64,000 bases of DNA from Lutimonas halocynthiae (lineage in GTDB: Bacteria; Bacteroidota; Bacteroidia; Flavobacteriales; Flavobacteriaceae). This document shows positions 1 through 64,000 of this stretch, piece by piece. A program made the position numbers and the translations under genes. Under the pieces are notes generated by a model, which was not told the origin of the DNA, made no database searches, and saw only the letters and a list, made by a program, of their open reading frames with translations. The stretch is taken from the NCBI RefSeq assembly GCF_030409835.1, contig NZ_JAUFQO010000004.1, forward strand, positions 372,001 through 436,000, given 5' to 3'. The first letter of the stretch is position 1, and each line of letters begins with the position of its first letter.

Positions 1-642
1 AATTTCACCGGATCAGCCGGTCAGAGTTTTGGGGCATTTGCAACCAAAGGACTCACTTTAAATGTAGACGGAAACACAAATGATTATTTAGGCAAAGGCC
101 TTTCCGGAGCTAAAATTATCGTTAAGAAACCTGAAAAAGCAACTTTTATTGCGGATGAGAATATCATCATTGGGAACGTTTGTTTTTACGGTGCCACGAA
201 AGGGGAAGCCTATATCAACGGTGTAGCCGGAGAAAGATTTTGTGTAAGAAACTCAGGAATCACTGCAGTAGTAGAAGGTGTCGGAGACCACGGATGTGAA
301 TACATGACTGGTGGGAAGGTTGTTGTTCTTGGTAAAACAGGAAGGAACTTTGCGGCAGGTATGAGCGGGGGTATTGCCTACGTTTATAACCCGGATAAGA
401 AATTTGAAAACGGCCTCTGTAATATGGAAATGGTGGAGCTTGAAAAGCCTTCTGTTTCTGATTTACAAGAATTATTTGAACTCATACAGAATCATTATCA
501 TGCCACTGAAAGTACAAAGGCATTAATGATTCTAGAGAACTGGGATAGTCAATTGAAGCATTTCATAAAGGTTATACCTACAGATTATAAAAAAGCACTT
601 GAAAGATTAGCTGAAGAATCAAAAGAAAAACAAACAGTTTAA
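1..642 (+). CDS. gltB: Glutamate synthase large subunit, C-terminal part (5' end outside window)
   Basis: The frame is open from the first base and gives the last 213 residues of the large subunit of glutamate synthase. This part is the GXGXG beta-helix domain, seen as repeated Gly-rich turns ([10 protein letters not shown] near the start, then [31 protein letters not shown]). The enzyme moves the amide nitrogen of glutamine to 2-oxoglutarate; this domain is structural and lies between the catalytic parts. The stop codon is two bases before the ATG of gltD, so the two genes are one transcription unit. The glutaminase and FMN/Fe-S domains must lie upstream of the window. Identity is firm from the domain and from the gltD neighbour. 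Confidence 0.96.
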
Positions 643-644
643 TT

Positions 645-2102
645 ATGGGAAAGAACACGGGATTTATTGAGTTTGAAAGAACCGATGAGAAAAATAAAGC
701 TGTAAAGGAAAGACTAAGTAATTATAAAGAATTTACTATTCCACTTCCTGAGGAAGAGCTTAAAAAACAAGGATCAAGATGCATGGATTGTGGCATACCT
801 TTTTGCCATAGTGGATGCCCACTTGGAAATTTGATTCCTGATTTCAATGATTTGATATATAAAGGAGAATGGAAAAAAGCATTAGAGATTTTGCATTCTA
901 CTAATAATTTTCCTGAATTCACAGGTAGGCTATGCCCTGCTCCTTGTGAAAAGGCTTGCGTTCTTGGATTAATCGAAGATCCAGTTTCAATTGAAAACAT
1001 TGAAAAAAACATTGTTGAAAAAGGTTTTGAAGAAGGATGGATTATTGCCCATCCTCCAAAAGAGAGAACTGGCAAGACTGTAGCCGTAGTTGGCTCAGGA
1101 CCTGCAGGTCTGGCTGCTGCACAACAATTAAACAGAGCTGGCCACCTGGTGACCGTATTTGAAAGAGACGATGAGATTGGAGGCCTTTTAAGATATGGTA
1201 TCCCTAATTTTAAAATGGAAAAAGGAATCATTGACCGTCGAATCGCCATATTGGAAGAAGAAGGAATTTCTTTCCAAACCAATACACATATTGGTGAAAA
1301 TTACGCGGTTGAAAAACTGGAAGATTTTGATGCAATGGTACTTTGTGGCGGTGCCACAAAAGCCAGATCTCTTCCTACTAAAGGTATAGATGCAAAAGGT
1401 GTTGAACAGGCCATGGATTTTTTAACTCAACAAACCAAAACGCTTTTCGGAAGTAAGTTTGAGGGGGAAATGATCTCTGCCAAAGGAAAAGATGTTATTG
1501 TTATTGGTGGTGGAGACACAGGGTCAGATTGTGTCGGAACTTCTAACCGTCAAGGTGCAACATCTGTGACTAATTTTGAGATCATGCCAAAACCACCTAT
1601 AGGAAGAAGCGAGACTACACCATGGCCATTCTGGCCTTTGCAATTGAAGACTTCTTCATCGCATGAAGAAGGTTGTGACAGAAATTGGTTGATCAATACA
1701 AAAGAATTTGTAACGAATGACAAGAATGAATTGATAGCTTTAAAAACGGTCGAAGTAAAATGGAAATTAACTCCGGGCAAAAGACCTGAATTAATAGAAA
1801 AACCTGGAACTGAAAAAACCTGGCCTTGTGACCTGGTTTTATTAGCACTCGGTTTCACTGGCCCTGAAAATACTTTAAGCAGTCAATTAGGATTAGAATT
1901 AGACGCTAGAACGAATTACAAAGCCAGTAATTACCAAACTAATGTTCCAAATATATTTACTGCTGGCGATATGAGAAGAGGTCAATCCTTAATAGTATGG
2001 GCCATTAATGAAGGAAGAGAAGCCGCTCGTGAAGCTGATATCTTTCTTATGGGATCGAGCAACCTTCCAATAAAAGGACAAGGAGATCTACCTGGAGTTT
2101 AA
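645..2102 (+). CDS. gltD: Glutamate synthase small subunit (NADPH, FAD, Fe-S)
   Basis: A 485-residue subunit, the usual length. It feeds electrons from NAD(P)H through FAD and Fe-S clusters to GltB for glutamate synthesis in the cytoplasm. The N-terminus has the two cysteine groups of the family (C46, C49, C54, C58 and C97, C101, C105) for 4Fe-4S clusters. A dinucleotide-binding GSGPAGLAAA (150-159) binds FAD and a second site, GGGDTGSDCVG near residue 290, binds NAD(P)H. The C-terminal segment with TAGDMRRGQSL is the usual FAD-binding end. It starts two bases after gltB stops. A strong terminator follows. No defect is seen. Confidence 0.97.
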   Translation: MGKNTGFIEFERTDEKNKAVKERLSNYKEFTIPLPEEELKKQGSRCMDCGIPFCHSGCPLGNLIPDFNDLIYKGEWKKALEILHSTNNFPEFTGRLCPAPCEKACVLGLIEDPVSIENIEKNIVEKGFEEGWIIAHPPKERTGKTVAVVGSGPAGLAAAQQLNRAGHLVTVFERDDEIGGLLRYGIPNFKMEKGIIDRRIAILEEEGISFQTNTHIGENYAVEKLEDFDAMVLCGGATKARSLPTKGIDAKGVEQAMDFLTQQTKTLFGSKFEGEMISAKGKDVIVIGGGDTGSDCVGTSNRQGATSVTNFEIMPKPPIGRSETTPWPFWPLQLKTSSSHEEGCDRNWLINTKEFVTNDKNELIALKTVEVKWKLTPGKRPELIEKPGTEKTWPCDLVLLALGFTGPENTLSSQLGLELDARTNYKASNYQTNVPNIFTAGDMRRGQSLIVWAINEGREAAREADIFLMGSSNLPIKGQGDLPGV

Positions 2103-2127
2103 AAAACAGAAACACCATCTACATAAT

Positions 2128-2162
2128 AAACGGACATGACTTCAAGTCATGTCCGTTTTTTA
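2128..2162 (+). terminator. Rho-independent terminator after gltBD
   Basis: An 11-bp perfect stem (cggacatgact at 2131-2141 with agtcatgtccg at 2145-2155), extended by three A-T pairs, has a 3-nt loop and runs into six T. It lies 26 bases past the gltD stop and should end the gltBD transcript. Confidence 0.92.
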
Positions 2163-2280
2163 TTAACTTTCCTATCTCCCTATGCCAGAAACATATAGGT
2201 TTATCAAAATTAAATTAAAGAATTGAAGAAGTTTTTATCAACAAGGACAGAATATTAAGATTCTCTTCAGAATTCACAGT

Positions 2281-2288
2281 TACTTTTG
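2281..2288 (+). promoter_or_regulatory. Candidate -7 promoter element for the OmpA lipoprotein
   Basis: TACTTTTG matches the Bacteroidota primary-sigma -7 consensus TAnnTTTG exactly. It lies 85 bases before the ATG of the OmpA-family gene, which would give a long AT-rich 5' UTR. No clear -33 TTG/TTTG is visible at the right distance, so the call rests on the -7 box and position only. The rest of the 2163-2373 gap shows nothing else recognisable. Confidence 0.4.
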
Positions 2289-2373
2289 CTGCGTATTAAA
2301 ATATAATGGACAGGAACTAATCAACATTTTTGTTCAAAAAAAAACTAAAACTAAAGTAACCTAAATTTAAATT

Positions 2374-3249
2374 ATGATGAAAAAAATTCTAGCACTAATT
2401 GTAATGACTACCTTAATTGTGTCATGTGTATCTAAAAAGAAATACGTGGAATTAGAGGGAGACTTGACAGAGACAAGGGGAGAATTGCAGAAGACTACAA
2501 TTGAGAAAGAAGAATTAGAAGCAAAAATGGCAAAAATTGAAAAGAGAGTTGAAATATATAACGCTCAAGTAAATTCTTTGCAATCAGACAATGCTGATTT
2601 AACTGCAAGTAACAACCAAAAAATAGATTTATTAGCTGACGGTTCAGCTCCTATGTCTGAAAACATGAAGGCTAAACTTCAAGAAACTTTGGCAAAATTA
2701 CCTACTGAATCTTTAGAAGGAGCTAAAACGCTTAAGGATTCTATGAATATCGCTATTGCCTATAATTTGGAGCAATCTATCAATGAAAACAACATTGAAA
2801 ATGATGGTGACATTGATGTGAAAATTGACCAAACAGTTGTAATGATTTCAGTTGCGGATAGTTTATTATTCAGATCTGGAAGTTATACCGTAAGTTCAAA
2901 AGCACATTCATTATTATCTAAGTTAGCTGATGTTATTCAAGCTGAACCAAGTATTGATGTAATGATTGAAGGTCATACGGATTCAAAGGGTATACATACA
3001 GAAACTATCGTTGATAACTGGGATTTAAGTGTAAAAAGATCTACTGCTATTGTAAGAGTTCTTCAAAACAAATACAAAGTTGATCCTGCAAGATTAATCC
3101 CTTCTGGAAGAAGTTCATATGTACCGTTAACTGACAACTCTTCTTACAAGAACAGAGCTAGAAACAGACGTACAAACATCATCATCATGCCTAACCTTAA
3201 CAAATTCTTTGCCCTTATGGTTGAAGAAGAAGTAGTAAGCTTAGACTAG
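2374..3249 (+). CDS. OmpA-family outer-membrane lipoprotein
   Basis: 291 residues. The N-terminus is a lipoprotein signal with lipobox LIVSC (Cys18), so the protein should be anchored by lipid in the outer membrane. Residues about 25-75 are charged heptad-like repeats and probably form a coiled coil. The C-terminal third is an OmpA/MotB peptidoglycan-binding domain: IEGHTDSKG, the NWDLSVKRS helix and the NRARNRRTNIII end. It probably ties the outer membrane to the cell wall. The gene stands alone between two terminators. Within the OmpA family the exact orthologue cannot be told from the sequence, so no symbol is given. Confidence 0.9.
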   Translation: MMKKILALIVMTTLIVSCVSKKKYVELEGDLTETRGELQKTTIEKEELEAKMAKIEKRVEIYNAQVNSLQSDNADLTASNNQKIDLLADGSAPMSENMKAKLQETLAKLPTESLEGAKTLKDSMNIAIAYNLEQSINENNIENDGDIDVKIDQTVVMISVADSLLFRSGSYTVSSKAHSLLSKLADVIQAEPSIDVMIEGHTDSKGIHTETIVDNWDLSVKRSTAIVRVLQNKYKVDPARLIPSGRSSYVPLTDNSSYKNRARNRRTNIIIMPNLNKFFALMVEEEVVSLD

Positions 3250-3272
3250 TTGAATTGATTTAAAATCGAAAA

Positions 3273-3300
3273 GAAGGCAGCCTTAGGGCTGCTTTTTTTT
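3273..3300 (+). terminator. Terminator after the OmpA lipoprotein gene
   Basis: Stem gcagcc (3277-3282) and ggctgc (3287-3292) around a ttag loop, extended by a G-T and two A-T pairs, followed by eight T. It starts 24 bases after the stop codon. Confidence 0.9.
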
Positions 3301-3322
3301 TGCTCTGACAGGAAGGAAATCC

Positions 3323-3420
3323 ATCACCTCGGAGGTGAGGTGATCAACTCCGAGGTGATCAACTCCGAGGTGATCAGCTCCGAGGTGATGGGTTCTGAGG
3401 TGATGGGTTCTGAGGTGATG
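3323..3420. repeat. 15-bp minisatellite, about 5.6 units, with inverted 5' end
   Basis: From 3337 the unit gaggtgatcaactcc repeats head to tail. Units 3337 and 3352 are identical, 3367 has one change, 3382 and 3397 read gaggtgatgggttct, and a partial unit starts at 3412. So the array has two sequence classes. The first bases (atcacctc, 3323-3330) are the inverse of the unit core and can fold back on gaggtga. The array is non-coding and sits between the convergent OmpA and ftsZ genes, bounded by their terminators. Its role is unknown; replication slippage is the simplest origin. Confidence 0.9.
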
Positions 3421-3421
3421 A

Positions 3422-3462
3422 GAAAATAAAAATCCGGAGTAAAACATTGTTTCACTCCGGAC
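3422..3462 (-). terminator. Terminator of the ftsZ end of the dcw cluster
   Basis: On the minus strand an 8-bp stem (3454-3461 with 3433-3440), extended by four more pairs past one mismatch, leads into a T-rich run (the A-rich 3422-3432 on the plus strand). It lies 24 bases past the ftsZ stop. Confidence 0.88.
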
Positions 3463-3485
3463 TTTCCCACTAACTAAAACTAAAA

Positions 3486-5474
3486 CTAATCAACATTATC
3501 GTGTAAAAAAGAATTGTTCGACCTAAGTTGGATATCATCATTATCATCCGTTCCTAAGGTCATTCTTGATTGATTCTTATCTGCTTCAGATGAAAAAGGT
3601 ACCTCATCCAAATTAACGCCCATTCTTTTATAAGCTGGCTCGCTTTCGATTTCATCTATATGCTGGTTCATATTGTTAATGAACTTATAATTGAAATCTT
3701 TCATTTTCATTCTTCTAATCTCTGCTCTATTGCGTAATTCAGCAATTGTCAAGTTCATTGGAGAGACATCCTTATCCTCAAGAGCTTCCACTACATCATT
3801 CTCAACAACGTCACTCTTCGCTACTTTCAATTCGAAATTCATTCCTTCATCTTCAACCTTTTCAGCTTCTGACATATTTTTAAGCGCTTTTATCTCAGCT
3901 GAAAATTCATCTTCGAGTGTATGGCGAATCTTGTCGTCACTTATTTCAGGAACCACAATAGCAGGCTCAACTGGCTCTGGCTTAATAACTTCTAATCCAA
4001 CAATTTCAATATCATTGATGTTGAAATTCTCTAAAGTATGTATTTCTTTTACTTCTTCCTTTTTCACATTTTGAATAGGTAAATCAAATGTGAATGAAAA
4101 TTGATCTTCACTATCGTCGCTTACAGTCTCTGCAGGCGCTTCTGTCGGAGTGATATTTGTAATTTCAAAATCTTGCTCAACTGGAGATTGAACGTGTTCG
4201 AAACTTACAGGAATATCATTTATCTCTTGCTTTTCAACTGCTACCGGATTAACTTCCTCATAGGTTACTTGCTGATTCACTATTTCAGGAGTTGTAACAG
4301 GCGTTACTGGCTCTATAACAACTTCAGCTTTCGGTGCTTTTACTTCTTCAACAAAGTCATCTTCGTGTAAAACGTGTCTTGTAACCTGAGGAGCCTGAAC
4401 AATTGGTTCTGGTTTAGCAACCACCTTTGCTTCTCTTTCCTCCAAGAGCTTATGCACTATCTTTTTTGATTCAATCTTTGATATTTCACTTTGCTGTTCC
4501 GGGTTAAACCCTGTGGCGATAATAGTCACTGAGATGGCATCTCCAAGAGAATCCTCTTCACCAACACCCATGATAATATCAACATTGGTTTTTGCTTCAG
4601 ACTGTATATAATCATTGATTTCTCCGATTTCATCAATAGTAACTTCAGATGTTCCGGAAACAATCAGTAACAATACATTCTTAGCCCCTTCAATCTTATT
4701 ATCATTCAATAATGGAGAATCAAGCGCTTTAGTGATAGCGTCCTGAGCCCTGTTAGATCCAGAAGATTGTGCTGACCCCATAATAGCTGTTCCGCTATTC
4801 GACAATACCGTCTTAGCATCTCGTAAATCAATATTTTGTGTATAGTGATGCGTGATCACTTCAGCGATACCTGTTGCAGCTGTTGACAATACTTCATCAG
4901 CTTTAGAGAAACCGGCTTTAAACCCTAAATTACCGTAAACTTCTCTTAATTTATTATTATTAATTACGACCAAAGAGTCTACATGTGCTCTTAGTTTTTC
5001 AATCCCTTTTTGAGCCTGTTCATTTCTCATTTTTCCTTCAAAAGAAAATGGAATAGTAACGATCCCTACTGTCAGAATATCAAGTTCCTGTGCGATCTTA
5101 GCAATTACCGGGGCAGCTCCAGTACCTGTACCACCACCCATTCCAACGGTGATGAACAACATCTTTGATTTAGTATTCAGCATATTTTTGATATCCTCCA
5201 TACTTTCCATTGCTGACAATTCGCCAACTTCAGGGTTTGCACCTGCACCTAACCCTTCAGTTAAGGTCGCACCCAATTGGATTTTATGAGGAACAGGACT
5301 GCTCTGCAACGCCTGTTCATCGGTATTACATACTACAAAGTCAACTCCTTTAATTCCTTTGTTGTACATGTGGTTGATAGCATTACTTCCTCCACCACCT
5401 ACTCCAATTACCTTGATAACATTGGATTGATTTTTTGGTAAATCAAAAGATATATTACTAAATTCTAAACTCAT
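3486..5474 (-). CDS. ftsZ: Cell division GTPase FtsZ with long C-terminal tail
   Basis: 662 residues. FtsZ polymerises into the division ring under the inner membrane. The GTP-binding part is complete: GVGGGGSNAI near 24-33, GLGAGANPEVG at 74-84 and the tubulin signature GGGTGTGAAP at 113-122. The tubulin-like core ends near residue 330. The remaining half is acidic, rich in Pro, Val and Glu, and probably disordered, ending in a basic and hydrophobic tip (RSNNSFLHDNVD) that may bind FtsA. Common FtsZ proteins are near 380-400 residues; long tails are known in Bacteroidota. It is the last gene of the cluster, 27 bases after ftsA, and is followed by a terminator. Confidence 0.97.
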   Translation of the reverse strand: MSLEFSNISFDLPKNQSNVIKVIGVGGGGSNAINHMYNKGIKGVDFVVCNTDEQALQSSPVPHKIQLGATLTEGLGAGANPEVGELSAMESMEDIKNMLNTKSKMLFITVGMGGGTGTGAAPVIAKIAQELDILTVGIVTIPFSFEGKMRNEQAQKGIEKLRAHVDSLVVINNNKLREVYGNLGFKAGFSKADEVLSTAATGIAEVITHHYTQNIDLRDAKTVLSNSGTAIMGSAQSSGSNRAQDAITKALDSPLLNDNKIEGAKNVLLLIVSGTSEVTIDEIGEINDYIQSEAKTNVDIIMGVGEEDSLGDAISVTIIATGFNPEQQSEISKIESKKIVHKLLEEREAKVVAKPEPIVQAPQVTRHVLHEDDFVEEVKAPKAEVVIEPVTPVTTPEIVNQQVTYEEVNPVAVEKQEINDIPVSFEHVQSPVEQDFEITNITPTEAPAETVSDDSEDQFSFTFDLPIQNVKKEEVKEIHTLENFNINDIEIVGLEVIKPEPVEPAIVVPEISDDKIRHTLEDEFSAEIKALKNMSEAEKVEDEGMNFELKVAKSDVVENDVVEALEDKDVSPMNLTIAELRNRAEIRRMKMKDFNYKFINNMNQHIDEIESEPAYKRMGVNLDEVPFSSEADKNQSRMTLGTDDNDDIQLRSNNSFLHDNVD

Positions 5475-5501
5475 AACTATTTTATTTTTCGGGTTGTATT
5501 G

Positions 5502-6809
5502 TTATTCAGCGTTATCTAAAAAGTCTCTAAACTTCTCTCCCCATTTCTCAAAAATGGTTTTCTTCTCTTCCATAGTGGCATCAGGGGCTTTTTTATAGGC
5601 CTCTTCCTCTATCTCCTGTGTCGTATTAATTCTTTTCTCATTCTCTTTCAAGCCTTTCATAAGAAGACCTACAACAGTGGCATATAATGGACTTGACAAC
5701 TCACTATCCGAATTACTTGCCAAATGTTCATTTGGGTATCCAATTCGCGTATCCATCCCAGTGATATACTCCACCAATTGTTTAATATGTTTCAGTTGAG
5801 CACCCCCTCCGGTAAGCACTATACCAGCAATTAATTTTTTCTTACTTTCTTCATGGCCGTAATTCTTAATCTCTAAAAACACTTGTTCTACGATCTCAAT
5901 AACTCTGGCATGAATGATTTTCGATAAATTCTTAAGCGTTATCTCTTTTGGTTCTCTTCCTCTAAGTCCAGGAATCGAAACAATTTCATTTTCTTTATTT
6001 TCACCTGGCCAAGCCGATCCAAATTTCGTCTTGAGCAATTCAGCTTGTTTTTCAATTATTGAGCAACCTTCTTTAATATCTTCAGTAATCACATTACCTC
6101 CAAAAGAAATTACAGCTGTATGTCTAATTATTCCATCCTTAAAAATGGCAAGGTCAGTAGTTCCACCTCCTATATCAATAAGTGCGACACCTGCCTCTTT
6201 TTCTTCCTGACTCAAAACTGCATCCGCTGAAGCTAATGGTTCAAGTGTAATATTTCCTAACTCTAATCCTGCACTCTTGATGCATCTTCCTATATTTCTT
6301 ATCGAGGATACCTGACCAACAACCACATGAAAATTAGCCTCTAATCTCCCTCCGTACATTCCAATAGGAGTTTTAATCTCTGCCTGACCATCTACTTTGA
6401 AATCCTGTGGTAAAACATGTATGATTTCTTCTCCTGGTAACATAACCAGTTTGTATACCTGATTGATTAACCTTTCAATATCATTTTCATCAATTACCTT
6501 GTCAGAATTGGATCTTGTGATGTAATCACTATGATGTAAACTTCTAATATGCTGCCCGGCAATACCTACAACTACCGTTCCTATTTTCTCTCCGGAAGCA
6601 CTTTCAGCCTCATCAACAGATTGCTGAATAGATTGTATGGTTTGGGTAATATTATTGACAACCCCTCTATGAACACCTAAACTTTTGGCTTTACCGGTAC
6701 CTAATACCTCAATTTTGCCATAAGCATCTTGCCTTCCTACCATCGCAACAATCTTTGTTGTCCCGATATCTAAACCCACTGCTATATTGTTATTGTCCAT
6801 AAGTTTCAT
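5502..6809 (-). CDS. ftsA: Cell division protein FtsA, actin-like ATPase
   Basis: 435 residues. FtsA anchors FtsZ to the membrane and recruits later division proteins. The phosphate-1 loop GLDIGTTKIVAMVG lies at the N-terminus, the phosphate-2 motif IDIGGGTTDLAIF mid-protein and the adenosine motif IVLTGGGAQL near residue 345, in the actin-fold order. The C-terminal end (KWGEKFRDFLDNAE) is amphipathic, as expected for the membrane-targeting helix. The start ATG overlaps the ftsQ stop in an ATGA arrangement, which favours this start over the Met three codons in. It is translationally coupled to ftsQ and precedes ftsZ. Confidence 0.96.
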   Translation of the reverse strand: MKLMDNNNIAVGLDIGTTKIVAMVGRQDAYGKIEVLGTGKAKSLGVHRGVVNNITQTIQSIQQSVDEAESASGEKIGTVVVGIAGQHIRSLHHSDYITRSNSDKVIDENDIERLINQVYKLVMLPGEEIIHVLPQDFKVDGQAEIKTPIGMYGGRLEANFHVVVGQVSSIRNIGRCIKSAGLELGNITLEPLASADAVLSQEEKEAGVALIDIGGGTTDLAIFKDGIIRHTAVISFGGNVITEDIKEGCSIIEKQAELLKTKFGSAWPGENKENEIVSIPGLRGREPKEITLKNLSKIIHARVIEIVEQVFLEIKNYGHEESKKKLIAGIVLTGGGAQLKHIKQLVEYITGMDTRIGYPNEHLASNSDSELSSPLYATVVGLLMKGLKENEKRINTTQEIEEEAYKKAPDATMEEKKTIFEKWGEKFRDFLDNAE

Positions 6810-7534
6810 TTTTCACAAACTATTTGATTGTAAAATTTTAAGTTTATTGTTTTATAGTCTGTTATGGTACTATCCAACATTATTTTTTGATAAAATACTT
6901 TTAGCTTCGCAATTTTTTCATCTATTCGGGATAAATCTCCGAATATAATTTTTTGATTACCAACCCTTGTTTTCAACTCAAACTGGTCTTTTGTTTTACC
7001 TTCTATTAGATTAATACCAATTATCTGTTTCTGTAAGAAATCATCATTCCTTATGGTATTTGACAATTTGATAATATCAAAATTCCCTTGTCCAGAAATT
7101 GTATCAGCGGTTATAGGAACCCTAGCAGAATAATTATCCGATAAAGGCATTCTTGTACCTAACTTATCGTAATAATAGGTTTCCGTTTCATTTGCTACTC
7201 TTAAAACAGGTGTTCTTTGTGTAATTATTGCCCCTAATTCCCCACTTAAAGTTAGAAAAATCTCAGCGTTTTCAATCATTTCGTTGCGCTGCAAAAATCC
7301 TTCTAAATTATTCAAATTTATATTTTCTTTCGATTGATTTTTATAGGCCTCTAAATTTTGTATTAACAACTTATTAACCGTTTCATAACTAACAAATAGA
7401 TTTTCTCCATTCTCGAATATAACTTTTACATCTTTATTGGTTTTCAAAGCGTTTCTATGTGCAGCAAACCCATATAAAAACACAATCACAATTGCGAGTG
7501 AAGTAAATTTTATGACCGATTTATATCTTTTCAT
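6806..7534 (-). CDS. ftsQ: Cell division protein FtsQ
   Basis: 242 residues with one N-terminal membrane helix (about 9-25) and an extracytoplasmic part, the layout of FtsQ/DivIB. The POTRA-like region follows the helix (VIFENGENLFVSYETV and onward). FtsQ links early and late division proteins. Sequence is weakly conserved in this family; the position just before ftsA, with a 4-base overlap, supports the call. Unusually, the gene just upstream is murG rather than murC, and a terminator-like hairpin ends only 12 bases before this start codon. Confidence 0.9.
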   Translation of the reverse strand: MKRYKSVIKFTSLAIVIVFLYGFAAHRNALKTNKDVKVIFENGENLFVSYETVNKLLIQNLEAYKNQSKENINLNNLEGFLQRNEMIENAEIFLTLSGELGAIITQRTPVLRVANETETYYYDKLGTRMPLSDNYSARVPITADTISGQGNFDIIKLSNTIRNDDFLQKQIIGINLIEGKTKDQFELKTRVGNQKIIFGDLSRIDEKIAKLKVFYQKIMLDSTITDYKTINLKFYNQIVCEK

Positions 7535-7546
7535 TTTTTTGTTTTT

Positions 7547-7605
7547 AAAAAACTATGACAACCCTTTAAATAATCCCCTCACTATTTAAGAGGGTTGCCA
7601 TAGTT
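7547..7605 (-). terminator. Large terminator-like hairpin between murG and ftsQ
   Basis: Arms 7551-7572 and 7583-7605 form a stem of about 21 pairs with one A/C mismatch, one G-T pair and one bulge, around a 10-nt loop. On the minus strand it ends in six T. It fills the gap between murG and ftsQ, where flavobacteria usually carry murC. It could stop or reduce transcription into ftsQAZ, or act as an RNA-processing or stability element. The ftsQ ATG follows after 12 bases, leaving no room for a normal promoter between them. Confidence 0.75.
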
Positions 7606-7628
7606 AGCAAAGTATTTAGCACATAATT

Positions 7629-8720
7629 TTATTTTAATATTTTCTCTACCTCATCAACAATCTGTTTCGTTGCATTCGGCAAAGCCATTTTTTTAATGTT
7701 TGTACTTAAAGAAATCTGTTCCTTTTTATCCTTTAATAATCTTTTTATGATCAAAGGCAAGTCATCTATATCACTTTCCATTAACAATATAGCTGCATCC
7801 TTATCCGTAATTGATCTTGCATTCTTTGTTTGATGGTCTTCCGAAACATTCGGGGATGGAATAAAGATCACCGGTTTCCCAACAATGCAAAGTTCAGATA
7901 TTGACCCTGCTCCTGCTCTGCTGATCAAGACATCCGCCGCTGCGTACAAAAGATCCATTCTTTGAATGAATTCCTTCACTTGTACCCCAGGAATATCATT
8001 GAATTTCTTATATTCTTCATAGTAAAGTTTGCCTGATTGCCAGATCACCTGAATATCATTTTTCAGAATTGTTTGTATATGCTTCTCTAAGGCATGATTG
8101 ATGGCTCTGGCACCCAGACTTCCCCCTATTATGATTAATGTTTTCTTATTTTTATCTAGACCAAAATATGCAATGGCTTCTTCCCTTTTTTCATCAATAT
8201 TCAGCAGATCTTGTCTTACAGGATTCCCTGTCTTAATGAGCTTCTCTGATGGAAAAAATCGCTCTAAACCGTCATATGCCACACATATTTTTTTCACTTT
8301 ACTCCCCAACATTTTATTTGTAATTCCAGGATAAGAATTTTGTTCCTGAATCAAACTTGGGATATGCTTCCTGTTCGCCATATATAATGTTGGCCCAGAT
8401 GCAAATCCTCCTGTGCCGATGACGACGTTGGGTTTAAATTTCTTTATAATCTTGTTTGCCTTTATCAAACTGGAAATCAATTTAAATGGGAAACTCAAAT
8501 TCTTTAATGTCAGACTTCTTTGTATCCCTGTGATATTAAGCCCCTGAATTTCATAACCCAATTGAGGAACTTTTTCCATTTCCATTCTTCCTTCAGCACC
8601 AACAAACAGGAATTTAGCTCCCGGATTCCTTTCTTTTAACTCATTTGCAATAGCTATTGCAGGATAGATATGTCCTCCTGTTCCCCCTCCGCTGAGCAAT
8701 ATGTTAACCGATGGCTTCAT
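7629..8720 (-). CDS. murG: UDP-GlcNAc:lipid I N-acetylglucosaminyltransferase MurG
   Basis: 363 residues, normal for MurG. It adds GlcNAc to lipid I at the inner face of the membrane to make lipid II. The N-terminal [10 protein letters not shown] loop and the second donor-side glycine motif ([12 protein letters not shown]) are intact. The C-domain has the UDP-GlcNAc-binding stretch [11 protein letters not shown] and the [14 protein letters not shown] segment. It overlaps the ftsW end by 17 bases. The stop is followed by the hairpin region instead of murC. The gene itself looks fully functional. Confidence 0.97.
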
Positions 8721-9906
8721 GTAAAATATCTAAAGGGTTATCCATACTTTCTTTTTGCTTAACAGGTTCTGTGCTGTCAGAGGCGCTTACACTTAAAACA
8801 ATTCCAATTGCGAAACAAGTCATCCAAATTGACGTTCCACCAGTACTGATTAATGGCAATGGCTGGCCCGTTACCGGAAATAAACCTACAGCGACGCCCA
8901 TATTGATCATGGCTTGAAAAATAATTGGCAAACCGACCCCCAAACAGAGTAAGGTGCCAAAAATGGTCACAGATTTTGTTGCAATTATTACGATTCGGAA
9001 CAGTAGTCCAAGGAAAAATAAAATAATTAAAATGGCACCTATCAAACCGAATTCTTCACCTATTATGGCATAAATAAAATCCGAGGAAGACTGTGGAAGA
9101 AAATTCTTTTGAACACTTTTTCCTGGTCCTTTTCCATATATTTCTCCAGATGCGATGGCAATCTTTGCTTTCTCTGCTTGATAATTATCTTCTGACTCAC
9201 CCGATGCGAAATTTTCTATTCTGCTTGACCATGTGCCGATACGACTAGTCTTCATAGAATCTGGAAAGGCCTTTGCGGTTAAAATGAATAAGGTGAAACA
9301 CAATAAGCCAACACCTAAAATAGAAGCTAAATATTTGATTGGGTATCCTCCCAGGTAAGCTAGTAACATAACCATTAGAAAAGTGATAGCGGTTGTAGAG
9401 AAATTTGCCGGCAGAATCAAAGCCAAAACAAAACCTACTGGTATCCACATATACAAAAGACTTTCTTTAAATGTTATTTCCTTTTCCTTATTTCTTGCCA
9501 AGTAACGGGCTACATATATCATTAACACCACTGCTGCAAGGGTTGAAGTTTGAAAACCAATACCAATAAATGGAATACTAATCCATCTGCTTGCATTTGC
9601 ACCATTGATAACAGTGCCCTGAGTTAAAGTATATACTAAAAGTAATACGACCACCGGTAGCATTAAAACCGATAAGCCGCTAAAATATCTATAAGGTATT
9701 CTATGCGTTGTATAAACAATAGCAAAACCAAGTAACAGTAAAATTGCATGCTTCATCAAATAGCCAAGAGTAGAACCCTTTCCTGCCACATATACCAGGT
9801 TTGTGCTTGCACTATAAACTGGCAAAAACGAAAATATAGCCAAAGCCGCTATGATTGCCCATATCGTCTTGTCTCCTCTGATATTTTCAAAAAATCTTGT
9901 GAACAT
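8704..9906 (-). CDS. ftsW: FtsW, SEDS-family lipid II polymerase of the septum
   Basis: 400 residues with about ten membrane helices. FtsW polymerises glycan strands at the septum together with the class B penicillin-binding protein, here FtsI from the same cluster. Family features are the [14 protein letters not shown] segment and the C-terminal GQPLPLIS(T)GGTS motif. It lies 15 bases after the shortened murD and overlaps murG. RodA is the other possibility within the SEDS family, but the dcw position makes FtsW much more likely. Confidence 0.95.
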
Positions 9907-9921
9907 GCTGTTTACACTTGT

Positions 9922-10470
9922 TTATAATTGTCTAACTGCTTCTTTAAAACTTTTTCCTCTTTCCTGGTAACCTTCTGTCATGCTTTCACATTGACCAGCC
10001 GGTGAAAAAAGAACTGTTTCTCCTTCTCTACTCAACTTATACGCTATCTTAACTGCATCTCTGACACAGGTTGTTTCGATCATAAAATCAACAACGTTAC
10101 CGAAAGTATTGATCAACTTATCATTATTATGACCCAAGCAAATAATGGCATTTACCTTTTCATTTACGAGCGGTAACAATATGTCATAATCATTCTCTTC
10201 ATCAACTCCTCCCACTATCCAAATTGTAGCATGCTCCATGCTATCCAATGCATAATATGTAGCATTTACATTAACTGCTTTTGAATCATTGACATATTGG
10301 GAGCCATTAATGGTCAACACATTTTCTAATTTGTGTTCTTCATTTTCAAAGTCTGACATACAACTTCGTATGGTTTCCTTTCGGACTCTCATCAAATCAG
10401 ACAAGGTGTTAGATGCCATTGCATTCTTTACATTAAAATTGGTCTGTAAAGCAAATGATGAAATACTCAT
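9922..10470 (-). CDS. murD: MurD C-terminal domain only; probable remnant of D-glutamate ligase
   Basis: 182 residues, where MurD is normally about 445. The protein starts near the end of the central ATPase domain (FNVKNAMAS matches the usual GKHNxxNAMA helix) and covers the C-terminal Mur-ligase domain with NDSKAVN and IWIVGGVDEEND. The N-terminal UDP-binding domain and the P-loop ATPase domain are absent, and only 28 bases separate it from mraY, so they are not nearby. Residues that bind UDP-MurNAc-Ala or D-Glu in the known enzyme are also changed: NDSKATN reads NDSKAVN, and SPACAS-D reads SPAGQCES. Such a protein cannot be a ligase. It may be a decaying gene or a domain kept for another role; the intact frame favours some expression. 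Confidence 0.82.
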   Translation of the reverse strand: MSISSFALQTNFNVKNAMASNTLSDLMRVRKETIRSCMSDFENEEHKLENVLTINGSQYVNDSKAVNVNATYYALDSMEHATIWIVGGVDEENDYDILLPLVNEKVNAIICLGHNNDKLINTFGNVVDFMIETTCVRDAVKIAYKLSREGETVLFSPAGQCESMTEGYQERGKSFKEAVRQL

Positions 10471-10498
10471 GTGGTTTTTTATTTAATTGTTATTGTTG

Positions 10499-11731
10499 TT
10501 ATCTTACTTTTAATGTTAGGATTGAAATGACGGCCAGCAAAATGCCTACAATCCAAAACCTTGTTACGATTTTACTTTCGTGATAGCCTCTCTTTTGATA
10601 ATGATGATGCAGCGGGGCCATTAGAAATATTCTTTTACCTACTCCTGTTCTCTTTCTTGTATATTTGAAATAAGACACTTGGAATACAACCGATAAATTT
10701 TCAGCTAAAAAGATTCCAGCCAGAATAGGAATCAAAAACTCTTTACGAACAGACAAGGCGATCACGGCAATTACAGCACCTATCGTCAAACTTCCTGTAT
10801 CACCCATAAAAACTTGTGCCGGATAAGTATTATACCAAAGGAATCCTACCAAGCCACCTACAAATGCGCTGATGAAAATGGTCATCTCACCTGAATTCGG
10901 GATATACATCACATTTAAATAATCTGCGAAAATGATATTACCTGATACCCATGCAAAAATGGCAAGTGCCAGGACTATTATGGCGGAGCTTCCCGCAGCA
11001 AGACCATCGATCCCGTCGGTCAAATTAGCCCCATTAGACACGGCTGTTATGATAAAAATAACGACGAGCACAAAAAATAGCCAAACATAATCCTTGGTCC
11101 ATTCACCCATCCAGGTAAGTAGATTGGCATAGTCAAATTCATTGTTTTTTACAAAAGGAATTGTTGTTTTTGTAGATTTTTCAGCATCACTAAACCTATT
11201 AGATGATATTGTTACTTCTTGGCTGATTACGACCTCCCCATGTCTTAGTTTTTCCTTTACAACTACATCAGGATTAAAATAAAGCATCAAGCCTACAAAA
11301 ATTCCAAGTGACACCTGACCAACTATTTTGAATCGACCTTTCAAACCATCTTTATTCTTTTTAAAAACTTTGATATAGTCGTCTACAAAACCAATAGCCC
11401 CCATCCAGATCATGGTTACAATCAAAATAATGATGTAGATATTATCTAGTTTCGCAAATAAAAAGACTGGGATCAGGGTTGCGAGGATGATGATCAACCC
11501 ACCCATTGTAGGAGTCCCCTGTTTTTGAATTTGCCCATCTAAACCAAGATCTCTAACAGATTCTCCAACCTGCATGTTTCTCAATTTATCAATAATTTTA
11601 CGACCGTAAATTGTCGAAATTAAAAGTGAGAATGCAAAAGCAAGTGCTGATCTAAAGGATATATATTGAAACAAACCCGTACCAGGAAGGCTCGCATTTT
11701 GATCCAAAAATTCAAATAAATAATATAACAT
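10499..11731 (-). CDS. mraY: Phospho-MurNAc-pentapeptide translocase MraY
   Basis: 410 residues, about ten membrane helices. It transfers phospho-MurNAc-pentapeptide to undecaprenyl phosphate, giving lipid I. Conserved motifs are GTPTMGG, the Asp pair in [27 protein letters not shown] and the HHHYQKRG loop near the C-terminus. Like other Bacteroidota MraY it carries an extra loop (about residues 155-210) compared with the 360-residue E. coli protein. It follows murE by 9 bases and should be followed by a full murD, which is shortened here. Confidence 0.96.
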
Positions 11732-11740
11732 CCTGGTTGT

Positions 11741-13204
11741 TTATTTGTTTAGTTCAGTTAGTAATTGATTGGTAATCTCAAAATCATCAAATCCAGATTT
11801 TTGATCTCCGATAATCTGATAGGTTTCATGACCTTTCCCGGCAACAAGAATTATGTCACCTTGCTGAGCCAGCTTACAGGCGGTTTTGATTGCCTGTTTT
11901 CTATCCACAATAGATATCGTTTTTTTATAATTCTCAGGTCGAACACCTGCTTCGACTTCTTTGATAATCTCATCCGGATCTTCACCTCTTGGGTTATCAG
12001 ATGTAAATACAACTTGATTACTCAAGCTAGACGCTATATTCCCCATTTTTGGCCGCTTTGTGCGATCCCTGTCACCACCACAACCAACAACTGTAATAAC
12101 TTGCTCATTAAAAGTCCTGATCGAATTAATGGTTTCTAATACATTCTTTAAAGCGTCTGGCGTATGCGCATAATCAATAATCGCATTAACACCTCCCTTT
12201 GAAACCGTATGCTGAAAGCGCCCAGAAACATTATCCAGTTCACTCAATATCCTAAGGTTTTCAAATTTATCCACGCCTAATAAGTCAGCGGTTGCATATA
12301 TCGCTAAAAGATTATAGGCATTAAATGAGCCAATAAGTTTGGTCCATACTTCCTGACCATTGATATTCAGAAGCAAACCATTAAATTGGTTCTCAATAAT
12401 TCGCGCTTTATAATCAGCTTCTGTTTTTAATGCATAGATCAATTTTTTAGCCTTCGTATTTTGAAGCATCACCATTCCATTCTTATCATCTGCATTCACA
12501 AGGGCGAAAGCTGAAGCAGGTAATTGATCAAAAAATGATTTTTTGATATCTCTATAAGAGGCAAAAGTTTTATGATAATCTAAGTGGTCGTGAGTTAAAT
12601 TTGTAAATATTCCTCCCTTAAAATCAAGACCTAAAGTTCTTTTCTGATGAATTCCATGTGAGCTTACTTCCATAAAGCAATGACTCACACCCTTGGCAAC
12701 CATATCACGTAACACCCTATTAATAGTAACAGAATCAGGTGTTGTATGGGTTGCTGTGATTTCTTCTTCTCCTATTTGTATTTTGATCGTAGAGATCAAT
12801 CCACTTTTATAGCCAGCTTTGTCATAATGTTCAGCTAGTAAGGTTGCAATCGTAGTTTTGCCATTGGTACCGGTAACACCAACCAAGGTTAATTCTGATG
12901 AAGGATTGTCATAAAAGTTTGAAGCAAGAATAGCCAAGGCTTCATTGGCATCGATTACCTGAACAAAAGTCACTCCATCAGGCATTTCAACAGGTAGGTC
13001 CTGACAAACAACCACTGCTGCTCCCTTTTCAATTGCAGTTGCAATAAAGGTATGCCCATCAAAGAGCAATCCCTTTTGAGCAACAAAAAGCGTATCAGAC
13101 ACAACCTTTCTTGAGTCAAACGCTACGGCTGCAATGCTAATGTCAGTTGAACCTTTTACAGATTCAACTGAAACACCATACAGTATGTCTTTTAATTTTT
13201 TCAA
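11741..13204 (-). CDS. murE: UDP-MurNAc-Ala-Glu: meso-diaminopimelate ligase MurE
   Basis: 487 residues, full length, with all three Mur-ligase domains. The ATP loop GTNGKT lies near residue 110. DNPR at 403-406 is the motif that marks diaminopimelate-adding enzymes, so the wall is expected to be of the meso-DAP type. VAGKGHETYQ near the C-terminus is also typical. It adds the third residue of the stem peptide in the cytoplasm. It starts one base after the ftsI stop. Unlike the neighbouring murD it is intact, so loss of ligase domains is not general in this cluster. Confidence 0.96.
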   Translation of the reverse strand: MKKLKDILYGVSVESVKGSTDISIAAVAFDSRKVVSDTLFVAQKGLLFDGHTFIATAIEKGAAVVVCQDLPVEMPDGVTFVQVIDANEALAILASNFYDNPSSELTLVGVTGTNGKTTIATLLAEHYDKAGYKSGLISTIKIQIGEEEITATHTTPDSVTINRVLRDMVAKGVSHCFMEVSSHGIHQKRTLGLDFKGGIFTNLTHDHLDYHKTFASYRDIKKSFFDQLPASAFALVNADDKNGMVMLQNTKAKKLIYALKTEADYKARIIENQFNGLLLNINGQEVWTKLIGSFNAYNLLAIYATADLLGVDKFENLRILSELDNVSGRFQHTVSKGGVNAIIDYAHTPDALKNVLETINSIRTFNEQVITVVGCGGDRDRTKRPKMGNIASSLSNQVVFTSDNPRGEDPDEIIKEVEAGVRPENYKKTISIVDRKQAIKTACKLAQQGDIILVAGKGHETYQIIGDQKSGFDDFEITNQLLTELNK

Positions 13205-13205
13205 T

Positions 13206-15182
13206 TTATGACAAGTCTAACTTGATTAATTCCCCTTTTTTCAGATCCGATCCGGCCTTTATAGATTGTGTTTTAACTTTTCCTATACCTTTTGAATTCA
13301 CTTTAAATCCCATATTTTCCAATAATGAAATAGCATCCATTCCTGGCATATTTCTCACATCCGGGACTTTTGAATACACTTCATTAGCCATGGTGTAATA
13401 ACCTTTATATTCTTTTTCCACCTCTGGTAGATGATCTGCAAAATTCACCTCTTCGATTACAGGCGTATCTGTGTAAATTTTTCTTGCGATTCTCTCAAAT
13501 ACAGGAGCTGCAACGATATTGCCGTAATAACCCGTCTTTTTATTTGGCTTATGCACTACTACTATACAAGAATACTTTGGCTCATCAGCTGGAAAATAGC
13601 CGACAAACGACGAAATATATTTGGTTTCATCAGTCCAGTATTCAGTCTGACAGGTTCCTGTTTTTCCGGCCATTGAAAAGTTTTTATCATATATATTTTC
13701 GGCAGTCCCTCTTTTTACCACATTCAACATCATTTCCTTTACCTTATCAATGGTCTCTTGTGAGCATATTTGAGGATGCATCACTTCTTTTTCGAATCTT
13801 GTCACCACATTACTCTGGGCTCTGATCTCTTTAACAAATCTTGGCTTCACCATTTCACCATTGTTTGCAATGGCATTGTAAAAAGTCAAAGTTTGAAGTG
13901 GCGTGAATGAAACACCGTAGCCATAAGCCATCCAAGGAAGTGACAGACCATTCCATGTATCTTTATTTTTAGGATCCGGAATCTTTGGCTGCCCTTCACC
14001 TTTAATAGGTAATCCAATCTTCTCCCCAACTTTCATGCGATTAAGACCGTCTATGAATTTCTGAGGATTATCCTTATAATGCTCATCTATGATTTTTACG
14101 ATACCTACATTTGAGGATAACTCAAAAACTCTGGCTGCGGATATCTTGCCATAACCTCCATGATGAGAATCTCTTACAGGCTTACCGTGAAAACGAATCA
14201 CACCTTTTTCCGTATCAATAATATCTGCCGTATCAATTACTTTATCCTCCAAAGCAACCACCATACCCATTAACTTAAATGTAGATCCCGGTTCATGAGA
14301 TTCATAAATGGCATAATTGCGCTGCTCAAAATAGGTGCCTTCTGATGTTCTACCAAGATTGGAAATGGCTTTTATCTCGCCTGTTTTCGTCTCCATTACG
14401 ACAACTGACCCATGATCAGCTTCAAACTTTTCTAATTGGGCCAACAAGGCATGATGGGCAACATCCTGTATTTTAAGATCTATTGTAGTGATGATATCCT
14501 TTCCGTCAATTGGCTCAATCTCGTTATTGTCATTTAGAGGCTTCCACTGGCCTTTCGCTATCTTTTGCTTCAGACGCTTCCCCTTCTTACCTCTTAAAAA
14601 TTCGTAAAAACTACCTTCGATTCCAACTCTCCCGCGGTAATCATCATAGCCTACGGCACGTTCAGCAATCTTACCTATTGGATGCTCGCGTACCGTTCGC
14701 TGTTCGATAATCAATCCTCCACGATAGGTCCCCAGTTTAAAAATTGGAAATTTTCTCAATCGCTGGTAATCGTTATAGCTTAAGTTTTTTGTAATAAATA
14801 AGTACCTGTTTTTATTTACGCGTGCCTTTCTGATTTTGTTTTCGTAGTAACCGGCTGATTTTCCAAGCATTTCGGACAAGGCCTGGCTCAGGTCTTTTAT
14901 CCCAGCCTCAAAAGCATCATCAGATATGGTTACCGCATCCATCCTTACGTCAAACCTCGAAACCGAAGTAGCCAGCAAGCTTCCGTCAGATGTATATACA
15001 CTGCCTCTATTTGCAGCGATCTCAAATGTTTTTACCGTTCCTTCCTCAGCCTGAACACGATACATATCACCGTCAATATGCTCAATCTCGATGAGCTTAT
15101 ATACAATTGCTATAGCAAACAAGAACAAAAACCCTGTAAGAAGGTAGAGTTTATTTAAAATTTGTTTCTTTTCTACGGCCAT
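13206..15182 (-). CDS. ftsI: Septal class B penicillin-binding protein (FtsI/PBP3) with PASTA domain
   Basis: 658 residues. One N-terminal membrane helix (about 10-27), a dimerisation domain with the RG(S)VY segment, and a transpeptidase domain. The active-site serine is Ser300 in EPGSTFK, followed by the SSN motif (LSSNVG) and KTG (MAGKTGT). The last 55 residues, from VPDVRNMPG, form a PASTA domain, which is common in Bacteroidota PBPs and absent from E. coli FtsI. It cross-links septal peptidoglycan with FtsW. It sits between ftsL (2-base gap) and murE. Confidence 0.95.
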   Translation of the reverse strand: MAVEKKQILNKLYLLTGFLFLFAIAIVYKLIEIEHIDGDMYRVQAEEGTVKTFEIAANRGSVYTSDGSLLATSVSRFDVRMDAVTISDDAFEAGIKDLSQALSEMLGKSAGYYENKIRKARVNKNRYLFITKNLSYNDYQRLRKFPIFKLGTYRGGLIIEQRTVREHPIGKIAERAVGYDDYRGRVGIEGSFYEFLRGKKGKRLKQKIAKGQWKPLNDNNEIEPIDGKDIITTIDLKIQDVAHHALLAQLEKFEADHGSVVVMETKTGEIKAISNLGRTSEGTYFEQRNYAIYESHEPGSTFKLMGMVVALEDKVIDTADIIDTEKGVIRFHGKPVRDSHHGGYGKISAARVFELSSNVGIVKIIDEHYKDNPQKFIDGLNRMKVGEKIGLPIKGEGQPKIPDPKNKDTWNGLSLPWMAYGYGVSFTPLQTLTFYNAIANNGEMVKPRFVKEIRAQSNVVTRFEKEVMHPQICSQETIDKVKEMMLNVVKRGTAENIYDKNFSMAGKTGTCQTEYWTDETKYISSFVGYFPADEPKYSCIVVVHKPNKKTGYYGNIVAAPVFERIARKIYTDTPVIEEVNFADHLPEVEKEYKGYYTMANEVYSKVPDVRNMPGMDAISLLENMGFKVNSKGIGKVKTQSIKAGSDLKKGELIKLDLS

Positions 15183-15184
15183 GT

Positions 15185-15511
15185 TTAATTATTAATAATG
15201 ACTTTGATTTTTTGAGGTGGAATTTGCGAAACATACAATCCGTTATCAGCAAGTCTTTTCGAAATACTTGACTCCATTTTAAGTTTCATAAGATCCGATC
15301 GAGTAGCTACAAATTCAGAATAGAGTTTGCGCTTTTCTTTATTGAGTGTGGCAATGCTTTGGACTTTCCTATCTATTTGATGGGAACTTGTTATCATTAA
15401 TAAGGCAAGAGTCGTTAGAAATATGATAAAGCCCCAATTCTTCTTCGCATCTTCATCTATCAGAAATTTACCTCTAAGGATGTTATACAAGGTTTGTTTG
15501 ACTTTTGACAT
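15185..15511 (-). CDS. ftsL: FtsL-like small division protein
   Basis: 108 residues: a cytoplasmic N-terminus, one membrane helix (about 28-44, FIIFLTTLALLMITSS) and an extracytoplasmic coiled-coil-like helix. This matches the layout of FtsL, which holds FtsW and FtsI in the division complex. Sequence conservation is low in this family, so the call leans on the position between rsmH and ftsI and the size. Confidence 0.85.
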   Translation of the reverse strand: MSKVKQTLYNILRGKFLIDEDAKKNWGFIIFLTTLALLMITSSHQIDRKVQSIATLNKEKRKLYSEFVATRSDLMKLKMESSISKRLADNGLYVSQIPPQKIKVIINN

Positions 15512-15535
15512 TTCGACTTTTAACTTCTATTATGA

Positions 15536-16432
15536 TTAATTCTTTTTTGCTATTCTTAGTTTGGCACTTCTAGCCCTGTTGTTCTTCTTGATTTCCTCTT
15601 GTGATGGAATGATCAGCTTACCTACTTTTTTTAAAGGAACCTCCACATTCCCGTAAAAATCTTTTTCAGGCTCCCCTTCAAACAATCCATACTGCATAAA
15701 CCTCTTGACCAACCTGTCTTCTAAAGAGTGGTATGATATCACACTCAACCTTCCTTCTTCGACTAATAAATCTGGTGTCTGCAATAAAAATTCTTTTAAA
15801 ACCTGCATTTCCTGATTTACCTCTATCCTAATCGCCTGAAAAATTTGCGCCAGGATTTTATGTTCTTTAGGTTTCGGCAAAAAGCGCTTTAAAACACTTT
15901 TTAATTGAAAACTTGTTCTTATTTCATTTTCACTTCGAGCCTGTACTATTTCTTTTGCCAGTGCTCTTGAGTTTCTCAGTTCACCATATTGAAAAAGTAC
16001 CTGTGACAGCTCCTCCTCCGAATAATGATTTACCACTTCAAAAGCAGATACGGTATCCGCTGAGTTCATCCTCATGTCTAAATCTGCATCGAATCGGGTA
16101 GAAAACCCTCGCTCTGCAGAATCAAACTGATGCGATGAAACCCCTAAATCTGCCAGAATTCCATCTACTTTTTTAACGCCGTTCAATCTGAGAAAACGAC
16201 TAATAAATCTGAAATTCTCATTTATCAGAACAAAACGATCATCTTCAATTTCGTTCCTCAAGGCATCACCATCCTGATCAAAGGCAAATAATTTACCATC
16301 AGCTCCAAGCTGTTTTAGTATCTGTCTGGAGTGACCTCCCCCTCCAAAGGTCACATCCACATAGACACCATTAGGTTTTATTTCTAGACCACCAACACTT
16401 TCAAAGAGCAAAACCGGGTCATGATAACTCAT
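15536..16432 (-). CDS. rsmH: 16S rRNA (cytosine-1402 N4) methyltransferase RsmH
   Basis: About 298 residues from the chosen start, the normal length. It methylates C1402 in the decoding centre of 16S rRNA using S-adenosylmethionine. DVTFGGGGHS is the SAM-binding loop; GILADLGVSSHQ and the late SYHSLEDRLVK motif are family signatures. Several start codons are possible (16444, 16441, 16432); I chose the one giving MSYHDPVLL, which aligns with other RsmH N-termini. The gene overlaps the end of mraZ. Confidence 0.96.
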   Translation of the reverse strand: MSYHDPVLLFESVGGLEIKPNGVYVDVTFGGGGHSRQILKQLGADGKLFAFDQDGDALRNEIEDDRFVLINENFRFISRFLRLNGVKKVDGILADLGVSSHQFDSAERGFSTRFDADLDMRMNSADTVSAFEVVNHYSEEELSQVLFQYGELRNSRALAKEIVQARSENEIRTSFQLKSVLKRFLPKPKEHKILAQIFQAIRIEVNQEMQVLKEFLLQTPDLLVEEGRLSVISYHSLEDRLVKRFMQYGLFEGEPEKDFYGNVEVPLKKVGKLIIPSQEEIKKNNRARSAKLRIAKKN

Positions 16433-16892
16433 TATCGTCATCATTTACATTACCCATTACATCTTCAGCCAAATCAGCAAAGTCAATTGCCGCATCATCA
16501 ATGGCCTTCTCATATTTATCTTTATCCCAAATCTCAATGATATTCACTGAAGAAGAGAGTACAACTTCTTTAGAAATTCCTGAAAACAAATGAAGATCCT
16601 TTGGAATCAACATCCTTCCAGATACATCCAACTCCACCACCTTAACTCCGGCAGTAAATCTTCTTATAAAATCATTATTCTTCTTTACGAACCTGTTTAA
16701 CTTGTTTACTTTCGCCATCATTTCATTCCATTCCTTCATTGGATAGAGTTCCAAACATGGCTGAAAAACGGAGCGCTTTAAAACAAAACCATCTTGTAGA
16801 ATGCTGGACAGTTGTTTCTTAAGTGGAGACGGAAGCATCAAACGCCCTTTGACGTCTGCCTTACATTCATATGTACCGATTAGATTTACCAC
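16419..16892 (-). CDS. mraZ: MraZ, repressor of the dcw cluster
   Basis: 157 residues from a GTG start. MraZ is a DNA-binding protein with two AbrB-like halves that represses its own operon. Both halves are visible: YECKADVKGRLMLP and ELDVSGRMLIP, each with the conserved DxxGR. The first residues VVNLIGTYECK match the normal MraZ N-terminus (MINLIG), and a cagggc sequence lies just upstream, so GTG at 16892 is a better start than the ATG at 16943. That upstream ATG falls inside the operator repeats. It is the first gene of the cluster. Confidence 0.93.
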   Translation of the reverse strand: MVNLIGTYECKADVKGRLMLPSPLKKQLSSILQDGFVLKRSVFQPCLELYPMKEWNEMMAKVNKLNRFVKKNNDFIRRFTAGVKVVELDVSGRMLIPKDLHLFSGISKEVVLSSSVNIIEIWDKDKYEKAIDDAAIDFADLAEDVMGNVNDDDNELS

Positions 16893-16937
16893 TTTGAGCC
16901 CTGAAAGTTGATTTATAATGACAAATATAGAGAATTT

Positions 16938-16962
16938 TACCACTTTTTACCATTTTTTACCA
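16938..16962 (-). promoter_or_regulatory. MraZ box array (three TGGTA repeats at 10-bp spacing)
   Basis: On the minus strand TGGTA occurs three times at exactly 10-bp steps (16938-16942, 16948-16952, 16958-16962), 46 bases before the mraZ GTG. A fourth TGGTA overlaps the start codon (16887-16891). MraZ of E. coli binds TGGGN repeats with the same 10-bp step, so this is very probably the autoregulatory operator with a lineage-specific base. Confidence 0.8.
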
Positions 16963-17090
16963 CTTTGTTGATAACTTTCTTTATATTCGCGTAAGTAGCT
17001 GATTAAATGAAGCTTAAACTGAATCGATTATTTTTGTGTAAAATATTCTGAACTTATGCAGAGAAAATTAGTACTTTGAACCAAATTATT

Positions 17091-17098
17091 TAAATTTG
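17091..17098 (+). promoter_or_regulatory. Candidate -7 element for the alpha/beta hydrolase gene
   Basis: TAAATTTG is an exact TAnnTTTG match 26 bases before the ATG at 17125. No clear -33 box at the right distance. The gap 16963-17124 separates two divergent genes, so a plus-strand promoter is required here. Confidence 0.45.
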
Positions 17099-17124
17099 CA
17101 AATCGCTAAGAATTTAGATCGTAA

Positions 17125-17895
17125 ATGAAATACACCCTCAAAAACGAAGATGGCTATTCTTACCTCGAGTCAGGGGAAGGTACTCCGCTCATCATTTTAC
17201 ATGGCCTTATGGGAAATTTAAGTAATTTCGATGGGGTTTTTGACCATTTTTCAGATTTGGGTTATCAGGTCATTATGCCTGAGTTACCTATTTACACACT
17301 ACCTCTTTTAAAGACAAACGTTAAGAACTTATCTAAGTTTATCAAGGATTTTGTAAAATACAAAGGACTTGACAAATATATCCTCATGGGTAATTCCTTG
17401 GGAGGGCATATCGCTTTATTTCATACAAAACTGAACCCAAAAAATGTTACAGGACTTGTGCTCACTGGCAGCTCAGGACTTTATGAAAATTCAATGGGTG
17501 AAAGTTACCCAAAAAGAGGCGATTACGAATATATCAAGAAGAAAGCGCAAGATGTTTTTTACGATCCTGAAGTGGCGACACCTGAGATCATAGATGATGT
17601 TTTTGACACATTAAATAATCGAAACAAACTCATTAGAACTATTGCAATCGCCAAGAGTGCTATAAGACATAATATGGGGAAGGACCTTCCTACTATGACG
17701 GTGCCAACCTGTTTGATTTGGGGAAAAAATGATTCGGTAACGCCTCCTGAAGTTGCTGAAGAGTTTGATAAGTTACTACCTAATTCGGAATTGCATTGGA
17801 TAGATAAGTGCGGACATGCACCTATGATGGAAAGGCCAATTGAGTTTAATGAAAAGCTTGAGCCATGGCTTACAAAACACTTCGGAACAAAATAG
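17125..17895 (+). CDS. Alpha/beta-hydrolase fold protein
   Basis: 256 residues with a complete catalytic triad: nucleophile elbow GNSLGGH (Ser91), acid Asp203 (WGKNDSVTPP) and His231 (DKCGHAPMMERP). The oxyanion segment HGLMGN follows the third strand. No signal peptide, so cytoplasmic. The substrate is not recognisable; similar proteins are esterases or C-C bond hydrolases of the MhpC/BphD type. It is transcribed away from the dcw cluster, and flavobacterial genomes often have such a hydrolase beside mraZ. Confidence 0.88.
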   Translation: MKYTLKNEDGYSYLESGEGTPLIILHGLMGNLSNFDGVFDHFSDLGYQVIMPELPIYTLPLLKTNVKNLSKFIKDFVKYKGLDKYILMGNSLGGHIALFHTKLNPKNVTGLVLTGSSGLYENSMGESYPKRGDYEYIKKKAQDVFYDPEVATPEIIDDVFDTLNNRNKLIRTIAIAKSAIRHNMGKDLPTMTVPTCLIWGKNDSVTPPEVAEEFDKLLPNSELHWIDKCGHAPMMERPIEFNEKLEPWLTKHFGTK

Positions 17896-17964
17896 TATCT
17901 TTACAAAGGATTCAGATAAAGTATTAAATTCTTAAGCTTTATTTTTCGACTCCCACGCGGCTCC

Positions 17965-19134
17965 ATGCAAAAAGTCATAATTTATTATCTACTTGTGTTA
18001 TTGGTCATTTCTTGCAATAAAAAAGAAACAATAAACGATCCCATAGTTGATCATGACCCTTCTTGGACACTTGACGGTTTTGTAAAACAAGATGCCGTAA
18101 ACCCTATTCTTGAACCATCAGATACGCTACATTTTGTTTGCCCAATTGATAAAAAGGAAGTGAAGTGGGAAGAAAGAAACGTTCTCAATCCTTCCGCTAT
18201 TGTCAAGGATGATAAGGTGTTTCTATTTTATCGTGCTCAAGACGCTAAAGGCACATCACGTATTGGATTAGCCATAAGTGATGACGGGCTTCATTTTAAA
18301 AAAAACAGCAACCCTGTGTTCTATCCTAAAGAAGATGAAATGCAGTCTTTGGAATGGAATTACATGAAACTCAATGGTGAAAGCTTAGATCAGGATTGTG
18401 TAAGCTGCTATTTTGACGGAGCTGAAGATCCTAGAATAATTGAAAGTGAAGACGGCACCTATATCATGACTTATACGGCCTATGACGGGAAAACAGCCAG
18501 GCTTGCCTTAGCTTCATCAACTGACCTGATCAATTGGAAGAAACACGGTCTTGTAATGAAGGATGCATCTTTTAAAGATTTTTGGTCCAAAGCTGGCGCA
18601 ATCATAGTGGAGCAACAAGGAAATAAAATGATCGCTGTTAAAATTGATGGCTATTATTGGATGTATTTTGGTGATACCAATCTTTATATGGCCTATTCAA
18701 AAGACCTCATCAATTGGGAGCTCGCAATCAATAATGAGAATGATCAAATGATCAAAGTATTGCACCCACGACAAGGCTATTTTGACAGTCGTCTCGTTGA
18801 GCCTGGGCCTTTCGCTTTGATGACAGAAAAAGGTGTTTTGCTCATCTATAATGCCAGCAATGCATTAAATTTTAATGACCCAGACTTGCCTCAATATACT
18901 TATGCAGCCGGACAGGCTTTATTTGATGCAGACATGCCTTATAAGCTCATCGACAGAACAGATGATTACTTTATCTTCCCTGATAAAGATTATGAGCTGG
19001 TTGGAGAAGTTAATAATGTTTGCTTTGTAGAGGGTATGGTGTTTTTTAAGAACAAATGGTTTCTTTATTACGGAACGGGTGATTCAAAAATTGCAGTGGC
19101 TGTTAGTGAGTCACTTGAACTAGTCAATAAATAA
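17965..19134 (+). CDS. GH130-type glycoside phosphorylase/hydrolase lipoprotein
   Basis: 389 residues. A short signal ends in lipobox LVISC (Cys17), so it is a membrane-anchored lipoprotein outside the cytoplasm. The body reads as a five-bladed beta-propeller: WEERNVLNPSAIV, GAEDPRI (the signature of family GH130), then repeated blocks such as ASSTDLINWK and AYSKDLINWE. GH130 enzymes phosphorolyse or hydrolyse beta-mannosides; because phosphate and nucleotide sugars are scarce outside the cell, a hydrolase is the more likely activity for an exported member. No SusC/SusD or other carbohydrate genes flank it. A one-mismatch -7 box (TATCTTTA) lies at 17896. Confidence 0.8.
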   Translation: MQKVIIYYLLVLLVISCNKKETINDPIVDHDPSWTLDGFVKQDAVNPILEPSDTLHFVCPIDKKEVKWEERNVLNPSAIVKDDKVFLFYRAQDAKGTSRIGLAISDDGLHFKKNSNPVFYPKEDEMQSLEWNYMKLNGESLDQDCVSCYFDGAEDPRIIESEDGTYIMTYTAYDGKTARLALASSTDLINWKKHGLVMKDASFKDFWSKAGAIIVEQQGNKMIAVKIDGYYWMYFGDTNLYMAYSKDLINWELAINNENDQMIKVLHPRQGYFDSRLVEPGPFALMTEKGVLLIYNASNALNFNDPDLPQYTYAAGQALFDADMPYKLIDRTDDYFIFPDKDYELVGEVNNVCFVEGMVFFKNKWFLYYGTGDSKIAVAVSESLELVNK

Positions 19135-19179
19135 ACTATTGAACAATATTGATCTTATCAATTTGAATGAATTTCAACT

Positions 19180-19779
19180 ATGAAAATTAAAACTGCAGAA
19201 TTTGTCATTAGCAATACGGATGTTTCAAAATGTCCAAAAGACAACTTACCTGAATATGCCTTTATAGGCCGATCAAATGTTGGAAAATCTTCATTGATCA
19301 ATATGTTAACCAACCACAAATCATTGGCTAAAACATCTGGAAAGCCCGGAAAAACTCAATTGATCAATCATTTTATTATTAATCAAAATTGGTTTCTGGT
19401 GGATCTTCCTGGTTATGGATACGCCTCAGTTTCAAAGGATAAAAGAAAGACTTTTCAAAGCTTTATCAGAGATTATTTCAATAAGCGAATGCAATTGGCT
19501 TGTACATTTGTTCTGGTTGACAGCAGGCATTCCCCGCAAAAAATTGATCTGGATTTTATGGAATTTCTGGGAACAAACGGAATCGCGTTTTGCATCATTT
19601 TTACCAAAGCAGATAAATTAAATAAGTCTACCTTACCCAAAAACATTGCGAACTATAAAAAGGAATTGTTGACTTATTGGGAAGAGTTACCACCCTATTT
19701 TATTTCATCTTCCACGGATAAAACCGGAAGAGATGAAATTCTTGATTTTATTCAAAATGTCAATGAGAGCATGAAATAA
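19180..19779 (+). CDS. engB: Ribosome-biogenesis GTPase EngB/YihA
   Basis: 199 residues, the normal size of this small GTPase, which helps assemble the large ribosomal subunit. GTPase motifs in order: G1 GRSNVGKS (30-37), G3 DLPGYGYA, G4 TKADK, and G5-like SSS near residue 168. GYGYA after the G3 motif is typical of EngB. It converges with the cytochrome gene, 11 bases apart, with no clear terminator between them. Confidence 0.96.
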
Positions 19780-19790
19780 AATAAATTTCT

Positions 19791-20276
19791 TTAAGGCATC
19801 CCTTGACGCCTTTTTCCTCCATTAGCATGCATTTCTTTTTGATGGGCCGCAAACCACGTGGGCTCGCTTAAGTCATTCTGATACATATATATAGCCAATT
19901 GCCTCATCTCATTTTTATCAAACAACTGCTTTGGCATGACTTTGAAGCGATCAATTGCTCCTCTCATTAAAGCATTTTCCTCTATTGGGTTCATGGTCCA
20001 AGCCACAATAGCGTCAACGAACTCTTGCTCGTTTTCATATGACATTTTATACCTCATTTTTATAGCTGCCATAGGAGGGGCAATAATCTCATCATGCGAA
20101 GAAGATTCTGGACTATGACAGATATAACAATGTTTTTGAAGCAAATCAAGACCCTGTGACGATTCAACTTGATTTTCTTTCTTTAATTCAGAAGTAATAG
20201 CATTCGATTCTTTATTCGAGTCTGTGCAAGACAAAATAAGTAAACCGCTAAATATTAGATAGATATAGTTTCTCAT
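19791..20276 (-). CDS. Monoheme cytochrome c-like lipoprotein
   Basis: 161 residues. Lipoprotein signal with lipobox LILSC (Cys16). One heme c site, CYICH (Cys49, Cys52, His53), then SSSHDEIIAPP in a loop. Several Met residues follow, and MPKQLFD near residue 115 could supply the axial ligand. It is probably a periplasmic electron carrier anchored by lipid. The C-terminus ends in a basic stretch, GGKRRQGMP. The partner is unknown. A Crp-like palindrome upstream suggests regulation linked to respiration or carbon. Confidence 0.85.
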   Translation of the reverse strand: MRNYIYLIFSGLLILSCTDSNKESNAITSELKKENQVESSQGLDLLQKHCYICHSPESSSHDEIIAPPMAAIKMRYKMSYENEQEFVDAIVAWTMNPIEENALMRGAIDRFKVMPKQLFDKNEMRQLAIYMYQNDLSEPTWFAAHQKEMHANGGKRRQGMP

Positions 20277-20344
20277 ATTTAAATTAACTAATTATATTGA
20301 TCATTTAAAGATACGGTTTATTCGAACTTTCAGTGAGCAAATTA

Positions 20345-20362
20345 ATGTGACCCATGTCACAT
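20345..20362. promoter_or_regulatory. Crp/Fnr-type operator palindrome
   Basis: ATGTGAC-ccat-GTCACAT is a perfect 7+4+7 palindrome and contains TGTGA-N6-TCACA (20346-20361), the exact half-sites bound by Crp-type regulators in proteobacteria. It lies in the divergent gap between the cytochrome c lipoprotein and the pseudouridine synthase. A possible minus-strand -7 box (TATCTTTA, 20306-20313) puts its centre about 50-55 bases upstream of the cytochrome start of transcription, a usual place for an activator. Confidence 0.6.
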
Positions 20363-20433
20363 CTTGACATGCTAAAAGTTAAGATTTAACAAGCCCATTT
20401 TATTTGTATTTTTACAGCTCAATCGATTCGTAT

Positions 20434-21147
20434 ATGCGCAGTACAAAAGATAATCTGGAGGTCCTTTTTGAAGACAATCACTTGATCATTATCAACAAAA
20501 AAGTTGGTGACATTGTACAAGGTGATAAAACCGGCGACAAACCTTTGAGCGATGTGGTTAAAGAATATATTGCCCAAACCTATAGCAAACCCGGCAAAGT
20601 GTTTTTAGGGGTTGTTCATCGCCTAGACAGGCCAACTACGGGAGTTGTGATTTTTGCAAAAACTTCGAAGGCTTTGGAGAGAATGAATAAAATGCTCCGC
20701 GAAAAAACAATAGAAAAAACGTATTGGGCACTAGTTGAAGGACAGTCAGACGAAAACGCGGAGACGCTGCAACATTATCTCAGGAAAAATCCTAAAAATA
20801 ATAAATCAACTGCGTACAGTAAAGAAGGTAAAGACTGTAAAAAAGCCGTTTTACACTATAAAACTTTGCTGAGATTAGACAACTACTCCTTACTCGAAGT
20901 TAACCTGGAAACGGGCAGACATCATCAAATTAGATGTCAATTATCGGTTACTGGCTATCCGATCAAAGGAGATTTAAAATACGGCAGTAAAAGGTCAAAT
21001 AAGAATGGAGGTATACATTTACATGCGAAAAAAATCAAGTTTGTACATCCGGTTAAAAAAGAAGAAATAACAGTTCAGGCCCCACTTCCAAACGATCCTT
21101 TATGGGATATTTGCAGTAAGGAAACAAGACTCCAGAAAAAGACTTAG
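20434..21147 (+). CDS. RluA/RluD-family RNA pseudouridine synthase
   Basis: 237 residues from the ATG at 20434; an in-frame TTG at 20404 adds ten residues that do not align with the family. It converts a uridine of RNA to pseudouridine. The signature VVHRLDRPTTGVV holds the catalytic Asp, and the late TGRHHQIRCQL motif is also typical. The N-terminus starts straight with the catalytic fold (EVLFEDNHLIIINK), without an S4 domain, so it resembles RluA or TruC more than RluD. The target site cannot be told. Confidence 0.92.
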   Translation: MRSTKDNLEVLFEDNHLIIINKKVGDIVQGDKTGDKPLSDVVKEYIAQTYSKPGKVFLGVVHRLDRPTTGVVIFAKTSKALERMNKMLREKTIEKTYWALVEGQSDENAETLQHYLRKNPKNNKSTAYSKEGKDCKKAVLHYKTLLRLDNYSLLEVNLETGRHHQIRCQLSVTGYPIKGDLKYGSKRSNKNGGIHLHAKKIKFVHPVKKEEITVQAPLPNDPLWDICSKETRLQKKT

Positions 21148-22598
21148 TTCCATACCCACCATTCAACCTTAACACCAAAATAATAGCCCCATCGTCTACT
21201 TCCAGTAAATTCCAGATAAGGGGAATAAAGTGTTTCCATGGCATAATCATTATACCTTGCTGCAGAGGCAACAAATCTGAGATGAGGCCTTGCCCATGTA
21301 TCCCTTTGACCTGTTGGCACATATACCGGGGCTACACTGAATTTTAACATGCTGGCCCAAGGGTTTACACCATCTTTTCGCTGTGAATAATGTACTTCGG
21401 TAAGTAAATGGAAATAATCAGAAATGTAGTGTTCGTTTCTTACTCCAACGGTAAAATCAAATTTTCGATTATATACTTCTTTACCAAAATACGTTTTTGA
21501 TAACCCGTCAGTATCGGCTCCTCCTTTACTCTTGGTTAGGATTACATAACCGTTCATGGTATATCTGTCTGAAAAATTCAAAACAGCGTGATTCACCAAA
21601 GCAAGGGAATAAGCCCCTTGAAAATTTTGAGCAATCGTATCCGGTGCTCCAAAAGTAAGCCAGGTTTTTGACAATCCACCATCACCTCCATTGGCTATAC
21701 CCGTTCCATAACGCAAAGAGAAGTCATTAAATGAGCCCGGTTTTAAATTTCTTATTTTATGCTCGTGTTTGACACCTATTACAAATCCATAATCAGAAGG
21801 GAAATTATAAGCCGTTGCAACCGAATCAACATCAACCTCTCCATCAGCATCCGCCATTCTGTGAAATTCTCCCAAAAGTGTAATCCCATTACTCTTATTA
21901 ATATCAATATCATGCTCCGCAACAACAACAACTCTTTGTCTTAATGCAGCACTTGGTGTACCTGTTTTAATATTCAGATAGAAATAAGGTGGAAGTGTAG
22001 AAGTTGTATCTGTAGAAGCTACAAATACGGTTGATAATCTGGTATTTTTAAATTCAACACCGAAACCGGCTCCAGAATGGTCATTAAAATAAAAATGATC
22101 CGCAATATGAACGTCAGGTCCACGATACAATCTAGAACCCGCCCATAAACTCACTCCGGACCCATTTATATTTCTTGCTTCCACAAAAATTTCAGGCATA
22201 GCAAAAGCCAGACCTCCAATACTTGACGAAGTGCTATTTGCAAAACTACCAACACCAGTCGAATACATAGACAATCTGATCTGTGCATAGATTAATGTAC
22301 TGTCACCTGCCTTAGGAGTAAAATTAAAATTGGGTGCCACTTCTAAATAGTCCTGTTCTTCAAGGCGACCTCCAATACTCCCCATATTATTCAGGTTTAG
22401 CCTTCTCCCTATCGACCCTCCATTTTCAAAAGACCAATCAACACCCGCTCTACCATATGAACCAATGGATACTTTTTTATTCGTAGAAATCTGATACTGA
22501 ATTTGGCTGCTTGCTGAAAACAAACCCACAAAAAACACTAAAATAAATACGTGACAAGAAAACAGGTTAAAGGTCAAAGACTTGGTTTGGCGAAACAT
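21144..22598 (-). CDS. LamB/maltoporin-type outer-membrane carbohydrate porin
   Basis: 484 residues with a signal peptide (hydrophobic stretch about 12-30). The body alternates beta-strands with aromatic ends and finishes in a Trp at the membrane end, as in outer-membrane barrels. Landmarks shared with maltoporins are YGRAGVDW, GRLEEQDYLE near the start, WAGSRLYRGPDVHIADH with a following DHSGAGFGVE, and the late RPHLRFVASAARYND. It probably forms a sugar channel; the sugar is unknown. It overlaps the pseudouridine synthase end by 4 bases on the opposite strand. Confidence 0.83.
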   Translation of the reverse strand: MFRQTKSLTFNLFSCHVFILVFFVGLFSASSQIQYQISTNKKVSIGSYGRAGVDWSFENGGSIGRRLNLNNMGSIGGRLEEQDYLEVAPNFNFTPKAGDSTLIYAQIRLSMYSTGVGSFANSTSSSIGGLAFAMPEIFVEARNINGSGVSLWAGSRLYRGPDVHIADHFYFNDHSGAGFGVEFKNTRLSTVFVASTDTTSTLPPYFYLNIKTGTPSAALRQRVVVVAEHDIDINKSNGITLLGEFHRMADADGEVDVDSVATAYNFPSDYGFVIGVKHEHKIRNLKPGSFNDFSLRYGTGIANGGDGGLSKTWLTFGAPDTIAQNFQGAYSLALVNHAVLNFSDRYTMNGYVILTKSKGGADTDGLSKTYFGKEVYNRKFDFTVGVRNEHYISDYFHLLTEVHYSQRKDGVNPWASMLKFSVAPVYVPTGQRDTWARPHLRFVASAARYNDYAMETLYSPYLEFTGSRRWGYYFGVKVEWWVWN

Positions 22599-22668
22599 AA
22601 CTGAGGGATTAGTGATAATCTAAGATACTAATTATCTCGTTCTATAAAAATAAAAAAACGAACTCAAT

Positions 22669-22697
22669 AAAAAAGGAGGCATGAAGCCTCCTTTTTT
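22669..22697 (-). terminator. Terminator after gapN, usable in both directions
   Basis: A 10-bp perfect stem (aaaaggaggc 22671-22680 with gcctcctttt 22686-22695), loop atgaa, with T-runs on both strands. It lies just past the gapN stop and before the porin gene on the minus strand. Confidence 0.9.
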
Positions 22698-22721
22698 AAA
22701 TCCATATGCCATTCGCATTTA

Positions 22722-24335
22722 TTACAGTATGTAATTGGTATTCACAAAATTTGATTTGTTATTATCCAGCATGTCATTCAAAATGTCTTTATTAAGCTGG
22801 TTATTCTTGCAAGCAACCAATGTTCTTATTGAGAATGATCTTAGTGCTGCCCGAACACTAAGCGTGCTAACAGCAGAATCTTTTCTCCCTACAAAAGGAT
22901 AAACATCAGGTCCTCTCTGGCATTGGCTATTGATATTCACCCTACAAACCTGGTTCACAAGACTATCGACAAGGGGTGCCAACGTATCAGCATTTACACT
23001 GAATAAACTTACCTGTTGCCCGTAATTTGAATTCACAATAGAATCAATTGGCTCCTGAACGTCTTTAAACGATAGAATCGGGACCACAGGTCCGAATTGT
23101 TCTTCATGGTATAAATCCATTTTCTCATTCACAGGATACATTATCGCTGGATAGACAAAACTATGATGAGATTCACCTCCACCTTCATTAATAATCTCCG
23201 CTCCTTTTGCTATCGCGTCGTCAACCAGACTTTTAATGTATTCAGGTTTACCTGGTTCTGGAAGTGGAGTTAGCTTCACGCCTTCTTCCCATGGCAATCC
23301 ATATTTAAGTTGTTTAACGCGTTCAACAAATTTCTTGTTAAAAGTTTCTATAATATTCTCATGTACAAAGATCATTTTTAGAGCCGTACAGCGTTGTCCA
23401 TTGTATGAAAGTGATCCTAAAACACATTCTTCAACGGCCAAATCCATATCTGTATCAGGCAAAACAATTGCCGGATTCTTTGCCTCCAGGCCAAGTACCA
23501 ATCTCAATCTGTTTTGTTTAGGGTGGTGACTTTGTAAAGCGTTGGCTGACTTACTATTTCCAATCAATGCCAGTACTTCAACCCGGCCGGATTTAACGAT
23601 TGGTGTAGCCACTTCTCTTCCCCTACCAAAAAGAATATTAACTACTCCTTTAGGAAATGCTTCTGCAAAAGCCTCTAATAAAGGTGTAATTAGAATAACA
23701 CCAAACTTAGCAGGTTTAAATACGGTTGTATTCCCCATAATAATAGCGGGAATAAGTAAACAAAAAGTCTCATTTAAAGGATAATTATATGGCCCAAGAC
23801 ATAAAACAACTCCTAGAGGTCCCCTCCTGATTTGGGCATAGACTTCACTGTGCAACTTCAATTTGGCACAGTTCCTGTCTAGCTCTTTCAATTCTTCAAT
23901 TGTATCATGAATGTATTCAATTGTTCTATCGAATTCCTTTTGAGCATCCGGAAGTGTTTTTCCAATTTCCCACATAATAAAATTAACGACCTCTTCTCTT
24001 TTAGTCGCCATAATAGCTGCAAAATTTTCTACACATTTGATGCGGTCTGCAACCTTCATCGTAGGCCAAAGACCTGTTCCGTTATTAAAAGCTGTATTGG
24101 CTGCATCTAATGCCTCCAAGGCATCTTTCTCACCCATTACCGGCACAGTGCCTAACAATGTAGGTTCTAACTTACCTTCTGCATTCTTAGTGAAAATTGG
24201 AGAATGAACTTCTGACGTTTTACCTTGCCATTTCTTGATTTCTCCATTCAACAAATAGGTGTCATACTTTTGGTTTAGTGGGACCTGAAAGGGTGCAGGT
24301 ACATTTTGATCATCGAAAATCGTCTTTATAGACAT
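22722..24335 (-). CDS. gapN: Aldehyde dehydrogenase, GapN-type (non-phosphorylating G3P dehydrogenase)
   Basis: 537 residues. The aldehyde dehydrogenase fold is complete: cofactor-site Asn in [10 protein letters not shown], general base Glu in LGLEAKNP, and catalytic Cys316 in [10 protein letters not shown]. The [10 protein letters not shown] context and the [17 protein letters not shown] end with the late KDSAVS fit NADP-dependent glyceraldehyde-3-phosphate dehydrogenase, which oxidises G3P straight to 3-phosphoglycerate and makes NADPH. It is somewhat longer than the 475-residue streptococcal enzyme at the N-terminus. Other aldehyde substrates are possible. It stands alone between the porin and the ilv operon. 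Confidence 0.85.
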
Positions 24336-24389
24336 AATGCGTATTTTTAGGTTATTTAATTTGGATTTTTTTTGATTTGGTTTTTGATA

Positions 24390-25643
24390 TTATATTAAAA
24401 ATTGAAATAATTGGGGGCTGTCATTCAGGTATTCACCATAAAACCCTAATTCTTTCATTCTCTCGATTAAAGGCTGAAAATTCTGGTGGCTTTTCAATTC
24501 TATTCCTACAACCGCAGTACTTCTTGCACGACTGTTCTTTTTAGCATATTCAAAATAAGTAATATCATCAGTCTCGCCCAAAACATTTACAACAAACTCT
24601 TTCAGTGCGCCGGCCCTCTGCGGAAATGTGACCATAAAATAGTGTTTCAGGCCTTCATGCAGCATTGATCGTTCCTTGATTTCTTCCATCCGTGAGATGT
24701 CATTGTTTCCGCCACTGATGATACAGGCAATTCGTTTTCCTTTTATCTCTTCTTTATACTGGTCTAATGCGGCTACAGAAAGGGCTCCTGCCGGCTCTAC
24801 TACTATGGCCTTCTCATTGTATAGACTCAACAAGGTAGAGCAAATTTTACCTTCAGGCACCACTAACACTTTATCCACCCCATTTTTACAAATGGCAAAA
24901 GGAAGGTCTCCTATTCTTTTAACGGCAGCGCCATCAACAAATTTGTCGATATGATCAAGCGTCGTGTTTGATCCTTTTAAAAGAGAATTACTCAAAGAAG
25001 GTGCTCCTTCAGGCTCAACAGCAATAATTTTAGTATTTGGACTAGCCTTTTTAAAAACACTAATCAATCCCGAAACTAGGCCTCCGCCTCCAACGGGAAC
25101 AAATAAAAAATCTAATGGCTGATCTAAATCTTCAAGCATTTCAAGACCAACCGTTGCCTGACCTTCAATAATCTTTTCATCATCAAAAGGATGAACAAAC
25201 TCAAAATTCTTGTCTTCACAGTAGGCTCTAGCCACTTTATAGGATGCATCATAGGTATCACCTATAAGCCGTATTTCAATATGTTCTCTTCCAAACATTT
25301 TGACCTGCTGCACTTTTTGCTGAGGCGTTGTAATAGGCATAAAAATGACACCTTTTATACCCAGAAAATGACATACTTGGGCCACTCCCTGCGCATGATT
25401 TCCTGCACTTGAGCAAACTACAGTTGAAACCTCCTTATTTTCAACAAGCGAACTGATCTTATTAAAAGCACCGCGTATTTTATATGAGCGGACCCGCTGA
25501 AGATCTTCTCTTTTAAAGTAGATCTCCGCCTCATACCGCTCTGAGAAATTAGGCATTTTTATAAGCGGAGTATGCCTTACCAAATCTTTGATTCGGCTGG
25601 CTGCTTTTTCCACTTTTGCAATTTCTATATAGGTATTCAACAT
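24390..25643 (-). CDS. ilvA: Threonine dehydratase (deaminase), isoleucine pathway
   Basis: 417 residues. It turns threonine into 2-oxobutyrate, the first step to isoleucine. The PLP lysine is Lys55 (SYKIRGAF), the phosphate loop is VGGGGLVSG, and SSAGNHAQGV binds substrate. The last 85 residues (after about 330) form a single ACT-like regulatory domain, shorter than the double domain of the 514-residue E. coli enzyme but normal for this phylum. It is the last ilv gene. A hairpin with a T-run ends 8 bases before its ATG, so its expression may depend on read-through. Confidence 0.95.
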   Translation of the reverse strand: MLNTYIEIAKVEKAASRIKDLVRHTPLIKMPNFSERYEAEIYFKREDLQRVRSYKIRGAFNKISSLVENKEVSTVVCSSAGNHAQGVAQVCHFLGIKGVIFMPITTPQQKVQQVKMFGREHIEIRLIGDTYDASYKVARAYCEDKNFEFVHPFDDEKIIEGQATVGLEMLEDLDQPLDFLFVPVGGGGLVSGLISVFKKASPNTKIIAVEPEGAPSLSNSLLKGSNTTLDHIDKFVDGAAVKRIGDLPFAICKNGVDKVLVVPEGKICSTLLSLYNEKAIVVEPAGALSVAALDQYKEEIKGKRIACIISGGNNDISRMEEIKERSMLHEGLKHYFMVTFPQRAGALKEFVVNVLGETDDITYFEYAKKNSRARSTAVVGIELKSHQNFQPLIERMKELGFYGEYLNDSPQLFQFLI

Positions 25644-25652
25644 GGTATTAAA

Positions 25653-25691
25653 TTAAAAACCATCGATTTCAAGATCTTGAAATCGATGGTT
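25653..25691 (-). terminator. Perfect palindromic hairpin with T-run between ilvC and ilvA
   Basis: A perfect inverted repeat of 2 x 17 bases (25658-25674 with 25675-25691) is followed on the minus strand by five T. In practice some central pairs form the loop. It looks like a Rho-independent terminator, yet ilvA starts right after it in the same direction with no space for a promoter. It probably lowers rather than ends transcription of ilvA, or marks an mRNA processing point. Confidence 0.8.
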
Positions 25692-25725
25692 AACTCACAA
25701 AATAAGTTATTTTTCGATTCCCAGA

Positions 25726-27201
25726 CTATACAATTTTGATCATTGCTGTCATAGACTCTCTTAATTCAGACCCAATAATTTCTACCGGATGATAACGTAA
25801 TTCTTCGTTAATTGCAATTAACTCCTGGTTATCAACTCCATTACCTTTTCCTTCAGCAAATGCTTTTCCAATTACATCAACATCAATTTCTTTCATAAAA
25901 TCAGTTAGCAATGGCTTACAAGCATGATCAAACAAATAACATCCATACTCTGCTGTATCAGAAATGGTTGCATTCATTTCATATAATTTCTTACGCGCAA
26001 TTGTATTTGCGATTAAAGGAGTTTCATGTAATGATTCATAATAAGCCGATTCATCAATAATTCCTGCTTCTGTCATCGTTTCAAAAGCCAGTTCTACACC
26101 AGCTCTAACCATTGCTATCATTAAAACACCGTGATCGAAATATTCTTGTTCAGAGATCTCAACATTTCCTGCAGGTGTTTTTTCAAATGCAGTTTCACCA
26201 GTTGCTGCTCTCCAGCTCAATAGATTTTTGTCATCATTAGCCCAGTCAACCATCATCGTTTTAGAAAACTCTCCTGACATAATATCATCCATATGCTTAT
26301 GAAACAATGGTCTCATAATATCCTTTAATTCTTCAGACAATGCATAAGCTTTCACTTTAGCAGGATTAGACAAACGATCCATCATATTGGTAATTCCTCC
26401 GTGTTTCAAGGCCTCAGTTATGGTTTCCCAACCGTACTGAATTAACTTTGAAGCATATCCGGCATCTATACCTTTCTCGATCATTTTATCGAAACAAAGA
26501 ATTGATCCTGTTTGCAAAACACCACATAAAATAGTTTGCTCACCCATAAGGTCAGACTTTACTTCAGCAATAAATGAAGATTCTAAAACCCCAGCTTTAT
26601 CACCACCAGTGGCAACGGCATATGCTTTTGCCTCGGCAAGACCTCTTCCTTCCGGATCATTCTCGTTGTGCACTGCAATAAGTGTTGGCACACCAAAACC
26701 TCTCTTATATTCTTCTCTTACTTCTGATCCTGGGCTTTTAGGAGCTACCATGATCACTGTAAGATCTTCTCTTACCTGCATTCCTTCTTCAACAATATTG
26801 AAGCCATGAGAATAAGCTAAAGACGCTCCTTTTTTCATTAAGGGCATTACCGCTTCCACAACAGATGTATGTTGTTTATCAGGAGTAAGGTTACAAACAA
26901 GGTCTGCAGTTGGCACCATTTCTTCGTAAGTCCCAACACTGAAACCATTATCAGAAGCATTCTTAAAAGATTGGCGTTTGTCTTTGATGGCTCCTTCTCT
27001 CAAGGCATAAGAAATATCAAGACCAGAATCTCTCATATTTAGTCCTTGATTCAAGCCCTGAGCTCCACAGCCCACTATAACTACCTTTTTTCCTTTTAAG
27101 GCTGACACGCCCTCTGTGAATTCAGAAGGATCCATAAACCTACATTTACCTAATTGTGCCAATTGATCTCTTAACGAAAGAGTGTTAAAATAATTTGCCA
27201 T
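25726..27201 (-). CDS. ilvC: Ketol-acid reductoisomerase, class II (long form)
   Basis: 491 residues, the long form with a duplicated C-terminal domain, as in E. coli. It isomerises and reduces acetolactate and acetohydroxybutyrate, second step of valine and isoleucine synthesis, with NADPH and Mg. The Rossmann loop reads [11 protein letters not shown], and the following [16 protein letters not shown] has the Arg, Lys and Ser that favour [17 protein letters not shown] is the usual Mg/substrate region. It starts 18 bases after ilvN. Confidence 0.97.
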
Positions 27202-27219
27202 TAACTTTTGATTTATTTT

Positions 27220-27744
27220 TTAATTTAATTGTTTTCTTAATAATTCTGAAATTTTCATTTCTTCTTTGGTTACAGAAATCCTTCCTGAACGCACAAATTG
27301 CATAATGCCATAAGACAATAATTCATCATACAAGGCATCAATCTCTTCACGGCGACCTGATTTTTCAATCACAAAAAACTCGGGGGAAACTGTAACGATT
27401 TGGGCATTACTATTCTTGATTATATTTTGAATCTGTCGCTCTTCAAAAAGAAGATTCGATTTTATTTTGAATAAAGCTGATTGTAAAAAGATACATTCTT
27501 CATTCGTATGGTAATATGCCTTAATTACTTCAACTTGTTTTTCAATTTGACCAATCACTTTTTTAACTTGTTCTTCAGTGATGTCAACTACAATGATGAA
27601 TCTTGATACGTTTTCAATTTCTGATCCTGAAACGGTCAAACTTTCAACATTTATATGTCTCTTTAAAAATATAGTTGATATTCTAAGTAACAATCCAAGA
27701 TTGTTTTCTGAATATATTGATATGGTATATTTTTCTGTTTTCAT
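27220..27744 (-). CDS. ilvN: Acetolactate synthase regulatory (small) subunit
   Basis: 174 residues. N-terminal ACT domain (YTISIYSENNLGLLLRIS, then NVESLTVSGSE) that senses valine, and a C-terminal activation domain. It binds the catalytic subunit IlvB, whose gene ends 5 bases before it on the same strand. Length and gene order match other flavobacterial ilvN/ilvH genes; the choice of symbol is a convention. Confidence 0.94.
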   Translation of the reverse strand: MKTEKYTISIYSENNLGLLLRISTIFLKRHINVESLTVSGSEIENVSRFIIVVDITEEQVKKVIGQIEKQVEVIKAYYHTNEECIFLQSALFKIKSNLLFEERQIQNIIKNSNAQIVTVSPEFFVIEKSGRREEIDALYDELLSYGIMQFVRSGRISVTKEEMKISELLRKQLN

Positions 27745-27749
27745 TGCTT

Positions 27750-29492
27750 TTATTTTAATCTGATATCTGAAACACTAGAACCTGTTGGGATCATAGGGAA
27801 TACATTTTCTTCCATTTCAACCATCACTTCAAGAAAATAAGATTCTTTAGAAGCGATCATTTCATTAACAGCTTCAGAAAGTTCAGCTCTTTCAGTAACC
27901 TTTCTTGCTTTAATACTATAACCCTCGGCGATTTTAACAAAATTAGGATTTGTCATCTCGGTTGATGCATAGCGACCATCAAAAAACAATTCCTGCCATT
28001 GACGAACCATCCCTAAGAACTGATTGTTCAAAACAACAATTTTTACGGGAGCCTTAGTTTGCAATATGGTACCTAGTTCTTGTATATTCATTTGAAAACC
28101 TCCATCTCCTATAATAGCCACGACCTCTCTGTCAGGAGCTCCCATTTTAGCTCCTATAGCTGCAGGCAAGGCAAAACCCATAGTTCCCAAGCCTCCAGAA
28201 GTCACTTTACTTCTTCCTTTATTAAATTTACTAAAACGGCTAGCGATCATTTGATGCTGCCCTACATCTGAAACAATCACAGCATCTCCATCAGTAGCTT
28301 TGTTCAAAGCCATCATAGTTTCTGCCATTGTAATTCCATCGGTAGAGACATTAATCTGACCATCAATCACTTCTTTGTATTCTATATCATATAAATCCTG
28401 AAACTCTTGTTCCCAGTCTTTGTATTCTTTTTTATCTATCAAAGGTAAGATCGCAGTCAAAGTATCTTTTACATTTCCCAACACTGCAACATCCGCTTTT
28501 ACATTCTTATCAACTTCTGCCGGATCAATTTCAAAGTGTATGACCTTAGCTTGCTTGGCATAAGTAGCTAAACTTCCAGTAACCCTGTCATCAAAACGCA
28601 TACCCACAGCAATGAGCACATCGCATTCATTGGTGAGTTTGTTAGGCGCATAGTTTCCGTGCATCCCAACCATTCCTACATGCAACTCATGATCAGAAGG
28701 CAAAGCCGACAAGCCTAATAGTGTTGATGCAGATGGAATTCCTGCTTTTTCTATAAAATCTTTGAATTCAGCTTCAGCATTTCCAAGAGTCAAACCTTGA
28801 CCCCAAACAATAAAAGGTTTTTTAGCATTGTTAATGATCTCTGCAGCCTCTGCAATCTTTGCCGGTTCCATAGGAGGTACAGGATTATAACTTCTAACGT
28901 GCCTACAAGGTTTATATGTGAAATCTAATTCTCCAAATTGTGCATCCTTTGTTACATCTATTAATACCGGTCCTGGTCTTCCAGATTTTGCAATATAAAA
29001 AGCCTTTGCAAAGACCTCAGGAATTTCTGAGGCTTTGGTTATTTGATAATTCCATTTGGTTACAGGAGTCGAAATACTAATTATATCGGTTTCCTGAAAT
29101 GCATCACTACCCAACAAATGGGAACCTACCTGACCTGTAATACAAACAAGAGGAGTAGAATCAATTTGCGCATCTGCAATTCCAGTAACTAAATTGGTCG
29201 CTCCCGGGCCTGATGTTGCAATCGCAACGCCAACTTTATCGGTAACTCTTGCAAATCCCTGAGCCGCATGAATAGCACCTTGTTCATGTCTTGTTAATAC
29301 ATGTTGCAATTCCTTTTCATACTTAAACAGCTCATCGTAAACCGGCATAATCGCACCTCCGGGATAACCGTAAATAAGGTCGACATTTTCTTCCAGCAAA
29401 CATTTCACTATCGCTTCGGCTCCAGTTATTTTAACGCTCTTTTTATCTGTCACTTTCTGTGTAGATTTTGTTATTGTTTCCATAGATAACAA
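27750..29492 (-). CDS. ilvB: Acetolactate synthase catalytic (large) subunit
   Basis: 580 residues. It joins pyruvate with pyruvate or 2-oxobutyrate using thiamine diphosphate, FAD and Mg. The catalytic Glu lies in LIYGYPGGAIMPVYDEL and the ThDP motif is GDGGFQMNIQELGT...VVLNNQ. The N-terminal, central and C-terminal domains are all complete. Start may be the Met three codons further in (METITK). It follows ilvD by 18 bases and is in the same operon. Confidence 0.97.
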   Translation of the reverse strand: MLSMETITKSTQKVTDKKSVKITGAEAIVKCLLEENVDLIYGYPGGAIMPVYDELFKYEKELQHVLTRHEQGAIHAAQGFARVTDKVGVAIATSGPGATNLVTGIADAQIDSTPLVCITGQVGSHLLGSDAFQETDIISISTPVTKWNYQITKASEIPEVFAKAFYIAKSGRPGPVLIDVTKDAQFGELDFTYKPCRHVRSYNPVPPMEPAKIAEAAEIINNAKKPFIVWGQGLTLGNAEAEFKDFIEKAGIPSASTLLGLSALPSDHELHVGMVGMHGNYAPNKLTNECDVLIAVGMRFDDRVTGSLATYAKQAKVIHFEIDPAEVDKNVKADVAVLGNVKDTLTAILPLIDKKEYKDWEQEFQDLYDIEYKEVIDGQINVSTDGITMAETMMALNKATDGDAVIVSDVGQHQMIASRFSKFNKGRSKVTSGGLGTMGFALPAAIGAKMGAPDREVVAIIGDGGFQMNIQELGTILQTKAPVKIVVLNNQFLGMVRQWQELFFDGRYASTEMTNPNFVKIAEGYSIKARKVTERAELSEAVNEMIASKESYFLEVMVEMEENVFPMIPTGSSVSDIRLK

Positions 29493-29510
29493 TTTAATTG
29501 ATTCTATTAT

Positions 29511-31196
29511 TTAAAACTTGTCTGTCACGCAACCTTCAGATGCAGAAGAGACTGTTTTTGCATATTTATATAAAATTCCTTTTGTGTGTTTAGGAGCCGG
29601 AGCTGCCCACTCTGACTTCCTTTTTGTGATTTCCTCGGCGCTCAGATCAGCGTCAATTTTATTATTGGCAGCATCAATAGTGATCACATCTCCATCCTTC
29701 AATAAACCGATCAGACCGCCTGATTGTGCCTCTGGAGTTATATGACCCACAACAAAGCCATGTGTACCACCTGAAAATCTACCATCAGTAATTAATGCAA
29801 CTGTTTTTCCTAATCCGGCACCCATAATCATTGAAGTTGGTTTCAACATTTCTGGCATCCCAGGACCTCCTCTAGGTCCTACGTAGCGAATAACCACTAC
29901 ATCACCTTTTGATACCCGTCCAGCTCCTATGCCATCATTCGCTTCTTGTTCACCATCAAAAACAACGGCTTTTCCTTTGAATAAATTTCCTTCCTTTCCA
30001 CTGATCTTCGCCACTGAACCTTCAGCTGCAAGATTGCCAAAAAGGATCTGTAAATTACCAGATGATTTTAACGGATCTTTAGTTGAATGAATAACCTTTT
30101 GGTCTTCCTCAAAGCTAAGTGCTTTAATATCCTTAAGATTTTCTGCTAAAGTTTTTCCAGTAACAGTCATACAGTCACCGTGCAAATATCCACCGTCAAG
30201 CAGATACTTCATAACAGCCGGAGTACCTCCGACCCCATGCACATCTTCCATTAAATATTCTCCACTAGGCTTTAGGTCAGCTATCAAGGGAGTACGATCA
30301 CTTACGCGCTGAAAATCATCAAGTGTAAACTCAATATCTGCAGCATGAGCAATGGCCAGGAAATGCAAAACTGCATTGGTTGAACCACCAAGTGCATTAA
30401 CTAAAGCCACGGCATTCTCAAGAGATTTTTTTGTTATGATATCCAAAGGCTTCAAATCAAGTTCTAACAGATTTTTGATGGCCGCAGCAATTCTGCTACT
30501 TTCATCTTCCTTATGAGGGTTCTCTGCTGGAATTGATGAATTATAAGGCAAGGCAAAACCCATAGCCTCGATTGAAGATGCCATGGTATTAGCCGTGTAC
30601 ATCCCTCCACAAGCTCCTGCTCCCGGAATGGCACTTTTAATTATATCTTTATATTCTTCATCAGATATCTCACCTGATATCTTCTGGCCCAATGCCTCAA
30701 ATGCCGATACGATATTCAATTTACGTCCTTTGTAACTTCCTGAAGCTATCGTTCCTCCATAAACCATAAGAGAAGGTCTGTTCAATCTAAGCATCGCCAT
30801 AATCGCTCCTGGCATATTTTTATCACATCCTACTACAGATACAAGTGCATCATAACTTTGAGCATTCATGACTACCTCTATAGAATCTGCAATAATATCT
30901 CTAGATGGTAAGGAATAATTCATACCGCTGGTACCCATAGAAATACCATCACTAACACCAATGGTATTAAAAACCAATCCTACTTGATCTTTCTTGTTTA
31001 CTTCTGCTTTTATACCCGCTGCCAAATTATTCAAATGCATATTGCATGGGTTACCATCGTAACCTGTACTTGCAATACCCACCTGAGGTTTCTGCATATC
31101 ATCATCATTCAGGCCCACTGCGTACAACATGGCTTGTGCTGCAGGTTGTGTTGCATCTTGCGTTAATCTTTGGCTGTGCTTATTTAATCGCTTCAT
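29511..31196 (-). CDS. ilvD: Dihydroxy-acid dehydratase
   Basis: 561 residues, normal length. It dehydrates the dihydroxy acids of valine and isoleucine synthesis with an Fe-S cluster. Cluster and Mg ligands are visible in GCDKNMPGA and [13 protein letters not shown]; other family motifs are [12 protein letters not shown] and [11 protein letters not shown]. It is the first structural gene of the ilv operon. The 344-base leader in front of it carries the attenuator described separately. Confidence 0.97.
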
Positions 31197-31390
31197 TAAT
31201 AAGTAAGGTCTATTTGTTTATATTGATATTCTTTTATTAAAATCAATTATTTTTTAAATAATCATCAAAAATAAAAAGGCTTTAACCGTTTCTTGATTTC
31301 TTATTTATTTTATTACAACATTCAACACAACAAGAGAGCAACTTAACAACTGATATTCAAATACTTAATTACTCTAATTTACAAGGTTTA
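31197..31390 (-). other. Leader segment between attenuator and ilvD
   Basis: Second part of the 344-base gap before ilvD. It is AT-rich with no reading frame, hairpin or exact TAnnTTTG box that I can support, so it is read as the 3' part of the ilv 5' UTR. Its length, about 190 bases after the terminator, is more than attenuation needs. Confidence 0.5.
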
Positions 31391-31420
31391 ACAAAAAAAA
31401 AACCTTCCATAAGGAAGGTT
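31391..31420 (-). terminator. Attenuator terminator of the ilv leader
   Basis: On the minus strand AACCTTCC (31420-31413), loop TTAT, and GGAAGGTT (31408-31401) form an 8-bp perfect stem followed by a run of at least eight more T. It lies 27 bases past the leader-peptide stop. An alternative pairing (AGGAAG 31449-31444 with CTTCCT 31417-31412) uses the same left arm and would stop it forming. Confidence 0.88.
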
Positions 31421-31447
31421 CATATGATCTTATAACATTAGCACTTC

Positions 31448-31510
31448 CTATCCAATTCCAATTGAACTTAAAATAATGACAGTGACTAAAATTATATTGT
31501 TATATTTCAT
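31448..31510 (-). CDS. ilv operon leader peptide (20 residues, Ile/Leu/Val-rich)
   Basis: ATG at 31510 to TAG at 31448 codes for MKYNNIILVTVIILSSIGIG. Six Ile, two Leu, two Val and one Thr make up more than half of the peptide, all end-products or precursors of the operon that follows. It starts 16 bases after a TAGTTTTG promoter box and is followed by a terminator. Its stop codon overlaps the 5' strand of the antiterminator, so a ribosome that reaches the stop would block that pairing. This is the layout of E. coli-type leader peptides that measure charged tRNA. Too short for routine gene calling. Confidence 0.8.
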   Translation of the reverse strand: MKYNNIILVTVIILSSIGIG

Positions 31511-31526
31511 GATGTTAAATATGGAT

Positions 31527-31534
31527 CAAAACTA
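31527..31534 (-). promoter_or_regulatory. -7 promoter element of the ilv operon leader
   Basis: TAGTTTTG on the minus strand, an exact TAnnTTTG match, 16 bases before the leader ATG. A weak GTTT near 31549-31552 could be the -33 element. Transcription would start about ten bases before the leader peptide, so the attenuator is transcribed first. Confidence 0.55.
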
Positions 31535-31540
31535 CATATT

Positions 31541-33085
31541 TTATTTATAAACCTGTTTAGATTTCTTCTTAATTATCGATTCAACAGATACGTTTTCAAT
31601 CTTACTTTCAAGCCAGGAAATAATGTCCAAGTACATAAACGATCTTTTTTCATACGGATGATTTTCAAACACCTTTAATTCTTTATGAAGTTCTTTAAAG
31701 GCATTTTTTATTTCATGTGGATAGATATTGCTTAAATTTCTTAAAAAGCTTATAAATTTTTGTTGCACCAAATGCAATTCATTCATTTTCATTAAAAACT
31801 TATAAGTTGATCTGATTAACACTTCCAAGTTCTGATCTCTACCTGCCTCATAATGGGCTACTAAATTTAGAATTCGTGTAAAACACATCAAGTCTTCTCT
31901 CATACCTAACTGTTTGTTTTTTATAATTCTTTCTAAATAGTAAATACACTTGTCATATTGCGATGCACCAAAGTACAAACTGGCAAATTTATAGTAGAAA
32001 ACCATCACATGGTGGTCATCAATTTTTGACCTGTGAGTCTCTATTTCGTCCAACACTTCTGGAATCAACCTCAGACCAAGATTAAAATCTCCTTGTAGAA
32101 AATACAAATTAATCTTATTGAGATAGAGGTATAAAAAAGCCAGAGACTCCGTATTCTCGTTTAAAAGAAATTTTTGATTGTTGAGTTCCTCTTCAAAGAA
32201 ATTCAAGGTTGATCGAAATCTTGTGAGATGCTGAATGAGAAATAAAGATTCCAGCAAATAGTTGATGCCCTTTAAATAGAACACCGGATTAGTTCTTTTC
32301 ATTTGCGGGTTATAATAGAAAAGATCAACCCATTTCTGAGCATATCTATAACTCGAAACAAAATCCTGAACTATAAAACTATACCACAAATAAGCCTTAT
32401 ACAAATAAAGTCTCTCTATAATACCAAGTTTTTTCAGCTCATACTCGGGTAAAGCACCTTTGAAAAAGATTTGTATCTCTTCAAAATCTTTATCATTACT
32501 TACATAGCCTTTTTTGAGAAGCATACTATATAATTGCAAAGATAAGTTTGATAATTTGCTAAGCATCAAAGTCTTTTCACCTAACTCTTTGGATTGAGAT
32601 ATCAGATTATCAGCTCGACTACTCAAGCTCCTGGTAATATATTGAGACTCAACTACTTTTTCAAGCTCCACAATACTAAAGGCCAGGTTATTATCTTCAT
32701 TAAGCAAGGCGATTCCTTTGGCTTTATCCAAAACTTTTAAACTTTGCTTGTGAAGCCCTTTATTATATAGAATCGTTGCAAAATCCAATTGTTCCCTAAC
32801 CTGCATTTTGGCGCTCTGGTGAATGGGGTTCAACTTAAGACTCACCAAAATCTGTCGGTATAAGTGTGCCTTAGAATTCGAAAGTTGTTGTTTTTTGATA
32901 TTTGTATTGGACAGAATCTGTTTTTCATCAAATTCTTCGAGCTTGTCTAAAATAGAAAACAAGGCAATAAAATTCTTCTCAGAATTTCCTCCTAGTCTTC
33001 CAGCATATAATTTAAACTGTCTTTTTTCAGATTTCGTCAAGGATTTGACCAATAAAAAAAGCGCATCAGTTTTTTCCATAGACAT
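31541..33085 (-). CDS. Conserved helical (TPR-like) protein of unknown function
   Basis: 514 residues, almost wholly alpha-helical, rich in Leu, Lys and Phe/Tyr, with repeated pairs of helices (for example KQSLKVLDKAKGIA and DKCIYYLERIIK) that resemble TPR units. No signal peptide or membrane helix, so probably cytoplasmic. The N-terminal block KTDALFLLVKSLTKSEKRQF, the most regular part, may be a separate small domain. I do not recognise a function; similar proteins appear in Bacteroidota only as hypothetical TPR proteins. It lies just upstream of the ilv promoter, same strand, and diverges from leuA. Confidence 0.7.
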   Translation of the reverse strand: MSMEKTDALFLLVKSLTKSEKRQFKLYAGRLGGNSEKNFIALFSILDKLEEFDEKQILSNTNIKKQQLSNSKAHLYRQILVSLKLNPIHQSAKMQVREQLDFATILYNKGLHKQSLKVLDKAKGIALLNEDNNLAFSIVELEKVVESQYITRSLSSRADNLISQSKELGEKTLMLSKLSNLSLQLYSMLLKKGYVSNDKDFEEIQIFFKGALPEYELKKLGIIERLYLYKAYLWYSFIVQDFVSSYRYAQKWVDLFYYNPQMKRTNPVFYLKGINYLLESLFLIQHLTRFRSTLNFFEEELNNQKFLLNENTESLAFLYLYLNKINLYFLQGDFNLGLRLIPEVLDEIETHRSKIDDHHVMVFYYKFASLYFGASQYDKCIYYLERIIKNKQLGMREDLMCFTRILNLVAHYEAGRDQNLEVLIRSTYKFLMKMNELHLVQQKFISFLRNLSNIYPHEIKNAFKELHKELKVFENHPYEKRSFMYLDIISWLESKIENVSVESIIKKKSKQVYK

Positions 33086-33108
33086 CGTAATAAAATACCT
33101 TTAAACAA

Positions 33109-33147
33109 ATGATTATCAAGACTTTAAACGGTCTTCAAATAATCTGA
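33109..33147 (+). other. Possible short leader peptide upstream of leuA
   Basis: ATG to TGA coding MIIKTLNGLQII (four Ile, two Leu in twelve). A weak imperfect hairpin (33164-33171 with 33188-33196) follows. Against it: the best -7 box for leuA lies downstream of it, and no promoter is seen in front. Listed as a weak candidate only. Confidence 0.25.
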
Positions 33148-33195
33148 ATGTAGTAAACATTTAAAAGGAAACCCTCAACTTTATTGATTTCCCTT

Positions 33196-33203
33196 TAATT
33201 TTG
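33196..33203 (+). promoter_or_regulatory. Candidate -7 element for leuA
   Basis: TAATTTTG, exact TAnnTTTG match, 31 bases before the leuA ATG at 33235. No good -33 box is visible. If used, the transcript would start near 33210. Confidence 0.45.
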
Positions 33204-33234
33204 ATTATTCAAAAGTGATAAAAAATATTTAATA

Positions 33235-34410
33235 ATGAGCATGAATCAAGTCCAAATATTCGACACAACCCTTAGAGATGGGGAGCAAGTACCTGGCTGT
33301 AAGTTAAATACGCCAGAAAAATTAATAATTGCAGAGCGTCTGGACCTACTCGGAGTTGATATTATTGAGGCAGGTTTTCCGATCTCAAGTCCTGGAGATT
33401 TTAATTCAGTTGTGGAAATCTCAAAATTAGTGAAAAATGCAACGGTTTGTGGTTTAACAAGAGCGAATAAGAAAGATATTGATGCAGCTGGAGAAGCCTT
33501 AAAACATGCCATTAGACCAAGAATACATACTGGCATAGGTACTTCAGAGTCACATATCAAATATAAATTTGCCTCTACACCAGAAAAGATTATTGAGAGA
33601 GCTGTAGATGCCGTTAAATATGCCAAAACTTATGTCGAGGATATAGAGTTTTATGCAGAGGATGCGGGTAGAACTGACAATGCCTACCTTGCTCAAGTTT
33701 GTGAAGCGGTAATTAAAGCTGGAGCAACAGTATTAAATATTCCGGATACAACGGGCTATTGTTTGCCTGAAGAATATGGAGCCAAGATGAAGTATTTAAT
33801 GGAAAATGTGAAAGGCATTGAAAACGTAACTTTATCTTGCCATTGTCATAACGATCTTGGATTGGCTACTGCCAATTCTATTGCTGGCGTTCAAAATGGA
33901 GCCAGACAAATAGAATGTACTATTAATGGGCTTGGAGAAAGAGCTGGTAATACTGCACTTGAAGAAGTGGTTATGGTTTTAAAACAGCATCCATACTTAA
34001 ATCTTGATACCAATATCAATACCCAGCTTTTATACGATACTTCTCAAATGGTTCAACATCATATGGGGATTTTAGTTCAACCCAATAAAGCAGTTGTGGG
34101 CGAGAATGCATTTGCACATAGTTCTGGAATACACCAAGATGGTGTTATCAAAAACAGAGGAACCTACGAGATCATGAATCCAGCTGATGTTGGTGTTAAT
34201 GAATCTTCAATTGTCTTAACTGCCAGAAGTGGAAGGGCGGCCTTAGCATATAGAGCAAAAAAAATTGGATTTGATCTTACAAAAATAGAGCTTGACCAGG
34301 TGTATCCTGAGTTCTTAAAGACTGCTGACCAGATGAAGGAAGTAAATGATATGGATATTGAAAGAATTATCAAGTTTGTTCGGATTGAATTGGATAAATT
34401 AGCTTCCTAA
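33235..34410 (+). CDS. leuA: 2-Isopropylmalate synthase, short form
   Basis: 391 residues. It condenses acetyl-CoA with 2-oxoisovalerate, the first step of leucine synthesis. The HMGL-like TIM barrel is complete: [14 protein letters not shown] at the start and the metal-binding CHCHNDLG. The C-terminal allosteric (leucine-binding) domain of the 520-residue enzymes is missing, which is usual for the short forms of this phylum. Homocitrate synthase is a related possibility, but leuB follows 10 bases downstream. The leuC and leuD genes often found with these two are absent. Confidence 0.88.
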
Positions 34411-34420
34411 TTTAAATCCA

Positions 34421-35539
34421 ATGAAATTAAACATAGCTGTTTTAGGAGGTGACGGTATTGGACCTGAAGTTTGTGCACAAGGTGTAAAGGTTCTTAAAGC
34501 CATAGAAAAGAAATTCAATCATAAATTTACTTTCACCAATGGTCTTGTTGGTGGTAGTGCATTGACTGCTAAAGGTGTTCCTTTACCAGATGAAACACTT
34601 GAGCTTTGTAAGAATTCTGACGCCATCCTTTTTGGCGCAATAGGAGATCCGAAATTTGAAGACGGTAACGACATCAAAATCAGGCCTGAACAAGGACTGC
34701 TTAAACTAAGAAAAGAACTTGGATTATATGCCAACATAAGGCCTTTAAAGGTCTTTGAGCCACTTATCCATAAATCTCCAATTAAAGAAAAAGTAATAAA
34801 AAATACTGATTTTGTCATTTTTAGAGAATTAACTGGAGGAATTTATTACGGAGATAAAAGCACCAACTCTGACGGAACTGCGGCTTCTGACACTTCTAAT
34901 TACAGTATATCAGAAATAGATCGTATTGCGCATATGGCATTTAAATCTGCCAAGACAAGAAGAAAAAAATTAACTTTAATAGATAAAGCCAATGTTCTTG
35001 AAACATCAAGACTTTGGAGAAAACGTGTTAAAGAACTTGCCAAAGAATACCCTGAGATAGCTGTAGACTATTTATATGTAGATAATGCTGCGATGAAAAT
35101 TATTATCAACCCAAGACAGTTTGATGTTATTTTAACTGATAATTTATTCGGTGATATTCTCTCAGATGAGGCAAGTGTTATTTCAGGATCAATTGGTCTG
35201 TTGGCATCAACCTCTATAGGCGAAAAATCAGTTCTTTTTGAACCCATTCATGGTTCGTTCCCGGAAATGAAAGGGAAAAACCTCGCAAACCCTTTAGCCA
35301 CCATTTTATCAACTGCCTTATTATTGGAACATTTTAAGCTCTATGAAGAAGCAGATGCCATTAAAAATGCCGTTGAAAAATCGATAGAGCATCATATTAC
35401 AACTCCTGATATCAATTCAACCAAGAAATTTGCACATACGACAACAGTCGGAGAATTTATTTCTGAATACATTATGGATAAGAAAAACATTCTTTACCAT
35501 GTGGAGAATATTTCATTAGGGCAGTCTACGATCATTTAA
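34421..35539 (+). CDS. leuB: 3-Isopropylmalate dehydrogenase
   Basis: 372 residues. NAD-dependent oxidative decarboxylation in leucine synthesis. Motifs: GGDGIGPEV near the N-terminus, the LRKELGLYANIRP substrate segment, RELTGGIYYG, TDNLFGDILSDEAS for metal, and the NAD-binding FEPIHGS. Full length and intact. Starts 10 bases after leuA. Confidence 0.96.
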   Translation: MKLNIAVLGGDGIGPEVCAQGVKVLKAIEKKFNHKFTFTNGLVGGSALTAKGVPLPDETLELCKNSDAILFGAIGDPKFEDGNDIKIRPEQGLLKLRKELGLYANIRPLKVFEPLIHKSPIKEKVIKNTDFVIFRELTGGIYYGDKSTNSDGTAASDTSNYSISEIDRIAHMAFKSAKTRRKKLTLIDKANVLETSRLWRKRVKELAKEYPEIAVDYLYVDNAAMKIIINPRQFDVILTDNLFGDILSDEASVISGSIGLLASTSIGEKSVLFEPIHGSFPEMKGKNLANPLATILSTALLLEHFKLYEEADAIKNAVEKSIEHHITTPDINSTKKFAHTTTVGEFISEYIMDKKNILYHVENISLGQSTII

Positions 35540-35605
35540 TTATCTTTATTGCCGCAGTTATAGATTCATATGAACAAGTGCTGTACGAAATGAAAAAGCA
35601 AAAGC

Positions 35606-36328
35606 ATGGAATTTACTGAAGCGGTCAATAGGAGAAGATCGGTGAGAAAATATGATCCGGATAAAGCGATAGACCCAGAAAAGGTAAGGCAATGTATTGA
35701 GCTTTCAGTATTAGCTCCGAACAGCAGTAATATGCAATTATGGGAATTTTATCATATTACCTCTAAAGATACGCTTCATAAAATGTCGAAGTTTTGCTTT
35801 GATCAAAATGCTGCAAAATCCGCTCAGCAGATGCTCGTCATGGTGGTCAGAAAAGACTTGTGGAGAAAAAGAGCAAAAGCCCATGAACAAAATCTAAAAG
35901 AGGTTTTTGGAGACCTTCCAAAAAAGGAACAGTCAAAACGAGCCAAATTTGCATTCACCTATTACAAAACAATTATTCCAGTTAGTTATGCTGATTTCTT
36001 AGGGATTTTTGGATATATAAAATATGGCCTTTACTGGATTATAGGGCTTTTCAGACCTATATACAGACAGGCTCGCAATAGTGATATGAGAATTGTAGCA
36101 CACAAAAGTGCTGGCTTAGCCGCCCAAACATTTATGCTTGCCATGGCAGATATCAATTATGATACTTGCCCAATGGAAGGAATAGATTCTCTTCGTATAA
36201 AAAGGTTGCTAAAACTGCCTTATGGGGCTGAAATAAACATGGTAATAAGCTGTGGCATCAGAAAACCCGAAGGAGTTTATGGGGAAAGGTTCAGAATTCC
36301 TTTTAAAGAAGTTTATAAAAGGGTCTAA
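35606..36328 (+). CDS. Nitroreductase-family flavoprotein
   Basis: 240 residues. N-terminal RRSVRKYDPDK with the FMN-phosphate Arg residues, and APNSSNMQLWEF as the usual second FMN segment; GLAAQTFMLAMADINYDTCPMEG is the late family motif. It probably reduces quinones or nitro compounds with NAD(P)H. An inserted region (about 110-150, with hydrophobic GLYWIIGLF) makes it longer than typical 200-residue members. Possible -7 box TATCTTTA at 35540. Physiological substrate unknown. Confidence 0.87.
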   Translation: MEFTEAVNRRRSVRKYDPDKAIDPEKVRQCIELSVLAPNSSNMQLWEFYHITSKDTLHKMSKFCFDQNAAKSAQQMLVMVVRKDLWRKRAKAHEQNLKEVFGDLPKKEQSKRAKFAFTYYKTIIPVSYADFLGIFGYIKYGLYWIIGLFRPIYRQARNSDMRIVAHKSAGLAAQTFMLAMADINYDTCPMEGIDSLRIKRLLKLPYGAEINMVISCGIRKPEGVYGERFRIPFKEVYKRV

Positions 36329-36399
36329 CAAAAATACTGTTTGTAATATCTTACAGATTAATTCGTCTTTAGGCGATAAGTACAAGAAATAAATAGGTT

Positions 36400-37197
36400 A
36401 TGTCAATAGATAAAATCATTCAAAGCATCAGAAATAACAAACAGAATCATTTGGTAGATTTTAGACTTAAATCAAAAACTGAAGATTTCACCGATGACCT
36501 GTTCCATATACTTTTTGATTCAAAAATATCTGTTTCTGAAAACATAGACGATTTGGCGAACTCCTTTAACGACATCGCATTGATGATTGATAACAGCGGC
36601 GGTCTTGGAGTTGAAAATATTTGGAAGAAATTCTTGATAGGTCTTCCTGAACTGCTAAATCAATTAAATCAGGATGCCAAATGTATTTATCTCCATGATC
36701 CGGCCGCTCGAAGTGTCGAGGAAGTTATTCTCGCATATCCCGGATTTTACGCCATTGCTGTCTACAGGATAAGTCATAATTTACATAATTTACAAATGCC
36801 TCTTGTCCCAAGAATGATGAGTGAATATGCCCACCGTCATACAGGAATTGACATCCATCCCGGAGCTGTTATTGGCTCTCCATTTTTTATTGACCATGGA
36901 ACAGGAGTTGTAATAGGAGAAAGTACGATTATAAAGAATAGTGTGAAACTTTATCAGGGTGTGACTTTAGGTGCTTTACAAGTGTCTAAGGAAATGGAAA
37001 ATACAAAAAGACATCCCACAGTTGAGAATAACGTGACTATTTATGCTGGTGCTACCATATTAGGCGGCGACACTATCATTGGAGAAAATTGTACTATTGG
37101 AGGTAATGTTTGGCTGACACAATCGGTTCCTGCTAATTCCATAGTTTATCAAAGAACAGATACTAAACTTAAACAAAAAACTGATCATGCAGACTAA
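36400..37197 (+). CDS. cysE: Serine O-acetyltransferase
   Basis: 265 residues. It acetylates serine with acetyl-CoA, giving the substrate for cysteine synthase. The C-terminal half is a left-handed hexapeptide beta-helix (GAVIGSPFFIDHGTGVVIGE and later repeats), with the active His in HPGAV and DHGTGVVIGE. The N-terminal helical domain is typical of SAT. It overlaps cysM by 11 bases, so both products are made together, as fits two consecutive enzymes that also form a complex. Confidence 0.94.
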   Translation: MSIDKIIQSIRNNKQNHLVDFRLKSKTEDFTDDLFHILFDSKISVSENIDDLANSFNDIALMIDNSGGLGVENIWKKFLIGLPELLNQLNQDAKCIYLHDPAARSVEEVILAYPGFYAIAVYRISHNLHNLQMPLVPRMMSEYAHRHTGIDIHPGAVIGSPFFIDHGTGVVIGESTIIKNSVKLYQGVTLGALQVSKEMENTKRHPTVENNVTIYAGATILGGDTIIGENCTIGGNVWLTQSVPANSIVYQRTDTKLKQKTDHAD

Positions 37198-38074
37198 AGG
37201 AATTCTAGATCTTATAGGCAATACACCTCTTGTTAACTCCAGAACCTTACTCGTAAATAAAGACGTCAAGCTTTTATTCAAAATGGAGGGAAACAACCCT
37301 GGAGGAAGTGTCAAAGACAGGCCTGCTTACAACATGATCAAATCTGCTCTTGATAGAAAAGAAATAGACGAAAAAAGCAAACTAATAGAAGCGACCAGTG
37401 GGAATACTGGAATCGCTCTGGCGATGATTGCAGGAATTTTCAAACTCAATATTGAATTGGTAATGCCTGAAAACTCAACTAAAGAAAGAGTTCAAACGAT
37501 GAGAGCCTATGGAGCAAAAGTAACATTGACCGCTGCTTCTGAAGGGATCGAGGGTTCACGTGATTATGCTGATAAAAAAGTGCTTGAAGAAGGTTATATT
37601 ATGCTTAATCAGTTTGCCAATCCAGACAATTGGAAAGCGCATTATAAAACTACCGGTCCTGAAATTTGGAGAGATACCAATCATGAAGTTACACATTTCG
37701 TATCTGCTATGGGCACCACGGGAACAATAATGGGGGTCTCAACTTTTTTAAAGGAAATGAACCCAGATATTGAAATAATTGGAGCCCAGCCTACTGATAA
37801 TTCTAGAATTCCAGGAATAAGAAAATGGCCGGAGAAGTATTTACCTAAAATTTTTGATAAGTCTAAAGTAGATCGAATCATAGAAGTTAGTGAAGATGAA
37901 GCAAGGGCAATGAGCATTCGTCTTGCTAAAGATGAGGGGGTATTTTCCGGAATGAGCAGCGGTGGTTCTGTAACGACAGCCTTAAAAATTGCAAATCAAA
38001 TTGATAAAGGTGTTATTGTTTGCATCATCTGCGATCGTGGAGATCGGTATCTTTCTTCAGATCTTTTTGACTGA
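37187..38074 (+). CDS. cysM: Cysteine synthase B-type (O-acetylserine sulfhydrylase)
   Basis: 295 residues, close to the 303 of E. coli CysM. PLP lysine Lys43 in NNPGGSVKDRPA (the RPA after the Lys is CysM-like), phosphate loop near ATGTTG (MGTTGTIMG), and EATSGNTGIALA for substrate binding. It replaces the acetyl of O-acetylserine with sulfide or thiosulfate. Translationally coupled to cysE by an 11-base overlap. Converges with the acylase gene 26 bases downstream. Confidence 0.93.
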   Translation: MQTKGILDLIGNTPLVNSRTLLVNKDVKLLFKMEGNNPGGSVKDRPAYNMIKSALDRKEIDEKSKLIEATSGNTGIALAMIAGIFKLNIELVMPENSTKERVQTMRAYGAKVTLTAASEGIEGSRDYADKKVLEEGYIMLNQFANPDNWKAHYKTTGPEIWRDTNHEVTHFVSAMGTTGTIMGVSTFLKEMNPDIEIIGAQPTDNSRIPGIRKWPEKYLPKIFDKSKVDRIIEVSEDEARAMSIRLAKDEGVFSGMSSGGSVTTALKIANQIDKGVIVCIICDRGDRYLSSDLFD

Positions 38075-38100
38075 AGGTATAAACCATAAATAAACGAGTC

Positions 38101-40455
38101 TTAATTAATGCTGTCATTCTTTGGCAGCAATACCAATATGTCTTCAGAGGCCTTGATTTCTTCTTTATTTAGCATCATCTTGACAAAATCACCATCGAGG
38201 TATTTTTGTGCCTGGTCTTTGTAATGTTTGCTAAAAACATTACCCGACTGACCTGTAGGCAAAATAGCCTTGGCATTTTCTACATCAGAAAAATCAATGA
38301 CCCGTCTTGTCGATGGTCCTGCATGAACTTCATAGATTCCGGTTGGGTTTAACTTAAACAATTGGTTATTGATTACTTCAATTCCACCATCGGTTGTAAA
38401 AGGTCCTACATTAAAAAAGCTTCTTAGAGTTCCGTTTTTATCGAAGGCATGCTTGTGGGTAACAGTTAAAGCTTCAGACCATGACCAATCTTCTAGATCG
38501 TCTCCAAACTGTAATTCTAATTCGGTCATGGTTTCGTGAAAAGACCTTGTAATGATTTCATCCTTTAACTCTTTAACCTCTTTTGTTTTCACATCATCCC
38601 ACCACACAGACCTATTCCATTTCATTTGTTTAGCTATCTGTCTTTTGTATAAATGTGTTTGCAAAAACTGTTCAAATAACGCTGCTCCCATTTCATCTTC
38701 AAAAGTATTTTTCAAAAACAAATAAATAAATTTAAAATAAATTGTTGGCGCTATCTGTTCCTTTGAATAATCGCCTTTCCATTCTTTTAATATTATCAGT
38801 GCTTCTTTCTCTTTTTCATTAAGATTGACAATAGAAATATTGGATAACATAATTTTCACCAAATCGGGTGTTACAGATGATTGTACATCATTAATCATCT
38901 CTTCCATATCTTCTAAAGACACTTTTTCTGATGCCTCTATGATTTCAACAATTCTTTTGGCTCTATCTTCTGGCAAATAATAGCCCGGATACAATTTTCC
39001 ATTCACTTCTTCTGGCTGGTTATTCGCAGAATATACATAATGCCATGAAGGATTAATGGCATGCGGGTTGTTCTCAAAATCGATATAAGCATATTGATCA
39101 TCATTTTCATTAGCGCCATCCAACACAAATTTCGAATGCACACCTTCTCCCCTTTCATATAATTTTGCTGCAGCAAACCAGGCTATATTTCCCCTTGCAT
39201 CACCATACATAATGTTTAATCCAGGGGCAACGATTTTGCTAACTCCATCCTTAAACTCCTGCAAGGATTTAGAATGAGAAATGGCATAAGAAGCTTCCAG
39301 CATTTCATTGTCTAACTTGGTATATATCCAATCCATTGTAATAGCGGTTTCTCCTTCGATTTGATCTAGAAGGTCATTCATAACAGGTCCGTGGACACCG
39401 GTTTTAACCTCAAAACTCACATCATCTTCGTTTTTCACTTTGATAACCTCTTTTCGAATCGCATATTTTTGATCTGTTGATTCCGAATAAAAATCAATAT
39501 CATCATTCTCAAGCATGGTCAATCCATAAGCATAATCGTAATTGTGTCCCAACAAAGGAAACGGACTTAAAGCAAGGTTGAATCCATACAATTCCCTTTC
39601 AGGTGTGATTAAATGAGCCTGATACCAAACAGAGGGTTGAGAAAAACCAATATGCGGGTCGTTTGCAAAAATCACTTTGCCATTTTTCGTTCTTTCAGGA
39701 CCAATAACCCAGCTATTACTTCCCACAAAAGGTGGTACTGGTAATCCATCCATAAACTTCGACACCTCTGCACCCATGTTGGATGACATCCTTTTCATAC
39801 CTCTTGAGTTTTTGATAAGAGTCGTTTTAGGACTTATATCTATATCGAGATCCAATAAATATTTGTTATCTAATAACTCTTTTAGATCAGTTAAAAACAG
39901 ATCCGTTTTATGGGCTTGAGCAAAACTGAAACTCATATAGCCATATACATTATAAATATCCTTCAAAGAATAATGTTCCTTATCAACTCCGATCAACTTA
40001 AATTCTAATGGAGTTGTTCCTTCATCCATAAAATGATTGATACCTTCTAAATAAGCTATAGCTAATAAATACGGTTGTGAATTCTTATCGAGTTCAGCAA
40101 TTGTTTTATCCGCGGATGCATCTATACCTAGTCCTCGAAAGAATTGATCAGTTTTTACCAGATCTTTACCAAAGACCTCTGACAATCTTCCCGCCGCAAT
40201 CCTCCTGATTAATTCCATCTGCCACAATCTGTCTTGGGCATGCACATAGCCCAAGGCTCTGTAGGCATCTATTTCGTTATCAGCAAAAATATGGGGAACA
40301 CCAAAATCATCAAAATAAACACTTACCGGATCATCCAAAGAATTGATTGAAATAGTACCCTTATAATTCGGTTTGTTATTTTGTATAAAAATGTATGAAA
40401 TTACCCCTACTAGAAGTAGTAATGCTAAAATAAAATAGCCGACTTTTTTTAACAT
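38101..40455 (-). CDS. Penicillin-acylase-family N-terminal nucleophile hydrolase
   Basis: 784 residues. One N-terminal hydrophobic segment (about 5-25) exports or anchors it outside the cytoplasm. The family matures by self-cleavage before a serine; here that is Ser246 in VGSNSWVIG, giving a 245-residue alpha part and a 539-residue beta part. The alpha part has DDFGVPHIFADNEIDAY and HAQDRLWQMEL, typical of the family, and GHNYDYAYGLTM follows in beta. Substrates in the family include penicillins, acyl-homoserine lactones and other amides, so the true role is open. Confidence 0.92.
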   Translation of the reverse strand: MLKKVGYFILALLLLVGVISYIFIQNNKPNYKGTISINSLDDPVSVYFDDFGVPHIFADNEIDAYRALGYVHAQDRLWQMELIRRIAAGRLSEVFGKDLVKTDQFFRGLGIDASADKTIAELDKNSQPYLLAIAYLEGINHFMDEGTTPLEFKLIGVDKEHYSLKDIYNVYGYMSFSFAQAHKTDLFLTDLKELLDNKYLLDLDIDISPKTTLIKNSRGMKRMSSNMGAEVSKFMDGLPVPPFVGSNSWVIGPERTKNGKVIFANDPHIGFSQPSVWYQAHLITPERELYGFNLALSPFPLLGHNYDYAYGLTMLENDDIDFYSESTDQKYAIRKEVIKVKNEDDVSFEVKTGVHGPVMNDLLDQIEGETAITMDWIYTKLDNEMLEASYAISHSKSLQEFKDGVSKIVAPGLNIMYGDARGNIAWFAAAKLYERGEGVHSKFVLDGANENDDQYAYIDFENNPHAINPSWHYVYSANNQPEEVNGKLYPGYYLPEDRAKRIVEIIEASEKVSLEDMEEMINDVQSSVTPDLVKIMLSNISIVNLNEKEKEALIILKEWKGDYSKEQIAPTIYFKFIYLFLKNTFEDEMGAALFEQFLQTHLYKRQIAKQMKWNRSVWWDDVKTKEVKELKDEIITRSFHETMTELELQFGDDLEDWSWSEALTVTHKHAFDKNGTLRSFFNVGPFTTDGGIEVINNQLFKLNPTGIYEVHAGPSTRRVIDFSDVENAKAILPTGQSGNVFSKHYKDQAQKYLDGDFVKMMLNKEEIKASEDILVLLPKNDSIN

Positions 40456-40480
40456 GCGCTGCAGTTATTTAAATTAAAGG

Positions 40481-40507
40481 TAAAAAAAAACCTCAATAAA
40501 ATTGAGG
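40481..40507 (-). terminator. Terminator after coxA
   Basis: Stem attgagg/cctcaat (40501-40507 with 40491-40497), loop of three, followed on the minus strand by nine T. It lies 36 bases past the coxA stop and ends the coxBA transcript. Confidence 0.9.
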
Positions 40508-40542
40508 TCTAAAAATATGATTTTTTTAATTAGTAGTAGCTT

Positions 40543-42315
40543 TTAAAATTCTTCTTCGCCTTCACGTATTGGCAAGGTCTGAGGTGTAAAATCCTGTCCT
40601 CCCCAAAGTTCTCCGTTTTCATCAATCTTACTATAATCATAAGCCCATCTGTGAACTTCTGGAATTTCTCCAGGCCAGTTACCGTGCATATGTTCAACAG
40701 GAGTAGTCCATTCTAAAGTATTTCCTTTCCAAGGGTTCTGAACAGCTTTCTTACCTTTTCCAATACTAAAGAAGAAATTGGCAAGGAAAATTAACTGTGC
40801 TAGTCCACCTATAAGTGCAAACACTGTTATTACTTTATTAATATGTAATAAATCTTCGAACATTGGAAATGCTGAATTGCTATAATATCTTCTTGGTAAT
40901 CCGGCTAGTCCAATAAAGTGCATTGGAAAAAATACACCATAGGCAGATATGGCAGTAATCCAAAAATGTAGATAACCCATATCCTTATTCATCATTTTCC
41001 CATACATCTTAGGGAACCAATGATAAACCCCGGCAAACATTCCAAATAATGCTGAAATACCCATTACAAGGTGGAAGTGAGCCACAACGAACATGGTATC
41101 ATGAACATTAATATCTAAGGCACTATCTCCAAGGATCAATCCTGTTAATCCACCGGTAATAAAAGTTGAAACCATCCCTATAGAGAAAAGCATCGCAGGA
41201 TTCAATTGCAAATTACCCTTCCAAAGTGTGGTGATATAATTAAATGCTTTAACCGCCGAAGGAATTGCAATCAATAAGGTTGTAAAAGTAAATACTGATC
41301 CTAAGAAAGGATTCATTCCTGTTACAAACATATGGTGACCCCAAACAACAGTCGATAAAAAGGCAATTGCCATAATGGAACCAATCATAGCGCGATAACC
41401 AAAAATTGGTTTTCTGGAATTGGTAGAAATTACTTCTGAAGTAATCCCAAGTGCCGGCAATAAAATAATATATACTTCTGGATGCCCAAGGAACCAGAAT
41501 AAGTGTTCAAATAAAATTGGAGAACCTCCTTTATAATGCAATACCTCTCCTTGAATAAATATATCCGACAGGTAAAAAGAAGTTCCAAAACTACGGTCAA
41601 AAATCAATAATAAGGCAGCTGACAATAAAACCGGGAAAGAAATTACCCCAATCACAGCTGTTATTAAAAATGCCCATATAGTTAAAGGTAAACGCGTCAT
41701 CTTCATCCCTTTTGTACGAAGATTTAAAACGGTTACGATATAGTTTAAGGATCCCATTAAAGAAGATGCAATAAAAATTGCCATAGAAACCAACCATAAG
41801 GTCATTCCTAGTCCTGATCCTGACATGGCTTGTGGCAAGGCACTAAGTGGCGGATAAATAGTCCATCCTGCTGATGCCATACCTGTATGTACGAAAATCG
41901 AAAGAAACATGATTAAACTTGACAAGAAGAATAACCAATAAGAAATCATATTCAAAAATCCTGAAGCCATATCTCTGGCTCCTATCTGCAACGGAATTAG
42001 TAAGTTACTGAATGTACCACTCAATCCTGCTGTAAGTACAAAGAACACCATGATGGTACCGTGAATGGTTACCAGCCCCATATACATATCAGGCGTCATC
42101 TGACCTCCTTCTCCTCCTTTTCCAAGAAAGGCTTCAATAATACTAAAACTTTGATCCGGATAAGCTAGTTGTAAACGAAACAACATAGACATAAACACTC
42201 CAATAACCCCCATAAACATACCCGTGATTAGGTATTGCTTAGCAATCATTTTATGATCCTGGCTAAAAATATACTTGGTTATAAATGTTTCTTTATGATG
42301 ATGATGATCTGACAT
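40543..42315 (-). CDS. coxA: Cytochrome c oxidase subunit I (aa3 type)
   Basis: 590 residues, at least twelve membrane helices. It holds heme a and the heme a3-CuB centre where oxygen is reduced. Ligand motifs are present: HGTIMVFFVL with a heme a His, the CuB His-Tyr pair in GHPEVYIILLPALG, the HH pair in VWGHHMFVTG, and the two late His in HDTMFVVAHFHLVMG. A His-rich N-terminus (SDHHHHKE) precedes the first helix. It follows coxB by 29 bases. Pairs functionally with the act complex upstream. Confidence 0.97.
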   Translation of the reverse strand: MSDHHHHKETFITKYIFSQDHKMIAKQYLITGMFMGVIGVFMSMLFRLQLAYPDQSFSIIEAFLGKGGEGGQMTPDMYMGLVTIHGTIMVFFVLTAGLSGTFSNLLIPLQIGARDMASGFLNMISYWLFFLSSLIMFLSIFVHTGMASAGWTIYPPLSALPQAMSGSGLGMTLWLVSMAIFIASSLMGSLNYIVTVLNLRTKGMKMTRLPLTIWAFLITAVIGVISFPVLLSAALLLIFDRSFGTSFYLSDIFIQGEVLHYKGGSPILFEHLFWFLGHPEVYIILLPALGITSEVISTNSRKPIFGYRAMIGSIMAIAFLSTVVWGHHMFVTGMNPFLGSVFTFTTLLIAIPSAVKAFNYITTLWKGNLQLNPAMLFSIGMVSTFITGGLTGLILGDSALDINVHDTMFVVAHFHLVMGISALFGMFAGVYHWFPKMYGKMMNKDMGYLHFWITAISAYGVFFPMHFIGLAGLPRRYYSNSAFPMFEDLLHINKVITVFALIGGLAQLIFLANFFFSIGKGKKAVQNPWKGNTLEWTTPVEHMHGNWPGEIPEVHRWAYDYSKIDENGELWGGQDFTPQTLPIREGEEEF

Positions 42316-42344
42316 TTTCCTTAAATAAGTTTTTCGATTAGTTC

Positions 42345-43370
42345 TTAGTTATTGATAACCTGAGTCAAAGTTTTTTGCTCCTTTAACCATTTATTGAAAT
42401 CTGCTTCTTCTTGTACCACAACTTTCATCTGCATATTATAATGAGAGGCACCACAAATTTTATTACAAAGTAAAAGATAATCAAACTCAACAGTTTCTTC
42501 ATTCCCTTCAGAAATTCTTAAAGCATTGATTGCATCAAATTTTGCTTTGGTATCTTCATCAAGTCTCATTTCTTCAGTAGTTACTGTTGGTGTAAAACCA
42601 AACGAAGTAGTCATACCTGGAACACAGTTTATCTGAGCTCTAAAATGAGGCATATAAGCAGAATGCAATACATCCTGAGATCTAAATTTAAAGATCACCT
42701 TTCTGCCTTTTGGCAAGTGTAATTCTCTAACAGGAATGTCATCTGCTGAATTTTTATCAGTCATGTCTACACCCATGGTATTGATACCCTTGATGAAATT
42801 TACATGCCCAACTCCCAATTCATTATCCTCTCCGGCATATCTTGCTTCCCACTGAAATTGTTTTGCATACACTTCAATGATCAAAGGATTTTCTGCATTT
42901 GAAAGATCCTGAACATTATTCCAAGTCCATAATCCGTATATAATCAAAACTGACAAAACAATAGTTGGCGTTACCGTCCACCACATTTCAAGTTTATGAC
43001 TATCGGCATAAAAGACAGCTTTACGTCCTTTAATACCTCTGTATTTAAATGTGAAATAATAGATTAGAAATTGTGTGATAAACTGGACTACAAGTATAAG
43101 CCCCATCGTAATCACAAATAATTTGTCGATATCCTCACCCTCTAGTGAAGCTGAAAGACGCGGTAATAAAACCACCCTTCCCTGAATCATAGAATAGAGC
43201 ATCAACCCGTATATAAAACCACCTAAACCTAACATCAACCATCCGTTAATGTTATTTTCTTCCTCCGTTGCTACCTGATCCTTCTTTGTTAATCCCAATA
43301 ATTTAAAAAATTGCCAAAATGCTGTCGCAATTACAAAAAATATAAGAATATAAAATAGTGCCTTCATCAA
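42345..43370 (-). CDS. coxB: Cytochrome c oxidase subunit II
   Basis: 341 residues. Three hydrophobic segments near the N-terminus, one more than the usual two, then a periplasmic cupredoxin domain. CuA ligands are complete: His in LHSAYMPHFRAQ and the CNKICGASHYNM motif (CxxxCxxxHxxM). It takes electrons and passes them to subunit I. No cytochrome c domain is fused, so electrons probably come from ActA/ActE of the neighbouring operon. First gene of coxBA. Confidence 0.96.
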   Translation of the reverse strand: MMKALFYILIFFVIATAFWQFFKLLGLTKKDQVATEEENNINGWLMLGLGGFIYGLMLYSMIQGRVVLLPRLSASLEGEDIDKLFVITMGLILVVQFITQFLIYYFTFKYRGIKGRKAVFYADSHKLEMWWTVTPTIVLSVLIIYGLWTWNNVQDLSNAENPLIIEVYAKQFQWEARYAGEDNELGVGHVNFIKGINTMGVDMTDKNSADDIPVRELHLPKGRKVIFKFRSQDVLHSAYMPHFRAQINCVPGMTTSFGFTPTVTTEEMRLDEDTKAKFDAINALRISEGNEETVEFDYLLLCNKICGASHYNMQMKVVVQEEADFNKWLKEQKTLTQVINN

Positions 43371-43405
43371 TGATATATAAGTTTATAAGCGGATTTTATG
43401 TGCCG

Positions 43406-43413
43406 CAAATATA
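43406..43413 (-). promoter_or_regulatory. Candidate -7 element for coxBA
   Basis: TATATTTG on the minus strand is an exact TAnnTTTG match, 35 bases before the coxB ATG and downstream of the act terminator. So coxBA probably has its own promoter. No clear -33 box. Confidence 0.5.
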
Positions 43414-43482
43414 AATAAAAATATTAATTTTCATGACTTATATCAGCTTTAAGCCAAAAAAAAATCAATAAATTATTCGGAC

Positions 43483-43514
43483 AAAAAAAAAGGTTGCCCA
43501 TATATGGGCAACCT
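43483..43514 (-). terminator. Terminator after actF, end of the act operon
   Basis: A perfect 10-bp stem (aggttgccca 43491-43500 with tgggcaacct 43505-43514), extended by A-T pairs, and on the minus strand a run of eight or more T. It lies 21 bases past the actF stop. Confidence 0.93.
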
Positions 43515-43535
43515 TTTATATTTTAGGTAGTTAGT

Positions 43536-44864
43536 CTAGTAATGATAAATTTCGCTTTCCTTCATAAATGGGTTCCCCTTGGCATGCAAAGGAGCCTTCG
43601 CAATTGCTGAAAAAACAACATATATGAAAAGACCTAAAAAGAAAGCCAATGAGCCTAATTCAGGTATCCCTATACTCCAACTATCACCCACTGTAGCTGG
43701 TGAAACCAATTGGAAAATATCGATATAATGACCTGTCAAGATTACCAATCCTGCTGTCACAACATACCATGGTACTCTTTTGAAATCACTATTCATTAGA
43801 ATAAGAATCGGGAATACAAAGTTCATCACTAACATTGAGATAAATGGCAATTGATATGAGCCAATTAATCTTGGGAAGAAATAAGCTGCTTCCTCAGGAA
43901 TATTCGCATACCATTGAAGCATAAACTGGTCAAACCAGAAATAAGTCCAGAAAATACTAAATCCAAACATGTACTTTGCAAGATCATGAATATGACTATC
44001 ATTCACGAATGGCAACACACCTTTGTTTCTAAGGTATATCGTCACCAATGCTATAGTTGTTATCGCTGAAACCAGTACACTTGCAAACACATAGAAAGAG
44101 TACAGTTGACTATACCAATGAGGATCCAATGACATTAACCAGTCAAAAGACATGAACAATTCAATTATTCCAAACAACACGATGAATGCTACCGATAAAT
44201 TGAAATTCTTTTTATAGATAGTAATGTCTCCACTTACGTCTAGTGCTAAAGAATTTTTCCTCAGCATATATCTGAAAATATTATATACAAATAAATAGAT
44301 GAAACTACGAATCAACCAGCCTGAAGTGTTTAACCACCAGCTTTTTCCGTCAATAATCACATCATAATTTTCACTTGTTGGATCAAAAGTTCCTTCTGCC
44401 ATCCAAACATAAATATGATTCATGTGAAGTCCAGAAAATAACAAGAATGCAAATAATAATATTGAACCTGGTAAAATATAGGCTGTAATACCTTCCATTA
44501 CTCTAAACAATACAATTGACCAGCCTGCCTGAGCAGCCCACTGAATCGCATAAAAAACCAATACACACACTGATACCATCAAAAAGAAAAAGGCTGCTAT
44601 GAAAAAAGCTGCCCAAGGACGATTTTGTCCTTGATGTAACAAATGCTCCAAGTGACTTTCAGCCTCTTCAGCACTGTGCTCTTCACCATGACCTTCTTCT
44701 GCGTGAGCAGTCGACTCTCCATGACCTCCATCATCATGTGCCATAGCCTGCTCTATATCCTGAGTAGTTTTTGGAGCGCTAAAAAACCCATATCCAATAC
44801 TCAGTGCACCTATAATCATTAGGACAAGTGAAACCGTTTTTATTTTACCTGAAAATGTATACAT
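43536..44864 (-). CDS. actF: Alternative complex III subunit ActF (quinol:cytochrome c oxidoreductase)
   Basis: 442 residues, about ten membrane helices. Part of the membrane domain of alternative complex III, together with ActC. After the first helix there is an extracytoplasmic loop (residues 43-77) with eleven His and many Glu and Asp, which could bind metal. Downstream are SGLHMNHIYVW and DWLMSLDPHWYSQLYSFYVF, conserved in this subunit. Last gene of the act operon, followed by a terminator. Confidence 0.9.
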   Translation of the reverse strand: MYTFSGKIKTVSLVLMIIGALSIGYGFFSAPKTTQDIEQAMAHDDGGHGESTAHAEEGHGEEHSAEEAESHLEHLLHQGQNRPWAAFFIAAFFFLMVSVCVLVFYAIQWAAQAGWSIVLFRVMEGITAYILPGSILLFAFLLFSGLHMNHIYVWMAEGTFDPTSENYDVIIDGKSWWLNTSGWLIRSFIYLFVYNIFRYMLRKNSLALDVSGDITIYKKNFNLSVAFIVLFGIIELFMSFDWLMSLDPHWYSQLYSFYVFASVLVSAITTIALVTIYLRNKGVLPFVNDSHIHDLAKYMFGFSIFWTYFWFDQFMLQWYANIPEEAAYFFPRLIGSYQLPFISMLVMNFVFPILILMNSDFKRVPWYVVTAGLVILTGHYIDIFQLVSPATVGDSWSIGIPELGSLAFFLGLFIYVVFSAIAKAPLHAKGNPFMKESEIYHY

Positions 44865-44896
44865 TATATTCTGTATTTATTTTTTACTTTATTTTT

Positions 44897-45460
44897 TTAC
44901 TTTAAAAGATCTGCTCTAAGGTGCTCAACATATTGAACCACATTCCAACGCTCAGCTTCTGTCAACTGACCAGCGTGAGATCCCATTAAATTTCTTCCGT
45001 GCATGATCACGTGGTAAATACTACCCTCTGTAATGTCTCTGTCTTTATAGTTAGGAACACCTAAGAATTTCTCGTTCTTCACAAGAGTTCCCATTCCGTC
45101 TCCTGTATCACCGTGACATGACGAGCAGTAAATTTTATAAGTAACCTTTCCTTTTTCAAGACTTTTTTCTGACACTTCAAACGGCGCTCTTAATGAATCT
45201 TTTGCCATCTGATAACCTTCTTCAGAATTTGGATAATCATAAACCGAAGCACCTCTTGCAATTGTACCTGCAACTGGTAACTGAGACGTATACCCATCTT
45301 TAAAGACTGGATTTTCTGTATAACCATCGTAAGGTATTGACTCATACATATCAATATCACCCATGTATTGTACACTTCTTTCTGTTGGTTTTTCATCCCC
45401 ACAGGCTACAAGTAATACCATGATCAAACCTGTTAACGCTAAATTGAATATATTCTTCAT
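44897..45460 (-). CDS. actE: Alternative complex III subunit ActE, monoheme cytochrome c lipoprotein
   Basis: 187 residues from the start chosen. This ATG (MKNIFNLAL) gives a clean lipoprotein signal with lipobox LLVAC (Cys20); a start 13 codons earlier overlaps actD and spoils the signal. One heme c site, YCSSCHGDTGDGMG, with a Met ligand likely in MGSHAGQLTE. It carries electrons from the complex to cytochrome oxidase. It begins 10 bases after the actD stop. Confidence 0.92.
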   Translation of the reverse strand: MKNIFNLALTGLIMVLLVACGDEKPTERSVQYMGDIDMYESIPYDGYTENPVFKDGYTSQLPVAGTIARGASVYDYPNSEEGYQMAKDSLRAPFEVSEKSLEKGKVTYKIYCSSCHGDTGDGMGTLVKNEKFLGVPNYKDRDITEGSIYHVIMHGRNLMGSHAGQLTEAERWNVVQYVEHLRADLLK

Positions 45461-45470
45461 TAGTAATCTT

Positions 45471-45995
45471 TTAGTGCTTATCAACAATTTTAGTTTCAAC
45501 TGCCCCTGTTTTAGTTAAAAACGTTTCCAATTCTTTTTCATCTCCTGTTACAGGAACTTCCATCAAAAACATATTATCAGTTGTACGTGGATCAGGATTA
45601 GAAGCTTTCACCCAAGGGCCAATTTTACTTCTCATATAAAAAGTAATTACCATTAAGTGCGCCGCAAAAAACACTGTCAATTCAAACATAATTGGAACAA
45701 AAGCAGGCATGTTTTCAGCATAACTAAAACTTGGCTTTCCTCCAATGTTTTGAGGCCAGTCTTCAATCATCATATAATTCATCATCCATACAGCAAATCC
45801 CAAACCTGTGATCCCATATAAAAAAGCAGTAATCGCTATTCGGGTATTAGCCAATCCCATAGCTTTATCAAGCCCGTGAACCGGAAAAGGAGTATATACT
45901 TCATCAATGTGATGATTCGCTTCACGAACCTCTTTAACGGCCTTTAACAGTACATCGTCGTCGTCGTAAATGGCATGTATAACTTTATCACTCAT
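45471..45995 (-). CDS. actD: Alternative complex III subunit ActD (DUF3341)
   Basis: 174 residues with two membrane helices (about 52-72 and 98-120) around a loop rich in Pro and Trp. The cytoplasmic N-terminus (VIHAIYDDDDVLLKAVKEV) has the form of the family and the next segment, YTPFPVHGLDKAMGL, is the signature of ActD. A structural subunit beside ActC and ActF. Sits between actC and actE. Confidence 0.92.
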   Translation of the reverse strand: MSDKVIHAIYDDDDVLLKAVKEVREANHHIDEVYTPFPVHGLDKAMGLANTRIAITAFLYGITGLGFAVWMMNYMMIEDWPQNIGGKPSFSYAENMPAFVPIMFELTVFFAAHLMVITFYMRSKIGPWVKASNPDPRTTDNMFLMEVPVTGDEKELETFLTKTGAVETKIVDKH

Positions 45996-46030
45996 CTTGT
46001 TTAATTTATCAATTATATTAATTGTATGTT

Positions 46031-47419
46031 TTATTTAGTATCTCTGGCTCTTTTGAAATTATCTCCTGATGATTTCAAGATAGATTTCACTTCAGCCTGC
46101 GCTACAGCAGGGAACGTTCTTGCATACAACAGAAAGAGTACAAAGAAAAATCCTATCGTACCCATAAAAATTCCTATATCCACGAAAGTAGGCTCAAATT
46201 GTGTCCATGTAGATGGAAGATGACCTCTACTAAGGTTAATTACAATAATATCAAAACGCTCAAACCACATTCCAATATTAATAATCAATGCCATGATAAA
46301 AGAAAACGTATAATTTGTTCTCAGCTTTTTGAACCACAGTAATTGAGGAAAAACGCCATTACATAAAATCAAAGCCCAGAATGCCCACCAGTATGGTCCG
46401 GTTGCTGCTCCTACAGAAAGATAAGTAAAGTCTTCATAAGAACTTCCTGAATACCACCCAACAAAGAATTCTGATAAATAGGCCACCATAACGATTCCGC
46501 CTGTTACCAATATTACTTTGTTCATATTCTCTATATGTCCTCTTGTAATATAAGCTTCAAGATTAGACACTTTTCTCATCACGATAAGTAATGTTTGTAC
46601 CATTGCAAATCCTGAGAATACAGCTCCTGCCACAAAATATGGAGGGTAAACCGTACTATGCCAACCTGGTATAACTGAAGTAGCAAAGTCAAAGGATACA
46701 ATTGTATGTACTGAAAGTACCAACGGCGTTGCTAAACCGGCCAACACAAGAGATACTTCCTCAAAACGTTGCCAATCTTTAGCTCTACCTGTCCAACCGA
46801 AACTCAATAAACTATAAATTTTCTTTTGAAATGGTTTTGTTGCCCTGTCTCTAATCATTGCGAAATCAGGCAATAAACCAGTGTACCAGAACACTACTGA
46901 TACAGTTAAGTATGTTGATATCGCAAAAACATCCCACAATAATGGAGAATTAAAATTCGTCCATAAGTTTCCAAATTGATTTGGAATCGGCATGGTCCAA
47001 TAACCATTCCATACACGACCCATGTGAATTACCGGAAATAAACCAGCTTGAAATACTGCAAAAATTGTCATCGCCTCAGCAGAACGGTTGATACCCATTC
47101 TCCATTTCTGACGGAACAATAAAAGTACAGCAGAGATTAAGGTTCCGGCATGACCAATACCAACCCACCAAACAAAGTTAGTGATATCCCAGGCCCAGTT
47201 GATCTTGTTGTTCAGACCCCAGACACCAATTCCAGTTCCTATGGTATAAGCAATAGCTCCAATACCCCATAAAAAGGCAATCAATGCTAAACTGAATACA
47301 GCCCACCACCATTTATTGGCTTTACCTTCGATCGGCGCTGCGATATCATTAGAAATGTCGTGATAACTCTTATCTCCTATAATTAATGGTTGTCTAATAG
47401 GTGCTTCGTAATGAGACAT
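46031..47419 (-). CDS. actC: Alternative complex III subunit ActC (NrfD-like)
   Basis: 462 residues, about ten membrane helices of the NrfD/PsrC type. It forms the quinol-binding half of the membrane domain with ActB on its outer face. WWVGIGHAGTLISAVLLL has the conserved His of the quinol site. The N-terminus reads YEAPIRQPLIIGDKSYHDIS, typical of flavobacterial ActC. It lies 53 bases after actB. Intact and of normal length. Confidence 0.94.
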   Translation of the reverse strand: MSHYEAPIRQPLIIGDKSYHDISNDIAAPIEGKANKWWWAVFSLALIAFLWGIGAIAYTIGTGIGVWGLNNKINWAWDITNFVWWVGIGHAGTLISAVLLLFRQKWRMGINRSAEAMTIFAVFQAGLFPVIHMGRVWNGYWTMPIPNQFGNLWTNFNSPLLWDVFAISTYLTVSVVFWYTGLLPDFAMIRDRATKPFQKKIYSLLSFGWTGRAKDWQRFEEVSLVLAGLATPLVLSVHTIVSFDFATSVIPGWHSTVYPPYFVAGAVFSGFAMVQTLLIVMRKVSNLEAYITRGHIENMNKVILVTGGIVMVAYLSEFFVGWYSGSSYEDFTYLSVGAATGPYWWAFWALILCNGVFPQLLWFKKLRTNYTFSFIMALIINIGMWFERFDIIVINLSRGHLPSTWTQFEPTFVDIGIFMGTIGFFFVLFLLYARTFPAVAQAEVKSILKSSGDNFKRARDTK

Positions 47420-47472
47420 AGTATGTTATAATATTAATTTATTTCTCTTTTTTATTCAATTACCAATTCAGC

Positions 47473-50400
47473 TTATGCTTCCGTGGTATTTTTAACCTTT
47501 AACTGATAGAAAACATTTGGTTTGGTTCCTACGAAATCCAGAAGTTTAAAACTTCTATCATCTTCACTTAAGTGAGCAACCTCACTTTCTGGTTCATTAA
47601 CATCTCCAAATACCATAGCTCCAGTTGGGCAAGCACTTGAACAAGCACTTGTAAACTCACCTTCTGCTACAGGTCTTCCTTCTTTCTTAGCATTTAAAAT
47701 GGTCAATTGTGTTTTCTGAATACAGAAAGAACATTTTTCCATTACCCCTCTTGATCTTACAACCACATCAGGATTCAATACCATTTTACCCAACTCGTTG
47801 TTCATGTTAAAATCGAACTCATTGTTGTTAGCGTATTTAAACCAGTTGAATCTTCTTACTCTATAAGGACAGTTATTTGCACAGTAACGCGTACCGATAC
47901 AACGGTTATAAGCCATTTGATTTTGACCTTGACGACCGTGAGATGTCGCGGCAACCGGACAAACTGTTTCACAAGGTGCATGACTACAATGTTGACACAT
48001 TACAGGTTGAAATGCAACTTCAGGAGCATCTGATGGCTCTCCTTGTGCTTTAAAGAAATCTCCTGATCCGAAGGACCCGTCTTCTTTACCTTTTTCAACA
48101 GTCATATCACTTGAATAATACCTGTCAATTCTTAACCAGTGCATATCTCTACTCACCCTGATCTCATGCTTACCAACAACTGGAACGTTATTTTCAGCAT
48201 GACAAGCTACTACACATGCAGCACAACCTGTACATGTAGCGAGGTCAATCGATAAATTAAATTTAGTTCCTAAAGTATCATCAAATTTTTCCCAAAGATC
48301 AACTTTGTCTTGAGTTACTTCCTGATGGTTCAAAGAGAATAAAGGAGCTTGATTCCAATCTTCTTTTGGTTTGGTTACAAAATCAGCCAAAGTGGTTTCT
48401 TTCGTAATCTCCCCTTCTCTACCCATTATAGTATGATGCAATTGCACACAGGCAAACTTATGCTCTCCAGAAGTCTTTTCAATACTTACGTTATGAAATG
48501 CTCCAGATGAAAGCGGGTAAGCATTTACACCAACATTCATATCCTTTTTAAGGTCTGTTCTTCCGTACCCAACTGCAATTGATACTGATCCAGCTGCCTG
48601 GCCCGGTTGAATATAAACCGGCACATCTGTTAAAGTAACACCGTCTGCTGTAACTGTTACAAGGTCACCATTCAAGGCCCCATTATCAACAGTTCTGTTT
48701 GTTAAGCCTAAAGTCTCAGCGTCGATTCTTGAAACCAATAAGTAGTTATCCCAAGATGTTCTTGTGATCGGATCAGGTAATTCCTGCAACCAAGGGTTGT
48801 TAGCCTGTTGACCGTCTCCAAGACCTGTTTTAGTATATACAGTTAATTCCATTTCGCTTCCGCTAGTCTTAGCCAAGGCTGCACTTGCGGCTGCAAAATC
48901 TAATTCGTTTATAGTTGAACTGCTTTCAGTAACATTTGAAAAAGTTCCTGTTTGAAGCGTCTTGTTCCAAGATTGTCCTCCTAAAACATTTGCTTGCCAA
49001 TAATTTTTAATATAATCATAGCTTGTGCCATCACTACCCATCCATTTTAAAAGACTTTCATCCAATTGACGTGTTTTGAACAAAGGCTGAATCGTAGGTT
49101 GTATCAAACTATAGTTTCCACGTGTGATCTCAACATCACCCCATGATTCTAAATAATGTGGGCTGGCCACAACATAAGCACTTGCTGCTGCTGTTTGATC
49201 CATTGACATGGCAAAACTTACGCTCAACGGCACTTTTCCAAGTGCTGCTGTGAATTCAGCAGAATTGGATAATGAATAAACCGGATTTGTATCGGCGATA
49301 ATAACTGCGCCAACAGTACCTGAATTCATATCCTTGATCAATTGATGTACTTTTGATACATTTCCTTGACGTACATTTCTATAATTCACTACATCTATTA
49401 CAGAACTTTGAAGCGCTGCGTTAATTGCCAGTGCAAGTAATTGTGCATTATCATCCTGCACACCTGTCACTACAAGCGCATTGCTTCCTGCTTTTTTAAG
49501 CTGGGAAACCGCTTTTGAAATCGCATCATCAGTAGGTGTCGCGTTACCCGCACTTCTTCCGTTTACGATAGCTTCGTATAACTTGCTCATCACCTGAAGT
49601 TGCTCAGATGGCTTTACAACTACTCTTTTATCTGAATTACCTCCAGTTAGAGACATATTAGATTCAAACTGTATATGTCTTGACATCTTACCATTCTTTG
49701 GCTTGCGCCCTTTGGCGTAAGAAGTACTAAAACTACCTCCTTGCCAGTCTCCTAGGAAATCAGCACCAACAGAAACAATAACATCTGCCTTTCCAAAATG
49801 ATAATCCGCTAAAGCGCGAACTCCATACATTTTCTCAAAAGCATTAAGTGCAGCATCTTCTGAAACCGCATCATATATAACATGTTCAAAATTTCCAAAA
49901 GATTGACCAAATTCGCCAACCAAATTATTCAAAGACGGGCTCGCTTTCGTGCCACTTAACAGCACAATTTTCAAACCTTTGGCTTTGGCATCATTCAACT
50001 GAGCCATTACCTCTTTATCTAAAGTAGTATAATCAGTCTCTTCTCCTTTAGAAAGAGGTCCTCTTAATCTGTTGTTATCATATAAAGACAATACAGAAGC
50101 TTGAACCCTGGCATTAGTAGTTCCATTCATTGAATCCTTGTTAGGCTCAATTTTAATGGGTCTACCTTCTCTAACCTTTACCAATATATTTGCAAAATCA
50201 TAACCATCTGCTATCGTAGATGCGTAATAATCAGCAATTCCTGGAATTACATCATCCGGCTTTATCACATAAGGAATGGAATTCACTACAGGGCCTTCAC
50301 AGGCCGCGAGAGAAGCAACTGCCGTGGAAAAACCTACATATTTCAAAAAGTCTCTTCTAGAAGTATCACTTGCTTCCAAGGTCTCTTTGTCTCCTAAGAA

Positions 50401-50511
50401 TTTATCAGTGGGTAAATCTTCTATAAATTCACTTTTCTGCAGCTTTTCAACAATAGAACTATTTTCGTTTAGTTCTTCAACACTTTTCCAGTATTTCTTG
50501 TTAGATGCCAT
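47473..50511 (-). CDS. actB: Alternative complex III subunit ActB, molybdopterin-enzyme-like Fe-S protein
   Basis: 1012 residues. The N-terminus has a Tat-like motif (SRRDFLK, 51-57) followed by a hydrophobic stretch ending LAAC, so export by Tat with possible lipid anchoring. Residues about 90-700 resemble molybdopterin oxidoreductases, but in known ActB no Mo cofactor is bound. The C-terminal part resembles the Fe-S subunit of such enzymes with four clusters: CTGCAACVVACHAE, CQHCSHAPCETVCP, CIGTRYCANNCPY and CSFCIQ with CSSACP. It relays electrons from quinol to ActA. Separated from actA by a small hairpin. Confidence 0.95.
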   Translation of the reverse strand: MASNKKYWKSVEELNENSSIVEKLQKSEFIEDLPTDKFLGDKETLEASDTSRRDFLKYVGFSTAVASLAACEGPVVNSIPYVIKPDDVIPGIADYYASTIADGYDFANILVKVREGRPIKIEPNKDSMNGTTNARVQASVLSLYDNNRLRGPLSKGEETDYTTLDKEVMAQLNDAKAKGLKIVLLSGTKASPSLNNLVGEFGQSFGNFEHVIYDAVSEDAALNAFEKMYGVRALADYHFGKADVIVSVGADFLGDWQGGSFSTSYAKGRKPKNGKMSRHIQFESNMSLTGGNSDKRVVVKPSEQLQVMSKLYEAIVNGRSAGNATPTDDAISKAVSQLKKAGSNALVVTGVQDDNAQLLALAINAALQSSVIDVVNYRNVRQGNVSKVHQLIKDMNSGTVGAVIIADTNPVYSLSNSAEFTAALGKVPLSVSFAMSMDQTAAASAYVVASPHYLESWGDVEITRGNYSLIQPTIQPLFKTRQLDESLLKWMGSDGTSYDYIKNYWQANVLGGQSWNKTLQTGTFSNVTESSSTINELDFAAASAALAKTSGSEMELTVYTKTGLGDGQQANNPWLQELPDPITRTSWDNYLLVSRIDAETLGLTNRTVDNGALNGDLVTVTADGVTLTDVPVYIQPGQAAGSVSIAVGYGRTDLKKDMNVGVNAYPLSSGAFHNVSIEKTSGEHKFACVQLHHTIMGREGEITKETTLADFVTKPKEDWNQAPLFSLNHQEVTQDKVDLWEKFDDTLGTKFNLSIDLATCTGCAACVVACHAENNVPVVGKHEIRVSRDMHWLRIDRYYSSDMTVEKGKEDGSFGSGDFFKAQGEPSDAPEVAFQPVMCQHCSHAPCETVCPVAATSHGRQGQNQMAYNRCIGTRYCANNCPYRVRRFNWFKYANNNEFDFNMNNELGKMVLNPDVVVRSRGVMEKCSFCIQKTQLTILNAKKEGRPVAEGEFTSACSSACPTGAMVFGDVNEPESEVAHLSEDDRSFKLLDFVGTKPNVFYQLKVKNTTEA

Positions 50512-50534
50512 ATTTAATCTTGTTGTTTATTTTT

Positions 50535-50555
50535 TTAAAACTGAACGGCGTTCAG
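50535..50555 (-). other. Small hairpin between actA and actB
   Basis: aactgaac (50537-50544) and gttcagtt (50548-50555) form a perfect 8-bp stem with a ggc loop. On the minus strand it leads into TTTTAAAAAAAT, a weak T-run, and actB starts 25 bases later. It may tune the amount of ActB relative to ActA, by partial termination or mRNA protection. Confidence 0.6.
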
Positions 50556-50574
50556 TTCATCTATTTTCATTATT

Positions 50575-52083
50575 CTAGTAGTGACACTTACCACATTCTT
50601 TACCACCTAACTGAGCAATCGTTACGGATTCAACACCATACTTACTTGCCAATTCTTCATGGATCTTAGCGTAATAGTCATTTCCTTTTAAGTTAACGTC
50701 AGTTGATTTATGACAGTCCATACACCAACCCATTGTAAGTGGTGAAAACTGATATATCTCTTCCATTTCTTCTACAGGACCGTGACATTTTTGACAGGCA
50801 ACGCCTCCAGCAGTAACGTGTTGTGCATGGTTAAAGTAAGCGAAGTCTGGCAACTTATGAACCTGAACCCATTTGATTGGTTTTTGCTCGTAACCTTCTA
50901 TGTACTGAAGGTTCTCTGAATCCCAGCCAATGGCGTCATAAATTTTCTGAATTTCTTCATCATAAAATGCTTTATCCTTATCTGATGTAGTAGGACCCGT
51001 ATATTCTGAGATACTCTTATGACAGTTCATACAAACATTCACAGAAGGAATTCCAGAAGTCTTACTGTGTTTCGCCGATGAATGACAATATTGACAGTCT
51101 ATTTTATTATCTCCGGCATGAATTTTATGTGAAAAAGCTATCGGTTGAATTGGCTGATAATCTTGATCAACACCAATATCCATCAAACTATCAAAAAGAA
51201 TATATCCTGTAAGAATCATAACAAATATTGTTGCTGCGATTTTGAGGAATCCATTATTACTGGCAACATAAATCCAAATTATGATTCCAAGTAGTACAAA
51301 GACTACAATGTAACTCATCCAAGCTGTAGAAGTTTTTGCAGTCGCAACGACTTCACCACCTGCAGTTGCAGCAACTTGTTTCATATCACCTACTGTTGTA
51401 TAAGCAATAATCGCATCAATATCATCATCTGATAATTGAGGAAACGATGTCATTGGCATTCCATTATACTCTTCGAATACATCAATAGCGTCTTGATCTC
51501 CACTGGCTCTTAAGGCATTATTATCCTTGATCCATGCTCTTAACCATTCTGCACTTCTTTTGTCTGCAATTCCTCCAAGAGCTGGTCCAATCAATTTTTT
51601 GTCAAGCTTGTGACAGGAAGCACAATTGGTTTGAAATATTTTCTTTCCAATAGCCACTTTAGGATCTACTTCCTGGGCGGCTGCCACATCAGCAGCAGCT
51701 TCTTTTGGTTCTCCATCAGTATAGGCCAAAATATCATTAATATCTTGTTCTGACAACTGTGGATAAGGAGTCATTGGCATACCATTATATTCTTCGAATA
51801 TATCGATGGCGTCTTGATCTCCACTTGCTCTTAAGGCATTGTTATCCTTGATCCAAGCCTGTAACCATTCGTTTTCTCTTCTATCATTGATACCTCCCAA
51901 AGGTGGACCAATAAGTTTCTTATCCATTTTATGACATGCCGCACAATTAGCATTGAATAATTTCTTCCCGTTTGCGGGATCACTTTCTTGTGCAGTAAGA
52001 CTAAATGAGAGTAAAAAAAGGAAAGAAAGGCTAGCTAAGAATTTCTTAAATGAACTGCTGGGTATTACAATTTTCATTTGCAT
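50575..52083 (-). CDS. actA: Alternative complex III subunit ActA, heptaheme cytochrome c with duplicated domain
   Basis: 502 residues. Signal segment at about 12-31. Two near-identical monoheme cytochrome c domains follow (about 39-123 and 146-230; CAACH and CASCH), separated by an Ala-rich linker, then two hydrophobic helices (about 256-301) and a pentaheme domain (CQYCH, CMNCH, CQKCH, CMDCH, CGKCH). Seven CxxCH sites in total. ActA accepts electrons from ActB and passes them to ActE or oxidase. The pentaheme part is normal for the family; two cytochrome domains in front of it make the protein longer. First gene of the operon. Confidence 0.93.
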   Translation of the reverse strand: MQMKIVIPSSSFKKFLASLSFLFLLSFSLTAQESDPANGKKLFNANCAACHKMDKKLIGPPLGGINDRRENEWLQAWIKDNNALRASGDQDAIDIFEEYNGMPMTPYPQLSEQDINDILAYTDGEPKEAAADVAAAQEVDPKVAIGKKIFQTNCASCHKLDKKLIGPALGGIADKRSAEWLRAWIKDNNALRASGDQDAIDVFEEYNGMPMTSFPQLSDDDIDAIIAYTTVGDMKQVAATAGGEVVATAKTSTAWMSYIVVFVLLGIIIWIYVASNNGFLKIAATIFVMILTGYILFDSLMDIGVDQDYQPIQPIAFSHKIHAGDNKIDCQYCHSSAKHSKTSGIPSVNVCMNCHKSISEYTGPTTSDKDKAFYDEEIQKIYDAIGWDSENLQYIEGYEQKPIKWVQVHKLPDFAYFNHAQHVTAGGVACQKCHGPVEEMEEIYQFSPLTMGWCMDCHKSTDVNLKGNDYYAKIHEELASKYGVESVTIAQLGGKECGKCHY

Positions 52084-52175
52084 TGTTTACGTTATATTAA
52101 AATCACTTTTCAGGGTGAAAATATTCCAACACTTTTAAACCTATGATAAAAATCATATAAAGTAAAAAGATTGTG

Positions 52176-52205
52176 CAAAAATACATTTTCTTGCGTATAG
52201 ACAAA
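52176..52205 (-). promoter_or_regulatory. Promoter of the act operon (-33 and -7)
   Basis: On the minus strand TTTG (52205-52202), 18 bases, then TATTTTTG (52183-52176). This fits both elements of the Bacteroidota primary-sigma promoter with correct spacing. The transcript would start near 52170, leaving about 85 bases of 5' UTR before actA. The best complete promoter match in the window. Confidence 0.7.
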
Positions 52206-52280
52206 GTATTAAAGATCTGTTAATATTAATTTATAATCATTCTAAATAACGAAAAAAACACCTATCTTAAAATATTCTTT

Positions 52281-52288
52281 TAGATTTG
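52281..52288 (+). promoter_or_regulatory. Candidate -7 element for the SPOR-domain gene
   Basis: TAGATTTG, an exact TAnnTTTG match, 16 bases before the ATG. The mRNA would have a very short leader. Confidence 0.5.
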
Positions 52289-52304
52289 TAAAAAAAAACG
52301 ATTT

Positions 52305-52709
52305 ATGCGCTATTCATCAAACTTGAAATTCTTAATTACACTAGCTTTTATAGCATTCTGGCAGTTTAATCTGTCAGCGCAATCAAACGACGCTACTGTG
52401 CGCATTGAAAGCAGCGCTCATATTGATGAAATGCTTGCTCAGAAAAAAGATTATAATAAGACGCTAGAAAAATTTGAAGGATTTAAAATACAAATCTATT
52501 ACGGTAGTGAAAAAGAGTGTTATAAAATAAAAGAAGAATTCACGTCTTTATACCCTGATATTGATACATCTATAATTTTCAGTACACCTCAATGGAAGCT
52601 TCAGATTGGCAACTATAAGACCCGCTTAGAAGCTGATCATGCTATGGTAAATATAAAAAAAGAGTATCCCGGGGCTATTGTATTAGCAACTGAAATTGAG
52701 ATAGAATAA
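52305..52709 (+). CDS. Exported SPOR-domain protein
   Basis: 134 residues. Signal peptide (about 8-26, [17 protein letters not shown] then AQ). The C-terminal 75 residues ([20 protein letters not shown], then [18 protein letters not shown]) form a SPOR domain, which binds denuded glycan at division sites. It may act in the septum or periplasm. Such small SPOR proteins are common next to the act operon in flavobacteria. It lies 28 bases before ruvB. Confidence 0.88.
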
Positions 52710-52737
52710 AACAACTTATTTAACTGATAACCCAAAA

Positions 52738-53760
52738 ATGAACGAAAATTTAGATGCCTCCAGTCAAAATCTAAATCCCGAAGAATTTGATCTTGAAAAA
52801 AAACTCAGGCCTTTGTCGTTTGACGATTTTGCAGGTCAGGATCAGGTCCTGGAGAATTTAAAAATTTTCGTTGAAGCCGCCAACCAAAGAGAAGAGGCCT
52901 TAGACCACACTTTATTTCATGGCCCTCCAGGACTTGGTAAAACTACACTGGCCCATATCATTGCCAACGAGTTAAAAACCAATATAAAAGTTACTTCAGG
53001 CCCCGTTCTTGACAAGCCAGGTGACCTTGCCGGTTTACTTACAAATTTAGGAGAAAGAGATGTACTATTTATAGATGAAATTCATCGCTTAAGTCCGGTT
53101 ATCGAAGAATACCTTTACTCTGCCATGGAGGACTACAAAATTGATATCATGATTGAGTCAGGTCCAAATGCAAGAAGCGTTCAGATCAATCTCGAACCCT
53201 TCACTTTAATAGGTGCTACAACCCGTTCGGGCTTATTAACAGCTCCAATGAGGGCTAGATTCGGAATCAGTAGCAGGCTGCAATATTACACCACAGAATT
53301 ACTCACACATATCGTTCAAAGAAGCTCAAAAATTCTTAATGTTTCTAATGCCATGGAGTCAGCCATTGAAATTGCAGGAAGAAGTCGAGGAACTCCCAGA
53401 ATTGCAAATGCCCTTCTTCGAAGAGTTAGAGACTTTGCTCAAATTAAAGGAGATGGGAACATTGACATCAAAATCGCAAGGTATGCCTTAAATGCATTGA
53501 ATGTTGACAAGCACGGTCTTGATGAAATGGACAACAGAATTCTGACGACCATTATAGATAAGTTTAAAGGCGGTCCTGTAGGAATCAGTACCCTTGCTAC
53601 GGCAGTTGGTGAAAATGCAGAAACGATTGAGGAAGTTTATGAACCTTTCCTAATACAAGAAGGATTTATAATGAGAACGCCACGTGGGAGAGAAGTCACT
53701 GACCTGGCTTATAAACACCTCGGCAGAATCAAGGGAATCACTCCAGGGGAATTGTTTTAA
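52738..53760 (+). CDS. ruvB: Holliday-junction branch migration ATPase RuvB
   Basis: 340 residues, normal. AAA+ motor that drives branch migration with RuvA. Walker A GPPGLGKT (62-69), Walker B FIDEIHRL, sensor 1 with IGATTRSG, and the arginine finger region APMRARFG. The C-terminal winged helix has [15 protein letters not shown]. RuvA is encoded 3.5 kb further on, separated by queG and maeB. Confidence 0.97.
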
Positions 53761-53793
53761 ATTCGATAAAAATAACACATCATATTTAACCCA

Positions 53794-53828
53794 TTTAAGA
53801 CATGTAGTATGGTGAAGCATGTCTTAAA
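53794..53828. other. Inverted repeat after ruvB
   Basis: tttaagacatg (53794-53804) and catgtcttaaa (53818-53828) are perfect inverted arms around 13 bases. There is no T-run, so a normal terminator is doubtful; it may be an RNA hairpin or a protein site before queG. Confidence 0.5.
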
Positions 53829-53878
53829 ATGAAACGCCATCAATATTTTTAAGTCTTATTCAGTACTTTGGATTACTC

Positions 53879-54805
53879 TTGACAAACAAAGCATTACATA
53901 CACAGTGGATCAAAGAAGAAGCCAAACGCCTTGGCTTCAGTGCATGCGGTGTTTCAAAAGCTGAATTCCTCAAGGATGAAGCGCCTCGCCTGGAACAATG
54001 GCTCAGCAAAAATTTTCATGGAGAAATGCATTATATGGCTAATCATTTTGACAAACGTCTTGACCCGAGTTTACTTGTACCAGGCGCCAAAAGTGTAATT
54101 TCCTTATTATATAATTATTTTCCGGAAGAGAAGCAGAATAAAAGCAGTTACCAAATTTCCAAATACGCATATGGAGAAGATTATCATCATGTAATCAAGG
54201 ATAAGCTGAAAGAAATGGTCGCTTCTATGCAAGATCTAATCGGTGATTTTCACGCCAGAGTCTTTACTGATTCTGCACCAATCATGGAAAGGGCCTGGGC
54301 GCAAAAAAGCGGATTAGGGTGGCTCGGAAAGCACTCGCTGCTCATTACTAAGAGCAAAGGTTCTTATTTCTTTTTGGCCGAAATCATTTTAGATCTTGAC
54401 CTGATACATGATGAAGCCTTTAAAACTGACCATTGCGGCTCATGCACTCGATGTATTGATGCCTGTCCTACTCAAGCCATTTTACCAAACAACACTATTG
54501 ATGGCAGCAAATGTATTTCCTATTTTACGATAGAATTAAAGGATGAAATCCCCAAACAATTTAAGAATCATTTTGACGATTGGATGTTTGGATGTGACAT
54601 TTGCCAGGATGTATGTCCTTGGAACAGGTTCTCAGAACCTAACCATGAAGCAAGGTTTAAACCAGATGATCGCTTGTTGAATTACGACAAAAACGATTGG
54701 CAAGAAATCACAAAGGATGTTTTTCAAGATATTTTTAGAAGATCCGCTGTGAAAAGAACTAAATTTGAGGGATTAAAAAGGAATATCAGCTTCCTAAAAA
54801 AATAA
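53879..54805 (+). CDS. queG: Epoxyqueuosine reductase QueG
   Basis: 308 residues from a TTG start. No upstream ATG is in frame and the next Met lies within conserved sequence (MHYMANHF), so TTG is the best start. It reduces epoxyqueuosine to queuosine in tRNA, using cobalamin and two 4Fe-4S clusters. Cluster ligands: [12 protein letters not shown] and CDICQDVCP, plus [13 protein letters not shown] and GLGWLGKH as family marks. The length is shorter than E. coli QueG (379) because the C-terminal HEAT repeats are missing, which is normal in Bacteroidota. Confidence 0.94.
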
Positions 54806-54835
54806 AATTCACTGCCCTTCTTCTGTGAAAAAATA

Positions 54836-54843
54836 TAACTTTG
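54836..54843 (+). promoter_or_regulatory. Candidate -7 element for maeB
   Basis: TAACTTTG, exact TAnnTTTG match, 25 bases before the maeB ATG. No clear -33 box. Confidence 0.5.
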
Positions 54844-54868
54844 TACACTTAGGCTTAAAACCAAAATA

Positions 54869-57139
54869 ATGGGATCCAAAATAAAAAAAACTGATGCTTT
54901 AGATTATCACGAATTTCCAACGCCAGGAAAAATTCAAGTGATTCCCACAAAAAAACATTCTACTCAAAGAGATCTGTCATTAGCATATTCACCTGGTGTT
55001 GCAGAACCCTGTCTTGAAATTGAGAAAAACAGCCAAGATGTTTATAAATATACTGCCAAAGGGAATTTAGTAGCGGTGATTTCAAATGGAACTGCTGTAT
55101 TAGGACTAGGTGATATTGGCCCTTTAGCTTCTAAACCAGTAATGGAAGGTAAGGCGCTTCTTTTTAAAATATTCGCTGATATTGACGTTTTTGACATCGA
55201 AGTTGATGCCAAGGACGTGGATAAATTTGTTGAAACTGTAAAGGCCATCGCTCCTACTTTTGGAGGCATAAACTTAGAGGATATTAAGGCACCTGAAGCC
55301 TTTGAAATAGAAAGAAGGCTTAAAGAAGAACTGGATATTCCGGTCATGCATGATGACCAACATGGAACTGCCATTATTTCAGCTGCAGCCTTAAAAAACG
55401 CTTTAGAAATAGCCGAAAAAAAACCATCAGAAGTGCGTATTGTGATTAACGGTGCCGGCGCTGCTGCTATATCATGCACCCGTTTATACAAGAAATTGGG
55501 TGTTTTGAAAGAGAACATCGTTATGTGCGATAGCAAAGGGGTTTTAAGAAATGATCGCGACGACTTAAACAAACAAAAAAAGGAATTTTCGACCGATAAA
55601 GATCTATATACTTTAGAGGATGCAATGACAAATGCCGACGTACTCATCGGTCTCTCAGTAGGAGATATTGTAACGCCTAAAATGCTCTTGTCCATGGCTG
55701 ACAATCCTATCGTATTCGCGCTTGCGAATCCTAATCCTGAGATTGGATATAAACTGGCTGTTGATACCAGAAAAGACATTATCATGGCTACCGGAAGGTC
55801 AGATCATCCGAATCAAGTAAATAATGTACTTGGTTTTCCATTTATTTTTAGAGGGGCATTGGATGTCAGAGCAACAAAAATAAATGAAGAAATGAAAATG
55901 GCCGCTGTTCATGCCTTGGCCAATTTGGCTAAAGAAAGTGTGCCAGAGCAGGTTAATATCACCTATAATAAAAAGAGTATTAGTTTTGGAAAAGATTATA
56001 TCATCCCGAAGCCTTTTGACCTTCGATTGATCAGTGAAATTCCTCCAGCGGTTGCCAAGGCAGCCATGGCGTCTGGGGTAGCACAACAGCCAATAAAAGA
56101 TTGGGAGGCCTACAAGGAGTCTTTGATTGAAAGATTGGGAACTGGCAGTAAATTGATGCGACTGATTACGAATAGGGCTAAATCTGATCCTAAAAAAGTC
56201 ATCTTCGCTGAAGCGGATCAACTAAATGTTTTGAAGGCAGCCCAAATCACATATGATGAAGGGATCGCTATTCCCGTATTGCTAGGTGACCAGATAGCCA
56301 TAGAAAGTTTAATGAAAGAAATCCAGTTTGAAGGGGATATTACGATCATTGATCCAAAATCAAAATCTGAGGAAAAAAGACGAAATGCCTTCGCCGAAAT
56401 CTATTGGAAAAAAGAGCAACGTAAAGGAATGACCTTATTGGAAGCACAAAAATGGATGCGTGAACGCAACTATTTTGCGGCTATGATGGTCAATGAAAAT
56501 CACGCTGATGCTTTGGTTACAGGATATACACGTAGTTATCCAACGGTTGCCAAACCCATGATTGAACTTATTGGAAAAATAAAAGGCATCAGGAGAATTG
56601 CCGCAACAAATTTAATGCTTACTGAAAAAGGGCCTTTATTTCTTTCAGATACAGCGATGAATATTAATCCTAATGCTAAAGAATTAACCGAAATTGCCAG
56701 AATGACTGATAAGACCATGAAGATGTTTGGCCTTAAGCCTAATCTGGCCATGGTTTCGTTTTCAAATTTTGGTTCGTCAAAATCTGACTCTGCGAAAAAA
56801 ATGTCAGAAGCAGTTAACTATTTGCACAAATTTTTTCCGAATGTAAATATTGACGGAGAGCTTCAAGCAGACTTTGCTTTAAATGAAAAAATGAGGAATG
56901 AAAAATTTCCTTTTTCTAAACTTCAAGGTAAAAAAGTAAACGGCTTGATCTATCCTAACCTGGAATCAGCGAATATCAGTTATAAATTATTAAAAGAAAT
57001 TCATTCCTCTGATTCGATTGGACCAATCATTATGGGGCTTCAAAAACCTGTCCATCTAATTCAGTTAGGCGCCAGTGTTGATGAAATTGTCAACATTGTT
57101 TGTATTGCTGTGGTTGACGCCCAAAGCAGAAAAAAATAA
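54869..57139 (+). CDS. maeB: NADP-dependent malic enzyme with phosphotransacetylase-like domain
   Basis: 756 residues. The N-terminal part (about 1-430) is the malic enzyme: SLAYSPGVAEPC at the substrate/metal site and NGAGAAAISCTRL for the nucleotide. It turns malate into pyruvate and CO2, giving NADPH. The C-terminal part (about 435-756) resembles phosphate acetyltransferase and is usually a regulatory domain (acetyl-CoA sensing in E. coli MaeB), without proven catalysis. Two-domain length is normal for MaeB. A 16-base AT palindrome (57146-57161) follows the stop but lacks a T-run. Confidence 0.95.
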   Translation: MGSKIKKTDALDYHEFPTPGKIQVIPTKKHSTQRDLSLAYSPGVAEPCLEIEKNSQDVYKYTAKGNLVAVISNGTAVLGLGDIGPLASKPVMEGKALLFKIFADIDVFDIEVDAKDVDKFVETVKAIAPTFGGINLEDIKAPEAFEIERRLKEELDIPVMHDDQHGTAIISAAALKNALEIAEKKPSEVRIVINGAGAAAISCTRLYKKLGVLKENIVMCDSKGVLRNDRDDLNKQKKEFSTDKDLYTLEDAMTNADVLIGLSVGDIVTPKMLLSMADNPIVFALANPNPEIGYKLAVDTRKDIIMATGRSDHPNQVNNVLGFPFIFRGALDVRATKINEEMKMAAVHALANLAKESVPEQVNITYNKKSISFGKDYIIPKPFDLRLISEIPPAVAKAAMASGVAQQPIKDWEAYKESLIERLGTGSKLMRLITNRAKSDPKKVIFAEADQLNVLKAAQITYDEGIAIPVLLGDQIAIESLMKEIQFEGDITIIDPKSKSEEKRRNAFAEIYWKKEQRKGMTLLEAQKWMRERNYFAAMMVNENHADALVTGYTRSYPTVAKPMIELIGKIKGIRRIAATNLMLTEKGPLFLSDTAMNINPNAKELTEIARMTDKTMKMFGLKPNLAMVSFSNFGSSKSDSAKKMSEAVNYLHKFFPNVNIDGELQADFALNEKMRNEKFPFSKLQGKKVNGLIYPNLESANISYKLLKEIHSSDSIGPIIMGLQKPVHLIQLGASVDEIVNIVCIAVVDAQSRKK

Positions 57140-57266
57140 ACCCGTTTCTTTTATAAAAGAAGAAGTGATTTAAGTCCTGAAAAGCACACATATTAGTGTC
57201 ATGTTTTAGACTTTATAATGTTATTAAATTAAGCATAACATTTTCATTTTAAGTGCATAAAATTAT

Positions 57267-57274
57267 TACATTTG
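57267..57274 (+). promoter_or_regulatory. Candidate -7 element for ruvA-sprA
   Basis: TACATTTG, exact TAnnTTTG match, 22 bases before the ruvA ATG. An inverted repeat, aatgttat/ataacatt (57217-57224 and 57235-57242), lies some 25 bases upstream and could be an operator. sprA follows ruvA without its own visible promoter, so this may drive both. Confidence 0.5.
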
Positions 57275-57296
57275 AATCCATCACGATTCAAAATTT

Positions 57297-57878
57297 ATGA
57301 TTACACATATTCAAGGGAAAATGGTCGAGAAAAACCCCGACCATGTAGTTGTTGAATGCAATGGTTTAGGCTACCATATCCATATTTCTTTACAAACCTT
57401 TTCAAACATTCCGGATCAGGAAAACCTGAAATTATTCACACATCTAGTGATTAGAGAAGATGCGCATATTCTTTTCGGTTTTTACAGTAAAACTGAACGA
57501 GAAATATTTAAAATGTTGATTTCGGTTTCTGGCGTGGGACCAAGCATAGCCATCACTATGCTTTCATCCATGGACACAGAAGAAATCCAAAGAGCTATAG
57601 GTAGTGAGGATGTCTCAAAAATTCAATCTGTTAAGGGAATTGGACTAAAAACGGCTCAGCGGGTGATCGTTGATTTGAAAGATAAAATCTTAAAAACTTA
57701 TGAAATTTCAGAAGATTTATCAGTTTCGAACAATACTATTAAAATTGAAGCGTTATCAGCTTTAGAAGTCTTAGGATTTTCTAGAAAAAAAATTGAAAAA
57801 GTTATACAAGTTATTTTACAAAATTCTCCGGAAATAAGCCTGGAGGAACTGATTAAACAAGCGCTTAAAAACTTGTAA
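57297..57878 (+). CDS. ruvA: Holliday-junction DNA-binding protein RuvA
   Basis: 193 residues. N-terminal OB-fold (MITHIQGKMVEKNPDHVVVE), central helix-hairpin-helix pair (LISVSGVGPSIAITML and IQSVKGIGLKTAQRVIVDLKD split by a helix) and a C-terminal domain III that contacts RuvB. RuvA binds the junction as a tetramer. Its stop codon is three bases before the TTG start of sprA in the same frame. Confidence 0.96.
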   Translation: MITHIQGKMVEKNPDHVVVECNGLGYHIHISLQTFSNIPDQENLKLFTHLVIREDAHILFGFYSKTEREIFKMLISVSGVGPSIAITMLSSMDTEEIQRAIGSEDVSKIQSVKGIGLKTAQRVIVDLKDKILKTYEISEDLSVSNNTIKIEALSALEVLGFSRKKIEKVIQVILQNSPEISLEELIKQALKNL

Positions 57879-57881
57879 CGA

Positions 57882-60800
57882 TTGATCAAAATAAAACGAT
57901 TTAAATATAATCTCCCTATTATATTAATTGTGCTTTTATTAAGTACGACTTTTGCCTCGGCTCAAATAAATCCAAACAATAATTCAGTAACTAGCGGTCA
58001 ATCAACTACTTCAGTCAGAAACGACACAATTCAGCCACTTCCATATTCTTTTACTAACAACCAAAGCGGAAGCTTATTTCTTAACGACAACAAGGAACTT
58101 GAGGTAATCTATGACCCCAAAACCGGCAACTATATTTTGATGGAAAAAATAGGTGACTATTACATCAAATATCCCACCCAAATGACTCCTGAGGAATATA
58201 AAGACTACCGTCTTGAAAGAGATATGCTGGAATATTCTAAGGATAAAATAAATGCCATCAGCGGAAAATCAAAAGATGCTGCAGATGTTCAAAAAAATCT
58301 ATTGCCCACTTATTATGTCAATTCCAACTTTTTTGAAAGTGTTTTTGGAGGAAATAATATCGATGTAAACGTTCAAGGTTCTATTTTAGTTAAAATGGGA
58401 CTGATCTACCAAAGAGTTGAAAACCCGCAACTATCGGAAAACAACAGACAAAGCACCACTTTTGATTTTGACCAAGAAATCAATGCCAGTTTAAATGCGA
58501 GAATAGGAACCCGTCTAAGAGTTCTTGCCAACTTTGATACGCAGTCTACATTTAATTTTCAGAACATGGTAAAGTTGGAATACACGCCAACTGAAGATGA
58601 TATCATTCGGAAAATCGAAGTAGGTAATGTATCCATGCCTATAAGAAACTCACTGGTTTCAGGAGCTCAAAATCTTTTTGGAGCCAAAATGGAACTGCAA
58701 TTTGGTAAAACAACGGTCACAGGAATTTTTTCACAACAACGATCCCAAACCAGAAGCGTTTCTGCTCAAGGTGGCGCTGTACTGAATGAATTTGATTTTA
58801 AGGCCAGTAATTACGACAATAACCGTCACTTTTTTATCGCACATGGATTTCGGGATAAATACAATAATGCCTTAGCCAATTTCCCCTTAATCAATAGTTC
58901 TATTAACATTACAAGGATAGAAATTTGGGTTACGAACAGAAATGCGACTACAACAGGAACCAGAAACATAGTTGCCTTAGCTGATCTTGGAGAAAATGAT
59001 CCAAATAATATTGGTCCGGCAAATGTAACACCAGTTCCTGGAGGGAAAGACCCTTCAAATGAAGCCAATGACTTGAATAATCTATTGACTTTAAACGGCC
59101 CCATTAGAGATATCTCTTCAGTTCGTCAGGCCTTAACACCCTACGACATGTCTCAGGGTCGAGATTATACCATATTGGAAAACGCCATTAAACTGGTTCA
59201 AGGGGTTGATTTTACCATGAATGCCCAGTTAGGGTTTATCACCTTAAACAGAAGACTCGTTGATAGTGATGTCTTAGCTGTTGCCTATGAATATTCGGAC
59301 GGAACAGAAGTACACAGAGTAGGTGAATTTACAGATGCAGGTGTTATAGCTCCTGATAATTTAGTGCTAAAAATGTTAAGGAGTGAAATCATCAATCCAA
59401 CCATACCGATGTTTGATCTTTTGATGAAAAACGTATATGAAATTCCAGGGGCCTTCCAGTTGCAAAGAGAGGGTTTTAGATTGGAATTGTTGTACTATGA
59501 TGACAGTACAGGAGAACCAATAAATATCCTGCAAAACGCACAAACCCCGGGAATAAATGACAGAACCTTACTGAATTTACTTAAACTTGACCGACTCGAT
59601 CAGAATAATAACAACAAACCTGAAGGGGACGGTTTCTTTGATTATGTAGAAGGGATTACCATTGATTCGCCCAACGGGTATTTCATATTCCCAACCGTAG
59701 AACCATTTGGTGAGGATTTAGACGATCAATTAAACCCAGAAGATGATGTCTATATTTTCCGTGAATTATATGATAGAACACAAACAGAGGCGCAAAATGA
59801 TTTTCAACAAAAGGACAAATACTCTTTTAAAGGATATTTCAAATCTGACGGTAAGAGCGGTATTCCTTTAGGAGCTTTCAATGTTCCGAGAGGATCTGTT
59901 AAAGTGACCACAGGAGGTAGAGAACTAGTCGAAGGTGTTGATTATGTGGTAGATTATAATATTGGAAATGTACAGATTATCAATCCTACCCTGATTGCCT
60001 CAGATGCTCCGATTCAAGTAGATGTTGAAAACAATATTGGCTTCAACCAGCAAAGAAGAAGGTATATGGGGGTGGACGTTTTACACGTTTTCAGTGAAAA
60101 ACTAGCTGTTGGAGGAAATATCATTAATTTAAATGAGAAACCGTTAACGCAAAAAGCCCAGTTTGGATCAGAGCCAGTTAATAATACCATCATAGGCGCA
60201 TATGTAACGTATCGAACAGAAGTTCCAAAATTGACAAAATGGGTGAATGCCTTACCCAATATCAATACTGACGTGCCATCCTTTATTTCTGTAAGATCTG
60301 AATTAGCCTACTTATTACCTGGTACACCAAAAGGTATTGATTTAGAAGGGGCAGCAACATCATACATCGATGATTTTGAAGGAGCGCAGATACCCTTGGA
60401 TATTAAATCTCCCAAGCAGTGGTTTACGGCAAGTACTCCTTTAGGGCAAAGTGGCGATCTTGATTTTACCAACGGTAATGTTGCACCTGGCTTACCTCCT
60501 GAACTCGAGACCGGAGCAAAAAGATCAAAATTCTCGTGGTACAATATTGATCAGATTTTTTACGGATCCAGTTTGCGTCCGCCGAACATCGACAGTGACG
60601 AATTATCCAGGGCCGAAGTAAGACAGGTTAACTATAGTGAATTATTTCCTCAGGTAGATCTGGATGTGACCCAATCAAGTATCATCAGAACTCTAGATTT
60701 GGCTTATTATCCTGCTGAACGGGGAACTAACAACTATGATGATAGTTTTGGTGCTGATGGCAAGTATATCGACCCTGAAGACAGGTGGGCTGGAATCACC

Positions 60801-63800
60801 AGGGCGCTTACTACAACGAATTTTCAACAGGCAAATATAGAATATGTTCAATTTTGGTTGATGGACCCCTATGAGAATTACTCTATAGAACCCGATGAAG
60901 GCGGACCTTCTACTCCTCCGACTCTTCAGGACATGCAAGGTGAATTATATTTTAATTTTGGTAATATTTCTGAAGATATTTTAAGAGATGACCGTAAGAT
61001 GTTTGAAAACGGACTTCCAATTGATGGGGATCAGATTCCGGGGTCTAATATTGAATCAACACCTTGGTCTTCTATTCCAACAGATCAGTCTCTTTTATAT
61101 GCCTTTCCTGAAAGTGATGAAGCCAGGTTAAATCAGGATCTCGGTCTGGATGGTATTAATGATGCGGATGAGACCACAAAATACGGAGCTGTTTTTGGAG
61201 ACGATCCCTCAGCGGATAACTTTCATTATTTTAGGGGTTCCGATTTCGATGCAGAAGACGCATCGATTCTTACGCGTTACAAGGAATTTAGTTTAACGGA
61301 AGGGAACTCTCCCACTATTAATAATTCTACTGAAAGCTATCCAACCTCATCAACTACTTTCCCGGATGTAGAAGATATCAATAAAGATCAGACGATGAGT
61401 GCGATCGAAAGCTATTATCAATATAGGGTTTCCTTAAACAAAACTGATTTGATTGTGGGCAAGAACAATATTGTAGATAAGAGAGTAACTACAGTTCAAT
61501 TGGCCAATAATACTACCCAAACAACTACTTGGTATCAATTTAGAATTCCGATTACAACACCTGAAGATCCAAATAATATCATTAACGATATGGCTGGCTT
61601 TACTTCGATCAGATTCATGAGAATGTTCCTTACCAAATTTAAGATTCCGGTTGTTTTGCGTTTTGGTGAATTACAGTTGGTAAGAGGAGATTGGAGAAGG
61701 TATACTAAAACCCTTGACGAAGCTACGCAGCCACCTCAGGAAATTACACCCGATGAAAATCAAAAATTTGAAACTGGAGTTGTCAATATTGAGGAGAATG
61801 AAGACAGACAGCCTATACCTTACAGGTTACCACCTGGAATTGAAAGAGAGAGACTTCAGGGAACCACTACTATTCAGCAGCAAAATGAACAATCAGTATT
61901 GATAAAGGTTGATGACCTGCAGCCTGGTGATACACGTGCAATCTTTAAAAACACAACATTTGATATCAGGATGTATAAGCAGTTAAAAATGTTTATTCAC
62001 GCTGAAAGCAAGATTGGACAACTGGAAGTTAAAGATGATGAGTTATTAGGTATTATTCGACTGGGGAGTGATACGGACGACAACTATTATCAAATTGAAA
62101 TCCCCTTAAAAATTTCTGCATTTAGCGCTACGACTCAAGAAGAAGTATGGCCAGAGGAAAACAATATAGACGCAGCTATAAAAGATTTTGGAAATTTAAA
62201 ATTAGAACGATCCGATATTGGAGCTCCAATTAATGAACTATATCCTCAGCCTCAAATTGGAGAGGAACCTCTTTATCGTATCAGGGTTAAAGGGAATCCA
62301 AATCTATCCAATATTAGAACCATCATGTTGGGTGTAAAGAATGCAACACTGGCGCCAAAAAGTATGGAATTGTGGTTCAATGAATTGCGTGTATCTGATT
62401 TTGACAATAAATCTAGTTGGGCGGCAATCGTTAATGCGGATGCCAATTTTGCGGATTTTGCAGATATTTCTCTAACGGGAAGTATGCACACCATTGGTTT
62501 TGGTAGCCTTGATCAGATGGTAAATGAAAGGAGTCAGGATGAAATGAAGCAATATGGTTTGGTTACCAATATTAATATTGGTCAACTTTTACCGAGAAGA
62601 GCAAGCATGAGTATTCCTATCAATTTTAGTTTTGGTGAAGAATATAGAGATCCTAAATACGACCCACGTTACCAAGATGTTCTATTCCAAAACGGAAGTA
62701 CCAATAGTGAACTGGCCAGAGATTATACGCAAAGAAAAAGTCTTAATTTTATAAATGTTAGAAAAAACAGGACCTCGCAAAGTGCTAAGCCTCGATTTTA
62801 CGACGTAGAGAATTTATCGCTCTCCTTTCTATATAATGAAACCTATCACCGGGATTATAATATCCAGAAATTCCTGGATCAAAAAGTTAGGGCATCAGCC
62901 AATTACACGCATAGTTTCCAGCCTAAAATTATTGAACCATTCAAGTCATGGGGGCTTGTAAGTGATAAAGCTTATCTGCAGTTTATCAAAGATTTTAATA
63001 TCAATCTACTTCCTACGTCCTTTGCTATCAATTCAAATATTATCAGAACCTATAACGAACAGTTGTCAAGATCACTTGTTGAAGGTTTACCCGACCTTCC
63101 CTTATTGCAACAAAGGAATTTTATGTTTGACTGGGACTATCTTGTGGCTTACAATCTGACCAAGTCACTTCAATTCTCACTAAGAGCTTTGAACAATTAT
63201 GTTTATGATCAATTTGAAGAAGATGAAGACATTCAGATCTATGATAATTTCTTTAGGATTGGCAGACCAGATCACTATCATCAAACCTTCAATGTAACCT
63301 ATAAAATACCATTTGATAAGTTCCCTGCACTTAGTTTTATTAACGGTACTTATAATTATACTGCTGATTATGACTGGCAGGCTCCAGCCTTTACTACCAT
63401 CGATAATGTGGGTAATACAATTCAAAACGCCAACACACATAATTTTACGGCAGACATGAATATGGACAGACTATACGATTATATTGGGCTGTCTAAATTA
63501 TTCACGAAAAGAAAAACTGTCGATGTCAAACAGGACGCAGAAACAGGGCAACAACTCAAAGCCAAAAAAAGCCTGTCAACAGGCCAAAAAGTAGGTAGGG
63601 TTGCTGTTGATATTTTGACTTCGGTAAAAAATATCAGGCTCTCATATACTGAAAACAACGGTACATTTTTACCTGGCTATATACCAGAATTCGGATTCTT
63701 AGGTCAAAGTAGTTCTTCAGGCTCCATGGCACCGTCCCTGGGTTTTGCTTTTGGTAGTCAGGTGGATATTTTGGATAAGGCACTCACTAATGGATGGCTT

Positions 63801-64000
63801 ATTTCGAGAGATCCTAATGAAAATTTTTATGCAAAGAACTACAGCAGATCTCATTTCGATAAGTTCGATTATTCTGCCAGTATTAAATTCACCAGAGATC
63901 TGGATATTGAAGTTTTCGGTAACAGAACCTACACTGAAAGTTTTAATCAACAGCTGGATGTTGTAAATGGATTGCTTAATCCTACGCCTCAAAATGGTGT
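57882..64000 (+). CDS. sprA: SprA/Sov, outer-membrane translocon of the type IX secretion system (3' end outside window)
   Basis: The frame is open for 2039 codons to the window edge. No in-frame ATG occurs in the first 80 codons; TTG at 57882 gives a good signal peptide (MIKIKRFKYN, hydrophobic core, then FASAQ). SprA is the giant barrel through which gliding adhesins and other T9SS cargo cross the outer membrane; known proteins are near 2400 residues, so about 360 are missing. Family stretches include LPTYYVNSNFFESVFGG, NFDTQSTFNFQN and SYIDDFEGAQIPLDI. It needs SprE, SprT, GldK-N and others, none in this window. It shares a transcription unit with ruvA, as in other flavobacteria. Confidence 0.94.
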   Translation, partial: MIKIKRFKYNLPIILIVLLLSTTFASAQINPNNNSVTSGQSTTSVRNDTIQPLPYSFTNNQSGSLFLNDNKELEVIYDPKTGNYILMEKIGDYYIKYPTQMTPEEYKDYRLERDMLEYSKDKINAISGKSKDAADVQKNLLPTYYVNSNFFESVFGGNNIDVNVQGSILVKMGLIYQRVENPQLSENNRQSTTFDFDQEINASLNARIGTRLRVLANFDTQSTFNFQNMVKLEYTPTEDDIIRKIEVGNVSMPIRNSLVSGAQNLFGAKMELQFGKTTVTGIFSQQRSQTRSVSAQGGAVLNEFDFKASNYDNNRHFFIAHGFRDKYNNALANFPLINSSINITRIEIWVTNRNATTTGTRNIVALADLGENDPNNIGPANVTPVPGGKDPSNEANDLNNLLTLNGPIRDISSVRQALTPYDMSQGRDYTILENAIKLVQGVDFTMNAQLGFITLNRRLVDSDVLAVAYEYSDGTEVHRVGEFTDAGVIAPDNLVLKMLRSEIINPTIPMFDLLMKNVYEIPGAFQLQREGFRLELLYYDDSTGEPINILQNAQTPGINDRTLLNLLKLDRLDQNNNNKPEGDGFFDYVEGITIDSPNGYFIFPTVEPFGEDLDDQLNPEDDVYIFRELYDRTQTEAQNDFQQKDKYSFKGYFKSDGKSGIPLGAFNVPRGSVKVTTGGRELVEGVDYVVDYNIGNVQIINPTLIASDAPIQVDVENNIGFNQQRRRYMGVDVLHVFSEKLAVGGNIINLNEKPLTQKAQFGSEPVNNTIIGAYVTYRTEVPKLTKWVNALPNINTDVPSFISVRSELAYLLPGTPKGIDLEGAATSYIDDFEGAQIPLDIKSPKQWFTASTPLGQSGDLDFTNGNVAPGLPPELETGAKRSKFSWYNIDQIFYGSSLRPPNIDSDELSRAEVRQVNYSELFPQVDLDVTQSSIIRTLDLAYYPAERGTNNYDDSFGADGKYIDPEDRWAGITRALTTTNFQQANIEYVQFWLMDPYENYSIEPDEGGPSTPPTLQDMQGELYFNFGNISEDILRDDRKMFENGLPIDGDQIPGSNIESTPWSSIPTDQSLLYAFPESDEARLNQDLGLDGINDADETTKYGAVFGDDPSADNFHYFRGSDFDAEDASILTRYKEFSLTEGNSPTINNSTESYPTSSTTFPDVEDINKDQTMSAIESYYQYRVSLNKTDLIVGKNNIVDKRVTTVQLANNTTQTTTWYQFRIPITTPEDPNNIINDMAGFTSIRFMRMFLTKFKIPVVLRFGELQLVRGDWRRYTKTLDEATQPPQEITPDENQKFETGVVNIEENEDRQPIPYRLPPGIERERLQGTTTIQQQNEQSVLIKVDDLQPGDTRAIFKNTTFDIRMYKQLKMFIHAESKIGQLEVKDDELLGIIRLGSDTDDNYYQIEIPLKISAFSATTQEEVWPEENNIDAAIKDFGNLKLERSDIGAPINELYPQPQIGEEPLYRIRVKGNPNLSNIRTIMLGVKNATLAPKSMELWFNELRVSDFDNKSSWAAIVNADANFADFADISLTGSMHTIGFGSLDQMVNERSQDEMKQYGLVTNINIGQLLPRRASMSIPINFSFGEEYRDPKYDPRYQDVLFQNGSTNSELARDYTQRKSLNFINVRKNRTSQSAKPRFYDVENLSLSFLYNETYHRDYNIQKFLDQKVRASANYTHSFQPKIIEPFKSWGLVSDKAYLQFIKDFNINLLPTSFAINSNIIRTYNEQLSRSLVEGLPDLPLLQQRNFMFDWDYLVAYNLTKSLQFSLRALNNYVYDQFEEDEDIQIYDNFFRIGRPDHYHQTFNVTYKIPFDKFPALSFINGTYNYTADYDWQAPAFTTIDNVGNTIQNANTHNFTADMNMDRLYDYIGLSKLFTKRKTVDVKQDAETGQQLKAKKSLSTGQKVGRVAVDILTSVKNIRLSYTENNGTFLPGYIPEFGFLGQSSSSGSMAPSLGFAFGSQVDILDKALTNGWLISRDPNENFYAKNYSRSHFDKFDYSASIKFTRDLDIEVFGNRTYTESFNQQLDVVNGLLNPTPQNG

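Follow-up and report, generated by a model that had tools for sequence, protein, structure and literature searches.

The window (the whole stretch of 64,000 nucleotides of Lutimonas halocynthiae DNA analysed here) carries on its minus strand a presumed operon headed by ilvD. Upstream of it lie a short open reading frame with its own start and stop codons and, between that frame and the first gene, an intrinsic terminator (Table 1). The assignment of ilvD is backed by the genes in the same position in two relatives, which are ilvD by NCBIfam; the identity of ilvA was also checked by NCBIfam, and the remaining frames behind ilvD we take to be ilvB, ilvN and ilvC. Further upstream, a gene on the same strand (33085-31541) ends 6 nt before the promoter box P1, and frames located on the other strand are presumably leuA- and leuB-like genes. 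The nearest named database records belong to uncultured Flavobacteriaceae and to Lutimonas saemankumensis.

Table 1. Features of the ilv leader region and operon in the window, with a Met-rich leader from elsewhere in the same genome
Feature	Position	Strand	Basis or remark
P1, -7 promoter box TAGTTTTG	31534-31527	minus	exact TAnnTTTG
Leader peptide ORF, MKYNNIILVTVIILSSIGIG then stop; 20 codons, 10 of them Ile/Leu/Val	31448..31510	minus	window sequence
Leader ATG	31510	minus	
Leader stop codon TAG	31450-31448	minus	
Region 1, CTGTC, codons 10-11; 5' arm of protector helix 1:2	31478..31482	minus	fold of L001 (identical to the window)
Region 2, GATAGGAAG, spanning the stop codon; partner is region 1 or region 3	31444..31452	minus	fold and pairing tests
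AGGAAG within region 2	31449-31444	minus	
Region 3, CTTCCT; partner is AGGAAG of region 2 (antiterminator) or region 4	31412..31417	minus	
Intrinsic terminator 3:4 plus T-run	31393..31420	minus	predicted -11.2 kcal/mol
Terminator arms AACCTTCC and GGAAGGTT, loop TTAT	31420-31413 and 31408-31401, T-run to 31393	minus	
TTGTAA, upstream member of the pair (66 bp apart)	31379..31384	minus	
TTGTAA, downstream copy of the pair	31313..31318	minus	
P2, promoter-like -7 box TATTTTTG, 3' of the terminator; predicted bypass start	31266..31273	minus	
ilvD, first gene of the presumed operon	29511..31196	minus	ORF and IlvD matches, identity up to 93%
ilvB, ilvN, ilvC, ilvA, remainder of the presumed operon	24390..29492	minus	ORFs; co-transcription assumed
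Met-rich leader and terminator (L221 / L234)	C16:1061896-1062031	minus	own genome

An earlier note on this DNA had described the P1 box, the leader peptide with its stop codon, the AGGAAG motif and the terminator, and all of these were recovered in place when the window sequence was checked. The sequence TAnnTTTG, to which P1 conforms, is taken here as the consensus of the -7 promoter element. The combination of leader and terminator before ilvD is not a product of chance. The scan called for an ATG-initiated frame of 12-32 codons with at least 45% Ile, Leu or Val and a terminator within 10-45 nt. Over both strands of the window, which has 10 terminators in all, the combination occurs once, and 20 dinucleotide-preserving shuffles of the window gave a mean of 0.8 terminators and no leader plus terminator combination.

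Conservation of the leader and its competing helices

An IlvD protein is present in 93 of 149 relatives. The regions upstream of ilvD (48 + 70 loci) comprised 102 distinct sequences after removal of duplicates, a set that includes a Nocardia outlier (L078) and some regions ended by a contig edge, L071 being excluded for lack of a usable start. A regular expression for the terminator found 55 regions with type A, the type of the window (CCTTCC..GGAAGG and variants), and 18 with type B (CCTGTATC..GATACAGG), while 38 had neither. From the 55, L003 and L024 were dropped since they have no leader with at least six Ile, Leu or Val; L005, L022 and L112 were also set aside for the alignment and codon counts, leaving 50 type A units; for the pairing tests (n=46), L015, L065 and L073 were additionally set aside and duplicates removed. 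Covariance models were built from 33 type A units (R1) and from the 18 type B units (R2).

The comparison of regions before ilvD in related flavobacteria, as proposed in the earlier note, bears out its expectation in that the Ile/Val frame and the terminator are conserved in many relatives. Conservation among the closest relatives is incomplete: R1 matches 12 of 18 same-genus ilvD loci (E<1e-5), so the attenuator is not universal even there. The six loci lacking a match at that threshold are L003, L005, L010, L011, L024 and L083, of which L003 and L005 keep a CCTT-type hairpin with no clear leader. Among 100 ilvD loci, 57 match R1 at E<1e-5, including 24 that did not contribute to the model; 23 score at least 55 bits with R2, and 15 of these 23 have a type A unit as well. 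By hand count from the tables, 35 of the 100 match neither model at these cut-offs, some of them being incomplete and two (L015, L073) having weaker R1 matches. Of 299 genomes of the family, 105 have an R1 match and 67 an R2 match at any locus (E<=0.001), loci L119-L178 from this search being counted as model matches.

Of 295 genomes of the class, nine match R1 and seven R2 (E<=1e-4), of which four and three, respectively, lie outside the family. Here, with gene names assigned by eye, short Ile/Val leaders precede an ilvB-like gene (L275, L284) and an ilvE-like gene (L276), and an Ile/Thr leader precedes an aspartokinase-like gene (L274); L272 has an Ile-rich leader, and L282 resembles a plain terminator. 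Because leaders of the Ile/Val type are found beyond the family, attenuation probably extends into the wider class, sparsely as judged by these two models.

Ten of the 20 codons of the window's leader are for Ile, Leu or Val. On average a type A leader (50 units) contains 6.0 Ile, 2.5 Val and 1.1 Leu, and a type B leader 5.8 Ile, 2.4 Val and 1.8 Leu. Codons of the type A frame that differ by a single change show a modest excess of synonymous differences (372 against 254 expected). An excess is also seen in the +1 frame (312 against 242) and none in the +2 frame (158 against 188), so a coding constraint is visible yet mixed with constraint on the RNA. Type B leaders show no synonymous excess (13 against 12.8 expected).

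The earlier note had anticipated covariation in both hairpins, which is clear for the terminator and depends on the test for the antiterminator. All shuffle and permutation statistics given here for the helices ignore phylogeny. In the type A terminator (33 units), 96.7% of cells are paired and 13 cells carry two-sided changes, neither figure being reached in 500 shuffles; two-sided changes affect 4 of 10 pairs (2/500 shuffles as good), and the number of pair types is equalled in 1/500. For comparison, the type B terminator (18 units) has 95.8% of cells paired and 16 cells with two-sided changes (each 0/500), such changes in 5 of 12 pairs (8/500), and an unexceptional number of pair types (220/500).

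The pairing of AGGAAG with CTTCCT as an antiterminator that shares the 5' arm of the terminator, also put forward in the earlier note, was assessed through the best duplex energy of regions 2 and 3. Each region pairs better with its own partner than with those of other species: own pairs average -9.72 and permuted ones -8.63 (sd 0.23; n=53), and after the set-asides and removal of duplicates the averages are -10.52 and -9.43 (0/5000 permutations, n=46). Inspection by eye reveals compensating forms such as AUGGAAG/CUUCCAU (L106), GAGGAA/UUCCUC (L079) and AGGGAA/UUCCCU (L029), to be compared with UUAGGAA/UUCCUAA in Lutibacter. On the fixed columns of a MAFFT alignment there is no such signal (66.8% paired against 67.1% in shuffles). 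Allowing a slide of one column raises the paired fraction to 85.1%, and the failure of the fixed-column test is attributed to clades lying out of register in that alignment. With a stricter register fixed on the consensus the signal is moderate (paired cells 20/2000, two-sided changes 26/2000, pair types 139/2000). The antiterminator has strong register-free support, moderate support in the consensus register and none on fixed columns.

A protector helix 1:2 over the end of the leader, not named in the earlier note, is supported in type A units, where own partners average -8.68 against -7.18 for permuted ones (0/5000, n=46). Two competing helices, 1:2 and 2:3, are accordingly indicated on statistical grounds by the register-free tests. 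In type B units helix 2:3 is weak (128/5000) and helix 1:2 unsupported (2316/5000). Since the window's terminator is predicted to be more stable than its 2:3 helix (-11.2 against -5.8), antitermination would need a kinetic advantage.

Promoter-like boxes on both sides of the terminator

Of the 50 type A units, 39 have a relaxed form of the box, [ACT]AnnTTTG, in the 30 nt preceding the leader ATG (shuffles: mean 2.7, maximum 9), and 11 have the exact TAnnTTTG within 45 nt (mean 2.4, maximum 9). As only 6-22 nt separate the G of the relaxed box from the ATG, the leader mRNA is predicted to have almost no 5' UTR. The relaxed box precedes just 1 of 18 type B leaders, as would be expected if a unit ahead of them supplied the promoter; loci with type B only are without a recognised promoter.

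A second box, P2, bears on how far the operon depends on the attenuator. Transcription might be driven mainly from P2, with a transcription factor acting at the TTGTAA pair and the attenuator real but minor, a reading that we consider tenable though on the doubtful side. In 47 of 63 loci the exact box falls between ilvD and the terminator nearest to it (shuffles: mean 8.6, maximum 15), and in all eight of the closest relatives it stands at -77/-78 from ilvD; two of these eight (L003 and L005) have no clear leader and no R1 match. It is found, too, in 17 of 37 loci without a unit recognised by the regular expression (mean 3.1, maximum 9), or 12 of 29, by hand count, once eight loci matched by the covariance models are removed. 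Two TTGTAA copies 66-67 bp apart accompany 29 of 64 loci with a unit recognised by the regular expression (mean 0.01, maximum 1), these loci being non-independent through shared ancestry. Against a dominant P2, no -33 element could be picked out by eye before it in the sequences inspected, and the attenuator is conserved in both helices and codons, which implies that it must matter in some condition.

As the P2 box beyond the terminator is conserved, a start that escapes attenuation is likely, and the attenuator would then govern only transcripts from P1. The TTGTAA pair and P2 are together predicted to form a promoter with a putative regulator site. Control of ilv by the attenuator, the central claim of the earlier note, is supported, with the qualification that it is probably not the sole control. 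That note had counted a transcription start downstream of 31390 against its interpretation, and the predicted P2, lying there, comes close to such a case. The segment 31384-31266 (minus strand), with the TTGTAA pair and the promoter-like box, is conserved within the genus and at many loci of Lutibacter.

Tandem units and leaders with other codons

In 27 of the 299 family genomes an R2 match follows an R1 match on the same strand, type A first, with starts 116-280 nt apart; a weak R1 match overlapping the B unit in G339 was read as a cross-hit. Of the 20 tandems checked, 18 have an IlvD match downstream and two an IlvE-like gene (L105 and L199, the latter named by eye, the query having been its own protein). 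Three units, in the order A-B-B, are present in two genomes, L199 and L200. The genome of the window has type A only, with no R2 match at E<=0.001. The two B units of L199 are nearly alike and look like a recent duplication. An additional A/B pair in L202 (G302) has starts 805 nt apart, and the intervening DNA contains repetitive sequence and a run of N.

Twenty further R1/R2 matches were fetched and classified. Ten have a poly-Asn leader, for example MRNNNNNNNFNNPNT, before a 466-residue protein. From its length this had been thought an asparaginyl-tRNA synthetase, which was ruled out: examined in L180, it is a GatA-like amidase (431.6 bits, below the gatA cut-off of 481.1). The others include an HHHHSH leader before hisG, a TTTTTT leader and an Ile/Thr leader each before thrA, an Ile leader before ilvA and two Ile/Val leaders whose next gene is ilvD (according to NCBIfam in L190 and to length only in L193). 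The leader before ilvD in L188, RRRYDYSIMIG, has no Ile/Val runs and is an unexplained departure from the codon rule. Three type B matches are probably ordinary terminators, L196 being without a downstream ORF, L197 preceding a weak LapA-aminopeptidase match and L198 a protein without a family.

In the genome of the window, hisG is preceded by a His leader, MRTNTLHRHHIHTCTQAS (HRHHIH; L265, about 1337-1450), and then a terminator, AAAACCCGTTTGA..TCAGGCGGGTTTT. A gene of family PF01053, presumably metY, follows a leader MKNIKLNMVKMMMRNITQRICML (MMM) with a CCTCTG..CAGAGG terminator (R1, E=0.0034), a possible methionine leader-peptide attenuator. Hand counting of 30 regions upstream of the metY-like gene gave 14 with a short frame of at least three Met and a CCTCTG-type terminator (CTTCTG in L256), two more of the 30 being ended by contig edges. 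Matches to SAM or SAM-II riboswitches in six of seven Met-leader loci scanned (the exception is L257) indicate control by SAM nearby as well. There is mixed evidence on whether a second leader-like frame before the metY-like gene represents a tandem Met unit. In L234 the stretch from the Met-leader terminator to the metY-like gene contains a long inverted repeat, AGGTATTGCCAA..TTGGCAATACCT, that surrounds a frame of the MIRYC type, and some relatives have a second terminator after that part of the locus. No leader or terminator was found upstream of thrA in the window's genome. Four weaker R1 matches in this genome were rejected by eye: C16:103519 and C16:103729 lie between convergent genes and lack an Ile/Val leader, and C1:460481 and C15:151469 look like ordinary terminators.

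Codons that match the pathway of the downstream gene are what attenuation predicts. They also bear on the proposal that the hairpin is merely the terminator of the gene at 33085-31541 and the short frame a chance ORF in AT-rich DNA. The position of that gene, on the same strand and ending just before P1, fits such an arrangement, as do L003 and L005 with a hairpin and no clear leader. Nevertheless, a promoter-like box sits between the gene and the leader, an Ile/Val frame with its stop codon in region 2 recurs in many relatives, helices 1:2 and 2:3 favour their own partners, a second leader and terminator closely follow the first in the tandems, and codons match his, met-type and thr genes elsewhere, all of which renders the proposal improbable. 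More improbable still is that the peptide itself acts, in trans or as a small membrane peptide, with incidental hairpins: hydrophobic peptides of 20 residues could insert into membranes and peTrpL is reportedly a trans-acting leader peptide (PMC7298713), but a change of codons with the regulated pathway (His, Met, Thr, Asn) is unexpected of a membrane peptide. T-boxes and riboswitches control these kinds of gene in other phyla, yet the whole window holds no Rfam match at gathering thresholds and the roughly 130 nt of the unit are filled by the ORF and its alternating helices, leaving hardly any likelihood that such an element replaces a ribosome-sensed leader. Switches from T-box to leader peptide are described in passages of PMC2965389.

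Proposed mechanism and its precedents

The anatomy and conservation of the unit and, statistically, its competing helices can be read from the sequences compared. We put at about 90% the probability that it works by classical ribosome-mediated attenuation of the trp/ilv kind, sensing the charging of Ile- and Val-tRNA; start sites, translation, stalling and the direction of the response we infer. Transcription would start just past the P1 box and the leader peptide would be translated at once. With charged Ile-tRNA and Val-tRNA available, the ribosome would reach the stop codon and cover region 2, whereupon region 3 would pair with region 4 and RNA polymerase terminate at the T-run. When Ile or Val is short, the ribosome would stall in the run of Ile/Val codons and mask region 1, freeing region 2 for region 3 (AGGAAG with CTTCCT), so that no terminator would form and the ilv operon would be read. 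If there were no translation, helix 1:2 would form, with termination following. P2 probably yields a basal, unattenuated transcript. The ilv genes are thus most likely switched on only when branched-chain amino acids run short.

Enterobacteria furnished the textbook case of leader-peptide attenuation, which is well known there for the ilv operons ilvGMEDA and ilvBN. As in those operons, the window has a leader with branched-chain codons, alternating helices 1:2, 2:3 and 3:4, a terminator and an ilv operon behind. The likeness is one of layout, and the window's unit differs in the near absence of a predicted 5' UTR, in a second promoter-like box downstream and in the tandem units of relatives. 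Its stop codon lies inside the antiterminator strand, a possible further difference. Translation in the phylum Bacteroidota mostly starts without Shine-Dalgarno sequences, and the comparative evidence places attenuation, helices included, in such a phylum and yields a model of amino-acid control in flavobacteria that can be tested.

The Escherichia coli precedent is mentioned in PMC10272879, which in the portions consulted describes attenuators of Corynebacterium ilvBNC (motifs ilvB-OMG/ilvB) that also have a uORF rich in branched-chain codons before the ilv operon, and a terminator; they differ in phylum, in gene order (ilvB first) and in the RNA. Neither 'Bacteroidetes' nor 'Flavobacter' occurs in its main text. 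Closer to the window in taxonomy, being of the same family or phylum, are Flavobacterium psychrophilum, for which passages of PMC9723704 report 'strong clues' of attenuation by leader peptides ahead of amino-acid operons, and Bacteroides thetaiotaomicron, with leader-like sORFs according to passages of PMC7366714; 'ilv' is absent from the main texts of both. Tandem attenuators are known, from the parts of PMC3641672 consulted, in Salmonella mgtCBR, whose single leader RNA has two leader ORFs, responding to ATP and proline. In the flavobacterial tandems each unit seems instead to be an entire amino-acid attenuator, terminator included; the window has one unit.

Among the matches listed in a literature search with subscription journals outside its coverage, no title or abstract concerned ilv leader attenuation in Bacteroidetes, and none concerned Met or Asn leader peptides or tandem ilv arrays. 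Lopatovskaya et al. 2010 (Mol Biol 44:128) may cover Bacteroidetes. The kind of attenuation is already known; what looks new is the tandem arrays and the leaders with Met or Asn codons. With two units in tandem, a single leader could combine two readings of branched-chain tRNA charging, and the Met and Asn versions would lengthen the list of amino acids sensed by leader peptides. We lean towards viewing these units as an exchangeable attenuator family of the Flavobacteriaceae. Its members would share one layout, with the stop codon at or inside the antiterminator strand, and carry whichever codons fit the gene that follows, be they Ile/Val, His, Thr, Met or Asn. They would stand two or three to an ilv leader in tandems, A before B, and would include Met-sensing and Asn-sensing forms, the latter before an apparent tRNA-dependent asparagine operon with a GatB-AspRS fusion.

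In one genome (G054) the poly-Asn leader operon spans L264:1392-6538, similar poly-Asn units occurring in L179-L184, L186, L187, L189 and L194. The operon of this one genome encodes a GatC-like protein (20.8 bits, below the Pfam cut-off of 23), the GatA-like amidase and a protein of 1112 residues in which GatB domains are joined to a class II (D/K/N) tRNA synthetase with a GAD domain; judged by these domains, it looks like a GatB-AspRS-like fusion. The poly-Asn operon looks like an inducible second route to Asn-tRNA. All 20 genomes searched for the synthetase also have an AsnRS above the family cut-off. The synthetase match falls in an open frame of 1115-1121 residues in 13 of them and is absent from the other seven, the 13 being the ten in which a poly-Asn leader was read together with G252, G292 and G343.
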